From: Pseudomonas fluorescens
GTDB taxonomy: Bacteria > Pseudomonadota > Gammaproteobacteria > Pseudomonadales > Pseudomonadaceae
DNA length: 64,000 bases
Direction: 5' to 3'
Assembly: GCF_019212185.1 (NCBI RefSeq)
Contig: NZ_CP078138.1
Span: 1,408,501-1,472,500, forward strand
A model generated the notes under the pieces. The model was not told where the DNA came from, searched no databases, and saw only the letters and a program-made list of their open reading frames with translations. Positions 1 through 64,000 of this stretch are shown piece after piece (the stretch's first letter is position 1; every line of letters begins with the position of its first letter). The position numbers and the translations under genes were made by a program.

Positions 1-237
1 AATTTTTTTGAAAATTCTGTATACAGGCGAGCGCATATGAGATCTCTGCCAAAGCGCTCAGGAACTGAAGTGAGCGACTCTTTATCCCGTCGGCCTTATC
101 CCCTATTGGCTGCTCTAGGTTATTGGTACTTTTTTCAAAAAGATCCATTTAGTAAGCTTCTAGGACACAGATCTGACATTCGCTCTTCGCTGAACTACGC
201 TGCGATTTGATATCTTCGTATCATAAGGACATCACGC
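1..237. other. Upstream region, no gene seen
   Basis: I see no coding sequence here. The stretch is AT-rich at its left edge and presumably carries the promoter of the channel gene that starts at 238. An AAGGAC ribosome binding site lies just before that ATG. No clear operator or terminator could be assigned. Confidence 0.4.
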
Positions 238-1848
238 ATGCGAATCAGATTGCCAGTCATATGGATGGTTGTTTTTTGCATGCTTTGGTCAGTCAGCCTT
301 TGGGCTGACACCACAGTAAAACCGGTAGAAAACCTCGCCGAGCTTAAAGTCGCGAATCGTAGCGTTATGGTCTTTCACGCGACGATACTCGGTGAAGTGC
401 CCGAGTTACGAGCAAAGCGGGCGAAAGAGGTCATTGGTGAGGCCCTGGAAGCCGATGACGGGCTAAACGTCACCATCGAGCCGATCATGAAAAGCTATAT
501 GGTGTTGTTGGGCAGTCGTAGGGCCTTCATTTTTTCTCCTGAGGACTTCAATGAGTCCGAATTCGACTCAGTACAGCAGGCAGCTGAAGTGGCGGCGGAA
601 AAGCTGCGCCAAGCGGTCTCTGAAACTCAAGAAACGCGCAACCTGCATCTGATCCTCTGGTCAGTGGGAGCCGCATTGTTGGCAACTGGCATTTATGTCG
701 CCCTACTCTTGGGCGTGAGTAATCTGCGACGGCGCTTGCTGAGAAAACTCCCCGAGTTGATGCATCAACATACCAGAGCGTTAAAGATTGGGCGGATTCC
801 GTTGCTCGACGCCAATTATATGTATCCGTTGGTCGGCCGTCTGTTCGAGCTCCTGCGGTGGATTGCTGTGTCGCTCCTGACATACGAGTGGTGTGGTTTT
901 GTCCTATTGCGTTTTCCCTACACACGACCGTGGGGTGAAAGACTTGATAGCTATCTATTGGAAGTCGGCGATTATTTTTTGCAGGGGATTGTCGGTGCCA
1001 TACCAAGATTGGTCATAGCCCTAGCAATTTTTTTCATCGCGCGCGGCGCTACTGCATTTACGAGCAGGATTCTGCGTCGCATTTCTAGCCCTGGAAACTT
1101 CAGCTGGTTGAACCACGAGACCCTACAACCGACTCAAAAGCTCACTTCCCTGGCCATCTGGCTGTTTGCTTTGGCGATGGCCTATCCGTATTTGCCGGGT
1201 GCTGGCACCGATGCATTCAAAGGAGTATCGGTGCTGGTCGGCCTGATGATTTCCCTGGGGGCCACCAGCGTGGTAGGGCAGGCCGCCGCCGGGTTGATTC
1301 TGACCTACACTCGAACACTGCGGCTAGGCGAGTACGTGCGTATTGGCGAATACGAAGGAACCGTCACTGAGCTGGGTATGTTCACCACGCGTATCCGCAC
1401 TGGTCTGGGTGAGGTGTTAACTCTGCCAAACTCATTGATCACAGGTGCTGTAACGAAGAACTACTCGCGGGCGGTCAAGGGTATGGGGTATGTGGTCGAC
1501 ACCGTGGTGACGATTGGCTACGACACCCCGTGGAGGCAAGTGGAAAGTATGCTGTTGGAAGCTGCCCGACGCACCGTAGGCGTCCTTGAAGACCCATCAC
1601 CCCAAGTGTTTCAGACCGCGCTGTCAGATTTCTACCCGGAGTATCGCTTGGTGGCCCAGGCCATTCCGAATCTGCCGCGACCGCGAGCAGTGTTGCTCAG
1701 CATACTGCACGCCAACATACAGGATGTGTTCAACGAGTACGGCGTACAGATCATGTCGCCCCACTATCTGGGCGATCCGCAGCAAGAGAAGTGGGTGCCC
1801 AAGGACAAATGGTACACGGCACCTGCGCAAGAACAGAAGGATTACTGA
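238..1848 (+). CDS. MscS-family mechanosensitive ion channel protein
   Basis: 536 aa. An N-terminal signal peptide (to about residue 23) precedes a periplasmic domain of roughly 110 residues, then several membrane segments (about 140-165, 195-225, 245-275, 305-350). The MscS core is recognisable at about 340-410: GATSVVGQAAAGLI is the glycine/alanine-rich pore helix and RLGEYVRIGEYEGTV is the start of the cytoplasmic beta domain. Family members open under membrane tension to release solutes, or tune membrane and envelope stress; this long form with a periplasmic domain is of unknown specialisation. The ATG at 238 is preceded by AAGGAC. The transporter gene follows 24 bases later on the same strand, so the two are probably co-transcribed. 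Confidence 0.9.
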   Translation: MRIRLPVIWMVVFCMLWSVSLWADTTVKPVENLAELKVANRSVMVFHATILGEVPELRAKRAKEVIGEALEADDGLNVTIEPIMKSYMVLLGSRRAFIFSPEDFNESEFDSVQQAAEVAAEKLRQAVSETQETRNLHLILWSVGAALLATGIYVALLLGVSNLRRRLLRKLPELMHQHTRALKIGRIPLLDANYMYPLVGRLFELLRWIAVSLLTYEWCGFVLLRFPYTRPWGERLDSYLLEVGDYFLQGIVGAIPRLVIALAIFFIARGATAFTSRILRRISSPGNFSWLNHETLQPTQKLTSLAIWLFALAMAYPYLPGAGTDAFKGVSVLVGLMISLGATSVVGQAAAGLILTYTRTLRLGEYVRIGEYEGTVTELGMFTTRIRTGLGEVLTLPNSLITGAVTKNYSRAVKGMGYVVDTVVTIGYDTPWRQVESMLLEAARRTVGVLEDPSPQVFQTALSDFYPEYRLVAQAIPNLPRPRAVLLSILHANIQDVFNEYGVQIMSPHYLGDPQQEKWVPKDKWYTAPAQEQKDY

Positions 1849-1872
1849 GTCGTCTCAAAGGGAGTGGGCAAT

Positions 1873-3564
1873 ATGCTTGAATTCGTGCTCCATGCTTTTC
1901 GATCCAACCCGGAGATTGCGGTGTTCCTCGCTATTGCCCTGGGCGTTTTCATCGGTCGCATCCACATCGGCAGTTTTCACTTGGGCTCGGTAGCCGGGGC
2001 GCTGCTGATGGGACTGCTGATCGGCCAGATCGGCCTGGAAGTGCCGACCGGGTTGAAGTCGGTGTTTTTCGTGATGTTCATCTACGCGGTCGGCTTCAAG
2101 AGCGGGCCAGAGTTTTTCGGAAGCCTCAATCGCGGTACGCTAAAACTGGTGCTGCTATCCGTGGTGCTGTGCGCCACGGCGCTGGCGACCATTCTGTTGA
2201 TGAACGCGGTGTTTCATTTTGACGCCGGTTTCACCGCAGGCCTCGGTGCTGGTGCGCTCACCGACACGGCGATCATGGGTACCGCAACAAGTTCGATCAA
2301 TCAACTGGCGATCGACGCTGCCGCGAAGGCGCAGCTCAACAGTCATATGGCGATTGCCTATGCAATCACCTACCTGTTTGGCACGATCGGTCTGGTTGTC
2401 TTTGTAGGCAGTATCGCCCCGAAATTGCTCGGTGTGGATCTTAGGGCTTCGGCAAGGGAACTGGAGTTGGAATTAGGAATCGCCAAAGACGAAGACGCAA
2501 TTACCGTACCGTACACGCGCATTGTTGTGCGTGCACATCAAGTTGCCAGCAATGGCGAGGCGGCTGGACAACGCATCGTCGATATCGAAAAGTTGCATGA
2601 CTCTCTGACGTTCGAGCGGGTAGTGCGTGCCGGGCAGATCATCGAGCGCGATGAAGATTTCACCCTAATGACAGGCGATATTGTCGGTGTGTACGCCTTA
2701 CGCGAAGCCGTTGGAACACTAACCCAATGGATCGGGCCGGAAATCGACCATCCAGTATCGTTATCGTTTCCGACCCGCAAGGTAGACTTAATCCTGACTT
2801 CGCCAGAGTTCGCCGGAAAGACCATCCATCAAGCCAAATCTCTTCTGGAAAATACCCAGCGCCTAGGTTGCTTCATTAACACCATTACCCGTCAGGGATA
2901 CGAACTGCCGTTACTGCCTAACACTGTGCTTCGCCGGGGTGATGTACTTACTCTCACTGGACGCACGGCCGGCGTCGAGGCGTTGGCTAGGAGGCTTGGG
3001 CGGATTCGCGAGAGCAACTACAAAAGTGACATCGCCGTACATGCCTTGGGCATGGTGCTGGGGTCGCTGCTAGGTTTGCTGTCCACTCATGTCGGGATGA
3101 TTCCAGTGGAACTCGGCATCGGTGGCGGAGTGTTGGTCGCGGCGCTGGTGATAGGCTGGTACAACTCCCGTCACCCAGAAGTCGGAGCACTACCCAAGGC
3201 CGCGCAATGGGCGTTTTCCGAATTTGGCCTGACTGCGTTTGGTGCAGTTGTTGGTTTGCTCGCGGGCCCGGCGGCTTTTGCCGCAATGAAAGAGCAAGGT
3301 CTGGCGCTGCTGTTATCCGGCGCGGTAGTGACGATAGTACCTCCGTTGGTGGCGCTGTATTTCGGTCGATATATACTTCGTCTGCATCCGATGATCCTGT
3401 TCGGCGCACTAGCTGGTGCACAGACGGAAGCCGCATCAATGAACAAGATTATCGAACAGTCCGGCAGTAACACTCCGGTCATTGGCTTTACCGTGTGTTA
3501 TGGCATTTCCAACGTATTGCTGGCCGTGTGTGGGCCCATCATCATTTTTGTCATCGCAGGTTAG
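1873..3564 (+). CDS. AspT/YidE-type transporter with two TrkA-C (RCK-C) domains
   Basis: 563 aa from the ATG at 1873, which has an AAGGGAG site 6-12 bases upstream; a GTG at 1864 in the same frame overlaps that site and is less likely. Five or six N-terminal membrane segments (residues about 1-180) and six C-terminal ones (about 385-560) flank two cytosolic TrkA-C-like domains (about 200-285 and 295-370). This split membrane-RCK-RCK-membrane order is that of the aspartate:alanine exchanger family (AspT, YidE, YbjL). The substrate cannot be read from the sequence; AspT exchanges aspartate for alanine, while YidE and YbjL are uncharacterised. The gene lies directly behind the MscS gene in the same direction. 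Confidence 0.88.
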   Translation: MLEFVLHAFRSNPEIAVFLAIALGVFIGRIHIGSFHLGSVAGALLMGLLIGQIGLEVPTGLKSVFFVMFIYAVGFKSGPEFFGSLNRGTLKLVLLSVVLCATALATILLMNAVFHFDAGFTAGLGAGALTDTAIMGTATSSINQLAIDAAAKAQLNSHMAIAYAITYLFGTIGLVVFVGSIAPKLLGVDLRASARELELELGIAKDEDAITVPYTRIVVRAHQVASNGEAAGQRIVDIEKLHDSLTFERVVRAGQIIERDEDFTLMTGDIVGVYALREAVGTLTQWIGPEIDHPVSLSFPTRKVDLILTSPEFAGKTIHQAKSLLENTQRLGCFINTITRQGYELPLLPNTVLRRGDVLTLTGRTAGVEALARRLGRIRESNYKSDIAVHALGMVLGSLLGLLSTHVGMIPVELGIGGGVLVAALVIGWYNSRHPEVGALPKAAQWAFSEFGLTAFGAVVGLLAGPAAFAAMKEQGLALLLSGAVVTIVPPLVALYFGRYILRLHPMILFGALAGAQTEAASMNKIIEQSGSNTPVIGFTVCYGISNVLLAVCGPIIIFVIAG

Positions 3565-3572
3565 AGTGTTTT

Positions 3573-3917
3573 TCAGCAATCACTTTCCCTAAGTAAGATA
3601 GCCAACAAATGAGCTACGCCATTAGCCGTCTTGCGGCTGCGTGCGCTTTTGCTCAGCACTTTAATTGACAGAAGGGGCGTCACTCCTCCCAGCAATAAAT
3701 TAGGGTGTTTCTGATCGAGCTGGGCTTCGATTTGGACGGTCTGAACTACGGCTTCGAACCGCGCTTTGATGGCGCTGACATAGGCAGCGTGGGCTTGCCA
3801 GTTTCATGTAAGCTGATTTATAGGGGCAGGCCGGGCGTCGGTGTTGACGTTGGTGCTCAAGATCAGACAGGCCAACAACAGGAAGCCGAAACTGGGCTCA
3901 AGGGCGGTTTTGTGCAT
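3573..3917 (-). pseudogene. Broken small secreted-protein ORF coupled to the TolC-like gene
   Basis: An ATG at 3917 lies inside the end of the TolC-like gene (out of frame) and opens an ORF with a signal-like start (MHKTALEPSFGFLLLACLIL). It stops at a TGA (3804-3806) after 37 residues, yet the same frame stays open beyond that codon to 3573, giving 115 codons with one internal stop. The overlap with the upstream gene suggests it was once translated by coupling. I do not recognise the product. It may be a nonsense-mutated gene or simply chance; the open frame behind the stop is the only support for the first reading. Confidence 0.3.
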
Positions 3918-5433
3918 TCGGCGCTCCTTGCTGAGTGATGAGTAGGCGTTGCTGCTCCTGTTCGTTCAAAGTGCGTTGGATTTCCCGGGCCAAGGTCTTG
4001 ATGTCGTGTTTAGATATTTCGGTCGGCAGGACATCTAGGCCCACTGAGTTGTACAAGCGGCCCCAAGCCGCCTGAGCACTGGAGAATGCGGCTTCGCGCT
4101 GATAGCGCGAGAGCAGATAGCGCCCTTCGGAACGAATCACTTCCAGTTCTGAGCCCAACTTCCCGGTTTTCGCCGCCTGGGCGTAGTCGAGCAGGCTGCG
4201 GTCGACCCGCAAACTGTCCTCGGTGAATTCCACTTCCTGGCGCGCCAGTTGATAGCGCAGGGTACCGACCCGTACCTGGGTCAGGATTGCCATGGACAGA
4301 GCCACCCGACGTGTATCGTCGGTTTCGTTCTGGGACTTTTGCGCGGCATTGAGCGATGGCAATTGCAACAGGCGCAGTAGGTTCATCGAGACTTGCAGGC
4401 CGGTGGCGTTCCAGTCGTTGTTGTAGAGGTATTTGTTGGAGTCGTAGTGATAGCCGAAGTCGACGCTGACATTAGGCCACAATTGCGCCTTGGCGATGTC
4501 CAGGTCTTTCTGGTTGACCCGCTTGCGGTACCACTCTTCCATGATTTCCGGACGGTGCTCCATGGACAGCTGCTCAAGCTGCGCCATGCTCTGGTGCACC
4601 TCGGGCAGCGGCGGATCGGGTACGTCGGCCAAGACCATATTCGTCCCCGGTGGCAGCGACATCAGCGCAGCAAGCTCAGCCTGGGCAAACTCCAGATCTT
4701 GGCGCCGTACGGTCAGCAGGTAGATCGAATCGAGCAGAGCCCGCTGGTAGGCGAGTATTTCCTGGCGTGGCAATAGGCCGCGCTGTTCGGCTTCTCGGGC
4801 CGAGGTCAGTGCGGTGTGGGTGCGCATCAGCAGCTTGTCAACTTCCGGCATTAGGCGCTGCGCACCGAGAGCGCGCCAGTAGGCATTGCGCACGTCTTGC
4901 AGGACGTTCTGCGCGACTTTGCGCCGGCGCTCTTCGGCCATCAGAATCTGGTCAGCCTTCTGCTGGGTACGGTAATACGCTACGCCGAAATCCAGCAAGC
5001 TCCAGCTCAGTCCTAGACCATAGATTTCGCGGTAACGCTCTTCGGAGGTCGAAGGCCGCAAGCTGACCTGGCGGTCTTCGATACCGATCGAGGTACCTCC
5101 TGAGTCATTATTGCGTCCGGCATATCCGGCTGAGGCCACCAACCGTGGCAGCATTTCATGGCTGGAGACATCGCGCAGGTCTGAGGCCAGCGCGCTTTCC
5201 ATGAGTTTGAGGCGGTAGTCGAGATTGTATTTCAAGGCCCGTGCGGCCGCTTCATAAAAGGTAATGGGTGCGGTGACCGGTTCCTGGTCGGAGTACATGC
5301 GGGACTGGTCAGAGATGATGCGTTGACGGTTTTCTTCGTCGGTGGAGGGTTTAAGCTCCAATGCAGAGCAGGCGCTAAGTACCAGTGCCCCTGTAAAGGC
5401 CATACATAGAATCCGGATAGCAGTACTAGGCAT
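3898..5433 (-). CDS. TolC-family outer membrane efflux lipoprotein
   Basis: 511 aa from the ATG at 5433 (AAAGGG eight bases upstream; an in-frame TTG at 5439 is less likely). The N terminus is a lipoprotein signal with lipobox LSAC, the Cys at about residue 22. The rest has the two-repeat outer membrane efflux protein (OEP) pattern with long helical, coiled-coil stretches and the usual 'YPNVS-like' turn (LWPNVSVDFGYHYD). Such proteins form the trimeric exit duct of type I secretion or RND/ABC tripartite pumps. No membrane fusion protein or pump gene is next to it here, so its partners must lie elsewhere or have been lost; the short broken ORF overlapping its 3' end may be a relic of the operon. 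Confidence 0.9.
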   Translation of the reverse strand: MPSTAIRILCMAFTGALVLSACSALELKPSTDEENRQRIISDQSRMYSDQEPVTAPITFYEAAARALKYNLDYRLKLMESALASDLRDVSSHEMLPRLVASAGYAGRNNDSGGTSIGIEDRQVSLRPSTSEERYREIYGLGLSWSLLDFGVAYYRTQQKADQILMAEERRRKVAQNVLQDVRNAYWRALGAQRLMPEVDKLLMRTHTALTSAREAEQRGLLPRQEILAYQRALLDSIYLLTVRRQDLEFAQAELAALMSLPPGTNMVLADVPDPPLPEVHQSMAQLEQLSMEHRPEIMEEWYRKRVNQKDLDIAKAQLWPNVSVDFGYHYDSNKYLYNNDWNATGLQVSMNLLRLLQLPSLNAAQKSQNETDDTRRVALSMAILTQVRVGTLRYQLARQEVEFTEDSLRVDRSLLDYAQAAKTGKLGSELEVIRSEGRYLLSRYQREAAFSSAQAAWGRLYNSVGLDVLPTEISKHDIKTLAREIQRTLNEQEQQRLLITQQGAPNAQNRP

Positions 5434-5439
5434 ACTCAA

Positions 5440-6127
5440 TCCCTTTTGCTTGTCCGTGTAGGAGGGCCCTGATAGCGACTGTTCGGTGAAAGCACAAACT
5501 CCTAGGAGTTAAGAATGGGGAGCTTGAGCGCTATGGGCGTAGGTGCATTGAGACCAAAATGGATATTGATAAACCCAGATCGCCGAAATAGCATGTTCAA
5601 TCCTTGTATGGCGCCTTGAACCATACAAGGGTATGCGACACCGGTTATCTGACTTAATGAGCGTAGAGCTTTTTTTGTGCTTTTCCATATGTCAGTGCGC
5701 CGTGCTGACCTCAGTATGGTTCGCGGTACAATAGAAGTCATCGAACAACCAAGGCGTGTTGGGTGAAGCTCGCCTTTGGCAGGTTCAAGAGCGCCTGTTA
5801 TCCCTATGGGAATGATGAGCTGAATGCTCTGGTCGTCGCTGCCGCGCTTGCCTACGAGACCGTCGCCCCCTGTCCAGTCTCGCAAATTATGATACCGCCA
5901 ATCTATGCCGAGGAGCGGTGGTGACGATTCTGCGATGGTCGATACGTACCTCTTACTCCGATTGAGTCGCTTAAACCTATCAATAAAAAAGTAGGCTAAG
6001 TTGATATTTCCTGATGGCGGTGATGGTTAAACTCAGGAACGCCCACTTCGTGTTTGTTGACATCTCCGGCGATCTAGACAGCTAGATGTTTAGCGTTGGA
6101 ATGCTGAGCACTGATTAGATCATCACA
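5440..6127. other. Gene-poor interval of about 690 bases
   Basis: No convincing gene. A 127-codon minus-strand frame (5502-5885) exists but has no ribosome binding site, no recognisable domain and a composition like noncoding sequence. Short plus-strand frames are equally unconvincing. The interval separates the TolC-like gene from the 3' end of the cytochrome gene, and may hold remnants of a lost gene. No terminator with a clear T-run was seen. Confidence 0.35.
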
Positions 6128-8497
6128 TCATTTTAGTGCCGGATCGCCCATATTCATTCTCTTCCACCCCTGCAATAGCACCTGCGCCTTCGGCTCTTGG
6201 CCGCTGTCGAGGTAGTACTGGATCAGCGACAGCCGTGCATTGCGGTTGGCCGGTTGCACCTTGAGCAGGCCTTCCAGTATCGAGCACGCCTCATCAACCT
6301 TGCCACTGTCGTGTAACGCCACCGCCAGCACATAACCGTACTGCGCGTTCTGCGGTTCCAGTTGTGCAGCCTTGTGCAGCGCAGCCATCGCTTCGTCGGT
6401 TTTACCGGTGCGGATCAGTGACAGGCCCTGGGTATGTTGCAACAGCGCAGCCTCCGGGTGTTCCTTGAGGCTGTCAGCAAGCAGTGTTTGCGCTTCCTGA
6501 CCGCGACCGTTGGCCTCCAGCCATTGCACTAGCGTCACCAGCGCCGGGTAGAAGTCCGGATCGCGCTTGAGCGCATCTCGCAGCAATGCCTCGACTTCCG
6601 AACTGCGCCCACTGGCCTGATAAAGCATGGCCAGATTGAGGTTTGCTTCGGCGCGTTCGAGCAGACTCTTCTGCACCGCCTCGTATTCGCCAATCGCCGC
6701 TTCCCAGTTGGCTTGCGCTGCACCGAGACCATTACTGCGGGCGACGCTGAGCAAGTCCCGCGCAACAACAATGCGCACCGCTTTCACCGGATCTTCCAGC
6801 AGTGGTGACAGCAACGGCGCACGTTCGGGTGGCGGCAGAAATGCACTGATTGCCCTCGCTGCACTTTCACGCACCTGTGGCTCAGGATTTTTCAGATCTT
6901 GCGTGGCCAGTTTCAATGCCTGCGCGCTTGGGTACAGCGGCAGTTCTGCCAGCAAGGTCGAGCGTTGAATTGCCGGCAGGTTGCTGCGCTGCAATTGCGT
7001 AAACAACGCGTCGGCAGCCCCGGGCTGGCCATTGCGGATCAGCCACAGACTTTCGTCGTAACGCGGTGCCTGCGGGGCGGTGGAGGCGCCCCACAGCTTG
7101 AACTGCGCGGTGATTTTGTCGCCAGACTTGCCCTGATGGCAGGTCATGCAGGCGTCCGGGGTGCCGAGTTTCTGCGCACGTTCCGGGTTGGGAATGCTGA
7201 AGCTGTGGTCGTGGCGGAAGTCGTTGCCCATGTAGAACTTGCCGGGCATGTGGCAATCCACGCACTGCGAACCCGGTTGGCCCATGGTGTGGCGCGTGTG
7301 TTCGATGGAGTCGTAGTTTTTTGCTTGCAGGCCTCGGCCATCAACCCCTTCAACCGAAGTCTTGCCCGCCGTGTTGTGGCATTGCAGGCACACGCCATTG
7401 CCCGGCACCTTCAGCTGCGTGCTGTGCGGGTTGTGGCAGTTGCTGCAACGCACACCTTTGTCGAACATTTTGCTTTGCAGGAACGAGCCATGCTCGAACA
7501 CTTCATCCTTGATCTTGCCGTCCAGCGCATACAGTTCGCGGGTTAGGGTGCTAGGCAGGTAGTCGTCCATCAAGCGTTTGCCGGCCGTGTAGCCATCGCC
7601 CAACGGTGCACGACGCGCATGGCAACGGGCGCAGGTTTCGATCTCGACCGTGGCGTTTTTGTCGTTGAGGTCGACGTCGAAACCCTGATGAATCAGGTCG
7701 CCTTTTTTCTGCGTCCATTCCAGGTGATTGGAGGCCGGGCCATGGCAAGCCTGGCAGCCGACGCCGAGGCTGTTCCAGTGACTGTCGAAGGTGTTTTTCG
7801 CCGCATCGAAATTGCGCTTGAAACCGGTGGTGTGGCACTCGACGCACATGAAGTTGGCGTTCTGGCTCGGCTTGCTCCAGTGCAGCGGGTTCTTGAAGGT
7901 CACACCCTGGCCCGGATACAAATGGAACCAGCGGTGTTTCTCGGTATCCCAGGCCACGCCGAGGGCTTGCAGCCGACCCTCGCCGACCTCGATCAAATAC
8001 TGTTGCAACGGTGCAATGCCGAAGGTGTAGGCGACTTTGAAATCGGCGTTCTTGCCGTCGATACCCGGCGTGTTGACCCAGAATTCGTCGCCCTTGCGCG
8101 CGAACACCGTGGTCTCTTTTTCGGCCTTGAAGGTGACATTGTTGAAGTCGCCGAGCATGGTCTCGGCGTTGGCTGGTTGCATCGCCAACTGGTGATGGGA
8201 GCCTTGCCAGTCCTTGACCTGCTCGCCGTGGCAGCCTTGGCATTGCTGCTCGTCGACCATGGTCGCCGGTTTCAGCGCGACCAGTGGCGGCTTGGGTGCG
8301 GCAGGCGCGGGCGCCGGTGCACTGATCGGTGGCACCGTGATCGGCGCGGTAACGGGCGCAGGGCTGAACAGAAACCAGCCTATCCCCGCCACAGCCGCCA
8401 GCAGCACGCTGATGGAGACGGGGAACAGATAACGTGAAAGTGAAGATTGAGACAAATCCGGGTCAGGATGTACCGATTTATTTTTATGCTTGGGCAT
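6128..8497 (-). CDS. Membrane-anchored octahaem cytochrome c with C-terminal TPR repeats
   Basis: 789 aa from the second ATG (8497), which has GGAAG upstream; an ATG at 8509 is in frame. Residues about 25-45 form one membrane anchor followed by an Ala/Pro-rich linker. Eight CXXCH haem sites follow in order: CQGCH, CVECH, CQACH, CARCH, CSNCH, CLQCH, CVDCH, CMTCH, over about residues 85-450, in the cytochrome c554/octahaem style. After a HEAT-like helical stretch the last 200 residues are tetratricopeptide repeats (for example LNLAMLYQASGRSSEVEALL). The family is thought to carry out periplasmic electron transfer or multi-electron reduction; the substrate is not known. It lies on the same strand as the neighbouring fused MFS gene, 200 bases downstream of it. 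Confidence 0.88.
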   Translation of the reverse strand: MPKHKNKSVHPDPDLSQSSLSRYLFPVSISVLLAAVAGIGWFLFSPAPVTAPITVPPISAPAPAPAAPKPPLVALKPATMVDEQQCQGCHGEQVKDWQGSHHQLAMQPANAETMLGDFNNVTFKAEKETTVFARKGDEFWVNTPGIDGKNADFKVAYTFGIAPLQQYLIEVGEGRLQALGVAWDTEKHRWFHLYPGQGVTFKNPLHWSKPSQNANFMCVECHTTGFKRNFDAAKNTFDSHWNSLGVGCQACHGPASNHLEWTQKKGDLIHQGFDVDLNDKNATVEIETCARCHARRAPLGDGYTAGKRLMDDYLPSTLTRELYALDGKIKDEVFEHGSFLQSKMFDKGVRCSNCHNPHSTQLKVPGNGVCLQCHNTAGKTSVEGVDGRGLQAKNYDSIEHTRHTMGQPGSQCVDCHMPGKFYMGNDFRHDHSFSIPNPERAQKLGTPDACMTCHQGKSGDKITAQFKLWGASTAPQAPRYDESLWLIRNGQPGAADALFTQLQRSNLPAIQRSTLLAELPLYPSAQALKLATQDLKNPEPQVRESAARAISAFLPPPERAPLLSPLLEDPVKAVRIVVARDLLSVARSNGLGAAQANWEAAIGEYEAVQKSLLERAEANLNLAMLYQASGRSSEVEALLRDALKRDPDFYPALVTLVQWLEANGRGQEAQTLLADSLKEHPEAALLQHTQGLSLIRTGKTDEAMAALHKAAQLEPQNAQYGYVLAVALHDSGKVDEACSILEGLLKVQPANRNARLSLIQYYLDSGQEPKAQVLLQGWKRMNMGDPALK

Positions 8498-8721
8498 TGC
8501 GACTTCCATAGTCCGGATGCTTTCGCCGTCAGGCGCTGGCTGAAACTCGATGCAGCTTTATTGGAAAGCAACCGTGAGAATTGACCCCTCTGAGCGGTCA
8601 CTCGCCTATTGCGGCTGTGAAATGCGCTGTGTCAGTTATTTACACTAAATAGCAGAAAGTTTGGTTACCAGTATTAGTGAAATTTTGCTCACTGAAAAAC
8701 GTTAGTGCACAGTGGGCAAAG

Positions 8722-11235
8722 CTATTGTCCGATGAACCAGCGGTAATACGGATTCCCTGCATCAGCCCGCATCACTTCGCGCATATCCCGAGCCCAAGCC
8801 TCTCGGTCGCCGTCATAGGCATGCAGGCTCGCCTGATAGAACTGCATCAGGCGTTGCCGGTGGACGTCCATGCGTTCGGTGAATTGACCATCGGCGTTGA
8901 CCAGTGGCGCCGGTTGGTGCAGGTCGAGCAGGGCCGGCAGCACCCGACTGATTTCCTTCGAGCGCACCCAGGGTGCGTATTCGATGCGTGGCTGATCGTC
9001 AGTAACTGGTTTGGCATCGGCAGCGAAGCGCTCAAGGCCTGCGCGGTCAGTTACCCAGGTGGCGAGCAGCGCTGCTGCTGAACTTATGCCGACTTCCTGC
9101 AAGGCGCTGCGCACACCCTCCTGTTGGAAGCGTTCATTAATCTTCGTGACGTCCAGTGCAATCGGATTCATTGAACCAATCAGCAACATCTCGTGGAACT
9201 CGCTTGTCCAAAGGGTAGCGTGAGGAAACACATCGAGGAAGCTGCGCACCAGAGAGCGAGAATCGTCGATGTTTTGCGTTGGCAGCGGCAGCCACTGCGC
9301 CACCAATCCTTGCTTGTTCAAACGACTGGCGGCGAGTTGGTAAAAGTCCCGGGAATACAAGTTGACCACGCCGGCTGCGGAGGGCGGCGGCGGTTCGAGG
9401 GTAATCAGGTCATAGGCTTGCGGATTACGTAGGAGTTCCTGGCGACCGTCGCGCAAGCGCACATCAACACCCGGATCGGCCGCGACATTGAAGTTGCCTT
9501 TGAACAGCGGAGCAGCGTTGACTACCGATGGCAGCAGTTCAGCCACCACCCGGTGCTCCAGGCCCGGATAACGGGTCAGTGCACCGGCGGTGATGCCGGT
9601 GCCGAAGCCGATTACCATCGCCGAGCGCGGTTCGCCGTTATGTATCAACAGCGGCAGCAATGCCTGAATTCGCATGTAGCGCAGTGACGGCATGGCATCG
9701 CCAGTGTTGGACACCCCTTGAATGTAAAGACGTTGGAACTGTTTCTGCCCCTTGCCCTGAGCGACGACGGCAACGGTACCGCCACGTCCTTCCTCGTAGA
9801 AGGTTAAGATACCGTTGCGCGCACCGGGCAACAGGCTCGCCATTTTGCTCACCGGTGTGAAGGCGGCAAAGGCCACAGACAACAGGCCGATGGCAATCAC
9901 CGCCTGACGCCTGCCTTTCTTCACGCCATGACTTTTGTGCGCCGCGATGTAAGCGACAGCTGCAGCGATGATCGCCAGCAAGCCCAGGGTTCGCACCAAA
10001 CCTAACAGTGGAATCAACAAAAAGCCGCAGAGCATCACGCCGATGATTCCGCCCAGCGTGTTGTAGGCCACTACCTCACCGACGCTGCGTCCGACATGTT
10101 CAGGCCCGACGCTCAATCGCAATGCTAGGGGGAATGCCGCGCCCAACAACAGGGTTGGCACAAACACGATGCTCAGGGCCGCCACGGCAAACCGCGTGCT
10201 CATGCCCAGCAGTTCACTGCCACCTAGGCCCAGCACCCAGGATTCCGCTAGGCTCTGGGCAAACACCAACCAGCGCCCGAGGAGGGCGATTTCCAGCAGG
10301 GCAATTAGTCCGGCCCCGGCAATCAGCAGGGCGAACATGCCCCAGGGATCGCGCAGGCGATCGACTCGACGGGCCAGCAGCAAGCTGCCGAGAAACAGAC
10401 CGGTGAGATACGTCGCCAGCACTACGGCGAACGCATAGGTACGGGTACTCATGAACTGCACGATGGATTGCGACCACACCACTTCGTAGCCCAGTGCTAC
10501 TCCGCCTGCGATACAGTAGAGCCAGAGTGCGAGGCGATCGGGGGCTTTTTCAGCGTGACGCATTTCCACGGCGTAGATCGGCGCCGGGCGTTGACGCTGG
10601 AACCACAGGGCACCGGAAGCGGCTAAAAGATTCAGCATCGCGGCGGCTAGCGCGCTGCCACGCACGCCGAGAGTGGCAATCAGCACGAACGCAGCGAGCA
10701 GGGTGCCGGCGATGGCACCAGCAGTGTTGGCCGCATACAGTTGGCCGCCGGCCTTGCCTAATTGTTGCGGATTGCTGGCCAGAGAGCGAACCAGCACCGG
10801 TAAGGTACCGCCCATCAACAGTGCGGGCGTGCCCACCAACGCAAACGGCAGCACCCAGGCCAGCCGGCCAACATGTTCTTCCAGCCAGGCAAACGGGCTG
10901 GCTGCCAGACTCATGGCGAAGGTTGCGCCGACCCCGACTATGGCCACCAGTATTTCCAGCCCCGCATACAATAGAACCGGTTGCCGCATGCGGTCTGCCC
11001 ATTGGCCGAACAACAAGCTGCCTAAGGCCAAACCAGCAAAAAACGCACTGATCCCAGTAGTAATGGCGTAGACCTCGACACCCACCACCAGCGATAGCTG
11101 CTTTATCCATAACACCTGATACACCAGCGCCGCAGCGCCGGACAAAAACAGTAATAGAGCGGGAGCCAGGAGTGTGCGAGAAGCAATTTGAGGGACAGGC
11201 ATGGCCGACGACTTGCTGGCGACACGTGAAGGCAT
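8722..11235 (-). CDS. Fused MFS-type membrane / spermidine synthase-like protein
   Basis: 837 aa from the ATG at 11235; a GTG at 11277 would add 14 residues, and neither start has a strong ribosome binding site. About twelve or more hydrophobic segments make up the first 500 residues. The C-terminal third is a spermidine-synthase-like Rossmann domain with a nucleotide motif MVIGFGTGITAGAL, the DVRLRDGRQ acidic segment and LEPPPPSAAG where methyl/aminopropyltransferases hold their substrate. Proteins of this architecture are common in proteobacteria but their product is generally unproven; the domain may bind decarboxylated SAM or have lost catalysis. The gene sits between the sulfatase (terminator between them) and the octahaem cytochrome. 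Confidence 0.85.
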   Translation of the reverse strand: MPSRVASKSSAMPVPQIASRTLLAPALLLFLSGAAALVYQVLWIKQLSLVVGVEVYAITTGISAFFAGLALGSLLFGQWADRMRQPVLLYAGLEILVAIVGVGATFAMSLAASPFAWLEEHVGRLAWVLPFALVGTPALLMGGTLPVLVRSLASNPQQLGKAGGQLYAANTAGAIAGTLLAAFVLIATLGVRGSALAAAMLNLLAASGALWFQRQRPAPIYAVEMRHAEKAPDRLALWLYCIAGGVALGYEVVWSQSIVQFMSTRTYAFAVVLATYLTGLFLGSLLLARRVDRLRDPWGMFALLIAGAGLIALLEIALLGRWLVFAQSLAESWVLGLGGSELLGMSTRFAVAALSIVFVPTLLLGAAFPLALRLSVGPEHVGRSVGEVVAYNTLGGIIGVMLCGFLLIPLLGLVRTLGLLAIIAAAVAYIAAHKSHGVKKGRRQAVIAIGLLSVAFAAFTPVSKMASLLPGARNGILTFYEEGRGGTVAVVAQGKGQKQFQRLYIQGVSNTGDAMPSLRYMRIQALLPLLIHNGEPRSAMVIGFGTGITAGALTRYPGLEHRVVAELLPSVVNAAPLFKGNFNVAADPGVDVRLRDGRQELLRNPQAYDLITLEPPPPSAAGVVNLYSRDFYQLAASRLNKQGLVAQWLPLPTQNIDDSRSLVRSFLDVFPHATLWTSEFHEMLLIGSMNPIALDVTKINERFQQEGVRSALQEVGISSAAALLATWVTDRAGLERFAADAKPVTDDQPRIEYAPWVRSKEISRVLPALLDLHQPAPLVNADGQFTERMDVHRQRLMQFYQASLHAYDGDREAWARDMREVMRADAGNPYYRWFIGQ

Positions 11236-11330
11236 AGATTTATTGCCTATCAAATTAGCAGAAATAGTCTTGCGCACGAGCTTTCGAGCGCTCCGATCAA
11301 GTTTAATATTTTTAGAGGTATTTATTAGAA

Positions 11331-11372
11331 AACGAGAATAAAAAACCGCTCGCCAACGAGGGCGAGCGGTGG
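11331..11372 (-). terminator. Rho-independent terminator after the sulfatase gene
   Basis: A perfect 10-bp stem (ACCGCTCGCC / GGCGAGCGGT) with a 6-base loop lies at 11345-11370. On the minus strand it is followed by a run of six T. It ends transcription coming from the sulfatase gene, ten bases behind its stop codon, and separates it from the MFS/spermidine synthase fusion gene. Confidence 0.85.
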
Positions 11373-11382
11373 TTAAGCAGTC

Positions 11383-12963
11383 TTACTGTGTAGCTTTCAT
11401 TTTTTCAGCGATTTTGGCGTCTACCGCAGCACGGATCTGATCCACGCTGAAGCTGGCCGGTTTTTGGCTTGGCGGATAATCGATGAAAGTCTGCAGGAAC
11501 GCTGCGGCCTTACCGACTGCCATTTCAGTCAGATAAACGTTTTTGGTCGCCCAGTCGTAGTACTGGTCGGAAACGATATCAGCACGCTCATACGGATCCA
11601 TGCGCAGGTTGAAGACTTTCGGTACCCGCAAGCATACGAACGGTTCGCTCCAGACCTTGAAACCACCCGGTGCTCGTTGTTCACAGAACACGGCTTTCCA
11701 GTTGCCGAAACGCATCGACACCAGCACGCCATCGTCGTTGAAGTAGTAGAACTCCTTACGCTCACCTTTTGGGCTTTGGCCGGTCAGGTACGGCAGTTGG
11801 TTGAAGCCATCCAGGTGTACTTTGAAGCTGGTGCCGCCGGATGTCGGCGCCCAGCCTTTGAGCAGCTTGTTGGTGACGTCGGTGTCACCTGCGGCGGCGA
11901 GCAGTGTCGGGAACCAGTCCAGACCGGAGAACAGCTCGTTGGAGACTTCACCCGGTTTGATCTTGCCCGGCCAGCGGATCATTGCTGGCACACGGTAGGC
12001 GCCTTCCCAGTTGGAGTTTTTCTCGTTACGGAACGGCGTGGTCGCCGCGTCCGGCCACGACCACTGGTTAGGGCCGTTGTCGGTGGTGTAAACCACGATA
12101 GTGTTGTCGGTGATTTTCAGGTCATCGAGGGTTTTCAGCAGTTTACCGACATCACCGTCGTGCTCGATCATGCCGTCGGCGTAATCATTGCCGGGCATGC
12201 CGCTCTGGCCCTTCATCGAATCACGCACGTGGGTGAACGCATGCATTCGCGTGGTGTTCATCCATACAAAAAACGGTTTGTCCGCTTTCGCCTGTTTCTC
12301 GATGAAGGCTTGCGCAGCGGCGGTGGTTTCGTCGTCGATGGTTTCCATGCGTTTCTTATTCAACGCACCGGTGTCCTCAATTTTGCCATCGGCAAAACTG
12401 TGGATCACACCGCGAGGGGACGTCGCCTTGACGAATTCCGGGTCATCTTTTGGCCAATACGGACGCTCGGGTTCTTCTTCTGCGTTGAGGTGATACAGGT
12501 TGCCAAAGAATTCGTCGAAGCCATGATTTGTCGGCAGGTATTCGTCCTTGTCGCCCAAGTGGTTCTTACCAAACTGCCCGGTGGCATAACCTTGGGACTT
12601 CAGCGCCTGGGCGATGGTGATATCACGCTTTTGCAGGCCCACCGGAGCGCCTGGGATACCGACTTTTGAAAGTCCGGTGCGCAGCGGCGTCTGGCCGGTG
12701 ATGAACGAAGACCGTCCAGCGGTGCAACTGTTCTCCGCATAGTAGTCGGTGAACATCATGCCTTCCTTGGCGATGCGATCGATGTTCGGAGTCTTGTAAC
12801 CGACCACGCCCATCGAATAAGCGCTGATATTGGTTTGGCCAATGTCATCACCGAAGATCACGAGTATGTTGGGTTTTTCGGCCGCCCCGGCTGTTGCCGA
12901 AATTGCCATGACCGAGGCTGCCACCAGGGCGAGCTTCGGTAGCCATTTGCGTATGCGATTCAT
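11383..12963 (-). CDS. Secreted Cys-type sulfatase (arylsulfatase family)
   Basis: 526 aa. The ATG at 12963 has AAGGAG six bases upstream. A signal peptide (cleavage near ATAGAAEK, about residue 28) directs it to the periplasm. The sulfatase signature CTAGRSSFITG (about residue 81) contains the Cys that an FGE-type enzyme would turn into formylglycine; metal-site acidic residues appear in IFGDDIGQTN and TTDNGPNQWSWP, and GKNHLGDK holds the Lys/His pair. It should hydrolyse a sulfate ester (or, in this family, sometimes a phosphonate). The HAD hydrolase gene lies 72 bases upstream on the same strand, at the end of the MoxR/Bat operon. No maturation enzyme gene is in the window. Confidence 0.92.
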   Translation of the reverse strand: MNRIRKWLPKLALVAASVMAISATAGAAEKPNILVIFGDDIGQTNISAYSMGVVGYKTPNIDRIAKEGMMFTDYYAENSCTAGRSSFITGQTPLRTGLSKVGIPGAPVGLQKRDITIAQALKSQGYATGQFGKNHLGDKDEYLPTNHGFDEFFGNLYHLNAEEEPERPYWPKDDPEFVKATSPRGVIHSFADGKIEDTGALNKKRMETIDDETTAAAQAFIEKQAKADKPFFVWMNTTRMHAFTHVRDSMKGQSGMPGNDYADGMIEHDGDVGKLLKTLDDLKITDNTIVVYTTDNGPNQWSWPDAATTPFRNEKNSNWEGAYRVPAMIRWPGKIKPGEVSNELFSGLDWFPTLLAAAGDTDVTNKLLKGWAPTSGGTSFKVHLDGFNQLPYLTGQSPKGERKEFYYFNDDGVLVSMRFGNWKAVFCEQRAPGGFKVWSEPFVCLRVPKVFNLRMDPYERADIVSDQYYDWATKNVYLTEMAVGKAAAFLQTFIDYPPSQKPASFSVDQIRAAVDAKIAEKMKATQ

Positions 12964-13035
12964 TGAGTGCTCCTTTCGCTAGCTTCAGTCGCTTATCCGC
13001 GACCAACTTGTCTTACGTTCCTGCGTAAACCATTT

Positions 13036-14064
13036 TTATTGCACTTGCTGGGGTGTAGGAAGATCAAAGGGATAGACCCGACGCCATTCAGACGCCATGT
13101 CTACGATAGTCCAACCTTGAAATTTTGCTTCATCCAAAGCCTTATCCAATCGGCCAATATCGGATTGTCGGTCGTAAGCCCATTCACGCTTGGCGTCGGT
13201 GTGATGCACCAATCCCATTAGGCTTTTGCCCGGGCCTTGCGCAGTCCACTGCAGCATTTGCAGGTCACCGTCGGAATTGCCGAACGCCAGGATTGGTCGT
13301 TTGCCGATCACCGCGTCGATGCTTTCCGGTTTGCCCGGGCCGTCATCGTTATGAGCCAGTTTTGGCGTGCGCAGGATCGACGCCTTACCGTTCTTGAACT
13401 GAAATGCGGTGACGAACGTCGTACCGATCACCTGCTCCGGTGGAATGCCATAAACTTTTTGCGCAAAGGCGCGCATGAACGCGGTATCGCCACCGGACAC
13501 GATATAGGTCTTGAAGTCCTGGCTGCGCAGGTAATCGAGCATTTCCAGCATCGGCTGGAAGATCATTTCGGTGTAGGGCTTGCCGGTTTTCGGGTGACGG
13601 GCTTGGCTGAGCCAGGTTTTGGCGTAATCGTCAAACGCTTCGGTGGTGATGCCGGTGTGGGTGGCGCCGACAATCTTCAGCAAACCGTCCATGCCGGCAG
13701 AGGCCAACGCCTTGTGATCGTTTTCCAGCACAGCCTTGAACGGCTGCGTGGTTTTCCATTCCGGGTGCTGCGGCGCGGTGCGCTTGACCTCATCGAGAGC
13801 GAACAGCAACTCAAAGTACATCGGCTGCTCGCTCCACAGGGTACCGTCATTGTCGAACACAGCGATGCGGTCTTCGGGTTTGACGAAGTCCTTGCTGTCT
13901 TGGTCGGTCACGGCCTGGACGAACTCGATGATCTGTTTCTTCGAAGGGCCATCGTTCCAGGAGGGCAACGGTTCGGCCGCCTGCACTAGAAAGGGCAGGC
14001 TCAAGACCAGGGTCAACAGGAAAACCATCCAGTGATAATGGCGTTGAAATGTCGAGTTCTTCAT
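13036..14064 (-). CDS. Secreted HAD-superfamily phosphatase
   Basis: 342 aa with a signal peptide (cleavage near VQAAEPLP). HAD motif I is FDNDGTLW (about residues 69-76, two Asp), motif II the Ser in YIVSGGD, and motif IV FGNSDGDLQM. A helical cap insert lies between motifs I and II. It probably removes phosphate from a small molecule in the periplasm. The start overlaps the stop of the BatD-like gene by four bases (ATGA), so it is translated as the last member of the MoxR/Bat operon, with the sulfatase gene 72 bases further on. Its exact substrate is unknown. Confidence 0.88.
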   Translation of the reverse strand: MKNSTFQRHYHWMVFLLTLVLSLPFLVQAAEPLPSWNDGPSKKQIIEFVQAVTDQDSKDFVKPEDRIAVFDNDGTLWSEQPMYFELLFALDEVKRTAPQHPEWKTTQPFKAVLENDHKALASAGMDGLLKIVGATHTGITTEAFDDYAKTWLSQARHPKTGKPYTEMIFQPMLEMLDYLRSQDFKTYIVSGGDTAFMRAFAQKVYGIPPEQVIGTTFVTAFQFKNGKASILRTPKLAHNDDGPGKPESIDAVIGKRPILAFGNSDGDLQMLQWTAQGPGKSLMGLVHHTDAKREWAYDRQSDIGRLDKALDEAKFQGWTIVDMASEWRRVYPFDLPTPQQVQ

Positions 14065-15407
14065 GGGAAATCCTTCTCCTGAACCGGGTTGAGTGGGCGT
14101 AACGCCGGAGTGACGGGTGCCTTGTCACGTTCGGCCTGACTATGCAGCGTAGACAAGGATTCTCGCAGTTGACGCAGTGCCTGATCTTTGACCGATTCCC
14201 AGCCATAGCAGGCACGCAGGAAGGTTTGCAGGTGCGGGCTGAGGTGAGTCAACTTCAGGCCGTGACGGGTGCGGCGCGTCCAGAGATACAGGGCACTCAG
14301 CTGTGCCGGCTTGCTGTCGATTTGTGCCGGGATTTGCTGCCACGCGTAGTCGGCCGACGCTTGCCACGCGGCGTGCCTGGCCTGGCGTCGGGCCCGCCAG
14401 CCAATGTATAGACGGTGGGCGAGGGGGCGGGTGAACCAGCCGAGGGCCACTATTGCTGCCAGCAGCGCAAGCCAGCCGACCCAGTGTCCGGACAGGTGCA
14501 GGTGGTTTTGCTGGCCGAGTTTTTTCAGGTCTTCGGTGATCGAGAACACCGGCTGGTAAGCGGTATTGATCGTCGCGTCGAAAGTCAGGGCCGGCACGGT
14601 CGCCGTGCGCGTCTGGCGACTGTCGGCGTCCCACCATTTCAGCTCGATGGCGGGCAAGGTGTAGTGGCCTTCTGTGTCGATCCGGTAAGTCACGGTGTCG
14701 ATACGCTGGCCGCCAGTGAAGTTGCCTCGGCCGTCGTTGATGTTGTTGATCTGCGGCGCTTTCGGATAGCGGCTCAGGCCCTTGATGTCGCCCAGTGACG
14801 GGGTGGGCAAGGCCATGGCCATGGCGCCATCGGCCTGCAGCGTCAGTTCCCGGGTGATGCTGTCGCCTGCCTTCAGCGGTGTGGCGGAAGGCGTCATTTT
14901 TTGCGTGAAGCGCAACGCCTGAGCGACCAGCACCGGCTCATCGGGTTGGAACCCCGGGGGCTGGGCAGCGGTGAAGTGTAATGGCTGACTGTTCGCACTC
15001 AGCTCATTGGTGGCTTGTCCGGGTGTGACGTGTACGGTCAGTGCCGGAATGTCGAACTCCTGGGCCAGGTTCGGCGTGATGAAGTAGCTGTAGCGCATGC
15101 CAGCGTAGGTTTTGCCGTCGAGGGTCTGGTTCAGGTGCTCGGCATGGCCGTCGGGTGGGCGCACCAGTGCGCCGGATATTTTTAGGTCAGGCAGGGTTGG
15201 TGCATCGGTGAACCAGGTGTCGGTGAGAATCACCAATTGCAACTCGACCAGGCTGCCAACCATGATCGAGTCGGCAGGTTGCAGCGTGGCCTGGACTTTC
15301 AGCTCGACAGCGAAGGAGTTAGTCGCGAACAGACAAAGGAGTATCAGCGGAAGTTTTGTAGTAAATGGGCTTACGATAGACTTAACGTGATTTTTCAGGC
15401 TGATCAT
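14061..15407 (-). CDS. batD: BatD-family protein (Bat operon)
   Basis: 448 aa: signal peptide (to about residue 33), a large periplasmic beta-rich region made of immunoglobulin-like modules (about 34-315), one membrane segment (about 322-340) and a cytoplasmic helical tail. Order and pattern match BatD of the Bacteroides aerotolerance (Bat) operons. The family is thought to work with the two VWA proteins and the MoxR ATPase as an envelope chaperone or complex-assembly system; the mechanism is not settled. Its start overlaps the VWA/TPR gene by four bases, and its end overlaps the HAD gene by four. Confidence 0.85.
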   Translation of the reverse strand: MISLKNHVKSIVSPFTTKLPLILLCLFATNSFAVELKVQATLQPADSIMVGSLVELQLVILTDTWFTDAPTLPDLKISGALVRPPDGHAEHLNQTLDGKTYAGMRYSYFITPNLAQEFDIPALTVHVTPGQATNELSANSQPLHFTAAQPPGFQPDEPVLVAQALRFTQKMTPSATPLKAGDSITRELTLQADGAMAMALPTPSLGDIKGLSRYPKAPQINNINDGRGNFTGGQRIDTVTYRIDTEGHYTLPAIELKWWDADSRQTRTATVPALTFDATINTAYQPVFSITEDLKKLGQQNHLHLSGHWVGWLALLAAIVALGWFTRPLAHRLYIGWRARRQARHAAWQASADYAWQQIPAQIDSKPAQLSALYLWTRRTRHGLKLTHLSPHLQTFLRACYGWESVKDQALRQLRESLSTLHSQAERDKAPVTPALRPLNPVQEKDFP

Positions 15408-16984
15408 GGTTTACCCCCCACCTGATCCTGCAAGCTGAATTTTTGTTTGAGGAATTTGGCCGGCGAGGTGGTCAGGTTTCGCAGCCACTGTTCATCGGAC
15501 GCGGCCTGCGCGGTCTGCACCTTTTTGCTTTGTCCCTTGCCCGGCGCCTTGTCCATCTTGATTTCGTCGGGCTTGACCTTGGGGGTGTTCTTTTCGGCAT
15601 CTTCGGTGTCTTTCTCCAAGGCAATGGCCAGCGCCAGGTTGGCCGTGGCTTCCGGAAACTGCGGCTGTAATTTAAGCGCCTGGGTATAGGCGGCGATCGC
15701 CTGATCGAACTTGAAGCGGCGCACGTAGATATTGCCCAGATAAAAGTAGGCTTGCGGCGTGTCCAGGCGCGCGAAGCTGGCAAGCGCCAGGTCGAAGTCC
15801 GCAGCGTTGTACGCGGCCACGCCTTTCCAGTACGGATCGACGAACAATGCGGCGGCCTGCGGATAGCGTTCATGTTCGAAAGCCCAGCGGCCCTGCTGGT
15901 CACGGGTGAAGAAGGCGTCCGTCAAGGCATTGGCCTGAGCCGGCGTCGGTTGCAATCCCAAACCCACGGCCAGCAATAAACCGGCCATCCAGTTCAGGCT
16001 CCAGCCCTTGCGCACGCTGAAGAACGCAATCAACAGCAGCGGCCAGCACAACCAGTAACCGGCGTCTTTCCAGTGCAGTTCACGCTGCTGGTCACTGGCG
16101 GCCTGGAAGTGTTGTTCGGCGTGCAGTTCGATCCAGTCCAGATCGTCGTTGTCGAGGGTCAGGCTACCCAACGGGGCGTCCAGCGCGGATGCAAGTTGCT
16201 TGAGCGCGTCCTGGTCGAAACTGCCGATCTGCGGGCGCCCATTGCTGTCGGTGCGAGGGCCGCCACCCGCGTCATGGATGATGCCACCATCCGTGTTTCC
16301 GACGGCCAGGATCATCACTTGAAGGTCACTGCCATCGAGTTGCTTGTCGAGCCCGTCAAGCGCCGAGGTGTCCGCGCCGTCGGTGATCAGCAGCAGGGTA
16401 CCGGGAGTTTTTTCGGCGGCGAGCAGGCGATTGGCCTGATCGATCACGGCGCTGACGTTTTTCCCTGGTTTGCTGATCAGGTCGGTGCTCAAGGCTTGGA
16501 TAAAGGTGTCGAGCAACCCTGGATCGTCGGTGGCCGGCAGCACCAGATGGGCGCTGCCGGCATAGGCGATCAAGGCGTTGCGTGCGCCAGAGCGGCGCTG
16601 GATAAGGTCGTGGAGCTTGTGCTTGGTCGCTTCCAGGCGCGTGGGCGAGACATCGCTGGCGTCCATGGAGGGTGACAGGTCGACGGCGATGATCAGCGGC
16701 GCCCGATTTTCCAGAAAGTCTGGTCGATCCTGTTCCCAGGTTGGCCCAGCCGCCGCAATGGCACCTAATACCAATAACGCGCACACCAGATGGACAGGGC
16801 GTAGGCGATGAGGGTCTTTTGGGGTTATCAACAAATGTGACAACAGATGCGGCGCGATACTGTTGCGCAGACGCTTTTGCAAATCACGACTGTGCCGCCA
16901 AAAAAAAGGCAGCGATGCGCCGAACAAACCGAGCAGCAACCAGTACGGACGCAGGAAGTGGAAGTCGCTTAGATTGATGTCCAT
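15404..16984 (-). CDS. VWA-domain membrane protein with TPR tail (BatB/BatC fusion)
   Basis: 526 aa. One N-terminal and one further hydrophobic segment precede a von Willebrand A domain (about 90-280) with the MIDAS motif DLSPSMDAS and the later TDGAD. Two more membrane segments follow (about 305-350), then TPR units (FYLGNIYVRRFKFDQAIAAY and the next one) and a charged Lys-rich tail. In Bacteroides the VWA and TPR parts are separate genes (batB, batC); here they are one chain. Only one base separates its start from the stop of the upstream VWA gene, and its stop overlaps batD, so translation is coupled throughout. Confidence 0.87.
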   Translation of the reverse strand: MDINLSDFHFLRPYWLLLGLFGASLPFFWRHSRDLQKRLRNSIAPHLLSHLLITPKDPHRLRPVHLVCALLVLGAIAAAGPTWEQDRPDFLENRAPLIIAVDLSPSMDASDVSPTRLEATKHKLHDLIQRRSGARNALIAYAGSAHLVLPATDDPGLLDTFIQALSTDLISKPGKNVSAVIDQANRLLAAEKTPGTLLLITDGADTSALDGLDKQLDGSDLQVMILAVGNTDGGIIHDAGGGPRTDSNGRPQIGSFDQDALKQLASALDAPLGSLTLDNDDLDWIELHAEQHFQAASDQQRELHWKDAGYWLCWPLLLIAFFSVRKGWSLNWMAGLLLAVGLGLQPTPAQANALTDAFFTRDQQGRWAFEHERYPQAAALFVDPYWKGVAAYNAADFDLALASFARLDTPQAYFYLGNIYVRRFKFDQAIAAYTQALKLQPQFPEATANLALAIALEKDTEDAEKNTPKVKPDEIKMDKAPGKGQSKKVQTAQAASDEQWLRNLTTSPAKFLKQKFSLQDQVGGKP

Positions 16985-16985
16985 C

Positions 16986-17978
16986 TCAGGCCTCCTGCCT
17001 TTGACGCGCGAGCATCAGCCGTGGAAGGAGCAGGGCGCCCAAGTGATACAGCGCTAACAAGCCGATCGCCGCGCCCAATGGCCACCAGAACAGGTCGCGC
17101 TTGGGCTGATGGCTTAGGGTTTTCACCTGATGCGGAGTGAGTTTGTCGAGTGTGCTATAGACCTGATCCAACGCATTGCGGTCTTCGGCGCGGAAGAACT
17201 GCCCGCCGGTGGCTTTAGCGATGTCGCGCAGGCCTTGCAGGTTGACCTTGGCTTCACCCTCGGCATTCGGGTCGCCGATGCCGATGGTGTGGATCACCAC
17301 GCCTTTCGCAGCGGCCATAGCGGCCGCGTGATCCGGGGTGATGGCACTACTGGTGTCGTTGCCGTCGGTGAGCAGGATCAGCACCTTTTCCTGCTCGTGA
17401 GCTTGATCCAGCATTTTCAGGCTCAAGCCAATGGCGTCGCCGATGGCAGTGTTCGGCCCGGCCATGCCGATCCCGGTGTCGTCCAGCAACAGCGACAAGC
17501 TGGCATGATCGAGGGTCAAGGGTGCCTGCGGATAAGCACCGGTGCCGAACACGATCAGGCCGAGGCGATCCTCTTTGCGCTTGTCGATAAAACCATGCAC
17601 CACTTCCTTGACCGCTGCCAGACGATTGATTTTCTGGCCATTGACGTCGGTGAAGTCGGTGGTTTCCATGGATTGGGACAAGTCGATGGCCAACATCAGA
17701 TCACGCACCGGTTGTTGACGCTCGATGGGTTTCTCCACCAGCACGGGGCGACTGGCAGCGACCAGCAACAACGCCCAAACCAACAGGTTGAGTATCAGTT
17801 GCCAGCGATTGCTGCGGGTGCCAGCTTGTCTCGGGGACTGGCCGACTGCACGGCTCATCGCCCTGAAGAACGGCACGCGCACGGCGCTGCGGGCTTCACG
17901 GTAGTCCGGCAGGTAGCGATAGCCGAGCCACGGTAACGGCAGCAGGATCAACAACCAGGGGTAATCAAGCTGCCACAT
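16986..17978 (-). CDS. batA: VWA-domain membrane protein (BatA-like)
   Basis: 330 aa from the ATG at 17978 (MWQLDYPWLLIL), which overlaps the end of the DUF4381 gene by 14 bases. A longer frame reaches back to 18260, but its first 94 codons merely read the DUF4381 gene out of frame. An N-terminal membrane segment and a second at about 65-85 precede the VWA domain with MIDAS residues DLSQSME and TDGND; a C-terminal membrane segment (FWWPLGAAIGLLALYHLG) closes the protein. BatA-type proteins are metal-dependent adhesion-fold partners of MoxR ATPases. Confidence 0.88.
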   Translation of the reverse strand: MWQLDYPWLLILLPLPWLGYRYLPDYREARSAVRVPFFRAMSRAVGQSPRQAGTRSNRWQLILNLLVWALLLVAASRPVLVEKPIERQQPVRDLMLAIDLSQSMETTDFTDVNGQKINRLAAVKEVVHGFIDKRKEDRLGLIVFGTGAYPQAPLTLDHASLSLLLDDTGIGMAGPNTAIGDAIGLSLKMLDQAHEQEKVLILLTDGNDTSSAITPDHAAAMAAAKGVVIHTIGIGDPNAEGEAKVNLQGLRDIAKATGGQFFRAEDRNALDQVYSTLDKLTPHQVKTLSHQPKRDLFWWPLGAAIGLLALYHLGALLLPRLMLARQRQEA

Positions 17979-18549
17979 GGTGATGCTCCACCCAGTTCTT
18001 ACAGGTACTGAACAGCGCCTCACGCTGCTCATTGGGCAGGGCAAGCAACGTGGCGTCCGGTGCGTAGGCCAGCAGCGACAATTGCAGGCTGAAGTCGGCA
18101 GGCAACGGCTGTTTGCTGTGCTGCTGTAAAAAGGCCTGCCAGTCCTCCTTCCCCAAGGCCGCCGGCGACCCTGGTAGAAGCGAGCCTGCTCGCGATGAGG
18201 CTCTGACATTCGACATCGATGTTGGCTGACGAGACGCCTTCGCGAGTAGGCTCGCTCCAACAGAGGCCGTGGCTGGCATGGAGAGGGCCACGCGTTTCAG
18301 TAACTCCGGCAACTCGCGCAGCGCATTGAGGTCATTGCCGCGCTGCTGCAACTCCGCAAACCGCAGCAGAGCTTCACGCCGATACCGATCCCGGCGCCAT
18401 TGCCAATAACGCCGTACGCTCACCAACACCACAGCAAGCACCAATAAACCTAGAAGCGCCCACCAGCCCCAGGTCTGCGGCGCGTAACTGATCGGAGTCG
18501 GCAGTGCCATTTCCTTGAGTTGGTCGATGCTCGGAATGTTCGGATTCAT
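17965..18549 (-). CDS. DUF4381 membrane protein carrying an in-frame REP doublet
   Basis: 194 aa. A short N-terminal segment is followed by one membrane span (WWALLGLLVLAVVLVSVRRY) and a cytoplasmic helical domain of the DUF4381 type that always travels with DUF58/VWA/MoxR genes. Between the LKRVALSMP part and the ALGKEDWQAFL part the reading frame passes through about 30 residues (ASLLAKASRQPTSMSNVRAS and on) encoded by a Pseudomonas REP doublet at 18171-18262; the frame survives. The function of the family is unknown, presumably a scaffold of the complex. It starts four bases inside the DUF58 gene. Confidence 0.82.
   Translation of the reverse strand: MNPNIPSIDQLKEMALPTPISYAPQTWGWWALLGLLVLAVVLVSVRRYWQWRRDRYRREALLRFAELQQRGNDLNALRELPELLKRVALSMPATASVGASLLAKASRQPTSMSNVRASSRAGSLLPGSPAALGKEDWQAFLQQHSKQPLPADFSLQLSLLAYAPDATLLALPNEQREALFSTCKNWVEHHHVAA
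18171..18262. repeat. REP doublet (REPIN) inside a coding sequence
   Basis: Two inverted copies of the Pseudomonas REP core are seen. The first (about 18174-18200) contains GCGAGCCTGCTCGCGATGAG; the second (about 18236-18262) reads on the opposite strand as GGAGCGAGCCTACTCGCGAAG. They are separated by about 35 bases. Such doublets are normally extragenic and moved by a RAYT transposase; this one sits in the DUF4381 gene without breaking the frame. Confidence 0.88.
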
Positions 18550-19484
18550 CGACGACCTCCGGCGAGCTTGCCCAGTTCGGCGCGCAGTTGTTCCTGGGCG
18601 TCGCTGGCGGTGCTGAACATCATCAACGGCACCTGGCTGCGCCGCAGCAACGTGGCAACATCCTTGAGCCTGCCACTGAGAAAATCCCCCAGGGGCTGAT
18701 GCACCTGACGCTTCTCCACTGCCAGTTCCACCTGCAACTGGCCCTGGGTGATCAACACCCGGCCATTGGTTGGCAGGTTCAGCGCCAACGGGTCGTAGAC
18801 CTGCATGGCGATGACATCGTTGTGCGCCGACAGTTGCCGCATCAGTTGCAAGGTGCGTTCATCGGCCCCGGCAAAGTCGCTGACGATGCAAATCAGGTGA
18901 TCGTGGCCGGCGATGGCCATGCAATGCTGCAGTACCTTGTTGAGCTGGTCTTCGCCTTCGGCATCCGGGTTGGCTGCGTTCAGCGCCTGATTCTGGTCGG
19001 CGATGCGGCTGCACAGCGATTCGATGCGTTTGCGACTGCGCAGGGGGGCGATACTGTCGATGCGCTGATCGTTGAACACCATTCCGCCGACCCGGTCACC
19101 GGCGTTGAACACCATCCACGCGGCCAGCGCACCGAGTTCGGCGGCGATGGCGGATTTGAAGCTGCGTTGCGAGCCGAAGAACATCGACATGCGTTGGTCA
19201 ACAAGGATCAGCGCCGGGCGGTCGCGCTCCTCGGTAAACGTACGCACCACCGGTTTACCGGTGCGCAGGGAAGCGCGCCAGTCGAGGTGACGCAAGTCGT
19301 CGCCGGGTTGATAGCGGCGCAACTCGTCAAAGTTCAAACCACGCCCGCGCAGGCGCGAGGCATGGTTGCCGGCCAAAATGCTACCTTGGGGTTGGCGTGC
19401 GCTGAAACTCAGGTCACGGGCCTTGAACTCCAGGGCCATCAATTGCTGAAGCGAGACGTAGACCAATCCGTCGGCGTTCATCAT
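18546..19484 (-). CDS. DUF58 protein of the MoxR operon
   Basis: 312 aa, no membrane segment. The family's core YQPGDDLRHLDWRASLRTGK is at about residues 58-77, followed by a degenerate VWA-like fold (LILVDQRMSMFF replaces the MIDAS strand; VSDFAG later). DUF58 proteins accompany MoxR ATPases and probably act as adaptor or substrate-binding partners. The gene starts five bases after the moxR stop and overlaps the DUF4381 gene by four bases, so it is coupled to both neighbours. Confidence 0.9.
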   Translation of the reverse strand: MMNADGLVYVSLQQLMALEFKARDLSFSARQPQGSILAGNHASRLRGRGLNFDELRRYQPGDDLRHLDWRASLRTGKPVVRTFTEERDRPALILVDQRMSMFFGSQRSFKSAIAAELGALAAWMVFNAGDRVGGMVFNDQRIDSIAPLRSRKRIESLCSRIADQNQALNAANPDAEGEDQLNKVLQHCMAIAGHDHLICIVSDFAGADERTLQLMRQLSAHNDVIAMQVYDPLALNLPTNGRVLITQGQLQVELAVEKRQVHQPLGDFLSGRLKDVATLLRRSQVPLMMFSTASDAQEQLRAELGKLAGGRR

Positions 19485-19489
19485 TCACC

Positions 19490-20470
19490 TCAGGCAGGAA
19501 TGGCCACTTTGTCGAGCAGGCGGTCGAGCACCTGTTCGGCCGTCACGCCATCTGCCACCGCGTCGTAGCTCAATTGCAGACGATGGCGCAGCACCGGGTG
19601 CACTACGGCGCGAACGTTGTCCGGGGAAACGAAGTCTTGGCCCTGCAGCCAGGCGTCGGCCCGGGCGCAACGGTCGAGGCCGATGCCGCCACGTGGGCTG
19701 GCGCCAATATTGATCCAACGGCCGAGGTCGGCGTCGTAATCGGCGGGGTGGCGGGTGGCGTTGATCAGGTCGATCAGGTAGCGGTCGATGGCCGGTGAGA
19801 CGTGCACCGCACTGACCTCCCGGCGCGCAGCAAAAATCACGTCCTGGGAAAGTTCGAAGCCATTGGCAGCGGCAGTTTTTGCGCCGAGGGCCTGTTCTTC
19901 TTCACGCAGCAGGCGCAACACCTGGCTTTCGTTATCCGCACTCGGGTAATCCAGCAGCAACTTCATCAAAAAGCGATCCATCTGCGCTTCCGGCAACGGG
20001 TAGGTACCTTCCTGTTCGATGGGGTTTTGGGTTGCCACTACGATGAACAACTCCGGCAGCGCGTGACTGTTGCCGGCCACAGTGATTTGCCGTTCTTCCA
20101 TGGCTTCCAGCAATGCCGCCTGCACTTTGGCCGGGGCCCGGTTGATTTCGTCGGCCAGGATCAGGTTTCCGAACAACGGCCCTGGCTGGAAGCGGATCTC
20201 GTTTTTACCCTCGACCTGGTGCAGCACTTCTGCGCCGGTGATGTCTGAGGGCAGCAGGTCGGGCGTGAATTGGATGCGGCTCATCTTCGCGTCCAAGTGT
20301 TTGGCCAATGCCTTGACTGTGCGTGTCTTGGCCAATCCGGGCAAACTCTCCAGCAGCAAATGTCCGTTGGCTAGTAGACCCACGAGGATCTGCCGGATGA
20401 CCTTATCTTGACCCAACACCGCTTCGGCGATGCTGGCTTGCAGGGCGTTTATGTCGTCGAGCGCTGTCAT
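19490..20470 (-). CDS. moxR: MoxR-family AAA+ ATPase
   Basis: 326 aa, first gene of the operon. AAA+ features: Walker A variant LPGLAKTRT (about residue 40), Walker B LILADEINRAP (about 103), sensor 1 VATQNPIEQEG (about 146) and the lid domain that ends with the VVHPVLRHRLQLSYDA segment typical of MoxR proteins. These ATPases act as chaperones that insert cofactors or assemble complexes with VWA partners, here the two Bat-like VWA proteins. The ATG at 20470 is preceded by AAGGAA. The promoter must lie in the 70 bases upstream or beyond the neighbouring minus-strand gene. Confidence 0.92.
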   Translation of the reverse strand: MTALDDINALQASIAEAVLGQDKVIRQILVGLLANGHLLLESLPGLAKTRTVKALAKHLDAKMSRIQFTPDLLPSDITGAEVLHQVEGKNEIRFQPGPLFGNLILADEINRAPAKVQAALLEAMEERQITVAGNSHALPELFIVVATQNPIEQEGTYPLPEAQMDRFLMKLLLDYPSADNESQVLRLLREEEQALGAKTAAANGFELSQDVIFAARREVSAVHVSPAIDRYLIDLINATRHPADYDADLGRWINIGASPRGGIGLDRCARADAWLQGQDFVSPDNVRAVVHPVLRHRLQLSYDAVADGVTAEQVLDRLLDKVAIPA

Positions 20471-20540
20471 GCGGTTTTCCTTTTTTAAGCATGAAAGTCA
20501 GAGTCAATGAGATAAAACAGTAGACGAAACGCTGGAACGC

Positions 20541-21479
20541 TCAAATATTTTGCTTGAAATGGACGCCTTCAGCTTTTTTTCCATCCCGTGTGGACGCATC
20601 CCTGAAAACCTCGTCAATAATTGAGCGTTCAAATCCTTTTACATCTTGAGAACCTCTTCGGAAAAGCGTCGCTCCCACCCCATTGGGCCAATATATTCCT
20701 ACAATGCCCCCATAAATGTTTCGAGAATCAACCACGCATCGTAATTTGCGGGAAAATAATCTGCTTGGCTCAATAACGATGTGAGCCAAACCACACAGGC
20801 TTCTAGCTAACCTGTCAGGAATTACGGCGTATTTGTCTTTTTCGCTAGCGCTAATGTAAATGATAGGCAATGAGCAGCTGAGCTTTTGATCAAATATAGA
20901 ATGCGCAATTTTTCTATCGGCTTCAGTGTCTTTTAATGTTATTGGTGCGATCTCAATAGGGAGTTCACCGTCCAGCCCACCGCCGAATTGGCTGACTAAT
21001 CTAATGGTTAAACTCGAATTGTTGAGTCGTGGAAGCTGGGTAGGGAGTTCCTTAACGGCTTCAAGTGAGCAAAATTTTATCCAGAGTTGACTTTTATCTA
21101 CTCTTGTTTCGATTCGAATGGTCAGGTTATACGTTGGCGACATTTTATGATATGTCAATGAGCTTGATGAGGTGTTTTCTACTTGTGGCTTGGAGAAAAT
21201 AATATGCTCTTGAAGGTTTGAAAGCTCAAAGTTATTGTCAGGATTAACTCGATTGATATCATCAGGTTTGAAGTTGGTGTGGGGTAGGCATAATATCCAG
21301 CTCATGCATTCTTGGATGACATTTTCGATGCGTGGCATTTTGCTGAGTGGGAAGTTATAAGTAGCGCACAAGTTTTTGTCCTCCAAAGAAAATAAATGTA
21401 TTTTTCTGGTGTTCGTATTAATAAATTGAAGTTTGGTTGTGGGTATTAAATCATGTGTGTGACTCGTCGCAATTGTCAT
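20541..21479 (-). CDS. Hypothetical protein, AT-rich, possibly acquired
   Basis: 312 aa, no signal peptide or membrane segment. I do not recognise the family. Codon use is visibly AT-rich compared with the MoxR operon beside it, which suggests transfer. The C-terminal third is the most ordered part: a beta-strand-like LPIIYISA, then VIPDRLARSLCGLAHIVIEP, then DSRNIYGGIVGIYWPNG, a pattern that looks like a compact conserved domain rather than noncoding drift. The end (KKAEGVHFKQNI) is polar. No neighbour hints at a role. A defence or accessory role is only a guess. Confidence 0.6.
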   Translation of the reverse strand: MTIATSHTHDLIPTTKLQFINTNTRKIHLFSLEDKNLCATYNFPLSKMPRIENVIQECMSWILCLPHTNFKPDDINRVNPDNNFELSNLQEHIIFSKPQVENTSSSSLTYHKMSPTYNLTIRIETRVDKSQLWIKFCSLEAVKELPTQLPRLNNSSLTIRLVSQFGGGLDGELPIEIAPITLKDTEADRKIAHSIFDQKLSCSLPIIYISASEKDKYAVIPDRLARSLCGLAHIVIEPSRLFSRKLRCVVDSRNIYGGIVGIYWPNGVGATLFRRGSQDVKGFERSIIDEVFRDASTRDGKKAEGVHFKQNI

Positions 21480-21739
21480 CTTTGTTGTGATCAGAGTAGC
21501 AGCGAATTCTGAAGTTGCAATTGATTCGTCGCCTAGGGGGTTGCGAACGCAGTCTTTGCGAGCATTCGACCGCGAATGACTTAACGAAAGATAAAAGAAA
21601 GTTGGTGGTTTGGATAGAGCATGGTTTGGCGATGGAGCTTCGATTGATGCAAGTAAGCATCCAAGGCGCTACCAAGCGAGGAGGTGTTTTTTGTACTTTC
21701 CGTAGTTAAGATATATGTAAAATTTTGCGAGGGGGTAGT

Positions 21740-22090
21740 ATGAGGTCTGTCATAGGGATGTTAGCGTTGGCGTCATTGACAGGATGCACAACTCCTACCA
21801 TGAATGAAATGCGCCAGGAAGAACCTCGACAGGTTTTGCATTCAAAAAAAACAGACAAAGTCATCGCTGATTGCGTGCAGCATGCATGGCAGGATATGCC
21901 CGTTTTTGAAGGGGAATCCGGGGCCACTCAGGAACCTGGCAGCAACGGAGGCTACACGGTGGCGACCGTCGGCGAGGCATATTTTGTCGATATTCAAGCA
22001 GATACGGAAGGCTCGGTAGTTAAGTATTACGCAATGACTTATCGCTGGATATCAAGAAAGCACTTGGCGGCGCTGCAAGGTTGTTTGTGA
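21740..22090 (+). CDS. Small lipoprotein of unknown function
   Basis: 116 aa from the ATG at 21740, which follows a strong GAGGGGG site; an in-frame TTG at 21725 lies upstream of that site. Lipobox LTGC (Cys at about residue 16) marks an envelope lipoprotein. The mature part has a Cys pair (DCVQHAW and ALQGCL at the end) that could form a disulfide, and a beta-rich centre (GYTVATVGEAYFVDIQ). No family recognised with certainty. It stands alone between oppositely oriented genes. Confidence 0.75.
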   Translation: MRSVIGMLALASLTGCTTPTMNEMRQEEPRQVLHSKKTDKVIADCVQHAWQDMPVFEGESGATQEPGSNGGYTVATVGEAYFVDIQADTEGSVVKYYAMTYRWISRKHLAALQGCL

Positions 22091-22189
22091 TTCCATCTAA
22101 CATAAAGTATCTCTTGGAAATATTTTCTCCCCTTGCAGACGGGTGGCCCCGACAGTAATGCGTGCGGTGCTGAGACAGTGGGTTTTCGC

Positions 22190-22218
22190 GCAAAAAAAAA
22201 CCGCGAGAAACTGCGGGC
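22190..22218 (-). terminator. Probable terminator after the FadL-type gene
   Basis: On the minus strand a short GC stem (CCGC / GCGG, 22201-22216) is followed by nine T (22192-22200). It lies about 40 bases behind the FadL-type gene. The stem is short, so confidence is moderate. Confidence 0.5.
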
Positions 22219-22255
22219 GGGAAATCCCAAAGGAGCTTGATTCACGGTGTATATA

Positions 22256-23548
22256 TCAAAAACGCCAAGTCGCTCCGCCACCAACGATGTGCAGGGCCGA
22301 ATTACGATAGGTGCCTGAAAGGGTATTACCCGAACGTGACTTGGTTTGTTCGACGTCCATGTCACCCAGCCAGACCAAGGTGTAGGCCGCATGCAGGTCG
22401 AGCCCTTCGTCAAGCTTGTAATTGATCCCGGTGGCTAGGCGCCAGGCTTCGCCCATGGGATTATCGACGGTGCGATCCTTATCATCTACCGCCGAGCTGT
22501 CGTAGCCAAGTCCCATGCTCCAGCGCACCCTTGAGTTGGCCTGGTACTGAGCTCCGAGAGAGACATGCCAGGTGTCTTTGTATTGGCGGTCGGCGGTACG
22601 ATTGACATCGGTGGCATTGGCGTCGACCTCTACACCAATGTCGCCAAACTCGCTCCAGTCCTGCCAGCCGAGACTGCCCAGCAACTTCCATTGCGGGCCG
22701 AGATCGTGCGCGATGCTGAACAGCACAGTCTGAGGCACCGACATATCCAGCTCAATAGAGTCGATATCCAGACGACGTAACGCGGCGTTGATGATTGGAT
22801 TGTCGACCTTGCGCACGCTCGGGCTGTCCTTGAACTCCAAATCAATCTTGCTGGTATAGGCGAGGCCAATCTGGGTGCGATCATTCATTCGATAGAGCAA
22901 ACCGAGGTTGACCCCAGCCCCGACATCAGTGTCCTTGTATTCAAGCTGGCCGTCGGGGCTGTCCCGTAACCCAAGCAGGTTGTTGTTGATGGCCGTCTCG
23001 TTTCGGTAGTAGCCATACATGATGCGTGGGCCAATGCCGATGGAAAGATCGTCTGTGAGTTTGTGCGCCAGCGTGGGCTGGAGAGACACACCGATGATCG
23101 CCGCCTCCTGATTGAAGTAGCGTCCGGCCCAGTCATCGTCATAATCCAGGGCCAAGCCAAAATTGCCATACATACCGAACCCGATGGCCGAGCGTTCATC
23201 GATCTGGTGGCTGACAAAAAAACTGGCTCCCGGAAGGTATTGCAAGGAGTTGCCGCCTTCGTTGCCGTCGAACTGATTGTGGTTGTCGCGAGAGAAGCTT
23301 AGATCGCCCAGAATGACTTGAGCATTGGCGCTGATCTGGGTGCCCGCCAATTCGGTAATGCCAGCCGGATTGCTCATCAGTACGCTAGGGTCGGTCGCAA
23401 GAGCAGCGGCCCCTGCATTGGCCAAGCCATTACCTTCCTGCCCTGTTTCATAAATCAAGATGCCACCGGCCCAGGCATTGCTGGCGAGTAGGCTCAAACC
23501 AAGAGCCAACGATATGGGTAACCGGAGAGATTGGTAACTTCTGTACAT
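22256..23548 (-). CDS. OmpP1/FadL-family outer membrane transporter
   Basis: 430 aa from the ATG at 23548 (GAGGA upstream). A signal peptide (to about SNAWAGG) is followed by the family's N-terminal hatch start GILIYETGQEGNGLANAGAAA with the AA-TDPS-NPAG pattern, then a 14-strand beta barrel ending in an aromatic residue (GGATWRF), as outer membrane proteins do. FadL proteins take up long-chain fatty acids or other hydrophobic compounds by lateral diffusion. No fatty acid gene is adjacent, so its substrate is open. Confidence 0.9.
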   Translation of the reverse strand: MYRSYQSLRLPISLALGLSLLASNAWAGGILIYETGQEGNGLANAGAAALATDPSVLMSNPAGITELAGTQISANAQVILGDLSFSRDNHNQFDGNEGGNSLQYLPGASFFVSHQIDERSAIGFGMYGNFGLALDYDDDWAGRYFNQEAAIIGVSLQPTLAHKLTDDLSIGIGPRIMYGYYRNETAINNNLLGLRDSPDGQLEYKDTDVGAGVNLGLLYRMNDRTQIGLAYTSKIDLEFKDSPSVRKVDNPIINAALRRLDIDSIELDMSVPQTVLFSIAHDLGPQWKLLGSLGWQDWSEFGDIGVEVDANATDVNRTADRQYKDTWHVSLGAQYQANSRVRWSMGLGYDSSAVDDKDRTVDNPMGEAWRLATGINYKLDEGLDLHAAYTLVWLGDMDVEQTKSRSGNTLSGTYRNSALHIVGGGATWRF

Positions 23549-23705
23549 CACGCGTCCTCTGCGAGGCCCTCAGGCACGAAGGAAGGTCTGCCAAACTCTT
23601 TCGTGCTGATAGGAAAACGACCATCAAGACTGCGCTTACCTCTCAGACTGCATCACGCATTGCAGTGAGTCACGGCAAGGCAATTCTGTTGGCCGTATTT
23701 AGGTA

Positions 23706-24371
23706 CTACTTGGTTTTAAGCTGTTTGTAGGATTTGACGATGTCTTGTGCCCAGATATCGAGCACTCCCCTGAAGTCTTTGGCTTGCACGACTTCTGAGG
23801 AATTTGCGAGTTCAGACCCTGCGCCTTTACGAACCAATTGGGCCACCACCTTATTGTCGCCACCATCGATAAATGCCGCTTCAGTGGCGAGAGTGGTGTC
23901 CTGGTCGCGAATGCCGGTCGCCGCACTGACACCGGCGGCGACCAAGGCAATCGGGATTATCTCGTAAGGTTGCAGTCCCTTGGTCTTGGCACTGACGGCC
24001 GTAATGGCCGGACGCACAACCAACACGCCTGGGCCAGGGCCAGTAGCCAATGGAAGCTCTCTGGCAAAGGCATTTTTCAACGCTTGGTCATAAAACTGAG
24101 TAATACCATTGAGTGCACTTTGCGGAATTTTTTTGGTCGGTTGCGGTGGTGGATACATCTGGCTATGTTCGACGAATACGCTGGTGTAGCTGTTCGCGTC
24201 AACGTTCGGGTCGATCCAGCGCATGACGGGTTCACCCGACGGCGATTTTTCCTCTTTTAGCGCGCTGTAATCTTTGAGAAAACCCGAGTATTGCTCAGGA
24301 TCAACGTAGGGGCTGGCGCATCCGGCAAGCGCCAAGGTCAAAACGCATGCGGCGAGCGGTCTGATATGCAT
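23706..24371 (-). CDS. DUF3313-type lipoprotein
   Basis: 221 aa from the ATG at 24371 (TGGAG eight bases upstream); a longer frame to 24446 has no such site. Lipobox LAGC with Cys at about residue 18. The body resembles DUF3313 lipoproteins: GFLKDYS-L near the start, an RWIDP-like segment, a basal FVEHSQMYPPPQPT strand, and the YEIIPIALVAAG-SAATGIRD hydrophobic hairpin. The role in the envelope is unknown. Transcribed alone. Confidence 0.82.
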   Translation of the reverse strand: MHIRPLAACVLTLALAGCASPYVDPEQYSGFLKDYSALKEEKSPSGEPVMRWIDPNVDANSYTSVFVEHSQMYPPPQPTKKIPQSALNGITQFYDQALKNAFARELPLATGPGPGVLVVRPAITAVSAKTKGLQPYEIIPIALVAAGVSAATGIRDQDTTLATEAAFIDGGDNKVVAQLVRKGAGSELANSSEVVQAKDFRGVLDIWAQDIVKSYKQLKTK

Positions 24372-24808
24372 AAAAACTCCAGAGTAATCTATTGAAATCG
24401 AAAGTAGCGTCCACAGTAGCCACGCTGACGGCAGCGCTTTCAGCACTGCTGTCTGTTGAGGTGATTTTTCAAGGCGCGTATTTCCTTTACTTCCTGGCTA
24501 TGCGCTTGAACGGGCTAAAAACCGGGGTGAGCTCCTTAGACGGCATCTCGTGTTTCCTCTTCCATTTCCTTGTCGTACCTCTGCGCCATACCAGGGGGAG
24601 CGGCGAGCTAATTTAAAAGTAGTAGGAACTGAAAAAATTTCGAGTAAATACAGGCAGTTTTAATGGAATCTGTGAGAAGAGGGTAAGAAAAGGCCCTGGC
24701 GATCTCTGTAAAAATTAGAAACATTTTTTAATGCCTCTGGTTCTGAATTAAACCAGCCGATATCGAACGTACGTTCAGTTAAGGCTTCATGGGTAGGACG
24801 TGTAAACG
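24372..24808. other. Intergenic interval, nothing assigned
   Basis: About 440 bases between the DUF3313-type lipoprotein gene and the 3' end of the outer membrane protein gene. A 74-codon plus-strand frame starting with TTG at 24392 has a hydrophobic start but no ribosome binding site and overlaps the lipoprotein promoter. I see no feature I can support. Confidence 0.35.
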
Positions 24809-25672
24809 TCAAGGGGCTCGCTTACGGAGCCAATCCGCGAAAACGTTTTTAACCACAGGAGTGACATTGAAGCCAAGCATCCATCGAGGGCCGAATGCGT
24901 CGGAACGCTCTGTGTAGTAATTGACTTCGACACCAAAACGCCAAGGTGTGTCGCCAATAATTATTGTTTTGGCAGCTGTGAGGTTGATGGGAATCGTCCA
25001 TTGATCGGTTTCCCAGTCGTAGGTCATGGTCGGATTTGTGCCATAGATCCAAGCATTGCCGGGAAGAACGAGGGCCAAAGGTTCTATGGAGGTTCGATTG
25101 ACGGGGGTCTCGCCCCAACCAGCAACGTCCCATTGGTGAGAGGGGAATATACCCACGATGTACGTTTGAGTCTTTTTGGCAACAAAGAGCTCTGGGCCGA
25201 GGCTAACTTGGCCGTTGCCTAGCTCGCTTTTGGTGGCGGTAGGCAAAGAGCCGGTGATACCGACTGACCAAATATTGCCTGACGCGGAGCCGTGCCCAAA
25301 AGAGAGATCGAATCCCATATCCCCCAAGCCCGCTTCGTCTTGAAAGCTTCCTGTTTGACTGTTGTGGACGGGCCCCTCGTAAATAATCGGAATCGCGGGA
25401 CGAGCGAAAATCATATATCCATCGTCGAGGCTAATCGGAAATGAGGGCTGAAAGAGGGTTCCGAAACCATGTTTATCGGCGCCGGGAAGCTTGCCATCAA
25501 ACCAGTACATTTCATTCTTAAATGTCAGTTTGGCGAGATCGGTGTTGGGGTTCGCGAGTTTTTGCGCCACCGCATTAGCGGAGTCATTTTCTTGCTCCTG
25601 CGCAATGGCTCCCTGAGTGTTGACCAAGGAGATTAGGCATAAGAAGGTAGGGATAGGAAAAGGGATGCGCAT
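24809..25672 (-). CDS. Outer membrane beta-barrel protein (phenol MetA-degradation / transporter family)
   Basis: 287 aa with a signal peptide ending near AIAQEQEN. It has the pattern of the 'MetA-pathway of phenol degradation / neuromedin U' beta-barrel family: FQPSFPISL, GLGDMGFDLSF, a long run of amphipathic strands and a closing GFNVTPVVKNVF. GGAG precedes the ATG. Members are putative outer membrane channels; the substrate is unknown. The small membrane protein gene lies 69 bases upstream on the same strand, so the pair may be one unit. Confidence 0.75.
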   Translation of the reverse strand: MRIPFPIPTFLCLISLVNTQGAIAQEQENDSANAVAQKLANPNTDLAKLTFKNEMYWFDGKLPGADKHGFGTLFQPSFPISLDDGYMIFARPAIPIIYEGPVHNSQTGSFQDEAGLGDMGFDLSFGHGSASGNIWSVGITGSLPTATKSELGNGQVSLGPELFVAKKTQTYIVGIFPSHQWDVAGWGETPVNRTSIEPLALVLPGNAWIYGTNPTMTYDWETDQWTIPINLTAAKTIIIGDTPWRFGVEVNYYTERSDAFGPRWMLGFNVTPVVKNVFADWLRKRAP

Positions 25673-25741
25673 GGTTAATCTCCATTGTCAACTTGACGTT
25701 AGGCGCAGCCGAGCTTGCCAACCCATCTATGACTCAGCGTC

Positions 25742-26287
25742 TCACTTTGTATGGTTTTCGGATGGCCTTTGATTTTCGGTGCCTACCGATGGGAGCGGCC
25801 CTATGAACATTTTTTTCAGACGATCATGTCCGATGGCACGCGCAAGCTCCGAGATAACGCAGTACATGAATATCAACGTAACGAGCAGAAGCTGTACCGC
25901 CCAAAATTGGGGCCAATTCATAGCGTTCCAAAGCGTGGAGTTCGCATCCATGATGCTCGGAGCTTCTTTCCAGAACTCATATAGCCGTTCCAGATAATGA
26001 ACAACAAGCGCGACCAAGGTATACATAAGCGTCTTCCAGGTGACATTCCAAATCAGTGGCTTTTCCGGAAAGCGGTTAATAAAGGGCAACATATCTGTAA
26101 CTAATACTGACTTGCCAAGTATTAGAGAAGCAATCAGAACCGACGCTGAAACCGGAAGCGAAACGCCCGTTCCTTTAATCATGAGCGAACGGATGGCCGC
26201 TACTATGTGCAGAATGACGAAAAAGAATAGCGTAGGTGGAATTGCCTTGATGACTTCATGCTTTATGGTGAGCAGCACTGCTTTCAT
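25742..26287 (-). CDS. Hypothetical membrane protein, four segments
   Basis: 181 aa with four hydrophobic segments (about 18-35, 45-66, 85-100, 128-148) and a polar C terminus. AGGGGA precedes the ATG at 26287. The two N-terminal helices separated by a charged loop and the ARAIGHDRLKKMFIG stretch after the last helix are the only landmarks. No family recognised. It precedes the beta-barrel protein gene in the same direction, which suggests a joint envelope role. Confidence 0.65.
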   Translation of the reverse strand: MKAVLLTIKHEVIKAIPPTLFFFVILHIVAAIRSLMIKGTGVSLPVSASVLIASLILGKSVLVTDMLPFINRFPEKPLIWNVTWKTLMYTLVALVVHYLERLYEFWKEAPSIMDANSTLWNAMNWPQFWAVQLLLVTLIFMYCVISELARAIGHDRLKKMFIGPLPSVGTENQRPSENHTK

Positions 26288-26507
26288 ATTGTTCCCCTAG
26301 AAAAAGCTTGTGACCATAGATCGTTCTAGCTTAGTACAAAATTTGGATTCCCCTTCCGTGTGTCGAGTGAGTACCTCCAGACCAGGAACCGCTTGTCGTT
26401 GGAAGCGTGTCGTGATGCATTGGAGGAGGGGCGGGTCGAATCGCTGTAGCCTTCCAGCGGAAAAAACTGTATAGGTGGCAAAAAATAGTGAAGAAAGGAG
26501 GCTGCCG

Positions 26508-26741
26508 ATGAACTGTTTGATATGCGCTGGTACAGCAGAGCGTATTAATTGCAAAGGGGCTTGGGAAGAAAGAGATTGCCCAAGTTGCGGACGGTATCGC
26601 GTGGCGGATGCGTTGGTTCTAACGCTAATGGAGCAAGGGCAAATTTTCGATGTGGGAAAAACCAGGGAGTGGCTTGCGAATAGGCGCCGAATCGAATGTG
26701 TGCCTTGTATTGAGGTCGAGGAAGCATTATTAATTCTGTGA
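26508..26741 (+). CDS. Small zinc-ribbon-like protein
   Basis: 77 aa from the ATG at 26508, which has a perfect AGGAGG seven bases upstream; the 11 codons before it lack one. Two CXXC pairs (CLIC near the start, CPSC about 25 residues later) form a probable zinc ribbon, and a third Cys pair (CVPC) lies near the end. No enzyme domain. Function unknown; such proteins often bind nucleic acid or act as regulators. Confidence 0.65.
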   Translation: MNCLICAGTAERINCKGAWEERDCPSCGRYRVADALVLTLMEQGQIFDVGKTREWLANRRRIECVPCIEVEEALLIL

Positions 26742-26919
26742 CGGATGATGTAAGGGACTTATGGTTTTACCATTAGCCGTCAATGCGAAATGGCGCAGAG
26801 GTTCTTGTTCAGTTTCGTTTGAGCGCTATGGATTGCGGTTGGGCGGGTAGATGACTATGAACCTTATAGGGTCAATCCACTTGGGGCGATGCCGTCTGTC
26901 GCCTTCACTCAGGCGTTTG

Positions 26920-27138
26920 TTACTCTGAGGGATTGTTCAACACCTGTTCATGGGCAACACGCAATACCTGAATGGCATTCGACAAATGGGGAAAGCCAAC
27001 CCAGCGGTAATGTTCACCCTCAAGTAAACCAAACGTCGCACTTTCAACCAAAGCGGCCGAGTCTATTCCGCTGGCCACCACAGCTCCAATAAACGCAACA
27101 AGTGCCTGCTCAAGTGCAATTTCGCGATCAGTCACCAT
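26920..27138 (-). CDS. Small hypothetical protein
   Basis: 72 aa from the ATG at 27138 (MVTDREIALEQALVAFIGAV), which is preceded by AAGGAG; an in-frame start at 27168 is weaker. Helical, slightly hydrophobic in the middle, acidic overall. I do not recognise a family. It lies alone between the zinc-ribbon gene and the cytochrome pair. Confidence 0.5.
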   Translation of the reverse strand: MVTDREIALEQALVAFIGAVVASGIDSAALVESATFGLLEGEHYRWVGFPHLSNAIQVLRVAHEQVLNNPSE

Positions 27139-27381
27139 ACATTTCTCCTTGAACCATCTCCTTGTCAAGCGGTGAGATTAATAACTCACTTGCAGTCATT
27201 TCGCCACTACTTTCTGTCGCATTTGGCGAGGCTAATGAAATTCAAGCTCAGCGGCGACCAGTTAGGGCTGAAGGTCATTGAAAATTAGGCGTACAAGAAA
27301 GTGAATGGCTCCAAGTCCTCCAGTTATTTCTCACCTATGCTGTTGGCATTCTTGACCAATTAGATGAATTGGGGGTGCTAG

Positions 27382-27978
27382 ATGCGTCTTGTGAGAAAGG
27401 CTGCGGTGCTGCTTATAGTCGGGGTTGTAGGAACAGTTTGTGCACAAGAAATGCCGAGAGAGGCACAACCCTGTGTCGCCTGTCATGGCGAACATGGTTT
27501 GGGCACAGCCAAAGGCCCGATGCTCGCAGGACTGTCGAAGGAATACATTTACGCACAGATTGGGCACTTCATTTCTGGGCGGCGCAGCAACATACAGATG
27601 ACCCCAATGGCTCAGGGCTATACCGACCCTCAACTGCGTGAACCCGTGGCAGCCTATTTCGCTGCCCAAGGGAAACAACCGCAATTGCAGTTGCGAGGAC
27701 AGCGTCAGCCTAAGTCGCTCGCGGAGCAGCTCTACTATCAGGGTGACCCCACACGGGATATACCTGCTTGCTTTAGCTGCCATGGGCCGGCCGCAGTGGG
27801 AGGAGGCCCCTTCCCGCGTCTCGCTGGGCAGCAGGCGGATTACCTGGGTGCGCAATTAGTAGCTTGGCAGAAGGGCGAGCGAAGTGGTGACCCGGATAAC
27901 ATGATGGGCACCATCGCCAATCGTTTGAGCGGAAAAGATATTCAGGCGCTAGCTAGCTATCTGTCGTCTATTCGGTGA
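27382..27978 (+). CDS. Dihaem cytochrome c, c4/TsdB-like
   Basis: 198 aa with a signal peptide (cleavage near VCAQEMP). Two haem sites CVACH (about residue 31) and CFSCH (about 130) in two cytochrome c domains of the c4 type; each has a Met about 50 residues later (MTPMAQGY, NMMGTIAN). It is exported and most likely passes electrons from its partner, encoded 11 bases downstream, to the respiratory chain. In bacteria with thiosulfate dehydrogenase the acceptor TsdB is just such a dihaem protein encoded in front of tsdA. Confidence 0.82.
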   Translation: MRLVRKAAVLLIVGVVGTVCAQEMPREAQPCVACHGEHGLGTAKGPMLAGLSKEYIYAQIGHFISGRRSNIQMTPMAQGYTDPQLREPVAAYFAAQGKQPQLQLRGQRQPKSLAEQLYYQGDPTRDIPACFSCHGPAAVGGGPFPRLAGQQADYLGAQLVAWQKGERSGDPDNMMGTIANRLSGKDIQALASYLSSIR

Positions 27979-27988
27979 GGAAACAGTC

Positions 27989-29044
27989 ATGAGATTTGCC
28001 AAACTCAGGCAGGTGATACTGCTCTGCAGTGTACTTCCGAATCTAGTCCTGGGCGCCTATCCGGACATGCAAGATGAAATTGCAGCCCAGCCCAAAGCGG
28101 CTGACCTGCACTATTTCACGCCGCGTGACCTGTCGCGTATTCCCAACGACGCTTTTGGTGACAAGGTGCGCAAGGGATACGAGCTGTTTGTCGATACCCA
28201 GCAACTCAAGGGTCGTTATGTTGGCAATACGCTCAATTGCACCAACTGTCATTTGGATGCCGGTACAAAAGCCTATGCCGCGCCAATGTGGGCTGCCTAT
28301 TTAGCCTACCCAGCGTTTCGCAAAAAGGATAACCGGGTGAGCAATTTTGCAGAGCGCATCCAAGGCTGCTTCAATTATTCGATGAATGGAAAAGCTCCAG
28401 CTATTGGTTCCCCCGAGTTGGTGGCTATGTCCGCTTATTCATATTGGTTACTAATGGGTGGGTTGCTCGATATGTACGGCATGCGGGACAAGCCCGTGCC
28501 CGAACTCAACGACACGCGACTTCAACTGGGTGGGAGAGACGACTCGTTCGTCCTTCCTGGGCCACTGACAGGTCAAGTCAAGCTGGCCGGGCGCGAGCAC
28601 ATGCCGGGCCGCGCATTTGCTGCTCTGCAGGAACCAACCCAGCCAGCGTCTCCCTTACGTGGAAAACAGGTCTACGCCCAGCACTGCGCGGTGTGTCATG
28701 GTGAACAAGGCCAAGGGCGCTTGATGGCCGGCGTCCCCGTCATCCCTGCACTCTGGGGGCCGGAGTCCTACAACTGGGGAGCCGGAATGCATAGGGTCAA
28801 TACTGCCGCCACTTTCATTTTCGAAAACATGCCGCTGGGCAAGGGGGTGCAACTCGATGTTCAGCAGGCCTGGGATGTGGCGGCGTTCATGAATAGCCGC
28901 GAACGACCGCAGGATCCCCGATTTGACGGTGACCTATCAAGAACCACCAAAGCGTTTCATGACTCGGATCAGGGCTATTACGGTAAGACCGTTGACGGTG
29001 CGCCGCTGGGAAGTCAGGCATTCCCTGCCGGGATCCAGCCCTAG
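27989..29044 (+). CDS. tsdA: TsdA-like dihaem thiosulfate dehydrogenase family protein
   Basis: 351 aa, signal peptide to about residue 23. Haem site 1 is CTNCH in NCTNCHLDAGTK, a hallmark of TsdA; 39 residues after its His comes RIQGCFNYSMNGK, the segment where TsdA proteins place the Cys that ligates the haem iron. Haem site 2 is CAVCH in CAVCHGEQGQG, with ALWGPESYNWGAGM and ENMPLGKG (second ligand region) behind it and AFMNSRERPQDPRF at the end. TsdA joins two thiosulfates to tetrathionate in the periplasm, or works in reverse. The partner cytochrome gene precedes it. Activity and direction are inferred. Confidence 0.78.
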   Translation: MRFAKLRQVILLCSVLPNLVLGAYPDMQDEIAAQPKAADLHYFTPRDLSRIPNDAFGDKVRKGYELFVDTQQLKGRYVGNTLNCTNCHLDAGTKAYAAPMWAAYLAYPAFRKKDNRVSNFAERIQGCFNYSMNGKAPAIGSPELVAMSAYSYWLLMGGLLDMYGMRDKPVPELNDTRLQLGGRDDSFVLPGPLTGQVKLAGREHMPGRAFAALQEPTQPASPLRGKQVYAQHCAVCHGEQGQGRLMAGVPVIPALWGPESYNWGAGMHRVNTAATFIFENMPLGKGVQLDVQQAWDVAAFMNSRERPQDPRFDGDLSRTTKAFHDSDQGYYGKTVDGAPLGSQAFPAGIQP

Positions 29045-29157
29045 TAGGCGGGAGTCGTAGAGGAGTCATCGAGATGACGGGGAACTGCTCGATTAATAAT
29101 CGAGAATCGGAATATCGATAAGGCACATGCCCGATGCACAGCCGCTCGTAAACAGGT

Positions 29158-30809
29158 TCAGCCCTGCGCAGTGATACTGGCTTTGCTTTGGAACATGGCG
29201 GTATCGGCCTTGAACATCAGCTCGTCGAGGTATTCACCATCTTCCGGGTACAGCGCCACGCCAAGGCTGGCACTGACCTTGATCTGGCTGTTTTTCCAAG
29301 GAATGGCCAAGGCGATGGCCTTGCAGATTTCCTGGGTGACACGCTGGATATCGCTACTGTGATGCGCGCCGTCGAGCAACACGACGAATTCGTCCCCGCC
29401 CATGCGCGCGGCTATTTCGAACTCGCGAATATTGGATTTTATGGCCCAAGCCGCGTGGATCAGGATGGCATCGCCCGCCTGGTGGCCGAAACGGTCATTG
29501 ACCTGCTTAAAGTTGTTCAGATCGATATAGCACAGCGCCAGGTGCTCCCCACAACGCTCGGCGTTGAGCAGCTTCTGAGTAGCGAAGGGGATAAAACTGT
29601 TGCGATTGGGCAAACCAGTCAGGCTGTCATTGAAAGCAGTTTGCGTACTTCTTCTTCGGCCTGTTTGCGTAACTTGATCTCGTTGTGCAGGCGGCGCTGG
29701 GCCCTCAACAGAATCAGGGTGAGCATCAGCGCCAGCGCGCAGCCAATGCTGATCAGGACAATAATTTTGCGCAGTCGCTCAAGCTGTGGCGGATTAGGAT
29801 CATAGATGAAGTCCTTCAGACCTTCGATATTGCTGACCATGCCCAGTTCGAGGAAGTCTTCAGCCATACGTTGCCAGCGCCCGGGGTTCATGTGGCCGAT
29901 CTCGATCAGGTCGGGTAGCACCAGCGCCCGCATGGCTTGAGCTTCGAACTGCAGGTGTGCGCGGCTTTTCTTCACCGAATACTGATTGAGCAGCAGGTCT
30001 ATGATTTGCTCGGGGTTGTCCATCGCATAGCGCCAACCACGCAGACTGGCGCGGCGGAAGGCCTCGGCCCGTTGTGGATGATCGTCAATCTCGCCCTGGC
30101 TGGTGAATAAGATGTCGCTGTAGAAGTCGATCCCGTAGGTGATGGGCGCGATAATGTTGTAGTCGATGCCGCGCTGTTGCAGGTAGAAGGGCTCGTTGGT
30201 CAGGTAGGAGTTGAAGGCCGTCACTTTGTCGTTGGCCAGATCCTCGACTTTAAAACTGCTGGGTAGCAATTGCAGTTTATCGAGGGCTATACCCTCGTGG
30301 CGAAACATGGCCAGAAACTCGGCATCGGTCTGTGCATCCATCAGCATCACCGGCTTGCTGATCAGATCATGCACGGAGTGAACACCTTTGTCGGCGCGAG
30401 CCAGGAGCACTGAGGGGGAGTGTTGAAAAATCACCGCCAGCGCCACCAAGGGCTTGCCCTGCAAACGTGCGTAGAGCAATTCGCTGTTGGCTTCGCCGTA
30501 CTGGGCGCGCCCGGAGAGCACTTCTTCGACCGGTGTGATGCTGGGGCCACCTTCGTGTAGGCGCACCTCCAGACCTTCTTCGCGGTAATAGCCCTGGGCG
30601 ATGGCGGCGTAGTAGCCAGCGAACTGGAACTGATGTTTCCAACGTAGCTGGACGTCAATCACCTGTACGTCGTCATTCTGTTGGGTGACGGGGTTTGCCC
30701 ACGCGGCCTGACCTGAGAGCAGCACGAAGAACAGCAGTCGACGCAGACGAGTCGACAAGGCTCTCTCCGGCTGGCGTGGCGTGATAGAGCAGCAACAGAG
30801 ACTGGGCAT
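29158..30809 (-). pseudogene. Frameshifted NMT1-type sensor with GGDEF domain (diguanylate cyclase)
   Basis: Two frames make up one gene. The upstream part (30809 to 29619) encodes a signal peptide, an NMT1/THI5-like periplasmic binding domain (WKHQFQFAGYYAAIAQGYY onward), a membrane segment (about 360-380) and a coiled-coil linker RKQAEEEVRKL. It ends at a TGA (29619-29621). The downstream part (to 29158) carries on in the next frame as DSLTGLPNRNSF and a GGDEF domain with RMGGDEFVVLL. Reading the linker as KLAFNDSLTG requires one extra base, so a single-base deletion at about 29636 breaks the gene. Intact, it would sense a ligand outside and make cyclic di-GMP. A sequencing error is the alternative. 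Confidence 0.85.
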
Positions 30810-31079
30810 GGTGGTCGTCCGTGAGTCGCGGTTATTGCTTAGGGTGCGGGACTTCGTGTGGCATTGTGGCATCACTTATGCGGTACCAGCAATCACGTGT
30901 CGGGATAAGAAAAACGGCTTCTACGGTTCCCCGAGTTCTGCACGAAAGCGACCTTCACCTCATCGATTGAAATTTTGAAGCGCTCGAACTCCAGGCTCTA
31001 GGTAAAGGAGTAGCGGTTGAGGCGTGCAAGCTGGTGAAACAACTAATATGCGACCTTATGCGTGCGACCGCTGTTGGCC

Positions 31080-31185
31080 GAGAGTGTGTAAAAACGCCTG
31101 CGCGAACCCTTGCTATGATTTCTGAGGATTTCATCGCAGGGAACCGCCCATGAAGCGCTTTATCCAAGGTGAACAGTACGCGGAA
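31080..31185 (+). mobile_element. Left-end remnant of an IS1182-type element
   Basis: The text from GAGTGTGTAAAAACGCC (31083) through the ATG at 31150 and MKRFIQGEQ resembles the left end and transposase start of IS1182-family elements known from Pseudomonas. After nine residues the similarity ends and the frame stops. No right end seen. Only a scar, and based on recall of the family start. Confidence 0.4.
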
Positions 31186-31289
31186 ATGAAATGAAATTCT
31201 TCTGGACTACACTCGATGAGTAGTTGTAGCCCACGCGCATGTTGGACAGGACATGTGAACTCTTTGCTTCAAAAGAGAGCGACTCATTT

Positions 31290-33263
31290 ATGGACAGCCC
31301 CTCCAAGCCAAAGAGCACCCTAAATCCGCCGGTGTTCTATACCAGCGCGATTCTGATTTTGTTGTTGGTTCTTTACACCGTCGTCTTTCAGGTCGAAGCC
31401 CAGACTCAGTTCGATCACATACAGCGCTGGATCAATACTAATGCCAGTTGGTTTTATATCTTGGCTGTCGCCCTGATTCTGATCAGCGTGGTGTTTCTTG
31501 CCGTGAGTCGCTATGGGGATATCAAGTTGGGGCCGGATCACAGCGAGCCGGATTATCGCAATAGCAGTTGGTTTGCCATGCTGTTTTCCGCAGGCATGGG
31601 CATCGGCTTGATGTTTTTTGGGGTGGCTGAGCCGGTCATGCATTTCACCAGCCCGCCAGTGGGCGAGGGTGGCACAGTCGCCGCAGCGCGCGAAGCGATG
31701 AAAATCACTTTCTTTCACTGGGGCCTGCACGCCTGGGCGATCTACGCAATGGTTGCGTTGATCCTGGCCTATTTCAGCTTTCGCAATGGCCTGCCACTGA
31801 CCTTGCGCTCGGCGTTATATCCGTTGATTGGCGAGCGAATCTACGGCCCGATTGGTCATGCCGTGGATGTATTTGCCATCCTCGGTACCGTGTTTGGTGT
31901 GGCGACTTCGTTGGGTTATGGCGTGCTACAGATCAACAGTGGTTTCCATCACTTGTTCGGCCTGCCTGTGAACACCACGGTTCAGGTCATATTGATCACG
32001 GCGACTTGCGCGCTCGCAACGCTGTCGGTCGCCAGCGGACTGGACAAGGGGATCCGCATACTGTCCGAGATCAACCTCGGGTTGGCCGTAGTGCTAATGA
32101 TCTTTGTACTGTTGCTGGGGCCGACGGTTTTTCTGCTTCAGGCTTACGTGCAAAACACTGGCGCGTATTTGTCAGACATCGTGAACAAGACATTCAACTT
32201 GTACGCCTACGAACCCACCGACTGGATCGGTGGATGGACGCTGTTGTATTGGGGCTGGTGGCTGTCTTGGTCACCGTTTGTGGGGTTGTTTATTGCTCGC
32301 ATATCGCGCGGTAGAACCATTCGCGAATTTGTCTGTGGTGTCCTCTTCGTACCGGCCGGCTTTACGTTGTTGTGGATGACAATATTCGGCGATTCGGCAA
32401 TCCATATGATTCTCAACGAGGGCGTCACAGAGTTGGCGAAGGTGATTGATCAGGACAGTTCGCTGGCGTTATTTGCCTTTCTAGAGCATTTCCCTTTTTC
32501 CGGTTTGATCTCGATGCTGGCAGTCCTGATGGTGGTGGTGTTTTTCGTCACCTCCGCCGATTCGGGGGCACTGGTGGTCGACATGCTGGCGTCGTCCGGG
32601 CATGACCACTCTCCATTATGGCAGCGCATTTTCTGGTCGGTGACGATCGGAATAGTGGCCATTGCACTGCTGCTGGCCAATGGGTTGAAGGCACTGCAGA
32701 CCGCAACGATCGCCAGTGCCTTGCCGTTCTCGATCATTCTGCTGGCGTCCATATGGGGTTTGTTCAAGGCGCTCAGTCTGGACGCTACCCGCCGTGGGCT
32801 GCGCAACCAGGCGTTGCCTGGGCTGCATAACACCCGCCACCCTCATGGCGGATGGCAGCGGCGATTGCGCGGTATTGCGATGCGTCCCCGACGTGCCCAT
32901 GTCAATCGCTTCATCACCGAGGTGGTCAAACCCGCTTGTGAAGAGGTGGCTGGCGAATTGCGCAAGCAGGGTTATGAGGTCACGGTGAATGAGTCCGAGG
33001 GTGGCAGTGTGGTATTGGAGTTGTTGCAGGCAGGGGAAGGGCGCTTCCTCTATGAAGTACGCCCGCGTGCGTTCACCAGCCCGAGTTTCGTGGTTGGTGA
33101 TAGCGAGGATGGCTCTGACGCCCGCAAATACTTTCGCGCTGAAGTCCACCTGCGAGAAGGGGGGCAGGACTACGACATCATGGGCTGGAGCCGTGAGGAC
33201 GTGATCGGCGATATCCTCAATCAGTACGAACGTTATTTGCACTATCTGCATCTGGTGCGCTGA
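31290..33263 (+). CDS. betT: BCCT-family betaine/choline transporter (BetT-like)
   Basis: 657 aa from the ATG at 31290 (MDSPSKPKSTL); an in-frame ATG at 31239 lacks a ribosome binding site. Twelve membrane segments fill residues about 20-520, including the family signature around WTLLYWGWWLSWSPFVG, where tryptophans form the quaternary-ammonium box, and GMGIGLMFFGVAEP. A cytosolic C-terminal domain of about 130 residues (the osmosensing BetT tail) follows. It would import choline or a betaine with H+ or Na+. No choline oxidation genes adjoin it. Confidence 0.9.
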   Translation: MDSPSKPKSTLNPPVFYTSAILILLLVLYTVVFQVEAQTQFDHIQRWINTNASWFYILAVALILISVVFLAVSRYGDIKLGPDHSEPDYRNSSWFAMLFSAGMGIGLMFFGVAEPVMHFTSPPVGEGGTVAAAREAMKITFFHWGLHAWAIYAMVALILAYFSFRNGLPLTLRSALYPLIGERIYGPIGHAVDVFAILGTVFGVATSLGYGVLQINSGFHHLFGLPVNTTVQVILITATCALATLSVASGLDKGIRILSEINLGLAVVLMIFVLLLGPTVFLLQAYVQNTGAYLSDIVNKTFNLYAYEPTDWIGGWTLLYWGWWLSWSPFVGLFIARISRGRTIREFVCGVLFVPAGFTLLWMTIFGDSAIHMILNEGVTELAKVIDQDSSLALFAFLEHFPFSGLISMLAVLMVVVFFVTSADSGALVVDMLASSGHDHSPLWQRIFWSVTIGIVAIALLLANGLKALQTATIASALPFSIILLASIWGLFKALSLDATRRGLRNQALPGLHNTRHPHGGWQRRLRGIAMRPRRAHVNRFITEVVKPACEEVAGELRKQGYEVTVNESEGGSVVLELLQAGEGRFLYEVRPRAFTSPSFVVGDSEDGSDARKYFRAEVHLREGGQDYDIMGWSREDVIGDILNQYERYLHYLHLVR

Positions 33264-34080
33264 GCTCAGCCGCTATGAACCCCGGCACAATAATGCGACT
33301 GCTGAGTAGGTCTTTATCAATGGCAATGAAAGATCAGTACTCTGACGGCCACTTTTTCCGATACCAACGTTCGAACTGGTAAATACCGATGAAACATTCT
33401 TCAATGGAGATGTAAATGGCATCAGGGCAAGGTCTTTGCGCGGCTGTACGCTTTTCCCTGGGGTTGAACCAAGATTTTATTATCGCTGCCATTGCACCCT
33501 GTGCCGCAAGCTGGCCGGGGTCGGCCATAATGTCGCCACGCTAGTCAAGGTTCCAGACTTTTGTTGAGAAGCAGAGCAGGATGCGATCACCTGTCAGCAC
33601 AAACGTAGCGGGTAGAGAAACGATTTTTGCTCACGATGTGGTTCGACCGTGCCGAGTGCTATTCACTAGACGCCTTGCTTCTGGATCCCGCTTGGCCTTC
33701 CAGATGGCGAACTGGACATAGAGTGTGTTGAGATTTCTGCACCGATGACGCTATGCCACGGGATGAGCAACGCAAAAAAAACCGTTGCGTAGCGTCGGAT
33801 TTACTTGAGTTTCTTCTACATGAACCAGATCAACAATGTTTGATTCGGGAAGTTGATCAGCATAGGGAAACAAGCGATCCAAGCATTTTCACACAGCCTG
33901 GGCCGATAACTATCTATTCATCGCTTAGCGGGATAATCCGCAGCTCATATTCGAACGACAAGCGGTCGTACTACTCACCGATTGATTGATCCAAATTAAT
34001 GTACAGCCGGTTATGCATTGACCTGAATGCGATGTGCCAACAAACTTTTCTTCTCTTTTTTCTTTCTAGAGGTCTGCCTG
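33264..34080. other. Gene-poor interval of about 820 bases
   Basis: No gene can be supported. Frames of 60-78 codons exist on both strands (33334-33528 minus, 33753-33989 plus) but lack ribosome binding sites and recognisable content. The stretch lies between the BetT-like gene and the glycine-zipper gene and may hold remnants of lost genes. Confidence 0.35.
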
Positions 34081-34512
34081 ATGCGTAAAGTATTATCTTT
34101 CGTTGTACTAAGCCTTCTTGTATCGCAGTACTCCTTCGCCAGCGAAACCAGCAACACGGCTATCGGTGGCGGTGTCGGTGGCGCCCTTGGTAGCGTCGTC
34201 GGTCAGGCTGTGGGAGGGAGCACTGGCGCTGCGATTGGAGCCGGCGTAGGTGGCGCGGCTGGGGGCGCAATGACCGCGAAGAGTGGCAAGAAGACCGAGT
34301 CAGCTATTGGCGGGGGGCTCGGTGCAGCGGGTGGACAGGTAATCGGCAACAGTGTCGGTGGTTCCACCGGTGGCTTGATCGGCGCTGGACTGGGCGGCGC
34401 AGCAGGTGGTGCTATCGGCAACAATATGGCCGATGACAACGACCACCACGATTCCGATTACAAGCATAAAAATAAGTACAAGAATAAACATAGACACAAG
34501 CATGACGATTGA
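34081..34512 (+). CDS. Glycine-zipper envelope protein with His/Lys-rich tail
   Basis: 143 aa from the ATG at 34081 (AGAGG upstream). Signal peptide (cleavage near SFASETSN), then two glycine-zipper blocks rich in GGxxG (GGGVGGALGSVVGQAVGG and GGGLGAAGGQVIGNSVGG) that can insert into or pack along membranes. The last 25 residues (DDNDHHDSDYKHKNKYKNKH and on) are strikingly rich in His, Lys and Asp, a possible metal- or polyanion-binding tail. The role is unknown. It stands alone. Confidence 0.8.
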   Translation: MRKVLSFVVLSLLVSQYSFASETSNTAIGGGVGGALGSVVGQAVGGSTGAAIGAGVGGAAGGAMTAKSGKKTESAIGGGLGAAGGQVIGNSVGGSTGGLIGAGLGGAAGGAIGNNMADDNDHHDSDYKHKNKYKNKHRHKHDD

Positions 34513-34704
34513 TCTTGGATTCCGAGACTGAACATTGGACGCATTCTTTGAAAAGGGGGGGGACGTAGATTTCTCCCTATTGATCGGCTATCAGGCGGTG
34601 GCATTCATTTCTGCGTCTTACAGCAGCGACGTGATATCGCGGCATTGCCAAGCCACTCGCGGGCGCCAGGTTACTGGCGGTGCTTCCATTTGGTGTGCGT
34701 GCAC

Positions 34705-35151
34705 CTACTTCGTGGGTATGCCGCTTTGCAGCACGAATATGCAGCCTAGCCCAATCAGGATGGCGCTGCTCACGCAAGGTACCAAACGTTGGAAGCCTGT
34801 CGCCGAGAATGGGCCGCGAAGTAGCGAAGCGCCTGGCACTGCCATCACGTCAGCCAGGGAAAAGACCAGGTTGACGAAGTTGCTAATCAACAGAAATTGC
34901 AGCCATACCGACGCGGCGCTGGTGGCATCGACGAATTGCGGTAGAAAGGTCAGAAAAAACAATGCCGTTTTCGGGTTGAGCACTTCCACTACCACGCTGT
35001 CGCGCAAAACCCCCAGCTCTCGTAGCGGCTCTGCCGTCACGGGTTGGCGACTATTGATGATCATCCCGCCCCCCAACCAGACCAGATAATCGACACCGGC
35101 CAGGCGAATCACGTCGATCGCCATTGGTGCTGCCTGAAGCAGTGCGGATAG
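34705..35151 (-). pseudogene. LysE-family exporter remnant lacking its N terminus
   Basis: The frame encodes LSALLQAAPMAIDVIRLAGV and on, matching the part of LysE/RhtB-type amino acid exporters after the second membrane segment, with the helices VVVEVLNPKTALFFLTFLPQFV and the C-terminal ones intact. The first 60-70 residues, with the start and the PGP motif, are missing; upstream the frame closes within a few codons and a start-like MSLAVLMAP stub (other frame) is all that remains, consistent with an internal deletion. Not expected to be functional. Confidence 0.65.
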
Positions 35152-35204
35152 CCGACTGTCATTCTGGTGCCATCAGCACCGCGAGCGACATATTGATGAA
35201 CTCT

Positions 35205-35372
35205 TCATTCTTTCTTGCTGATTGTGTCCAAAGCACCGCGTACGTTGCCTGCGACCTCAGCTGAACCGCGCTGCTCCACCCAGAGCGTGAGTTCCATAAT
35301 CGCGGCTTCAAGGGCTAGCTGGTTCTGATTGATCTTGAAGAGTAGGGAAGGGAGCAGGTCTGCGTTCGACAT
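35205..35372 (-). CDS. Small hypothetical protein
   Basis: 55 aa from the ATG at 35372 (MSNADLLPSLLFKINQNQLA), preceded by GGAGG seven bases upstream. A longer frame reaches 35483 but reads through the terminator and the mvaT-tail repeat. Helical, polar, no Cys, no membrane segment. No family recognised. It lies between the LysE remnant and the mvaT-tail repeat. Confidence 0.6.
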   Translation of the reverse strand: MSNADLLPSLLFKINQNQLALEAAIMELTLWVEQRGSAEVAGNVRGALDTISKKE

Positions 35373-35424
35373 TGTGATTCCTCCGTGGAAGAGGACAGCG
35401 TAGCAACAAAGGTCTGAATCAGTT

Positions 35425-35466
35425 AGGAACGGCTTCGACGCTGTTGAGTCCTGGCTGACCAAGTGA
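35425..35466 (+). pseudogene. 3' tail of an MvaT/MvaU-like gene (copy 1)
   Basis: In one plus-strand frame the text reads GFDAVESWLTK then TGA (35464-35466), the last residues typical of an MvaT/MvaU (H-NS-type xenogeneic silencer) protein. Nothing further upstream matches, so only the extreme end remains, fused to unrelated sequence. A strong terminator follows. The second, longer copy is at 48283-48391. Confidence 0.55.
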
Positions 35467-35491
35467 TGTTGGTTTGAGTACAAAAGGGCCC
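35446..35491 (+). repeat. 46-bp direct repeat, left copy (mvaT end plus terminator)
   Basis: Begins GAGTCCTGGCTGACCAAGTG and runs into GGGCCC of the terminator. It is identical to 48371-48416 except for one base (G/C at position 23). Both copies point the same way and bracket about 12.9 kb of catabolic genes. Confidence 0.9.
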
Positions 35492-35507
35492 TTCGAGGGC
35501 CCTTTTT
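35482..35507 (+). terminator. Rho-independent terminator of the mvaT tail, copy 1
   Basis: Stem AAGGGCCC / GGGCCCTT around a short loop (35484-35502), then six T. It sits 16 bases behind the TGA of the mvaT tail and would stop plus-strand transcription toward the OprD gene, which is read on the other strand. Confidence 0.85.
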
Positions 35508-35668
35508 TCGAGGAGGAATAGGTCGTAGTTTACGACATCGATCAAAATTCAGTTGCTGATGGGAGCGGAGTCAATCGGTCATCGTTTGTTGGACGCATGA
35601 TTAGAATCGATACGACTTTTGACATATCCCGCACGCCTCCGCTTATTTCCCACGGTACTCCATATCGT

Positions 35669-36898
35669 TTAAAACGATGTGAACAGGTACGTTGCGATTA
35701 AGCGTGTCTCGTCAATATCGCGGGCATCATCACTACGATAGGTTGCATTCCTTAGACGCACAGAAAAGCCTTTAAGCGACCCCTGGAAAGCGTAGCTCAC
35801 ATCTATATCCCGTTCCCATTCCTTTTCGGTGCCGACTTTCTTCAGTCCATCTCCATGGGTGTAGGCTGTAAAAAAGCTCAGTCCAGGAATACCCATGGCC
35901 GCAAAGTCGTACCCGTACCGAAGCTGCCAACTGCGTTCGCCTGCACTTCCGAAATCATGGTATTGCACGTAGTTCGGCAGATAGGGGTTGTTGACGTAAG
36001 GGAAGCCGGTAGCGCCCTCCATGACCTGATAGGCCGCCATGACGCTATGCCCATTGCCCACTGCGTAGCTGAGCGCTGCGGCGTATGCACGGTTATCGAC
36101 GTCTCCGGCTTTAGCTGCACCAACATCACTGCTTGCGAAAGCACGTAGATCAGTAGTGAGCGTGCCTTTTCCGATACGTGTGCTGTGTACCAAGCCAGCG
36201 AACTGCTGACGGTATACATCATCAAGCTCGCCATAAAAGTACGTTGCACTCAACTCGGGAGTCAGCTTGTATGCACCACCGCCATACCGGTAGTAGTCTC
36301 CGATACCTGTTGCACGATATCGGCCGTCTTTCACCGCGAGGCTGATGTCCTGCAGATCGGTGGAATCAGGTGTAATCGTCTTATTGAATTGAGCCAGATT
36401 TATGGTCAGGCGGTCGATGTCGGTAGAGCTAATCTGCCAACCTTGGAATGTCTGGGGAAGCAGCCGGCTGTTGTTGTATTGCAGCACCGGTACCTTTGGT
36501 AATGACATCCCATAGCGCAACGACGTCTCGGATATCTTGAGTTTTGCAACGTATCCAGCTTTTGAATATTCGTCTGCAGCCTCACCGGAAGCTCGTTTTG
36601 GGAGGAGGCCGCTACCAGTGCGATCTGGACTCGAATCCAGCTTGTAGCCTGCAAAGATCAATGCGTCAGCACCGAAGCCAATGACTCCTGGTGTGTATCC
36701 TGATTCATAGTTGAGCAAAAATCCCTGAGCCCATTCTTCTTTTTTCGATACGCCAGCTCCTTGGCGATAATCACCGTTGTAGTAGAAGTTTCGTGCTTCT
36801 AAGTGAATCTTGCTGTCAGCGATAAAGCCGTCGGCCATGGTGGTGTCGATGGAGAAAAATACGGATGCAAGCACAGCTATATATATGGCGCGGCTCAT
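35669..36898 (-). CDS. OprD-family outer membrane porin
   Basis: 409 aa with a signal peptide (cleavage near MADGFIAD). The OprD pattern is clear: KIHLEARNFYYNGDYR near the start, EWAQGFLLNYESGYTPGVIGFGADA, SLRYGMSLPKVPVLQYNNSRLLPQ, and the closing strand RLIATYLFTSF. OprD/OccD-OccK porins admit carboxylates and basic amino acids through a Lys/Arg ladder. As the distal gene of the catabolic cluster it probably admits the tricarboxylic or dicarboxylic substrate. It is transcribed behind the DctA-like gene, 90 bases away. Confidence 0.92.
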   Translation of the reverse strand: MSRAIYIAVLASVFFSIDTTMADGFIADSKIHLEARNFYYNGDYRQGAGVSKKEEWAQGFLLNYESGYTPGVIGFGADALIFAGYKLDSSPDRTGSGLLPKRASGEAADEYSKAGYVAKLKISETSLRYGMSLPKVPVLQYNNSRLLPQTFQGWQISSTDIDRLTINLAQFNKTITPDSTDLQDISLAVKDGRYRATGIGDYYRYGGGAYKLTPELSATYFYGELDDVYRQQFAGLVHSTRIGKGTLTTDLRAFASSDVGAAKAGDVDNRAYAAALSYAVGNGHSVMAAYQVMEGATGFPYVNNPYLPNYVQYHDFGSAGERSWQLRYGYDFAAMGIPGLSFFTAYTHGDGLKKVGTEKEWERDIDVSYAFQGSLKGFSVRLRNATYRSDDARDIDETRLIATYLFTSF

Positions 36899-36988
36899 TT
36901 TTATTATTTTCCTGACGCAGGGAGTCGCTGCTCGGTATTAGACCGAACAGAGACTTCTAGAGATGTTGTGATCGGTAGTGCAGAAGGG

Positions 36989-38311
36989 TTACGGCTTAGT
37001 GCCAAGTTCCTTGGCGAGTTTGTCGCGATCTAGTTCCTTCTCCCACGCTGAAACAACCAGTGCCGCGACACCGTTACCAACCAGGTTAGTCATAGCAAGG
37101 CCAGTACCCATGAAACGGTGGATTCCCAGAATCAGCACCATCCCCGCTACAGGGACAAGTGGCACCACCATCAAGGTGCTGGTTAGCATGACAAAGGCTG
37201 CACCTGAGACACCGCTAGCACCCTTTGAGGTGAGCATGGCCACGATGACCAATGTCAGTTGCTGCGAAAGTGTAAGATCGATATTCAGCGCTTGTGCGAT
37301 AAAAAGAACCGCCATCGTGAGGTAGATGTTAGTGCCGTCGAGGTTGAATGAGTAACCCGTAGGAATGACCAGTCCAACAACGGGTTTTGAGCAGCCCAGA
37401 CGCTCCATCTTTTCCATAATTTGTGGCAGTACCACTTCAGAGGAGCTGGTTCCAAGAACGACCAACAGTTCCTCTTTGATGTAGGAGATGAAGCGAAGAA
37501 TACTAAACCCGCAGACTCTCGCCACACCGCCCAAAACGACGATCACAAACAAGGCGCACAGCACGTAAAAGCTGCCTACCAGTTTCATCAGTGGCAGCAG
37601 TGAGCCAACACCGTAAGTACCTACCGTGAAAGCGATGGCGCCGAATGCGCCGACAGCGGAGAGCTTGGCAATGATGTGTACGATGCGAAAGAACACGCCG
37701 GAGAGACCTTCGATCATGTCGTAGACCGGCCGGCCCTTTTCACCCATAGCTGACAAAGAGCATCCGAAAAGCACTGAGACCAGCAATATGCAAAGGACGT
37801 TGCCCTCGGCAAATGCCTGCACAAATGTCGAGGGGATAATCCCCATCAGGAATTCGACCATATGCATGTGTTGTGCTTTTTCAGCGAATCCGGTGACCGC
37901 CGATGCATCCAGGGTATTAACGTCCACATTGAAGCCACCACCTGGATTGAAAAGGTGACCACCGATAAGGCCAATCAGCAGCGAAACGGTCGAAATCACT
38001 TCGAAGTAGAGCAGTGCTTTGCCACCTACTCGACCAACCTTTTTCAAGTCGCGCATGCCAGCGATGCCAGTGACGACAGTGCAGAAAACTACTGGGCCGA
38101 TGATCATCTTGATTAGCTTGATGAAAGCATCACCCAGCGGCTTAAGGTCAGCGGCAAAGGTGGGCCAAAAGTGGCCGACGGCGATGCCTGCGATAATCCC
38201 CAGAAGTACTTGGAAGTACATTGCGCGATAGAAGGGCGGCTTGGTCTTCACCTTGATCGGAACTGTTACTTCGACCTGAGCAGATGCTGGGCTAGGATTC
38301 ATGGCGGTCAC
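36989..38311 (-). CDS. dctA: Dicarboxylate/cation symporter, DctA-like
   Basis: 440 aa. The DAACS transporter pattern is plain: [18 protein letters not shown], the [14 protein letters not shown] hairpin, [34 protein letters not shown] and [17 protein letters not shown]. DctA takes up C4-dicarboxylates (succinate, fumarate, malate) with protons or sodium. In this cluster it may import the di- or tricarboxylic pathway substrate instead, so it need not be the housekeeping DctA. It lies between the LigI-like hydrolase gene (45 bases away) and the porin gene, same strand. Confidence 0.9.
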
Positions 38312-38356
38312 TCACTGAAAGTCTTATTTTTGGAGGTGCAGCGAAGGCTGTTGCGG

Positions 38357-39220
38357 TTATCGTCCGTAAAGCTTCATGGGGTTCTCGACCAATAGCTTTT
38401 GACGCAACTGAGGGTCAGTACAGAACTTGAACATCAGATCTACTAACTCCCCGTCGTTGGGCATATCTTTGCTAATGTTCGGATGCGGCCAGTCAGTGCC
38501 CCACAGCACGCGGTCTGGAGCGATTTCAATCAGTCTCTCTGCAAAGGGAACCGCGTCTTCGAAGGGGCGACGGCCCACTGATACCCTTTCCGCGCCACAT
38601 ACCTTCACCCACGCCAATGGATTCTCCATCAGTTGCTGCAAGGCAATGAAGGGCTGCTGCTCAATGCCATCCTGAGCTTTGACCCGCCCCATGTGATCGA
38701 TGATGAAAGGTACGGGGATACGCGCGAGTCTTTCCGAGTAGGTCAGGATGTCTTGCGCATCAAGGTGTAGGACTACATGCCATCCCAGATCAGCCAGGCG
38801 ATCAACAGTGCTGTCAAAGACATCCAGGTCTGGCGCGCCACCTAGATGTGCAACGAAGTTGAATCGCACCCCACGAACACCTCCAGCGTCCATCTCGGCA
38901 AGCTGCTCATCGGTTTCACTGCCGTCCACGATGGCTATCCCTCGATACCGCCCTTCGCTACGATCGATAGCGTCCAACATCGCGCGATTGTCGCTGCCAT
39001 GACAGCTGGCTTGGACAATCACACCACGAGTGAACCCCAGGTGGTCGTGCAACGCCCGCAAAGTTTCAAAAGGTGCGTCGGGCGGTGTATAGCTGCGATC
39101 TTCGGCATAGGGAAACTCAGCCCCGGGGCCAAATACATGGCAGTGGGCATCCCAAGCACCCACAGGAAGTGACTGCATGGGTTTTGTAGGATGGGAGTCA
39201 GGTGCGAGGCAGGTTTTCAT
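38357..39220 (-). CDS. ligI: 2-pyrone-4,6-dicarboxylate hydrolase (LigI-like amidohydrolase)
   Basis: 287 aa from the ATG at 39220 (AAGGA upstream). Amidohydrolase TIM barrel: DAHCHVFGPGAEFPYAEDRS with the metal-type His pair and the RSYTPPDAP segment of LigI, QASCHGSDN, VLHLDAQD, FIIDHMGRV and WGTDWPHPN with the catalytic Asp. LigI opens the lactone PDC to 4-oxalomesaconate in protocatechuate, gallate and syringate breakdown. The products feed GalD, GalB and GalC encoded upstream on the same strand. A second, more distant relative lies at 47394. Confidence 0.85.
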   Translation of the reverse strand: MKTCLAPDSHPTKPMQSLPVGAWDAHCHVFGPGAEFPYAEDRSYTPPDAPFETLRALHDHLGFTRGVIVQASCHGSDNRAMLDAIDRSEGRYRGIAIVDGSETDEQLAEMDAGGVRGVRFNFVAHLGGAPDLDVFDSTVDRLADLGWHVVLHLDAQDILTYSERLARIPVPFIIDHMGRVKAQDGIEQQPFIALQQLMENPLAWVKVCGAERVSVGRRPFEDAVPFAERLIEIAPDRVLWGTDWPHPNISKDMPNDGELVDLMFKFCTDPQLRQKLLVENPMKLYGR

Positions 39221-39335
39221 CTCGTGTCCTTTGGTCATTGTTAGCGGAAGCGATAGCCCCGATGGTGGCGGTCTCTACGCTCGACAACAACCAGATGCGG
39301 GCTCTAGCAGTTATGCTGATTTAGCATGCGCTTGC

Positions 39336-40220
39336 TTAGGCTATGCAGATTTCACGAACCAGAGCCATTGTCTCTACTGCCAAGCGAGACAATGGGCGTT
39401 GCTCAAACGTGCCGATGAATAGATGTGTCTGGATAGATGGATCAACGATCTGCGCAGCTTTGAGCCCCTCCAGTTTCCCGTCGCTATTAGTGAGAGCTGA
39501 GCGAAAAAGCACACCGTAGCCCATGTTGAGGTTGATGAGTTCCAGCAGTGACGGAATGCTATCGATTTCCAGACATACGTTGAGGTGCACTTCGTGACGT
39601 GAAGCTTCACTTTCGATGAGACGACGTATGGAGTGAGGTTCGCTGGGAGTGATCAAAGGGTATTGCCCCAAGTCTTTCATCGCTACCTGGGCGGGAAGGT
39701 TCGAGTGCTGGCCACCGATGAGCATCAGTGGCTCTGAATGGATGTGCTCATACTGCAATTGAGCGCTGTGGCCAGGATTGAAGAGTAGGGCGAAATCCAG
39801 GCGACCGAGTAGCAGCCACTCGCGCATCGAGTGAGTCAGACCCTCTTTGATACCTAATATGCAGTCGGGAAAGCGTTCGCGAAAGGCCGAGACCAGCGCC
39901 ACGGTGTGTCGTCGGGAAATGCTGGGAGGAAGCCCGACGACCACTTTGCCCGACAAGGTATCGCGTTGTTCGCGGAGATCCTCACGAGCCACTTGCACTT
40001 GACGCAAGATTCCTTTGCCATGATCGAACAAGCGTTGTCCGGAAGCGGTAAGCAATACCCCTCGACCATTTCGCAGCAGTAGATGCTCCTGCAGTTCGAC
40101 CTCAAGTTGCCTAACCTGACGGCTGACAACCGACTGGGAAATGTTCAGTACAGCCGCCGCCTTGGTGAAACTTCCGAACTCGGCCACCCTTACGAAACAT
40201 TCGAGCTGTTTTAGATCCAT
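39336..40220 (-). CDS. LysR-family regulator
   Basis: 294 aa. Classic N-terminal winged helix (MDLKQLECFVRVAEFGSFTK, SQSVVSRQVRQLE, LLLRNGRGVLLTASG) and a C-terminal effector domain of two periplasmic-binding-like lobes. It lies between the DUF1932 dehydrogenase gene and the LigI-like gene, all on the minus strand, so it probably controls the uptake and hydrolase genes behind it, the gal genes, or both. The inducer is unknown, likely a pathway carboxylate. Confidence 0.88.
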   Translation of the reverse strand: MDLKQLECFVRVAEFGSFTKAAAVLNISQSVVSRQVRQLEVELQEHLLLRNGRGVLLTASGQRLFDHGKGILRQVQVAREDLREQRDTLSGKVVVGLPPSISRRHTVALVSAFRERFPDCILGIKEGLTHSMREWLLLGRLDFALLFNPGHSAQLQYEHIHSEPLMLIGGQHSNLPAQVAMKDLGQYPLITPSEPHSIRRLIESEASRHEVHLNVCLEIDSIPSLLELINLNMGYGVLFRSALTNSDGKLEGLKAAQIVDPSIQTHLFIGTFEQRPLSRLAVETMALVREICIA

Positions 40221-40258
40221 GAGCGCGACTCTGGTAAAAGGCTATGTTACCGCTTTTC

Positions 40259-41170
40259 CTATATAGCGCTTTCACGGGCTACTGGACTGCCATACAACGT
40301 GTCGATTAGGTTTGGCCAGTTGAATGGCTCAAGACTTGGGTAACCGATATCGGCGTCACGCATGGCGTCGACGAGCCCTTTTTGAGCATCGACGATGGCA
40401 AGACTCATGTTCGGAACAACGTCTACGTCGCGAGAAGTTTTCGCCACCTCCTTCATTTCCTCAGATCGACGCCGACCATGTTCGGCCACACGACTTATCA
40501 AGTAGTGAGGCAGGGCGTCGTCCCAACCCATTTGCGGGAAACTTTCGTGCAACGAAGCCAGCACCTCATCCTCGGCATGGTACTGGCGAGCAGTACTCAG
40601 GCATTCGGTTGTGAGCGCTTCCAGGCCTTTAATCATGATGCTTCGACACATCTTGATTGCTGATGCTACGCCGATCACGTTGGCCACTACCCGAACGTTC
40701 ATTCCTAGCTCGCCCAATCGTTCGGCAACCTGGTCAGCACGTTCGCCGCCCAAAAGAATGGGGGTTTTCAAGCGCTGGGGGGGGACTGGTGCCATGACAG
40801 CCGCATCGATGTAATCGATGCCGTATTGCTGCATGGCCGTAGCCGCTGCGTGCTTCGTAGAGGGGGCGACCGAGTTGATGTCGATGAACAGTTGTCCACG
40901 CCTCATCAGTGGCGCCGCGTTCAGTGCGACTTCGAGTGCGTTATCCGCCGTGACTGCTGATATTACCCACTCGCCAAGCGCTATCGCCTGAGCCGCACTT
41001 TCACAAAGTTGAACGCCACACCGTTGAGAGCGAACTCGCAGTGCAGTTCGTTGAGCAGGGTCTTCAAGGAGTCGATCATAGGCGTAGATTTTTACATCCA
41101 GCGCGGCGAGGTCTTGGCCGAAAATAGCGCCTGCTTCGCCGAAACCGATTAGAGACAAGGTTGTGGTCAT
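40259..41170 (-). CDS. NAD(P)-dependent dehydrogenase, 6-phosphogluconate/DUF1932 type
   Basis: 303 aa from the ATG at 41170, whose A overlaps the last base of the galD stop codon; the longer frame to 41257 reads galD out of frame. N-terminal Rossmann fold LIGFGEAGAIFGQDLA, then a beta-hydroxyacid-dehydrogenase-like core and a C-terminal helical DUF1932 domain (IMIKGLEALTTECLSTA). The family oxidises or reduces hydroxy acids with NAD(P). It is coupled to galD and so likely acts on a pathway intermediate, perhaps 4-carboxy-4-hydroxy-2-oxoadipate or a related keto acid. This role is inferred; it is not a LigC (Gfo/Idh/MocA) dehydrogenase. Confidence 0.8.
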   Translation of the reverse strand: MTTTLSLIGFGEAGAIFGQDLAALDVKIYAYDRLLEDPAQRTALRVRSQRCGVQLCESAAQAIALGEWVISAVTADNALEVALNAAPLMRRGQLFIDINSVAPSTKHAAATAMQQYGIDYIDAAVMAPVPPQRLKTPILLGGERADQVAERLGELGMNVRVVANVIGVASAIKMCRSIMIKGLEALTTECLSTARQYHAEDEVLASLHESFPQMGWDDALPHYLISRVAEHGRRRSEEMKEVAKTSRDVDVVPNMSLAIVDAQKGLVDAMRDADIGYPSLEPFNWPNLIDTLYGSPVARESAI

Positions 41171-42258
41171 TATGATTTCACCGAGTTTTGCCAGATATCG
41201 CCAGGGATGAGAACGTTTCCGTCGAACAGAAGTCGGGCCGTGCGCACCAATCCGCACCCGGCTAACTGACCGGCAATCAAACGAAGTTCGACCGTAAACT
41301 CTCCCGTTGGATGCTCAACAGACAATTGCACTCGATCAGCTGTTTCCACTTGGGCTAGGTTGCTTGCAACTGTCCCCCCAACCTGGCAAGCAGAGGCGAC
41401 ACTGACAGCGCCGAACACCCCGATCGATGTGTGACAGCGATGAGGAATGAAGGTACGGCTGCAAATTGCGCCACCACTGCGAGGGGCAGCTATCAATGAC
41501 ATTTTCGGTACTGTGCGCTCGCGGACATCCCCCAGATTCATCAAAGGGCCCGCTTGCAGTCGGATTGATTCCAACAACGCTTTGAGCTCGATGTTGGCGT
41601 CCAATTGCTCGGGGAGCTCATAACCCGTGCAACCCACATCAGCGGCCCTGATCAGTACAACAGGCATCCCGTTGTCGATACACGTGACTTCGATACCGTC
41701 GATGCGATCAATGGCGTGACCAGTCGGTAGCAGTGTTCCGCAACTGGAGCCGACAATGTTTTCAAACTCGACAATCAGTGGGGCACTGGTGCCTGGAACA
41801 CCGTCGATTCGAGTCTCACCAGCGTACTCAATGATGCCGCCTGGCGTGGGTACATTAGCTACAGCGATCTGGCCGGTATTGACCATGAAAATCCGCACGC
41901 TTGTCTGCGATTTGTCGGTGTTTATCAGCCCACGCTCAATCGAAAATGGGCCGACGCCAGCGAGGATGTTTCCACAATTCTGGCCGTAATCAACTTGAGC
42001 TTGATCGACTGAGACCTGGGCAAACAGGTAATCGACATCGGCATCCGAACGGTTTGAGCGACTGATGATTGCGACTTTACTGGTCAGTGAGTTTGCTCCA
42101 CCAATGCCATCGATCTGGCGTGCATCGGGTGATCCCATGACGGCCAAAAGTACTCGGTCACGCAGCTTGCCTTCGGGCGGCAGGTCGTCGGCCATGAAGT
42201 AAGCACCCTTGGAGGTACCTCCACGCATCAAGAGACACGGAATACGAGTCTGGGGCAT
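41170..42258 (-). CDS. galD: 4-oxalomesaconate tautomerase
   Basis: 362 aa, PrpF-type isomerase. Landmarks: CLLMRGGTSKGAYFMADDLP at the N terminus, IDGIGGANSLTSKVAI, VDYGQNCGNILAGVGPF with the catalytic Cys, and SRTFIPHRCHTSIGVFGAV in the second half with the second catalytic Cys. GalD converts the keto to the enol form of 4-oxalomesaconate so that the hydratase can act. The gene starts five bases behind galC and its stop is shared with the start of the dehydrogenase gene. Confidence 0.92.
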   Translation of the reverse strand: MPQTRIPCLLMRGGTSKGAYFMADDLPPEGKLRDRVLLAVMGSPDARQIDGIGGANSLTSKVAIISRSNRSDADVDYLFAQVSVDQAQVDYGQNCGNILAGVGPFSIERGLINTDKSQTSVRIFMVNTGQIAVANVPTPGGIIEYAGETRIDGVPGTSAPLIVEFENIVGSSCGTLLPTGHAIDRIDGIEVTCIDNGMPVVLIRAADVGCTGYELPEQLDANIELKALLESIRLQAGPLMNLGDVRERTVPKMSLIAAPRSGGAICSRTFIPHRCHTSIGVFGAVSVASACQVGGTVASNLAQVETADRVQLSVEHPTGEFTVELRLIAGQLAGCGLVRTARLLFDGNVLIPGDIWQNSVKS

Positions 42259-42263
42259 GAAGG

Positions 42264-42980
42264 TTATCCTTGCAGGTCAGTGAGACTGTCGTGGTATCTC
42301 AGGCCTCGGTCAGCGAGCTTCTGACGCATCTCGTAGATATCCAGCCCCAATTCACCCGCTGCCAGGCGTACGCGTTTCTCTTCTTCGAGCCGAGCGCGTT
42401 TTCGGCTGGTTTCAAACACTTCGGGTAACTCGTCTCGGCGGACAACGACTACGCCATCATCGTCTGCCACGATAACGTCTCCGGGCTCGACCAATTGGCC
42501 AGCGCAGATGATTGGCACATTGACTGAGCCCAGGGTTTCCTTGACGGTACCCTGGCCATGAACTGCCCGCGACCATACCTTGAAGCCCATGTCGCGTAGT
42601 GTTCGGGTATCGCGCACACCGGCGTCAATGATCAGGGCGCGTACTCCCCTGGCCATTAACGAGGTAGCGAGCAAGTCGCCGAAGTAGCCATCGGTGCAGG
42701 GCGACGATGTCGCGACCACAAGAATATCGTCGGGTTGGCATTGTTCGACTGCTACGTGAAACATCCAGTTGTCACCAGGCGCGACCAACACGGTTACCGC
42801 TGTTCCGCTAATGCTCTGGTTTTGCTGGATCGGGCGAATGGCGCAATCTAGCAGGCCTTTACGCCCCTGGGCTTCATGCACGGTGGCAACCCCAAAGCGA
42901 TCCAGTTCGTCGATCAACGCCGAGTCAGCACGGGGAATATTGCGTACGACAATGCCGGTTTTTCCGATCAATGTGCTCAT
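42264..42980 (-). CDS. galC: 4-carboxy-4-hydroxy-2-oxoadipate aldolase/oxaloacetate decarboxylase
   Basis: 238 aa from the ATG at 42980 (MSTLIGKTGIVVRNIPRAD), which overlaps the galB stop by four bases; the longer frame reads galB. RraA-like fold with GVATVHEAQGRKGL, TVLVAPGDNW, ALIIDAGVRDT (the Arg and Asp of the metal site) and DVIVADDDGVVVVRRDE. It splits CHA to pyruvate and oxaloacetate and can decarboxylate the latter. This is the last step of the 4,5-cleavage route (LigK/GalC). Confidence 0.93.
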   Translation of the reverse strand: MSTLIGKTGIVVRNIPRADSALIDELDRFGVATVHEAQGRKGLLDCAIRPIQQNQSISGTAVTVLVAPGDNWMFHVAVEQCQPDDILVVATSSPCTDGYFGDLLATSLMARGVRALIIDAGVRDTRTLRDMGFKVWSRAVHGQGTVKETLGSVNVPIICAGQLVEPGDVIVADDDGVVVVRRDELPEVFETSRKRARLEEEKRVRLAAGELGLDIYEMRQKLADRGLRYHDSLTDLQG

Positions 42981-43711
42981 GCCAAGTTCTCCGTTACCCG
43001 TGGGAAGATGCTTTGGTAGCCCTCTGCGTAAACGATGTTGCGGGTGGAGGTGATGCCCACATTGCGTTTGGCCTGCACTCCACGTTGCAGCGCAACACGG
43101 GTGTAGTACTCCCAGAGATGTTCCTGGCCTGCCATGCACTGGATGGCGGCATATTTTTTGTCCCAGACCTCAGTGATATCCAGCAGAACATCCGGGCGCC
43201 ATTCACATTGCTCAGGCTGATGGGGTTCGAAACTGTAGACAGGCGGGGCGCCCACAATTTTCTCGCCAGGTTTGTAGCCTTCAGCCTGGGCGATGATGCG
43301 GGCTTCCTGAGTCAGGTTCATCGCTAGTGGGTGATCATAGTTGTAAGGGTCTTTGATCGAGTGACTGAGGACAAACTCCGGTTGAACGCGACGAAATACA
43401 TCGGCTAAGCGAAACAGCGTTTCTTTGTCGGCCCGCATCGGGTAGTCGCCGATATCGAAAAACTCCACGCTCGCGCCAAGGATCTCCGCTGCGGCTTCAG
43501 CCTCGCTGCGACGCGCTTTTTTGACCTTGTCTTCAGACATATCGCCTTTGCGCCAGAGCTTGGCCGACTCACCTCTCTCTCCATAGGAAAGGCACACGAT
43601 ATGAACGGCGTGACCTTGTTGGGCATGCAGCGCGATGGCGCCACCAGCGCGCCAGACGAAGTCGGCTGAGTGGGCGCTGACAACCAGTGCGGTTTTTATT
43701 TTATCGATCAT
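42977..43711 (-). CDS. galB: 4-oxalomesaconate hydratase (PIG-L type)
   Basis: 244 aa from the ATG at 43711 (MIDKIKTALVVSAHSADFVW); no strong ribosome binding site, only AAAGAG. It has the LmbE/PIG-L zinc fold: SAHSADFVWRAGG (first His/Asp of the metal site), CLSYGERGESAKLW, and DHPLAMNLTQEARI (third ligand). GalB of Pseudomonas is of this unusual fold, unlike the amidohydrolase LigJ. It hydrates 4-oxalomesaconate to 4-carboxy-4-hydroxy-2-oxoadipate. First gene of the galB-galC-galD-dehydrogenase operon, divergent from the two-domain LysR gene. Confidence 0.92.
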   Translation of the reverse strand: MIDKIKTALVVSAHSADFVWRAGGAIALHAQQGHAVHIVCLSYGERGESAKLWRKGDMSEDKVKKARRSEAEAAAEILGASVEFFDIGDYPMRADKETLFRLADVFRRVQPEFVLSHSIKDPYNYDHPLAMNLTQEARIIAQAEGYKPGEKIVGAPPVYSFEPHQPEQCEWRPDVLLDITEVWDKKYAAIQCMAGQEHLWEYYTRVALQRGVQAKRNVGITSTRNIVYAEGYQSIFPRVTENLA

Positions 43712-43860
43712 CGGAGGGCTCTTTTTGCGGTTGGTTGATAGAGCCCACGTTCGCATTTGAGGAGGGAATTGAATAATGCGTTCGGCGGTGGCAGGTATAC
43801 GTTTTACTTATCGCGATGGGTTCTGCATGCTGTAAATCTGCTTCCTCGAAAATTCGGTAG
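43712..43860. promoter_or_regulatory. Divergent promoter region galB / two-headed LysR gene
   Basis: 149 bases separate the two divergently read genes, as LysR regulators and their target operons are usually arranged. No exact T-N11-A box stood out by eye, but this is where the regulator should bind. GTGCACGTGCAC lies at the start of the regulator gene (43861), a perfect palindrome. Confidence 0.45.
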
Positions 43861-45072
43861 GTGCACGTGCACAATCCTGTACTACCCAATCTCATGCAGA
43901 TTCGGGCGTTCCTTCGTGTCGTCGAATACGGCAGTGTTTCTAAGGCATCCGCTGTGCTGTTTCGTGCTCAGCCTGTTGTAACGCGCTCCATCCATTCTTT
44001 AGAGAAAAGGCTCGGTATTTCGCTGTTTGAGCGACACGTCGATGGTATGCGTCTGACTAAGTATGGTGAGTGCACAGTTCCTCGGGCTAGAAGGGCAATG
44101 GATGAATTGCTCGCTATACCGCACTTGCTTGGACAGGTATTAGGTCACGTTGCGGAGCCGCTTTATCTGTTCCAAATTCGACGCTTGGAGATCTTTGCGA
44201 AACTCTGTGAAACGCACCATATGCAAACCACTGCGAGCACTTTCGGGGTTTCACAACCAGCGATCAGTGCTGCCATTAAAGTCCTAGAACAAGGCAGTGG
44301 GGCTGGCCTGTTTGAACGTACTTCACAGGGTTTGCTTCCCACCCGTGCCTGTCTTGTAATGTTGGTGCAGGTGCGCCGAGCCCTTAATGAACTGCGTCAC
44401 ATCGATGCAGACATCGCTGCTTTGGGTGGATCCCTTCAAGGCGTCGTGCACGTAGGGGCCTTGCCTCTTGGGCGCACGGGGATATTGCCCGAAGCCATAG
44501 TGCGCGTGACCTTGGAACACCCTCATGTACAAATCGTAACCAACGAAAGCCCGTTCGACTTGTTGGCAAGTGAACTGCGCGCAGGCGATGTGGATTTTGT
44601 GCTTGGGGCTCTACGTCCATCGGCCTACGCCAGCGACCTGCATAGTGAGGCCTTGCTGCAGGAAGAAATGGTCATCCTGGTACGCCGCGACCATCCTTGG
44701 TTAAAACGGGTTCCAGTCTATGAGGACTTAAGTGCGGCGCGTTGGATACTGCCTCGTGCGGGTTCCCCCGCAAGAAAACTGCTGGATGCGTTTTTCGCCT
44801 ACATCGGCATCACTGTACCTAGCTGCGTGATTGAAACGGGCGACCTAGCGATTCTGCGCGGCGTGTTGTTACGCTCAGACATGCTCGCCGCTGTTTCAGC
44901 ACACCAGTTGGAATACGAAATTGTTAGCGGTGATCTTGTTCAGCTTCCACTTTCCCTGAGCCATACCACGCGACCAATTGGTTTTATCACAAGAATGGGA
45001 GCGCTTCAGTCGCCAGCGGCGCAGGCGTTGATGGACAAGATTCGTGAGGTGGTGATCAGGCAAACTGCTTGA
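43861..45072 (+). CDS. LysR regulator with two N-terminal HTH domains
   Basis: 403 aa from the GTG at 43861; an ATG at 43894 is possible. About 100 residues longer than a normal LysR protein. The first winged helix is at 10-68 (IRAFLRVVEYGSVSKASAV, PVVTRSIHSLEKRLG, LFERHVDGMRLTKYG). A second is at 104-162 (FQIRRLEIFAKLCETHHMQT, SQPAISAAIKVLEQ, LFERTSQGLLPT). The effector domain follows. Regulators of gallate and 4,5-cleavage genes include this two-headed type. It faces galB, so it likely activates galBCD in response to a pathway acid. Confidence 0.88.
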   Translation: MHVHNPVLPNLMQIRAFLRVVEYGSVSKASAVLFRAQPVVTRSIHSLEKRLGISLFERHVDGMRLTKYGECTVPRARRAMDELLAIPHLLGQVLGHVAEPLYLFQIRRLEIFAKLCETHHMQTTASTFGVSQPAISAAIKVLEQGSGAGLFERTSQGLLPTRACLVMLVQVRRALNELRHIDADIAALGGSLQGVVHVGALPLGRTGILPEAIVRVTLEHPHVQIVTNESPFDLLASELRAGDVDFVLGALRPSAYASDLHSEALLQEEMVILVRRDHPWLKRVPVYEDLSAARWILPRAGSPARKLLDAFFAYIGITVPSCVIETGDLAILRGVLLRSDMLAAVSAHQLEYEIVSGDLVQLPLSLSHTTRPIGFITRMGALQSPAAQALMDKIREVVIRQTA

Positions 45073-45223
45073 AAGGTACGTAGCCTCCATATCTTGACTC
45101 GCCTTAGGAATTGCAGCCATTCGTCAGCAAGACAACTCGACCCTTCTTGACAGTCGAGTCGTCTGGGGAAATACTCGACACAAAATTCATATAGATGACT
45201 ATATAACAAGGTGAATAAAGTCG

Positions 45224-45955
45224 ATGAGTTCTCTCCCTAGTGATACTCGCCTGCCGCTCTACCAACGCCTGCGTGACCAATTGGCTGAGCAGATCGCCAA
45301 AAATCGCTGGCGTCCTGGTGAGGCGATTCCTACCGAGGCTGCGCTATCAGCGGAGTACGAACTGTCTACCGGCACGGTGCGCAAAGCGATTGATGCGTTA
45401 GTCAGTGAAGGCATTCTGGAGCGTCAGCAGGGGCGAGGGACTTTCATTCGCCGACCACAATTTCAATCCTCTCTGTTTCGCTTCTTTCGATTCCAGACGG
45501 CTGCCGGAGAACGCCAAATGCCGGAGAGCCGCATCTTGTCCATCGAGCCAGTGGCCGCGCCCTCGGCCGTAGCGCAAGCGCTGGGGTTGCCCGTCGATGC
45601 TCCGGTCATTCGCATTGTTCGTTTGCGCCTGCTGGAGGTTCAGCCGGTGCTTGCCGAAGAAATCTGGTTGCCGCGTAGTCGCTTCCAACCCTTGCTTGAG
45701 ACCGACCTCAGTCTGAAAGGGCCATTGCTGTATCCGATCTACGAAGACCTCTGCGGCCAGGTCGTTGCCTATGCAGAAGAGACACTCACGGCCGAGTCGG
45801 TGAACGACGTGCACGCGCGCCTGTTGCAAGTGCCGGTTAACAGCCCGGTGGTGGTGATCGAGCGACTGGCTCGTGATTACGCCGGTACGCCACTGGAATG
45901 GCGTCGCTCTCGCGGACACGCGGAGCACTTCCGCTACAGCGTGGATATCCGCTAG
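45224..45955 (+). CDS. GntR/HutC-family regulator
   Basis: 243 aa. N-terminal winged helix of the HutC subfamily (LPLYQRLRDQLAEQIAKNRW, GEAIPTEAALSAEYELSTGT, VRKAIDALVSEGILERQQGR) and a UTRA effector domain (about 85-240). HutC-type regulators are mostly repressors released by a catabolic intermediate. It precedes the MFS and LigI-like genes on the same strand, so it most likely controls that pair. Confidence 0.9.
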   Translation: MSSLPSDTRLPLYQRLRDQLAEQIAKNRWRPGEAIPTEAALSAEYELSTGTVRKAIDALVSEGILERQQGRGTFIRRPQFQSSLFRFFRFQTAAGERQMPESRILSIEPVAAPSAVAQALGLPVDAPVIRIVRLRLLEVQPVLAEEIWLPRSRFQPLLETDLSLKGPLLYPIYEDLCGQVVAYAEETLTAESVNDVHARLLQVPVNSPVVVIERLARDYAGTPLEWRRSRGHAEHFRYSVDIR

Positions 45956-46087
45956 CGCCTGCCCGTGTAGTGAGATGTTCAGCGACGCGCAGATCGTCGC
46001 TGTTACCTGATTGTTTGCCAAAACTGGCCCTGTAGCGGAGCGGTTCGCCCTCGGCTGCCTTACGTTCCACATATAAGGATAAGAACC

Positions 46088-47377
46088 ATGTTCAGCTGGT
46101 ATCGCCAAGTCACTCCTCGGGAGCGCAAAACGTTTTGGGCCTGCTTCGGCGGATGGTCGCTCGATGCACTGGAAGTACAAATGTTTGGCTTGGCGATTCC
46201 GGCGTTGATCGCCGCGTTCGCCCTGACCAAGGGGGATGCGGGGCTGATCAGTGGCGTCACACTCGTCACTTCGGCCATCGGCGGTTGGGTAGGGGGCACA
46301 TTGTCCGACCGCTATGGCCGAGTACGCACATTGCAATGGATGATTTTGTGGTTCTCGTTCTTCACCTTTCTGTCCGCGTTCGTCACTGGTTTCCATCAGT
46401 TGCTGATCGTCAAAGCACTGCAAGGCTTCGGTATTGGCGGTGAATGGGCCGCTGGCGCAGTATTGATGGCCGAGACCATCAACCCTAAATTTCGTGGCAA
46501 GGTGATGGGCACAGTGCAAAGTGCCTGGGCTGTGGGTTGGGGCCTGGCGGTTGGGATTTTTGCGCTGATTTATTCGTTTGTACCGCAGGATATGGCCTGG
46601 CGTGTGATGTTTATCGTTGGCCTGCTGCCGTCGTTTCTGATCATCTGGGTGCGCCGTAACGTCGAGGAGCCGGACAGCTTCCAGCGCCTGCAAAAAGAGA
46701 ACGCCATCCCGCAAAGTTTTTTCAAGTCGCTGGCTGGTATTTTCCGCCCCGAGCTGATTCGCGTGACCTTGTTTGGTGGCCTTTTGGGACTGGGTGCGCA
46801 CGGTGGCTATCATGCGGTGATGACTTGGCTGCCGACCTTCCTCAAGACCGAGCGCAACCTGTCCGTTTTAAACTCGGGTGGCTACCTGGCGGTGATCATC
46901 ATTGCGTTCTGGTGTGGTTGTGTGGCCAGTGGTTATTTGATTGACCGCATTGGCCGTCGTAAAAACATCGTGCTGTTCGCTCTGTGCTGTGTGGTGACCG
47001 TGCAGTGTTATGTGTTTCTGCCACTGACGAATACTCAAATGCTGTTTCTGGGCTTCCCGCTCGGCTTCTTTGCCGCCGGTATTCCGGCCAGCCTCGGGGC
47101 GCTATTCAACGAGCTGTACCCAGCGGATGTGCGCGGCGCTGGTGTAGGTTTCTGCTACAACTTTGGCCGGGTGCTCTCTGCGGTCTTCCCATTCCTGGTC
47201 GGTCACATGAGCGATTCCATGTCCTTGGGGTCTGCGATCGGTATCGACGCAGGAATTGCCTATGGCGTAGCGGTGATCGCGGCACTTTGTCTTCCGGAAA
47301 CCCGTGGTCGTGCCCTTGAAGCCTCGAATACTTCGGTGCAATCCACGGTCACCGGTAACGAGAGTGCGCGGGCCTGA
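46088..47377 (+). CDS. MFS transporter, sugar/aromatic acid type
   Basis: 429 aa with twelve membrane segments. The MFS motif between helices 2 and 3 is GGTLSDRYGRVRTL; the repeat copy in the second half is GYLIDRIGRRKNIV, and CLPETRGRALE closes the last helix, as in the aromatic acid:H+ and metabolite:H+ symporters. The ribosome binding site AAGGATA is close to the ATG. It would import the carboxylate that the LigI-like enzyme encoded next opens. The start of that gene lies 17 bases behind. Confidence 0.88.
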   Translation: MFSWYRQVTPRERKTFWACFGGWSLDALEVQMFGLAIPALIAAFALTKGDAGLISGVTLVTSAIGGWVGGTLSDRYGRVRTLQWMILWFSFFTFLSAFVTGFHQLLIVKALQGFGIGGEWAAGAVLMAETINPKFRGKVMGTVQSAWAVGWGLAVGIFALIYSFVPQDMAWRVMFIVGLLPSFLIIWVRRNVEEPDSFQRLQKENAIPQSFFKSLAGIFRPELIRVTLFGGLLGLGAHGGYHAVMTWLPTFLKTERNLSVLNSGGYLAVIIIAFWCGCVASGYLIDRIGRRKNIVLFALCCVVTVQCYVFLPLTNTQMLFLGFPLGFFAAGIPASLGALFNELYPADVRGAGVGFCYNFGRVLSAVFPFLVGHMSDSMSLGSAIGIDAGIAYGVAVIAALCLPETRGRALEASNTSVQSTVTGNESARA

Positions 47378-47393
47378 TGACCATTACCTTCGA

Positions 47394-48269
47394 ATGATGA
47401 TAGCCATGCCTGATACCTGTAATACGCCGATCACCGGCATCGATTCCCATGCGCACGTTTTTAATCGTGAGCTGAACCTGGCCGCCGTGCGGCGTTATAC
47501 CCCTAGCTACGACGCTACGCTCACGCAGTACCTGGGGCATTTACAGGCCCATGGCCTGAGTCATGGCGTTTTGGTGCAACCGAGTTTTCTTGGCGCGGAC
47601 AACAGCTATCTGCTGGCGGCGCTGCGCCAGGCCCCGGAGCAGTTGCGAGGGGTCGTGGTGCTGGAGCGGGACGTCAGTCGCGACACGTTGAGCGAAATGG
47701 CTCGACTGGGTGTGGTGGGCGTTCGCTTGAACCTTATGGGTAAAGTCTTACCTGACTTTCGTGACTCGGCTTGGAAAGACTTCTTCGGTCACATCGCTGA
47801 ACTGAACTGGCATGTCGAGTTGCACCGCCAAGTGGAGGACTTACCGGGGTTGATTCGTGAACTGATGCCGTTTGGCATCAAACTCGTGATCGATCACTTC
47901 GGTCGTCCGGATGCGCGTTTAGGCGTTGATCAACCAGGCTTTCTGGAGATGTTGGAACTGGGGGTAAGCGGGCAGGTATGGATGAAAGTTTCCAGCATCT
48001 ATCGATTGGAAGGAACGGATCAACAGAACCTGAAATTTGCTAGGATTGCCTTACCACTCCTGTTGCAGAGTTTCGGCGTGCGCCGTTTGGTTTGGGGCAG
48101 CGATTGGCCACACACCCAGCATGAAGACAGCATTGGTTTCGGTACGGTGGTGGAGCAGTTTCAAGCGCTGGAGAGTTCGACTCAGATTATGCGGTCGTTG
48201 CTCGTGGAAGCGCCTAGTGAGTTATTCGGATTTCAATCTGGTTGCGAACTAGTAACAACCGTCGATTAA
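47394..48269 (+). CDS. LigI-like amidohydrolase, second copy
   Basis: 291 aa from the ATG at 47394; ATGs at 47397 and 47406 are in frame and no clear ribosome binding site decides. TIM-barrel amidohydrolase with GIDSHAHVFNRELN, VQPSFLGADNSYLL, VIDHFGRPD and VWGSDWPHTQ. It is clearly related to the PDC hydrolase at 38357 but differs in many places, so its substrate may be another lactone or cyclic carboxylate. Coupled to the MFS gene before it. Confidence 0.85.
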   Translation: MMIAMPDTCNTPITGIDSHAHVFNRELNLAAVRRYTPSYDATLTQYLGHLQAHGLSHGVLVQPSFLGADNSYLLAALRQAPEQLRGVVVLERDVSRDTLSEMARLGVVGVRLNLMGKVLPDFRDSAWKDFFGHIAELNWHVELHRQVEDLPGLIRELMPFGIKLVIDHFGRPDARLGVDQPGFLEMLELGVSGQVWMKVSSIYRLEGTDQQNLKFARIALPLLLQSFGVRRLVWGSDWPHTQHEDSIGFGTVVEQFQALESSTQIMRSLLVEAPSELFGFQSGCELVTTVD

Positions 48270-48282
48270 GGAAGCTGCCAAT

Positions 48283-48391
48283 GTCCTAACACCAGGGAAG
48301 TCGTCGAAACCAAAGGCGGCAACCACAAGACGCTGAAGGAATGGAAAGCTGAGCACGGCTCGCTACTGTCGAGTCCTGGCTGACCAAGTGA
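48283..48391 (+). pseudogene. C-terminal fragment of an MvaT/MvaU-like gene (copy 2)
   Basis: Reads PNTREVVETKGGNHKTLKEW then KAEHGS, the DNA-binding end of MvaT/MvaU, the H-NS-like silencers of Pseudomonas. A one-base loss at about 48366 shifts the frame; in the next frame the text continues TVESWLTK and TGA (48389-48391). The first part of the gene is absent. This fragment abuts the second LigI-like gene (stop at 48267-48269). Confidence 0.82.
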
Positions 48392-48416
48392 TCTTGGTTT
48401 GAGTACAAAAGGGCCC
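48371..48416 (+). repeat. 46-bp direct repeat, right copy (mvaT end plus terminator)
   Basis: Same orientation as 35446-35491, one mismatch over 46 bases. It covers the last mvaT codons and the first arm of the terminator. Together the two copies bracket the catabolic module. Confidence 0.9.
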
Positions 48417-48430
48417 GAGAGGGCCCTTTC
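48407..48430 (+). terminator. Terminator of the mvaT fragment, copy 2
   Basis: Stem AGGGCCC / GGGCCCT around loop GAGA (48410-48427), then a short T-run (TTTC). It would also end transcription of the GntR-neighbour operon (MFS, LigI-like) that reads into it. Confidence 0.8.
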
Positions 48431-48633
48431 TCGCGGATCGAGTCAAAGTGACGTTCAATACCGGCTGAGCAAAATGCCACAATGACGATATGGTTAGTAA
48501 TGTTCTGTTCGGCTTTCTAAATTAGACGCCCCTTATATTCCAAGTAATATATATGTAGGCTTAGATTTGGCCCAATCAATATCCTTTGGGGAGCGAGGCC
48601 GCGTCGAAGCAGTCTCGTAACTCTGACTAAAGC

Positions 48634-49986
48634 TTACTTAAAGGAGTAGGTGTAGTTAACGTAAAAACGTGTTTGGTCAGTATCAAAAGCGCTTTGTGCT
48701 TCAGGAACATCAGTTCGAAAGTTCGCTCGACGTAATGAGAAAGCCAATCCTTTAGCAGCTCCAGATTGAATGACATAGTCAATGCGGTAATCTCGCTCCC
48801 ACTCTTTATATTTTTCTCCGTTCCCGCTTGCATCTTTAATGTCTGTTGCATGGAGATAGGTAATAGAAGCTTTTAGTCCTGGTAGGCTGAGTGGGGCAAA
48901 ATCGTACGCATACTGCCCAAAGGTTGTATTTTCCCCCGCGCGGGTGAAAGAGTTGATCATCGAGTCTGTGAAAAGATAATAGCTTGAGCCACCCTCTCCC
49001 TCGGGACGTCCTCGACCATCGCGCACAGAACCATTACTAATTGAGGCCATTCCGCCATCGTCGCCAACTTGCTGATGGCCCATTAGGAATGAATGCCCCC
49101 CGATGGCGTATGTGAACATTGCAGACCAAGTATCGTTATTAACTTCACCAGGGATTTTTGCAAAGCCACCGTTGTTATTAAATTTATAACCATCTTGTCC
49201 ATTAATACCATCAGACCGGCTGTTAAAATATCGTAGGTCTGTTTTCAGTGTCTGGCCAGGAACGATTTGAGCAATATGTACAAGTCCAAAGAAGTTCTGA
49301 GTGTAATAGTCTTCAAGTTTGGCGTAGTAGTATTGAAGGGTGAGGTCTTTATTAACCTTCCAATCGGCCCCTCCGAACCAGAATCCATCTGAACCCCGTG
49401 TGCCTCCACTCATCGCAATGCCAGCCCAATTGCTTGAAGCTCGACCAACTTCTCTATCGAGCATGCCCCCCGTTAGAGTAAAATCGTCAATTTCCTCTGA
49501 AGTGATTTGAGTGCCGTTGTAAGCGGCAGGCAATAGGCGCCCATCATTGGCCACAAGGATAGGCAAGGTCGGAGCTAGGCTATTGCCAACCTTAATTTCG
49601 GATTTAGAAAATTTTATTTTGGCAGCACCACGTATACTTGACCAGTTACTAACAGGAGTGCCATCACTACTGACCGGGCTTACAGTGTTGACAGTGGCAG
49701 GGGAGTGGTTATCTATCCCTCCATCCAAATTAAAACCTGTTACTGCTTGCAAGTCAGAGCCAAAACCAACGGTGCCTTCGGTAAAGCCCGAAGAAAAATC
49801 AAATTTAAGCCCGGTGACAGTTTGCCGTTGATCGGTGTTTTGTGAACGAACGTCATTTTCAAAATAAAGTGATCTAGAGCTGATACTGGATGTGCTATCT
49901 TTCAGAAAGTCGGCATGCGCATATTGAGTAACAGTTGATCCAAACGTTAAGAATACAAATGCGGCGCTTTTTGGAAATTTTATCAT
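48634..49986 (-). CDS. OprD-family outer membrane porin, second copy
   Basis: 450 aa with a signal peptide (cleavage near AHADFLKD). OprD pattern with SRSLYFENDVRSQ near the start, GLKFDFSSGFTEGTVGFGSD, SEIKVGNSLAPTLPILVANDG and RFYVNYTYSF at the end. It is visibly more AT-rich than the OprD at 35669 and only moderately like it, so it came by its own path. Probably an uptake channel for the substrate of the neighbouring genes (decayed amidohydrolase, or the molybdoenzyme locus). Confidence 0.9.
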   Translation of the reverse strand: MIKFPKSAAFVFLTFGSTVTQYAHADFLKDSTSSISSRSLYFENDVRSQNTDQRQTVTGLKFDFSSGFTEGTVGFGSDLQAVTGFNLDGGIDNHSPATVNTVSPVSSDGTPVSNWSSIRGAAKIKFSKSEIKVGNSLAPTLPILVANDGRLLPAAYNGTQITSEEIDDFTLTGGMLDREVGRASSNWAGIAMSGGTRGSDGFWFGGADWKVNKDLTLQYYYAKLEDYYTQNFFGLVHIAQIVPGQTLKTDLRYFNSRSDGINGQDGYKFNNNGGFAKIPGEVNNDTWSAMFTYAIGGHSFLMGHQQVGDDGGMASISNGSVRDGRGRPEGEGGSSYYLFTDSMINSFTRAGENTTFGQYAYDFAPLSLPGLKASITYLHATDIKDASGNGEKYKEWERDYRIDYVIQSGAAKGLAFSLRRANFRTDVPEAQSAFDTDQTRFYVNYTYSFK

Positions 49987-50380
49987 TGTTGTTCTGCTCG
50001 TATTTTTATCAGTGGTTTTTGTTTGGCAGGTGTGAGACGTTATGAGTGGTGTTTCATGTTTTATCGTGTTGTGATCCTGCTCCAGTGTATGGCTGGTAAG
50101 GTTGGTTTATAAACTCTTCTGATGCATTGAAAGTAAATGTATTTTGGTTGTTTTTTAGCGGGTGAAGTGGTGGTGGGACTTGTCCCGAGTGTTAAATGGT
50201 AAAGTTGTTGTGGTAGGTTACTTGGTTAACGCAGCATCCTATTTTTTGGTCTGTCATTATCAGTGCTGGCAAGGGTAGTTTGGCTTTCCTATTTGAAGCT
50301 GTTTGTCCAGCTGACCTCAAAACCCGTATGTGTATGGCGCACTCGTTTTGTCTGCAATCATTGTGTAATGAAAGATTGCA
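49987..50380. other. Upstream region of the second OprD gene
   Basis: About 390 AT-rich bases between the porin start and the decayed amidohydrolase, likely including the porin promoter. No gene seen and no operator assigned. Confidence 0.35.
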
Positions 50381-50820
50381 TTACCTTGACGACCTTCTGA
50401 CTGAGGTCACTCCATGAGCAAGACACAGCTTGTCAGCGGCAGCATTTCACCGCTTTCTGTGTGGAAAGGTGTACCCATGTATGCATCACTATCTATGAAG
50501 CCGGGAGGGGAAAACTTGCCATCGCAATCGATTTCTTGGGTGCTTTTAGCTGGTCGGCGTTTTGAATTGATGTAGAGCCCAGGGACTCCAACGGCCGCAA
50601 TCTCTGTAGTGCGATTGCCCTCAATTAAAATGTCCGCTGACTCCCAGGGTGGTGCTCCAATGCCATCAATGATCGACAGTCCGCGAAGCACCATTCGATG
50701 ATAGGGGCCGTCACCGCGATCATTTTGGATCGCAGTATTAACCTGGCCGAGCCCTTTCTTGGCGAAACCCGCGACCATTTTTTCGCCAACCTCAATTGGC
50801 GCCGTTGTGCTTGTCTCCAC
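50381..50820 (-). pseudogene. Decayed amidohydrolase, N-terminal part only
   Basis: From a GTG at 50820 (AGGAGG just upstream) the frame reads an amidohydrolase start: YHRMVLRGLSIIDGIGAPPW, DILIEGNRTTEIAAVGVPG, QEIDCDGKFSPPGFIDSDAY. The metal-binding HxH of the family is gone (the text has DSDAYM where DSHAHM is usual). About residue 133 a small deletion shifts the frame; the next frame continues LAHGVTSVRRSSR and stops at 50381. The rest of the gene (300 or more residues) is absent. Confidence 0.78.
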
Positions 50821-50881
50821 AATGCCTCCTATTATTCTAATTTGAATCCACACCTACCCATCATTCAGGTTATTTAGGAGA

Positions 50882-51033
50882 CGATTTGCTCCTTTTTTAT
50901 TTTTCAAATTGCCATGTTGCTATGCTCTCCAAGTCGCTCCATTATTGCTAATTAGAATTTTAGAAAGTTCAATATCGATAAAATCGATGAAGCCAGCCAT
51001 CCGCCAGTTCCAGCATTTCACTGCACTCGCAGA
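50882..51033. repeat. Inverted duplicate of the LysR/molybdoenzyme promoter (copy A)
   Basis: 152 bases that, read on this strand, match the reverse complement of 53124-53275 with no gap and about 18 differences by hand count. The copy includes the whole divergent promoter, the AAAAAAGGAGCAAATCG site where the molybdoenzyme gene would begin on the minus strand, and the first LysR codons. Similarity stops exactly where the IS3 element begins (51034). Confidence 0.88.
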
Positions 51034-51056
51034 TGAATCGCACCGAGATTCGTAGA
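50985..51056 (+). pseudogene. LysR gene stub cut by the IS3 element
   Basis: ATG AAG at about 50990 reads MKPAIRQFQHFTALAD, the first helix of a LysR regulator, nearly the same as MKPTIRQLQHFIALAD of the intact gene ending at 52275. After residue 16 the text becomes IS sequence and the frame stops. The rest of this copy is not found on the far side of the element. Confidence 0.8.
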
Positions 51057-52225
51057 TACCTCTTTGCCTTAAACCGACGGCAATCAAGAGGTGGCATGAG
51101 CAAACCGCGTACCCCGAAGAATTCAAAATCCAAGCGGTGGATCAAGTGATCGAAAAAAGCTGCCTGTCGCTCATGTACCGGCACGTCTTGGTGTGTCGAC
51201 GCATAGCCTCGATGCCTGGATAAAGCGCTAGAGCGAACCTCAAGAGGAGCGTTAGCAGGACGATGATCAACACCCTGAACTGCGTCGTCTGCGAGCAGAA
51301 CTCAAGCGGGTCACTGAAGAGCGAGACATCTTAAAAATGGCCGCCGCGTACTTTGCCAATGTGCGGCTGAAGTACGCCTTATCAAGCAGCGAGCGGGCGA
51401 CTATTTGATACGACGCCTTTGCGAGGCGCTGAAAGTTCACCCCAGTGGTTATTATGCTTGGTTGTCCGAGCCGCAATCTGCCGGCGCTAGAGACGACCAG
51501 CGATTGCTGGGTTTGATCAAGTATTCAAGGCTGGAGAGCGGCGGAATTTATGGCTATCGTAAAATCCATGACGATCTGCGTGAGGTTGGTAAGGATTTTG
51601 GTCGCCATCGTGTGGCGAGGCAGATGCATCTTGAAGATCTGCGTTCTCATACAGGGACGACACCTTGGAAAGTACGGAGGTAACCCAGCAGTCGCCTCAC
51701 CTAATTTGCTGAAACGCCAGTTCGATGTTGTTGAACCCAACAAATTTTGGGGCACCGTATGAAGGCTGGCTGTATTTGGCTGTGGTGCTGGATTTGTTTT
51801 CACGCCAATTTGACGACTGTTCAGTGAAGTCGCAGACGACAGTGATTTAGTCATTGATGCGTTAATGATGCTGGTTTGGAGGCGTAAACCGAAACGGGAG
51901 GTGATGGTCTACTCCGACTAAGGCAGCCAGTACAGCAGCACCGATTGGCGCAGCTTTTTTAAGGCGAGCAATTTGGTTAGCAGTATGAGTTGCCGAAACA
52001 ACTGTCATGACAATTGCGTTGCCGAGAGATTTTTCCAACTTCTGAAACGGGAACGGATCAAGCGGAAATACATACCACGCGGCATGATGCTCGTAGCGAG
52101 GTGTTCGATTACATTATGCAATGCAAAAGGCCGCCATAGTTTCAACAATCAGCTGTCACCGGTAGAATTTGAAAAGCGTTACGCAATGAGCTTGCAAGGT
52201 GTGTAGATAATCCGGGGCGGCTTTC
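51034..52225 (+). mobile_element. Decayed IS3-family insertion sequence
   Basis: About 1.2 kb. OrfA begins at the ATG 51096 (MSKPRTPK) and shows, over several frames, the EFKIQAVDQV, SLDAWIK and ERDILKMAAAYFAN elements of IS3 OrfA. OrfB pieces follow: IRRLCEALKVHPSGYYAWLS and GIYGYRKIHDDLR (51405-51683), FWGTV with the start of the DDE core, DNCVAERFFQLLKRERIKR with the catalytic Glu (51973-52206). Frames are broken by several indels, so it is dead. The left end TGAATCGCACCGAG (51034) and a poorly matching right end near 52225 are probable inverted repeats. Confidence 0.8.
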
Positions 52226-52274
52226 TTAGGTTGCCGTCAATAGGGCAATTGTTTCTGCGTTGTCGTCATAACAG

Positions 52275-53171
52275 TTAAATCGTAGTCGAGCGAATCAACT
52301 CAACTAGCGTTACCCAGCGATTAATACTCAAGTACTTAGAACTCCACACGATACCAATGTCCATGGTCGGTATTTTATCCGTTAGCATACGCCTCGAAAT
52401 ACGTTGTCCTTCAAGAGACCACGGGCGATACACAAAGTCGGACAAAATACTGACCCCTTGGCCTGCTGCGACCAAGCTACGCACTGCTTCAATAGAGCGG
52501 CTTTGCAGACGTACTTTTGGTTTAATCTCAAAAGGTGACCAGTAGCGATCAAGTGTGGAAATGTGTTCGTCCATATCAAGCAGGATGTAGTTGTGCCCTG
52601 CGACATCCTGCAATGAAATCTGCTCCGTGGCGATCAGTGGGTGCTCAGGGTGGGCCCAAAGTTGGCGAGTTGAACGAACCAATACTTCGTATTCCAAATC
52701 GTCGGAGATGGAGAGGTTGGACGTGAGCATGATCGCGAAATCCAACTCGCCTTTTCGCAGCCTTGATTCCAGCTCCTTTCGATCATGCTCCTCGCAAACC
52801 ACTTCCAGCATTGGAAATTTACGCTCAATGGAAGGAAGCAGTACCCCAATGAGGTAGGCGCTTATCGTTTCAGTCAGTCCGATTCTGACGGTGCCCTCAA
52901 GTTGTGTGGGTTGAACATGCAAGTCTTCAACCGCCTCGTCCAAGGCGTTCATGATGTTTTGGGCATTGCGCAGGAATCGCAAGCCAGCCGGGGTCAAACG
53001 CGTGCCTGACGCTTGCCGGTAAAATAGCTGCGTCTCTAGCGTTTTCTCCAGGCTCTGGAGGGAGGCGGTCATGGAGGACTGCGAAATATGGCAACGCAGA
53101 GCCGATTTGGAGACCTGACCCGTGTCTGCAAGTGCAATGAAATGCTGCAGTTGGCGGATGGTTGGCTTCAT
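52275..53171 (-). CDS. LysR-family regulator of the molybdoenzyme locus
   Basis: 298 aa from the ATG at 53171 (MKPTIRQLQHFIALADTGQV); a longer frame to 53285 would overlap the divergent gene. Winged helix with SKSALRCHISQSSMTASLQS and LFYRQASGTRLTPAGLRF, then a two-lobed effector domain of the NAC/Cbl-like kind. It diverges from the molybdoenzyme gene across a 103-base promoter, the usual layout for a LysR regulator and its target. The inducer is unknown. Confidence 0.9.
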   Translation of the reverse strand: MKPTIRQLQHFIALADTGQVSKSALRCHISQSSMTASLQSLEKTLETQLFYRQASGTRLTPAGLRFLRNAQNIMNALDEAVEDLHVQPTQLEGTVRIGLTETISAYLIGVLLPSIERKFPMLEVVCEEHDRKELESRLRKGELDFAIMLTSNLSISDDLEYEVLVRSTRQLWAHPEHPLIATEQISLQDVAGHNYILLDMDEHISTLDRYWSPFEIKPKVRLQSRSIEAVRSLVAAGQGVSILSDFVYRPWSLEGQRISRRMLTDKIPTMDIGIVWSSKYLSINRWVTLVELIRSTTI

Positions 53172-53274
53172 CGATTTTACCGATATTGGTCTTTCTAAAA
53201 TTTGAATTAGCAATAATGCGCCGGCTTGGAGAGCATAGCAACATGGCAATTTGAAGAATAAAAAGGAGCACATC
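53172..53274. promoter_or_regulatory. Divergent promoter between LysR and molybdoenzyme genes (copy B)
   Basis: 103 bases with the AAAAAGGAG ribosome binding site of the oxidoreductase at the right end. Comparing it with the diverged copy at 50882-51033 shows which bases are kept: GCCATGTTGCTATGCTCTCC, ATTATTGCTAATT and ATTTTAGAAAG are unchanged while the DNA between has drifted. Those blocks are the best candidates for LysR binding or promoter elements. Confidence 0.6.
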
Positions 53275-56200
53275 GTGTCGGCCAAGCTTATACGCGGTTA
53301 CTGCACCCTATGTAGATCCCGGTGCGGCACCTTGAACGAAGTTCAAGGCGATAACCTGATCGCAGTTCGTCCCGACTCCGAGCATCCAACGGGTAAGGCC
53401 ATGTGCCTGAAAGGCAAAGCTGCTCCTGAATTGGTCGATAACGCGGACAGGCTCCGCCATCCCATGCGCCGCACGCAGCCCAAGGGTGCCGCAGACCCAG
53501 GCTGGGTTCAAATTTCCTGGGACGAAGCGCTGGATGAAATTGCTGGCCGCATGGCCGATATCAAATCGCGTAGCGGCGCAGAGGCCTTTGCCTTTGGTGT
53601 AACGACGCCCAGCGGAACTCCCTTGAGCGACAGTATCGATTGGATTGAACGTCTGATTCGTCGGTACGGCAGCCCCAATACCTGCTACGCCACCGAAATT
53701 TGTAACTGGCACAAAGATTTTGCCCACATGTTCACCTTCGGCAGTGGTATGCCGGCAGCGGACTACGCACATGCGGGGCTTATCATGCTGTGGGGCCATA
53801 ACCCGACGAATACCTGGTTGGCCCAAGCCCATGCAATCGGAGAGGGAAGGCGTGCCGGGGCGAAGCTCCTTGTTGTTGATCCGCGGGAAACAGCTCTTGC
53901 CAAGCAAGCAGATGTCTGGCTTCGCGTGCGGCCTGGCAGCGATGCAGCGCTCGCCATGGGGATCGCGAACCTCCTGTTGAACAAAGGCGGATTCGATCAT
54001 TGCTTTGTTCAGACGTGGTCGAACGCGCCCGCTTTGGTGCGTTGTGACAACGGGCGTTTTCTGCGTGCTGATGACTTGGGTCTCAAGCCAGGGCATGAAC
54101 CGATGTATTGGGACAGCCTGCGTGAAGAAGCTGCTGTGCTGCCGCGAGCGGAAGCTGCCGAGGTTGCAATGGACTATCAAAACGCAACCTTGAGGGGGCG
54201 ATTCCAAGTCAGGACGAAGTCGGGGCTAATCGAATGCCAACCGGTGTTTGAACTTTATGCTCAGGCCTGTGCTGCTTACACGCCCAAGCGTACGGCTGAA
54301 TTGACTTGGGTGAGTGAAGAAGACTTGCACCAAGCAGCAACGCTCATCTCAGAGGCTTCGAGCGTCGCGTATCACTCTTGGTCGGGGGTAGGTCAGCAAA
54401 GCAATGCCACACAGAACGAACGAGCGATCGCGTGCCTCTATGCGTTGACTGGCAGTTACGACGCGGCGGGTGGAAATCAGATCTTACGCAAACCCCCTTA
54501 TCGGCCTGTGAGTGGTCTGGATCTTGTCCGAGAAGAACAGCGGGTCAAAGCTTTAGGGTATGACAAACGACCCTTAGGGCCTCCGGCACAAGGTTGGATT
54601 ACGTCGCGCGATCTCTACGAATCCATTACCACGGGCGCTCCCTACCGCGTCGAGGGCATGCTCGCTTTTGGCACAAACCTACTGTCCTCACACAGCGACA
54701 CCGCCTTGGGCATCGAAGCGCTGAAATCTCTCGACTTCTATGCTCATTGCGATCTGTTTTTAAATCCAAGTTCTCATTACGCTGACCTTGTTCTGCCGGT
54801 CAATACACCATGGGAACGCGAAGGACTACGTATTGGATTTGAAGTATCTGCAGAAGCTGAGCAGCATATTCAGTTGCGCCAGCAGATGGTTTCTTCCCGG
54901 GGAGAAGCCCGGTCGGATAATGATATCGTTTTTGCGTTGGTTAACCGTTTAGGTTTCGCTGATGATTTCTTTGGCGGAACACTTGAGCAAGGCTGGAACG
55001 CCATGCTTGAACCGTCCGGGTTGACCGTCGACGAACTGCGCAAACATCCGGAAGGTATTTCGGTCAGCGTCGTACAACAAAGCCATAAATATGGGAACAC
55101 GGGGTTTGCCACGCCCACGGGGAAAGTTGAGTTCTACAGTGAGCGGTTGCTAGAGCACGGTTACCCACCTCTCCCAAATTTTGTCGCTGAGCAAGACCTC
55201 ATGGCGACGGATAGTCACTTTCCCTATGTGTTGACCAGTGCGAAAAGTGGTTATTTTTGCCATAGCCAACAGCGCAGTGTGGCGAGTTTGAGGCGCAAGT
55301 CGCCATCGCCTTTATTGGACATTTCCTCTGAGTTGGCCTGGGAAAAAGGCATCGCTGATCAGGACTGGGTTCGCGTCACGACCCGCATGGGAAGTGCGAG
55401 ATTTCGCGCTAGACTCATTGATTCACTCCATCCGCGTGTGCTGGTCGGTGAGTTCGGCTGGTGGCAGAGTTGCGTCCCGCTCGGGCAGCCGGCAATGCGT
55501 GTCTTGGGTGAGGACAACAGCAATTACAACAGCCTGATCGATACTCAGCGTGTAGACCCCGTGAGCGGATCAGTACCTCTGCGCGCATTCACCTGCGATG
55601 TGTCCAGAGAAGCTAGCGAACAACTCCAGCCCTCACGATGGAAAGGCTATCGTCCGTTCGTCATCACTGCGTTGGACGCTCAAGGTGAAGATGTCACGCA
55701 AGTCTCCATGGAGCCGATTGATGGAGGACTGCTTCCCAATTATGAGTCCGGCCAACATGTGACCATCCGGCTGGATGTGACTGATCCTGACCAGGGATTG
55801 ATCACGCCGAGAACGATTGCTGTGCGTTCTTATTCCTTAACCGGGCCTGCTGTTGAGCCAGGTAAAAGCCAATACCAGATCGCTGTGCGTCATGCGAAAG
55901 CTCGCGGGCCAATGGGTGAGGATTGGGATGGTCTGGTCTCAAAGCACATCAACCAGCGATTGAAAATTGGCGACAGAGTAGAGCTTCAGGCACCCAGCGG
56001 AACATTCGTTATCCCTGTGCATTCATCACGTCCCTTGGTTTTTTATGCGGGCGGAATCGGCATCACTCCATTTTTGTGCGCGCTGGAAACCGCTGTCGCA
56101 GCGAAATCCAAGGCCGAGATGCTGTTGCTCTACGGTAATCGCAATCATCGAGGCCATGCATTTGAAAAGCGCTTAAAAGAACTTCAATTGCACCTGCCTG

Positions 56201-56706
56201 GATTGAAAATAATCAATGTTTACAGCGAGCCTGAAGTGGGTGCTGCTTTTAATGCTGATGTTATTCATGGGTATTTAAATCTTAATTTAGTTGAGGATAA
56301 TTGGATGGCCCGTCGTGCTCTGCACTATATGTGTGGGCCTCCCGTCATGATGAAGGCGCTGACAGAAGGCTTATTAAGCGCTGGTGTTCCTCGATTCGAT
56401 GTTTTCAAAGAAATATTCCGTTCCCCCATTGCTTCGAAAATCGAAGCCAACGGGGCATTTGAAATTACTTTCTCTCGTAGTGGGAGAACCCATACATGGA
56501 CAAGCGAGGCTGGGCCACTTCTCACATTTTCGGAAAACCTGGGTATTGAACTTCCTAGTGGTTGCAGGGTGGGTCAATGCGAAAGTTGTGCGGTAAGAGT
56601 TCTGAAAGGGGAAGTCAGCCATCTTCATGGTAGTGAACCGGAGGATCCGGAGATTTGCTTGGCGTGCCAAGCCATACCAACAACAAATCTGACGCTGGAT
56701 GCTTGA
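53275..56706 (+). CDS. Single-chain molybdopterin / flavin / 2Fe-2S oxidoreductase
   Basis: 1143 aa from the GTG at 53275, eight bases behind AAGGAG; a TTG at 53251 is possible but has no such site. N-terminal 4Fe-4S site (C10, C13, C17, C44), then a DMSO-reductase-type molybdopterin domain to about residue 780. A Cys in CYATEICNWHKD (C143) sits where the Mo ligand is expected. A ferredoxin-NADP-reductase-like part follows with RSYSLTG (FAD) and GGIGITPF (NAD(P)H), and a plant-type 2Fe-2S domain (CRVGQCESCAVRVL and CLAC) at the end. So electrons from NAD(P)H could reach Mo within one chain. The substrate is unknown; nitrate or N-oxide reduction or a ring or imine reaction are options. Resembles fused assimilatory-type reductases but not any enzyme I can name. 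Confidence 0.85.
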   Translation: MSAKLIRGYCTLCRSRCGTLNEVQGDNLIAVRPDSEHPTGKAMCLKGKAAPELVDNADRLRHPMRRTQPKGAADPGWVQISWDEALDEIAGRMADIKSRSGAEAFAFGVTTPSGTPLSDSIDWIERLIRRYGSPNTCYATEICNWHKDFAHMFTFGSGMPAADYAHAGLIMLWGHNPTNTWLAQAHAIGEGRRAGAKLLVVDPRETALAKQADVWLRVRPGSDAALAMGIANLLLNKGGFDHCFVQTWSNAPALVRCDNGRFLRADDLGLKPGHEPMYWDSLREEAAVLPRAEAAEVAMDYQNATLRGRFQVRTKSGLIECQPVFELYAQACAAYTPKRTAELTWVSEEDLHQAATLISEASSVAYHSWSGVGQQSNATQNERAIACLYALTGSYDAAGGNQILRKPPYRPVSGLDLVREEQRVKALGYDKRPLGPPAQGWITSRDLYESITTGAPYRVEGMLAFGTNLLSSHSDTALGIEALKSLDFYAHCDLFLNPSSHYADLVLPVNTPWEREGLRIGFEVSAEAEQHIQLRQQMVSSRGEARSDNDIVFALVNRLGFADDFFGGTLEQGWNAMLEPSGLTVDELRKHPEGISVSVVQQSHKYGNTGFATPTGKVEFYSERLLEHGYPPLPNFVAEQDLMATDSHFPYVLTSAKSGYFCHSQQRSVASLRRKSPSPLLDISSELAWEKGIADQDWVRVTTRMGSARFRARLIDSLHPRVLVGEFGWWQSCVPLGQPAMRVLGEDNSNYNSLIDTQRVDPVSGSVPLRAFTCDVSREASEQLQPSRWKGYRPFVITALDAQGEDVTQVSMEPIDGGLLPNYESGQHVTIRLDVTDPDQGLITPRTIAVRSYSLTGPAVEPGKSQYQIAVRHAKARGPMGEDWDGLVSKHINQRLKIGDRVELQAPSGTFVIPVHSSRPLVFYAGGIGITPFLCALETAVAAKSKAEMLLLYGNRNHRGHAFEKRLKELQLHLPGLKIINVYSEPEVGAAFNADVIHGYLNLNLVEDNWMARRALHYMCGPPVMMKALTEGLLSAGVPRFDVFKEIFRSPIASKIEANGAFEITFSRSGRTHTWTSEAGPLLTFSENLGIELPSGCRVGQCESCAVRVLKGEVSHLHGSEPEDPEICLACQAIPTTNLTLDA

Positions 56707-56726
56707 TTCAACCAGGAGTCAGAAAC

Positions 56727-56894
56727 ATGTACGAACCTAGAAGGAAAATAAAAATGCGCAGTACAAAGGTTCTTCCAACGTTGAATCAAGCAGAGCCGTC
56801 CTGCTGCTGTCTTGAGTCATGTCGTAGCAGCGGTTTTTTGCGTGACATTTCAAAAAGCCAACTCCAGTTGAGCATGCAAGGAGTACTAGCATGA
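56727..56894 (+). CDS. Tiny Cys-rich ORF coupled to the transporter gene
   Basis: 55 aa from the ATG at 56727 (CAGGAG six bases upstream). It ends in ATGA, sharing four bases with the start of the AtoE-type gene, so translation would be coupled. The centre reads EPSCCCLESCRSS, four Cys in seven residues, with basic residues before it. No family known to me. It could be a small metal- or thiol-responsive protein, a leader peptide that controls the transporter, or chance. Confidence 0.4.
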   Translation: MYEPRRKIKMRSTKVLPTLNQAEPSCCCLESCRSSGFLRDISKSQLQLSMQGVLA

Positions 56895-58339
56895 ACACTG
56901 AACGATTGAGTAATGTTGGGTATAAGAGCACTTCGGGCCGCTTAGAGCGTATTGCCATTTCGGTCAGTAATTGGTCGGAAAAATGGTTCCCCGAAGCCTA
57001 TATTTTTGCAGCGCTTGCCGTAATCGTCGTGACATTGGCTGCGATGTCCATGGGCGTTCCCTTGGTACAGGTCGCTCGTGGATTTGGCGATGGCTACTGG
57101 ACGCTGATTCCGTTCACGATGCAAATGGCTCTGGTAGCTATTTCGGGTTACATCGTCGCGGTCTCACCGCTCGCTTCACGATTGATCGACTCCTTGGCTC
57201 GCATGCCTCGCACTGCACGAGGTGCCGTGGTACTCGTGGCATGTGTGAGCTTGGGTACGTCGTTGTTCAATTGGGCGATCAGCTTGATCCTGAGTGGCTT
57301 ATTGGCCAAGGCCATGGCTCGACGCAACGACTTGCACCTAGATTACCGTGCAGCCGGGGCCGCCGCTTACTTGGGTATGGGCGCCACGTGGGCCTTGGGT
57401 CTGAGTTCGTCCGCTGCTCAACTGATGGCCAACCCAGCGAGCTTGCCGACAGGCCTCATTGAAATCAGTGGTGTCATTCCGTTTTCGGAAACGATTTTTT
57501 CTTGGCAATCGATGTTGATGACAGCGATTCTGATTGTGGTCTCCGTCGCAATCGCCTATTTCTCTACACCTACTGGAAATCGAGTTAAAACCGCCGCTGA
57601 TTTGGGTGTCGATCTGACTGAAATCAATTTGGTGGTCAGTAAACCTCAGCGTCCTGGTGAATGGCTCGAATACTCGCCGGTGATGACGGTTCTGGTGGTC
57701 TTGCTTAGCTCGCTCTGGCTTTACAGTGAATTCACCACTAAAGATCCAGTGCTCGCGATATCAAACCTCAATACGTATAACTTTCTGTTTCTGACGCTGG
57801 GTATGCTTCTGTGCTGGCGGCCAATCCGTTTTATCCGTGCCTTTGCCAAAGCCGTACCTTCGGTAGCAGGAGTACTGATTCAATTCCCACTCTATGGGGG
57901 CATTGCCTACATCATGACGAAGGCGGCCAACGTTGATGGCCAAACGCTTTCTCATGTGTTGGCGTCAGGGTTTGTTTCGGTCGCTTCATACGATACTTTT
58001 TCAGCGGTCATGGGGCTCTATTCCGCTATTTTGGGGTTTTTCATTCCATCCGGTGGCGGTAAGTGGCTGATCGAAGCACCTTATGTATTACAGGCGGCAA
58101 ATGAGCTGAAGGTCAATCTTGGCTGGTCGGTGCAGATTTACAATGCCGCCGAAGCGCTCCCCAATTTGATTAACCCGTTTTGGATGTTACCGCTACTAGG
58201 TGTTCTAGGATTGCGAGCCCGGGATATTGTTGGCTTTACGTTCACGCAGTTACTGGTGCATTTGCCGCTCGTATTATTTTTGTTGTGGTTCTTCGCCAGT
58301 ACGTTCCAATACATTGCGCCGGTAATTCCGGGTAAATAA
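56891..58339 (+). CDS. AtoE-type short-chain fatty acid transporter family protein
   Basis: 482 aa with about ten to twelve membrane segments. Family landmarks: WFPEAYIFAALAVIVVTLAA, LGTSLFNWAISLILSGLLAK, DYRAAGAAAYLGMGATWALG, and GFFIPSGGGKWLIEAPYVL near the end. AAGGAG precedes the ATG. AtoE is taken to import short-chain fatty acids such as acetoacetate or butyrate; here a different small carboxylate is likely, the one used by the following enzymes. It lies between the molybdoenzyme and the imine-reductase-like gene. Confidence 0.88.
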   Translation: MNTERLSNVGYKSTSGRLERIAISVSNWSEKWFPEAYIFAALAVIVVTLAAMSMGVPLVQVARGFGDGYWTLIPFTMQMALVAISGYIVAVSPLASRLIDSLARMPRTARGAVVLVACVSLGTSLFNWAISLILSGLLAKAMARRNDLHLDYRAAGAAAYLGMGATWALGLSSSAAQLMANPASLPTGLIEISGVIPFSETIFSWQSMLMTAILIVVSVAIAYFSTPTGNRVKTAADLGVDLTEINLVVSKPQRPGEWLEYSPVMTVLVVLLSSLWLYSEFTTKDPVLAISNLNTYNFLFLTLGMLLCWRPIRFIRAFAKAVPSVAGVLIQFPLYGGIAYIMTKAANVDGQTLSHVLASGFVSVASYDTFSAVMGLYSAILGFFIPSGGGKWLIEAPYVLQAANELKVNLGWSVQIYNAAEALPNLINPFWMLPLLGVLGLRARDIVGFTFTQLLVHLPLVLFLLWFFASTFQYIAPVIPGK

Positions 58340-58360
58340 ACAACTGTCCAGGCAAATGTT

Positions 58361-58386
58361 TAGGTGCTGTTTTATAACAGCATCTA
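58361..58386. other. Inverted repeat between transporter and reductase genes
   Basis: TAGGTGCTGTT and AACAGCATCTA pair around a TTAT loop with one G-T-type mismatch. No T-run follows, so it is not a simple terminator. It could be a processing or attenuation hairpin or an operator palindrome. Confidence 0.45.
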
Positions 58387-58456
58387 AAGCGCTTCGTCTG
58401 CATTGCCAACTATTACTGTTGGATGTGTATCGACAAAACTATAAACGGAGAATGAC

Positions 58457-59377
58457 ATGGCCGATAAAAAATACATCATCTGTGACAAGGCAGAAACCGC
58501 TGCGCTGCTGGATTTCGCTCAACTGACAGATGCAATTGAACAAGCGTCGCAGGAGTATACCCAGGGCCAGATTACCAGTCCGGAGCGTATGGTTGTGCCT
58601 ATGGCTTTAGGGGGAGTCATGCTGAGCATGCCCGCAGTCTCTGAAGATCTGGCGATTCATAAATTGGTTAACGTACAACCGAAGAATCGGGATCTCAATA
58701 TTCCAACGATTCACGGTCATGTTTCGGTTTATGACGCAGAAACGGGGAGCCCGTTGTTCATTCTGGATGGGCCTGAAGTCACGGGCCGTCGCACGGCGGC
58801 AGTAACCATGTTGGTGATCCGTACATTCAAGGAAGCTCTGCCAAAAGAAATTCTCATCATCGGCACCGGGACGCAGGCGACCTATCACTTGCAGGCGATT
58901 CAGGCGCTGTACCCAGAAAGTAAAGTTTGGATGCGTGGAATCAACGCAGCTGACGCTCAGCAATTCTGCACAACCAACCGTAGGGTACACCCTAATCTAC
59001 ATCCGTGTGTTGATGACGAGGTGCCAGAGACAGTCGATGTGATCATCACGTTGACCACTAGCACTGTGCCTGTCTACAACCAATCTGGACAAGTAGGAAG
59101 GCTTGTAGTGGGCGTTGGAGCGTTCAAACCAGAAATGGCTGAAATCGGAAAAAATACGTTGTTCAGCAGTGATATTTATATCGATGATCCAGCAGGGGCG
59201 AAGCATGAGGCTGGCGACCTGATTCAAGCTGGTATTGATTGGACTCAAACTCGATCCTTGGCTTCGGCCTTCACAGATACACCCGATCTGACTCGTCCGA
59301 TTGTCTTCAAAAGCGTGGGTACGGGTGCATGGGATTTAGCTGCCTGCCGCGTAGCACGAGCTAAATTGGGCGTCTAG
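58457..59377 (+). CDS. Ornithine cyclodeaminase family; probable pyrroline/piperideine-2-carboxylate reductase
   Basis: 306 aa, GGAG nine bases before the ATG. Fold of ornithine cyclodeaminase/mu-crystallin: HKLVNVQPKNRDLNIPTIHG with the substrate-binding Lys and Asn, LDGPEVTGRRTAAVTML, the nucleotide motif ILIIGTGTQATYHL, and VDVIITLTTSTVPVY with YIDDPAGAKHEAGDL. The HKLVNV...PTIHG and TGRRTAAV pattern is that of the LhpI-type reductases that turn 1-pyrroline-2-carboxylate into L-proline (or piperideine-2-carboxylate into L-pipecolate) rather than that of true cyclodeaminases. Its position before putA fits a proline-forming step. The specific activity is inferred. Confidence 0.82.
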   Translation: MADKKYIICDKAETAALLDFAQLTDAIEQASQEYTQGQITSPERMVVPMALGGVMLSMPAVSEDLAIHKLVNVQPKNRDLNIPTIHGHVSVYDAETGSPLFILDGPEVTGRRTAAVTMLVIRTFKEALPKEILIIGTGTQATYHLQAIQALYPESKVWMRGINAADAQQFCTTNRRVHPNLHPCVDDEVPETVDVIITLTTSTVPVYNQSGQVGRLVVGVGAFKPEMAEIGKNTLFSSDIYIDDPAGAKHEAGDLIQAGIDWTQTRSLASAFTDTPDLTRPIVFKSVGTGAWDLAACRVARAKLGV

Positions 59378-59716
59378 TAATCAGCTGATTGGTTTGTTGC
59401 GAAATCCCTCCAGTTGATTAAGTCGAGCCCTATATCGATGAGTTTATTAACTGGAGTTGTAAGCGCTGTTTTCTGAGCGCGTTAGTGATCGAGTTTAAAG
59501 AGTTGTTTTTATCTCTTTGTTAAGTGGTTTAACGGCCCTCGGAATCTGCGAGTTACAACTGGGTAATCAATCAGGTGGTTTCGCCAACTCCATGAGCGTC
59601 GGGGATTCTAATCGCGATTGTGTTTAGTTGGCCGTCGGGCCGATTGATCTCAGACCACATTCGCTTGCGATACATAAATTTTTAAAGTTCCTAGCAATAT
59701 TGCGGAGGGCACGACG
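59378..59716. other. Intergenic region before putA
   Basis: About 340 bases without a gene. Probably holds a promoter for putA; AT-rich stretches near 59440-59520. The GGAGG site at 59704-59708 belongs to putA. No operator could be assigned by eye. Confidence 0.4.
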
Positions 59717-62700
59717 TTGAACTATTTGAACGAGATGGTCGGTAAAGAGACTGGCGAACCAGGAAACATCATGCCCAATGACCTGCATGAGCCATTTGCT
59801 GAGTTTGCTGCAAGCATTCTTCCGCAGTCCGTTATGCGGGCAGCCATCACGGCGGCTTATCGTCGTCCAGAAACGGAAGTCGTGCCTATGCTGTTGGAGC
59901 AAGCCCGCCTTCCGGAAAAAATGGCAACCTCAGCCTGCGAGCTGGCGGCGTCCATCGCAGAAAAGCTTCGGAACCAAAAAAATGCAGGGGGGCGTGCGGG
60001 TCTCGTTCAGGGACTTCTGCAGGAGTTCTCTTTGTCCTCCCAAGAGGGCGTTGCACTGATGTGCCTGGCCGAAGCGCTGTTGCGGATTCCTGATAAGGGT
60101 ACCCGCGATGCACTTATTCGCGACAAGATCAGCTCTGGCGACTGGGGGCCTCACTTGGGTAACAGTCCGTCGATGTTTGTTAATGCCGCTACCTGGGGCT
60201 TATTGCTCACGGGAAAATTGGTATCGACTAACAGCGAAGCAGGGCTCACCTCGCTGCTTCGTCGGATCATCAGTAAAGGGGGAGAACCCCTGATCCGCAA
60301 GAGCGTGGATATGGCCATGCGCATGATGGGGGAGCAGTTCGTCACAGGGGAGTCGATTGCGCAGGCATTGAGTAATGCCAATCGTCTAGAGGAGGAAGGT
60401 TTTCGCTACTCTTACGACATGCTGGGCGAAGCGGCACTGAGCGAACACGACGCGCAGAGATACCTGGTGTCCTACGAGCAAGCAATCCATGCAATCGGTA
60501 AGGCCTCAAGCAACCGTGGTATTTATCAAGGCCCCGGAATTTCGATCAAGCTTTCTGCACTGCATCCACGTTACAGCCGTGCGCAGTATGGTCGGGTCAT
60601 GGATGAACTTTATCCCCGTCTGCTGTCGCTGACGTTGCTCGCCAAGCAATACGATATTGGCCTCAACATCGATGCTGAAGAATCCGATCGGCTCGAACTG
60701 TCGTTGGATCTGTTGGAGCGCTTGTGCTTTGAGCCGCAACTGGCAGGTTGGAACGGTATTGGGTTTGTGATCCAGGCTTACCAAAAACGCTGCCCTTACG
60801 TGATTGACTACGTGATTGACTTGGCTGAGCGCAGCCACCACCGCCTCATGATTCGTTTAGTAAAGGGGGCGTATTGGGACAGTGAAATCAAGCGTGCCCA
60901 AGTCGAAGGATTGGAGGACTATCCGGTTTACACCCGTAAGGTGTACACCGATGTTTCCTACATAGCCTGTGCGCGCAAACTGTTATCTGCCCCTGAGGCG
61001 ATCTACCCTCAGTTTGCCACGCATAACGCGCATACGTTGTCGGCCATCTACTATATTGCGGGCGACAATTATTACCCTGGCCAATACGAGTTTCAGTGTC
61101 TTCACGGAATGGGGGAGTCACTTTACCAGCAGGTCGTGGGCAAGGTGAGCGATGGGAAACTGAATCGCCCTTGCCGAATTTACGCTCCCGTGGGCACTCA
61201 CCAGACATTGCTTGCCTACCTGGTTCGCAGGCTGTTGGAGAACGGGGCGAATACATCTTTCGTCAATTTGATTGCTGACAAGTCAGTGTCAATCAAGGAG
61301 CTGGTCGCCGACCCGGTCAGAAAGATCGAAAGCCTTGCGCTGAAAGAGGGTGCCTTGGGTTTACCTCATCCTCGCGTCCCCTTGCCACGTGATCTGTATG
61401 GTGTCGAACGACCAAACTCGGCGGGCATCGATCTCGCGAACGAGCATCGCCTGGCGGCTCTGGCGGATGCGCTGGTTAGCACCACGCGTGCTGAATGGTT
61501 CGCTGCCCCCATGCTGGGCTGTTCAGCCAGTGACGGCAAAACGGAGGAGGTGCGTAACCCGTCCAACCTGCGTGATGTTGTAGGCCATGTTCAGCACGCA
61601 GATCTTGAAGATGTCAGCAACGCATTGGAGTGCGCGGTGCGCGCAGTTCCCGTTTGGCTGTCGACGCCGCTCAGTGAGCGCGCGGCCATTCTGGAGCGAG
61701 CTGCAACGCTGATGGAGGCTCAGACCCAGCCACTGATAGGACTGTTGGTGCGCGAGGCTGGAAAGACCTTTGCAAATGCCATTTCAGAGGTGCGAGAAGC
61801 GGCGGACTTCCTCAGGTATTACGCCGTACAGGCACGCAATGATTTCAACAACGACACCTACCTACCCTTGGGCCCAGTCGTTTGTATCAGCCCCTGGAAC
61901 TTCCCGCTGGCGATTTTTACAGGCCAGGTAGCGGCGGCGCTCGCGGCGGGTAATCCGGTGTTGGCCAAACCTGCTGCACAAACATCACTGATCGCGGCCC
62001 AAGCCGTACGATTGCTTCTGGAGGCAGGTGTACCTAAGTCGGCGTTGCAATTACTACCAGGAAGTGGACGCATTCTAGGTTCAGCAATGATCGCGGATGA
62101 GCGCGTGAAAGGTGTGATGTTCACGGGTTCCACCGAGGTAGCTCGCTCCTTGCAAGAGACCCTGGCCGGGCGTCTTGATGAGCGAGGTCGGCCAGTGCCC
62201 CTGATCGCGGAAACTGGCGGACAAAATGCGATGATTGTCGACTCGTCCGCGTTGACGGAGCAGGTGGTTTTCGATGTCATCACTTCTGCTTTCGACAGCG
62301 CGGGTCAACGTTGTTCAGCACTGCGAGTCCTGTGCTTGCAAGAGGACTCCGCTGACGACGTTATCGAAATGCTCAAGGGGGCAATGGCTGAGTACCGCCT
62401 TGGCAACCCAGATCGGTTGAGCGTTGATATCGGGCCCGTCATCGATAGCGGCGCCAAAGCGGGCATTGAAAAACACATTCAATCGATGCGCACCAAAGGG
62501 CGAAATGTTTATCAGATCGCAATCGCAAACACCGAAGAAACTCGACGTGGGACTTATGTCATACCGACGCTGATTGAACTGCAAAGTATCGAGGAGCTGG
62601 AGCGAGAGATTTTCGGGCCAGTCTTACACGTTGTTCGGTACGCGCGTAAGGAGCTGGATCGCTTAGTGGATCAAATCAACAATTGTGGCTATGGGTTAAC

Positions 62701-63523
62701 ATTAGGCGTTCATACGCGCATTGATGAGACTATCGCCAAGGTCGTAGACAACGCCCACGTGGGGAACATCTACGTGAACCGCAACGTTGTCGGCGCAGTT
62801 GTTGGTGTGCAGCCGTTTGGTGGAGAGGGGCTCTCAGGAACGGGGCCAAAAGCTGGTGGCCCGCTGTACCTGTACCGCCTTCTCTCGGCACGTCCAGTCA
62901 ATGCAATTTCGAGTTCATTTCAACGCAACAGCTCGTTTTGCAAGACGAATGTATCCGAACGTTCATTTGATTCTGCGCCGATCGATGAATTGAAAAAATG
63001 GGCCGCAGACAATAAAAGGTTAAGCTTGGTCGGGCTGTGTGTTCACTTTACACAGCAATCTCAAAGTGGCGTTACCCGAGTGCTGATGGGCCCAACCGGT
63101 GAGCGTAATAGCTATATTTTGCTTCCGCGCGAACAAATTCTGTGCCTGGCTGAGATTGAGGACGATCTCCTGATCCAATTGGCTGCGGTATTGGCGGTTG
63201 GTAGTCGTGCCTTGATAGTCGCCAACGCTAAAAGTCGTGCGCTTATTAGTCGATTGCCTCCTTCGGTTCAGGCGAGAATTCTTACGGTCACAGACTGGAA
63301 GATTCACGATGTGAAATTCGATGCAGTATTGCACCATGGCGATTCAAATGAACTTCGTGAAATTTGCCGAACGGTTGCTCAACGAAGTGGAGCGATTATC
63401 AGTGTGCACGGACAATCGAAAGGAGAAACTGATATTGCGCTGGAACGATTACTGATTGAACGTTCTGTGAGTGTCAACACAGCTGCTGCGGGTGGTAATG
63501 CCAGTTTGATGACCATCGGTTGA
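59717..63523 (+). CDS. putA: Bifunctional proline dehydrogenase / glutamate semialdehyde dehydrogenase without DNA-binding domain
   Basis: 1268 aa from a TTG at 59717, set by a GGAGG eight bases upstream; an ATG at 59735 is the alternative. After a short start the chain enters the PutA body (SILPQSVMRAAITAAYRRPE, proline dehydrogenase barrel about 220-520 with GPGISIKLSALHPRY and MIRLVKGAYWDSEIKRAQ, then the aldehyde dehydrogenase with ISPWNFPLAIF, ETGGQNAM and the catalytic Cys in DSAGQRCSALR), and a C-terminal domain of about 170 residues. Pseudomonas PutA normally begins with a ribbon-helix-helix repressor domain of about 50 residues; here it is missing. The enzyme turns proline into glutamate via pyrroline-5-carboxylate. 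Confidence 0.93.
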   Translation: MNYLNEMVGKETGEPGNIMPNDLHEPFAEFAASILPQSVMRAAITAAYRRPETEVVPMLLEQARLPEKMATSACELAASIAEKLRNQKNAGGRAGLVQGLLQEFSLSSQEGVALMCLAEALLRIPDKGTRDALIRDKISSGDWGPHLGNSPSMFVNAATWGLLLTGKLVSTNSEAGLTSLLRRIISKGGEPLIRKSVDMAMRMMGEQFVTGESIAQALSNANRLEEEGFRYSYDMLGEAALSEHDAQRYLVSYEQAIHAIGKASSNRGIYQGPGISIKLSALHPRYSRAQYGRVMDELYPRLLSLTLLAKQYDIGLNIDAEESDRLELSLDLLERLCFEPQLAGWNGIGFVIQAYQKRCPYVIDYVIDLAERSHHRLMIRLVKGAYWDSEIKRAQVEGLEDYPVYTRKVYTDVSYIACARKLLSAPEAIYPQFATHNAHTLSAIYYIAGDNYYPGQYEFQCLHGMGESLYQQVVGKVSDGKLNRPCRIYAPVGTHQTLLAYLVRRLLENGANTSFVNLIADKSVSIKELVADPVRKIESLALKEGALGLPHPRVPLPRDLYGVERPNSAGIDLANEHRLAALADALVSTTRAEWFAAPMLGCSASDGKTEEVRNPSNLRDVVGHVQHADLEDVSNALECAVRAVPVWLSTPLSERAAILERAATLMEAQTQPLIGLLVREAGKTFANAISEVREAADFLRYYAVQARNDFNNDTYLPLGPVVCISPWNFPLAIFTGQVAAALAAGNPVLAKPAAQTSLIAAQAVRLLLEAGVPKSALQLLPGSGRILGSAMIADERVKGVMFTGSTEVARSLQETLAGRLDERGRPVPLIAETGGQNAMIVDSSALTEQVVFDVITSAFDSAGQRCSALRVLCLQEDSADDVIEMLKGAMAEYRLGNPDRLSVDIGPVIDSGAKAGIEKHIQSMRTKGRNVYQIAIANTEETRRGTYVIPTLIELQSIEELEREIFGPVLHVVRYARKELDRLVDQINNCGYGLTLGVHTRIDETIAKVVDNAHVGNIYVNRNVVGAVVGVQPFGGEGLSGTGPKAGGPLYLYRLLSARPVNAISSSFQRNSSFCKTNVSERSFDSAPIDELKKWAADNKRLSLVGLCVHFTQQSQSGVTRVLMGPTGERNSYILLPREQILCLAEIEDDLLIQLAAVLAVGSRALIVANAKSRALISRLPPSVQARILTVTDWKIHDVKFDAVLHHGDSNELREICRTVAQRSGAIISVHGQSKGETDIALERLLIERSVSVNTAAAGGNASLMTIG

Positions 63524-63645
63524 GGCCGGATCGATAAGGGGGCTTCTATTGGAGCTTCCTTAGCGATTTCTTAATCGGAGAACTTAAATTTGGATAGCGG
63601 CACAAAGCAAGTCCAGCATAAAAATAGAATTCCCTGTCCTAGGCT

Positions 63646-64000
63646 ATGGTGATTGAAATGTCAGGTCGCACATTAGTGGACGCGTTCTCTCGGCGGATCG
63701 ATTACTTAAGGATGTCGGTAACAGATCGCTGCGATTTTCGTTGCGTTTACTGTATGACTGAAGAGATGGAATTTCTGCCACGAAGCCAGATTTTGAGACT
63801 GGAGGAAATTTATCGTGTCGCCGAAAGTTTTGTCGCTTTAGGAACCCGCAAAATCAGGTTGACCGGGGGGGAGCCTCTGATACGTCCGGGTGTTGTGGGC
63901 CTGTGTGAACGTATAGCCGCTCTACCAGGCTTGAAGGAACTGTGCATGACCACTAACGGTTCACAGTTAAAAAGGCTTGCGCAGCCACTGATCGATAGTG
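63646..64000 (+). CDS. moaA: GTP 3',8-cyclase MoaA (partial, runs off the window)
   Basis: First 118 codons from the ATG at 63646 (a second in-frame ATG at 63658 is possible; neither has a strong ribosome binding site). The radical-SAM signature [11 protein letters not shown] holds the CX3CX2C cluster, followed by TGGEPLIRP, as in all MoaA proteins. MoaA makes the first molybdopterin precursor. It follows putA by 122 bases on the same strand, close to the molybdoenzyme gene, which suggests it supplies that enzyme. The rest of the gene is outside the window. Confidence 0.93.

Follow-up and report, generated by a model that had tools for sequence, protein, structure and literature searches.

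A single-chain molybdenum enzyme with FAD and [2Fe-2S] modules (hereafter the fusion) is encoded in the window, a 64,000-nucleotide stretch of Pseudomonas fluorescens DNA, within what may be an inducible catabolic operon that reduces a monocarboxylate by two electrons to a Delta1-pyrroline-carboxylate and passes it on to proline and glutamate. The monocarboxylate is most likely pyrrole-2-carboxylate (P2C), and we give this overall reading equal chances of being right or wrong. Elsewhere, the conserved unit consists of a LysR regulator, the fusion, a cyclic-imine reductase and an AtoE-type transporter.

Gene content of the locus

The earlier note had described six genes in one stretch, with LysR divergent and the rest on the same strand. 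Sequence, coordinates and Pfam and curated profiles confirm this set of LysR, fusion, AtoE transporter, LhpI, PutA and MoaA:

52275..53171, minus strand: LysR-family regulator (PF03466 and PF00126), ATG at 53171, divergent from the fusion
53172..53274, no strand: LysR-fusion intergenic region, presumed operator/promoter (from the sequence)
53275..56706 (ORF from 53251), plus strand: single-chain Mo-bisPGD / [4Fe-4S] / FAD-NAD(P)H / [2Fe-2S] oxidoreductase, proposed ring reductase (Pfam domains)
53701..53703, plus strand: Cys151, predicted Mo ligand, in the motif E-I-C-N-W-H-K (alignment with PDB matches)
56506..56682, plus strand: C-terminal plant-type [2Fe-2S] ferredoxin domain of the fusion (PF00111, residues 1086-1144)
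56891..58339, plus strand: AtoE/SCFA-type carboxylate transporter (PF02667, 300 bits)
58457..59377, plus strand: LhpI-type Delta1-pyrroline-2-carboxylate / Delta1-piperideine-2-carboxylate reductase (NF045512, 458.3 bits, cut-off 400)
59717..63523, plus strand: second PutA, proline dehydrogenase (ProDH) plus L-glutamate gamma-semialdehyde dehydrogenase (NF008772, 2294 bits, cut-off 1750), TTG start after GGAGG
63646..64000, running about 656 bases beyond the window end, plus strand: MoaA (GTP 3',8-cyclase), second copy (TIGR02666)

The fusion likely starts at GTG 53275 within the ORF that opens at 53251, a start chosen because the 99% identical protein P0001 is 1143 aa long. A scan of the intergenic region 53172..53274 found no sigma-70-type site. 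The 340-bp gap 5' of PutA and a terminator-like hairpin (63535-63562) 5' of moaA, of a kind no commoner here than in shuffled sequence, argue against a single transcript.

The fusion protein

Pfam resolves [4Fe-4S]/Mo-bisPGD, FAD/NAD and plant-type 2Fe-2S domains in the fusion and places it in the DMSO reductase (Mo-bisPGD) family, with 129 bits to PF00384 (cut-off 24) and 69 bits to PF01568 (26.8). Its closest PDB sequences are acetylene hydratase, thiosulfate reductase and formate dehydrogenase, and the three best matches all have a Cys at the position of Cys151. The cluster-ligand cysteines, Cys151 and the four 2Fe-2S cysteines are invariant across 47 sequences, made up of 46 of the 120 homologues listed plus the protein of the window. 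The built-in NAD(P)H module, together with the lack of a signal peptide apparent by eye, suggests a cytosolic, NAD(P)H-linked enzyme.

Several named functions were rejected on curated models: formate dehydrogenase (TIGR01591, 231 bits against a cut-off of 666), assimilatory nitrate reductase NasC (NF047855, 141 against 1100) or NapA (TIGR01706, 68 against 931), and thiosulfate reductase (PhsA, 187 against 694). Matches to the fusion occurred in 57 of the 398 genomes sampled from one large family, and the homologues among the matches listed carry only generic names; a published assay of a family member was not found in the open-access literature searched.

A conserved gene neighbourhood

After the duplicates L119, L145, L153 and L173 (of L056, L027, L030 and L057) had been dropped, 98 loci were counted; the 95 rows of the tree and motif comparison also left out three rows with a Mo ORF below 700 aa. 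Partners were counted in the 84 de-duplicated fused loci flanked on either side by 4.5 kb or more and assigned by best BLAST match, with identity floors of 40% for a second ornithine-cyclodeaminase subfamily (OCD2, measured against the R. opacus protein), 45% for AtoE, 42% for LysR and 38% for P5C dehydrogenase (P5CDH). Among the partner genes, curated models were applied to those of the window, the MoaA of L059, the ProC of L064, the LDH2-type protein of L159, the dehydrogenases of L168 and L046, and eight further OCD genes.

Of these 84 loci, 65 have an AtoE-type transporter no more than 4 kb from the fusion and 19 lack it; a LysR gene, at least 42% identical, lies inside that range in 62. 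Fifty-five of the 65 AtoE-bearing loci have a cyclic-imine reductase within the same distance; the other ten have none there, and one of them has a P5CDH. A further count took 84 loci, fused or unfused, that extend 7 kb to each side; the window itself, with 6.25 kb on one side, falls outside it. In 53 of them the nearest OCD-type gene is within 3 kb, and no locus has it at 3-9 kb; for AtoE the corresponding numbers are 62 and none, which argues that the neighbourhood is not due to chance.

Deeper relatives adjoin genes of hydantoinase-like, ABC-transporter or metal-transport type, which means that other substrates are used in the wider family. Beside unfused relatives of about 780 aa, no reductase or AtoE partner was seen among the genes listed in 11 Burkholderiales stretches (L080-L090), in two of which the ORF picker missed the Mo gene. 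A second actinobacterial copy of the fusion was not found among 39 plasmid records.

One slot, four reductases

The reductase position is filled by four enzyme types: LhpI, OCD2, a DpkA-like LDH2 protein and ProC. LhpI as defined by NF045512 is found in L024 as well as in the window, and all seven OCD2 proteins scanned exceed the NF004793 cut-off. The ProC of L064 scores 216.9 (cut-off 196.75), and L168 carries a P5CDH instead of a reductase (TIGR01236, 804 over 614). The LDH2-type assignment in L159 rests on its best PDB match, Delta1-piperideine-2-carboxylate reductase (239 bits, where the second match reaches 128); the protein exceeds no curated cut-off, the best being sulfolactate dehydrogenase at 160 against 500. 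ProC, P5CDH and the LDH2-type gene occur once each, and when the AtoE loci without a known reductase (L030 included) were read by eye, only the L159 LDH2-type gene and the L168 P5CDH stood out.

This pattern is a non-orthologous replacement of partner enzymes in a slot that stays filled and, if the proposed substrate is right, a clear case of a single operon slot taken by four kinds of reductase. By family, the slot enzymes should act on Delta1-pyrroline-2-carboxylate (Pyr2C), on Delta1-pyrroline-5-carboxylate (P5C) or on a six-ring homologue. Pyr2C and P5C are two double-bond isomers at the level of P2C plus 2H. LhpI, OCD2 and DpkA-type reductases also accept Delta1-piperideine-2-carboxylate, judging from family and PDB names, and would fit a six-ring pathway in which picolinate or another pyridine-type acid is converted via this imine to L-pipecolate; two successive reductions would be required, however, and the PutA, ProDH/PruA, ProC and P5CDH neighbours belong to a five-ring pathway, so that we consider this version very unlikely.

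PutA, MoaA and proline catabolism

The window PutA has both the ProDH and the P5CDH domain (PF01619, PF00171) and is the second one in the genome; it shares 77% identity with the first, which adjoins a putP-like gene (read by eye as putP). The window PutA matches NF008772 only from profile position 71. Its TTG start stands immediately behind GGAGG, and residue 1 corresponds in the alignment to residue 62 of the first PutA, so that the DNA-binding part at the N-terminus, the autogenous repressor, is missing. Among the surveyed loci, PutA adjoins the fusion only in the window and in P. arcuscaelestis L022. MoaA is full-length (336 aa, L004:16646-17656) and scores 374.4 in the genome against the TIGR02666 cut-off of 284.05; it is the second genome copy above that value, and a third moaA-like gene falls just below it at 271. 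A same-strand downstream moaA was seen in only three of the surveyed loci: the window, where it follows PutA, L059, where it follows AtoE, and the Mo-only locus L067, where it is 4.7 kb away.

PutA and MoaA are additions in the window lineage that lie outside the conserved unit, and the earlier note's view of all six genes as such a unit did not survive the locus survey. Its description of the locus as having its own cofactor gene is only partly right, and self-contained is too strong a term, since moaA alone does not make the molybdenum cofactor. The funnel through proline that it had proposed gains strength from R. opacus, where a proline dehydrogenase-like gene (212 against 500 for its best cut-off) and PruA lie on the opposite strand 5-6 kb from the fusion; proline-catabolic genes thus adjoin the fusion or lie in its vicinity twice, independently, in unrelated hosts, Pseudomonas and Rhodococcus opacus.

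LhpI and PutA might instead serve an ordinary hydroxyproline or proline pathway that merely adjoins an unrelated Mo enzyme, a case for which the earlier note had allowed. OCD-type Pyr2C reductases belong to trans-3-hydroxyproline use, according to the part of PMC4113996 available to us, and PutA and MoaA are not conserved neighbours, both of which would suit such an arrangement. The reductase, however, tracks the fusion across families, adjoining fusion and AtoE at the frequency given above with its type exchanged and its slot kept filled, and PutA is an extra copy without the DNA-binding part. This answers the question in part, and against an ordinary pathway, which we regard as highly improbable. 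A trans-3-hydroxyproline catabolic cluster was rejected, since a 3-hydroxyproline dehydratase, whether proline-racemase-type or aconitase-X, is absent among the six proteins.

Proposed pathway and alternatives

We propose that AtoE imports P2C and that the fusion reduces the pyrrole ring by two electrons, which would pass from NAD(P)H via FAD, [2Fe-2S] and [4Fe-4S] to Mo within one chain. In the main clade, C4-C5 reduction would give Pyr2C, which LhpI would convert to L-proline; the additional PutA, which no longer carries a DNA-binding part, would oxidise this proline to glutamate. In the deep clade with ProC or P5CDH, C2-C3 reduction would give P5C. The extra MoaA could supplement cofactor supply. 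What the comparison shows directly is which genes and domains are present, that the neighbourhood is conserved and that partner enzymes are exchanged. The reactions of LhpI, OCD2, the DpkA-like protein, ProC, PutA and MoaA are predicted from family knowledge, and the presumed course from imine through proline to glutamate is well supported, whereas P2C as the substrate has roughly an even chance. We only infer which way the Mo reaction runs, how electrons travel, what AtoE carries, what the extra MoaA does and what induces the LysR. The general scheme of the earlier note, carboxylate uptake followed by conversion through the Mo enzyme to a cyclic imine, proline and glutamate, is supported by the four reductase types and one P5CDH beside fusion and AtoE, and its open substrate list narrows, by our reasoning, to P2C.

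After the Cys that is the predicted Mo ligand, NWHK stands in the 61 ungapped LhpI-, OCD2- and LDH2-linked rows. GWHK replaces it in the rows with ProC and P5CDH and in three other members of that clade, and the presence of CGWHK in these three relatives, which have neither ProC nor P5CDH, counts against a strict link. The fusion could be a P2C reductase, a member of the DMSO reductase family that uses NAD(P)H to dearomatise a heteroaromatic ring and that comes in two regiochemical versions, CNWHK yielding Pyr2C and CGWHK yielding P5C. Pseudomonas, Burkholderiaceae, Alphaproteobacteria and Rhodococcus would thereby have an oxygen-independent route from P2C, through proline or P5C, to glutamate. 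To this detailed version we give somewhat less than an even chance.

Against P2C stands the aromatic stabilisation that ring reduction must overcome, and such a reaction is, to our knowledge, not a known activity of the closest enzymes in the DMSO reductase family. E. coli ProC oxidises 3,4-dehydroproline, with P2C as the predicted product, irreversibly or nearly so and presumably by aromatisation, as far as the accessible part of PMC12899673 states; P2C reduction would therefore run uphill and have to be pulled by the second step.

The same pathway could start differently, with the fusion deoxygenating an N-oxidised proline-type ring such as the nitrone of Pyr2C or P5C. Within the DMSO reductase family, oxygen-atom transfer is the classical chemistry, as in its S- and N-oxide reductases, a nitrone acid is not a zwitterion, and the reductases and PutA would also be accounted for. 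Cyclic nitrone acids are rare in nature, however, the predicted Mo ligand is Cys and not the Ser typical of DMSO/TMAO reductases, and P5C- and Pyr2C-type partners would require two different nitrones; we think this start unlikely.

The transporter bears on a further possibility. AtoE matches the broad PF02667 family and falls short of the SCFA transporter subgroup TIGR00366 (294 against 576), and a carrier of the SCFA type would suit a non-zwitterionic acid better than proline-like zwitterions. It would be odd for the zwitterion D-proline, from which, or from a proline analogue, the fusion as an NAD+-linked dehydrogenase might form Pyr2C, with LhpI completing a stereo-inversion that feeds PutA. 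The partner enzymes fit this scheme, and proline oxidation, like P2C reduction, would lead to either imine by a single two-electron step. Yet D-proline is handled by simple flavoenzymes, so a Mo protein would be unneeded, and ProC beside a proline-oxidising enzyme (L064) would be futile; such a dehydrogenase seems to us quite improbable.

Relation to known systems

Our analysis offers a testable function for a Mo/FAD/2Fe-2S fusion that is otherwise generically named. If the substrate is right, this would be a new reaction of the DMSO reductase family, a hydride-type reduction of an aromatic N-heterocycle, and a previously unknown reductive route of P2C breakdown; even with another substrate, the imine-to-proline logic leaves only a handful of candidate compounds. 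The open-access literature searched yielded no description of a fusion-centred pathway (a weak absence, with most subscription journals outside the search), of a pyrrole-2-carboxylate reductase, or of molybdopterin together with pyrroline-2-carboxylate. A Pyr2C reductase mutation in PMC10667639 is, from the part seen, unrelated.

Microbial P2C metabolism is called known but poorly understood in the accessible part of a 2026 paper (PMC12899673). The flavin-dependent oxygenase of Arthrobacter Py1, cited there, oxygenates the ring of the same proposed substrate, and the prFMN decarboxylase HudA decarboxylates it (PMC7976604, seen in part), whereas the window route would reduce the ring to proline without oxygen. 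With the trans-3-hydroxy-L-proline pathway, as described in the available part of PMC4113996, the locus would share the Pyr2C intermediate, an OCD- or LDH2-type Pyr2C reductase and the product L-proline; in place of the dehydratase it has the fusion and an SCFA-type carrier. The window PutA shares the ProDH and P5CDH domains of the E. coli-type trifunctional PutA but lacks the N-terminal 61 residues, the DNA-binding part, of the genome's other copy. Acetylene hydratase, thiosulfate/polysulfide reductase and formate dehydrogenase share with the fusion the Mo-bisPGD fold, the N-terminal [4Fe-4S] motif and the predicted Cys ligand of Mo; unlike them, the fusion unites FAD/NAD and 2Fe-2S modules in one chain, has Asn instead of His after the Cys, and is accompanied by cyclic-imine partner genes.

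Gene content of the locus

The gene set that the earlier note had observed was confirmed, at 52275-64000, by sequence, domain and profile matches. In order, these genes encode a LysR regulator, a single-chain molybdenum oxidoreductase (the fusion), a SCFA-type carboxylate transporter (AtoE, PF02667), the imine reductase LhpI, PutA and MoaA.

From 52275, minus strand: LysR gene, divergent from the fusion ORF
Plus strand, first of the plus-strand genes: fusion ORF of 1151 codons, with GTG at 53275 as likely start
Last gene, extending beyond the window end, plus strand: MoaA gene

According to Pfam, the fusion ORF begins with a DMSO-reductase-family [4Fe-4S]/Mo-bisPGD part, followed by an FAD/NAD-binding part and a plant-type ferredoxin. 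Aligning the window protein with 46 of the 120 listed homologues showed full conservation of the predicted Mo-ligand Cys151 (motif E-I-C-N-W-H-K), of the [4Fe-4S] and the four ferredoxin cysteines, and of R-x-Y-S and G-x-G in the reductase module. The top PDB sequence match is acetylene hydratase (177 bits). Formate dehydrogenase, nitrate reductase and thiosulfate reductase were rejected as identities, as their curated cut-offs were missed by far.

Both putA and moaA are extra copies. The genome's other putA (C1:656249-660040) has a complete N-terminus and adjoins a putP-like gene, an ORF read by eye. The two PutA proteins share 77% identity, but residue 1 of the window protein corresponds to residue 62 of the other, and the window PutA therefore lacks the DNA-binding part by which PutA acts as its own repressor. 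A search of 19 genomes (E <= 1e-250) gave PutA-like matches in 17, two in the window's genome only and a single one in each of the other 16. For moaA, two genes of the window's genome exceed the family cut-off; a further, moaA-like one falls slightly below it. The window MoaA is 58% identical to the second copy and 66% identical to the moaA of locus L059, which comes after AtoE.

Conservation of the neighbourhood

After removal of four duplicates, 98 gathered loci were kept, of which 91 had at least 4.5 kb on each side and 84 of these carried the fused form. Within 4 kb of the fusion, an AtoE-type carrier is found in 65 of the 84 fused loci, a cyclic-imine reductase in 57 (51 OCD2, four LhpI, one ProC and one DpkA-like LDH2 protein) and both in 55. 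Among the loci with 7 kb on each side, fused or not, which also number 84 but form a different set, 53 have their nearest OCD-type gene and 62 their nearest AtoE within 3 kb, and no locus has its nearest copy of either farther out. There are counter-cases: of the 65 loci with AtoE, ten lack a reductase within 4 kb, and a P5C (Delta1-pyrroline-5-carboxylate) dehydrogenase is present in one of these ten; 19 of the 84 fused loci have no AtoE. The latter include enterobacterial copies adjoining metal-transport genes and deep copies adjoining hydantoinase-like or ABC-transporter genes (read by eye). The fusion of Brucella pituitosa and Agrobacterium cucumeris adjoins genes of a branched-chain-amino-acid-type ABC transporter (type assigned by eye), and no AtoE was seen beside it.

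In the Pseudomonas arcuscaelestis locus L022, AtoE, LhpI and the on-contig part of PutA are 93-95% identical to the window proteins, and the fusion (L022:10004-12673) is missing ~262 residues at its N-terminus. This locus has a gene for an OprD-type porin between AtoE and LhpI; the same gap in the window has no porin gene and holds, at 58359-58388, a 13-bp inverted repeat with one G-T pair and a 4-base loop (by eye). An OprD porin (PF03573), 45% identical to that of L022, is encoded at 48634-49986 (minus strand) of the window. Upstream of it, a short ORF (50407-50853, minus strand) resembles an amidohydrolase fragment by eye and has no Pfam match. Immediately past AtoE in one Pseudomonas genome lies a nitrilase-like gene (L060:4828-5751; 159 bits against a cut-off of 503), and a nitrile precursor of the imported acid is conceivable there.

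Exchange of the partner enzyme

The window LhpI belongs to NF045512, which, like NF004793 (OCD2), is named as a bifunctional reductase of Delta1-pyrroline-2-carboxylate (Pyr2C) and Delta1-piperideine-2-carboxylate. The two types share about 25-30% identity. Of eight OCD proteins scored from other loci, seven exceeded the NF004793 cut-off; the eighth, from Stutzerimonas, exceeded the one for NF045512. The closest PDB entries to the R. opacus OCD protein are a Delta1-pyrroline-2-carboxylate reductase and 7rbp, which we take to be a plant pipecolate-pathway enzyme. In locus L159, an LDH2-type gene stands between AtoE and the fusion; its product has a Delta1-piperideine-2-carboxylate reductase as top PDB match and stays under every curated cut-off. 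The early-branching copy L064 has ProC, the P5C reductase, as partner. L168, of the same small clade, has a P5C dehydrogenase in the reductase slot; the sister copy L167 carries AtoE without ProC or P5C dehydrogenase.

In a FastTree phylogeny of 95 sequences, with low support at several deep forks, the LhpI, LDH2 and ProC/P5C dehydrogenase types stand on separate branches among OCD2 and partner-less rows. Next to the Mo ligand, the ProC/P5C dehydrogenase clade also differs, with CGWHK in place of CNWHK. CGWHK is found in L166, L167 and L170 too, all without ProC or P5C dehydrogenase; the change is a single evolutionary event, which may or may not matter for function.

Link to proline catabolism

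In R. opacus, proline dehydrogenase-like and PruA genes lie 5-6 kb from the fusion-OCD-AtoE set, on the opposite strand. PruA exceeds the TIGR01236 cut-off, and the proline dehydrogenase-like protein scores 212 against a Thermus-type cut-off of 500. Proline catabolism is thus contacted twice independently, by PutA in the window lineage and in R. opacus, in addition to ProC and P5C dehydrogenase in the deep clade. Any single contact is weak; jointly, the contacts and the reductase slot agree in direction.

Distribution and other branches

Samples of the window's genus (398 genomes) and class (369 genomes) each gave 6 genomes with the fusion or a relative at E <= 1e-100, the window's own genome included in both. 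Around Cupriavidus basilensis KF708, stricter limits gave 57 of 398 genomes in the family, a figure that takes in KF708 itself and a few shortened copies, and 4 of 398 in the phylum (own genome included). In its order, 12 of 399 genomes matched, 11 matches spanning the Mo part alone. Plasmid records number 39 and include Rhodococcus, Agrobacterium, Phaeobacter, Sphingobium and enterobacteria.

Several branches have other neighbours. In one clade (L025, Leclercia; L045, Enterobacter; L055, Klebsiella), the fusion has metal regulators or metal P-type ATPases beside it (L025 by eye), neither an imine reductase nor AtoE was found near it, and L025 and L055 have an OprD-like porin; the clade probably has a different role. 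The early-branching fusions L169 and L177 have hydantoinase A/B-like genes nearby (by eye) and belong to a clade that also holds Phaeobacter and Tritonibacter copies in the 95-sequence tree and may represent a further substrate class. Two distant copies (L059:1-5900; L053:12700-20000) adjoin orotate-type genes, namely dihydroorotate dehydrogenase with its electron-transfer subunit, an amidase and an MFS gene, annotated in L053 and read by eye in L059. The unfused Mo proteins of Burkholderiales (L082-L090; ~760-830 aa), 45-49% identical to the Mo half of the fusion and without partner genes, are a separate subfamily.

Proposed reaction and pathway

The earlier note had proposed that a carboxylate is imported, converted by the Mo enzyme into a cyclic imine or proline-like acid and funnelled through proline to glutamate. 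Our comparison of loci supports this route well, by way of the cyclic imine and with either proline or P5C before glutamate, and judged from the sequences this general pathway is probably the one encoded. No published account of it was found in the open-access papers searched, for longer listings among the matches listed.

Pyr2C and P5C are isomers, each two hydrogens away from pyrrole-2-carboxylate (P2C) and, in the opposite direction, two from proline. Because the partners that one family supplies are Pyr2C reductases in one of its clades and P5C enzymes in a second, the fusion family is most simply predicted to be a P2C reductase, which would yield Pyr2C in the former and P5C in the latter. 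The chances that the substrate is specifically P2C are about even. An acid that lacks a basic amine suits the family of the AtoE-type carrier. An oxidative alternative, in which the fusion starts from proline, would be futile next to ProC. Reduction of P2C, the reading we prefer, is uphill because aromaticity is lost; the second reduction would have to pull the unfavourable first one, a role that would fall to the partner reductase and that agrees with its tight pairing with the fusion.

The uphill character of the first step agrees with what is described for E. coli ProC, whose oxidation of 3,4-dehydroproline, with P2C as predicted product, is irreversible or nearly so (PMC12899673). In PMC4113996, Pyr2C reductases of both the OCD and the LDH2 type are described near proline racemase-family genes, and both folds are thus known for Pyr2C reduction.
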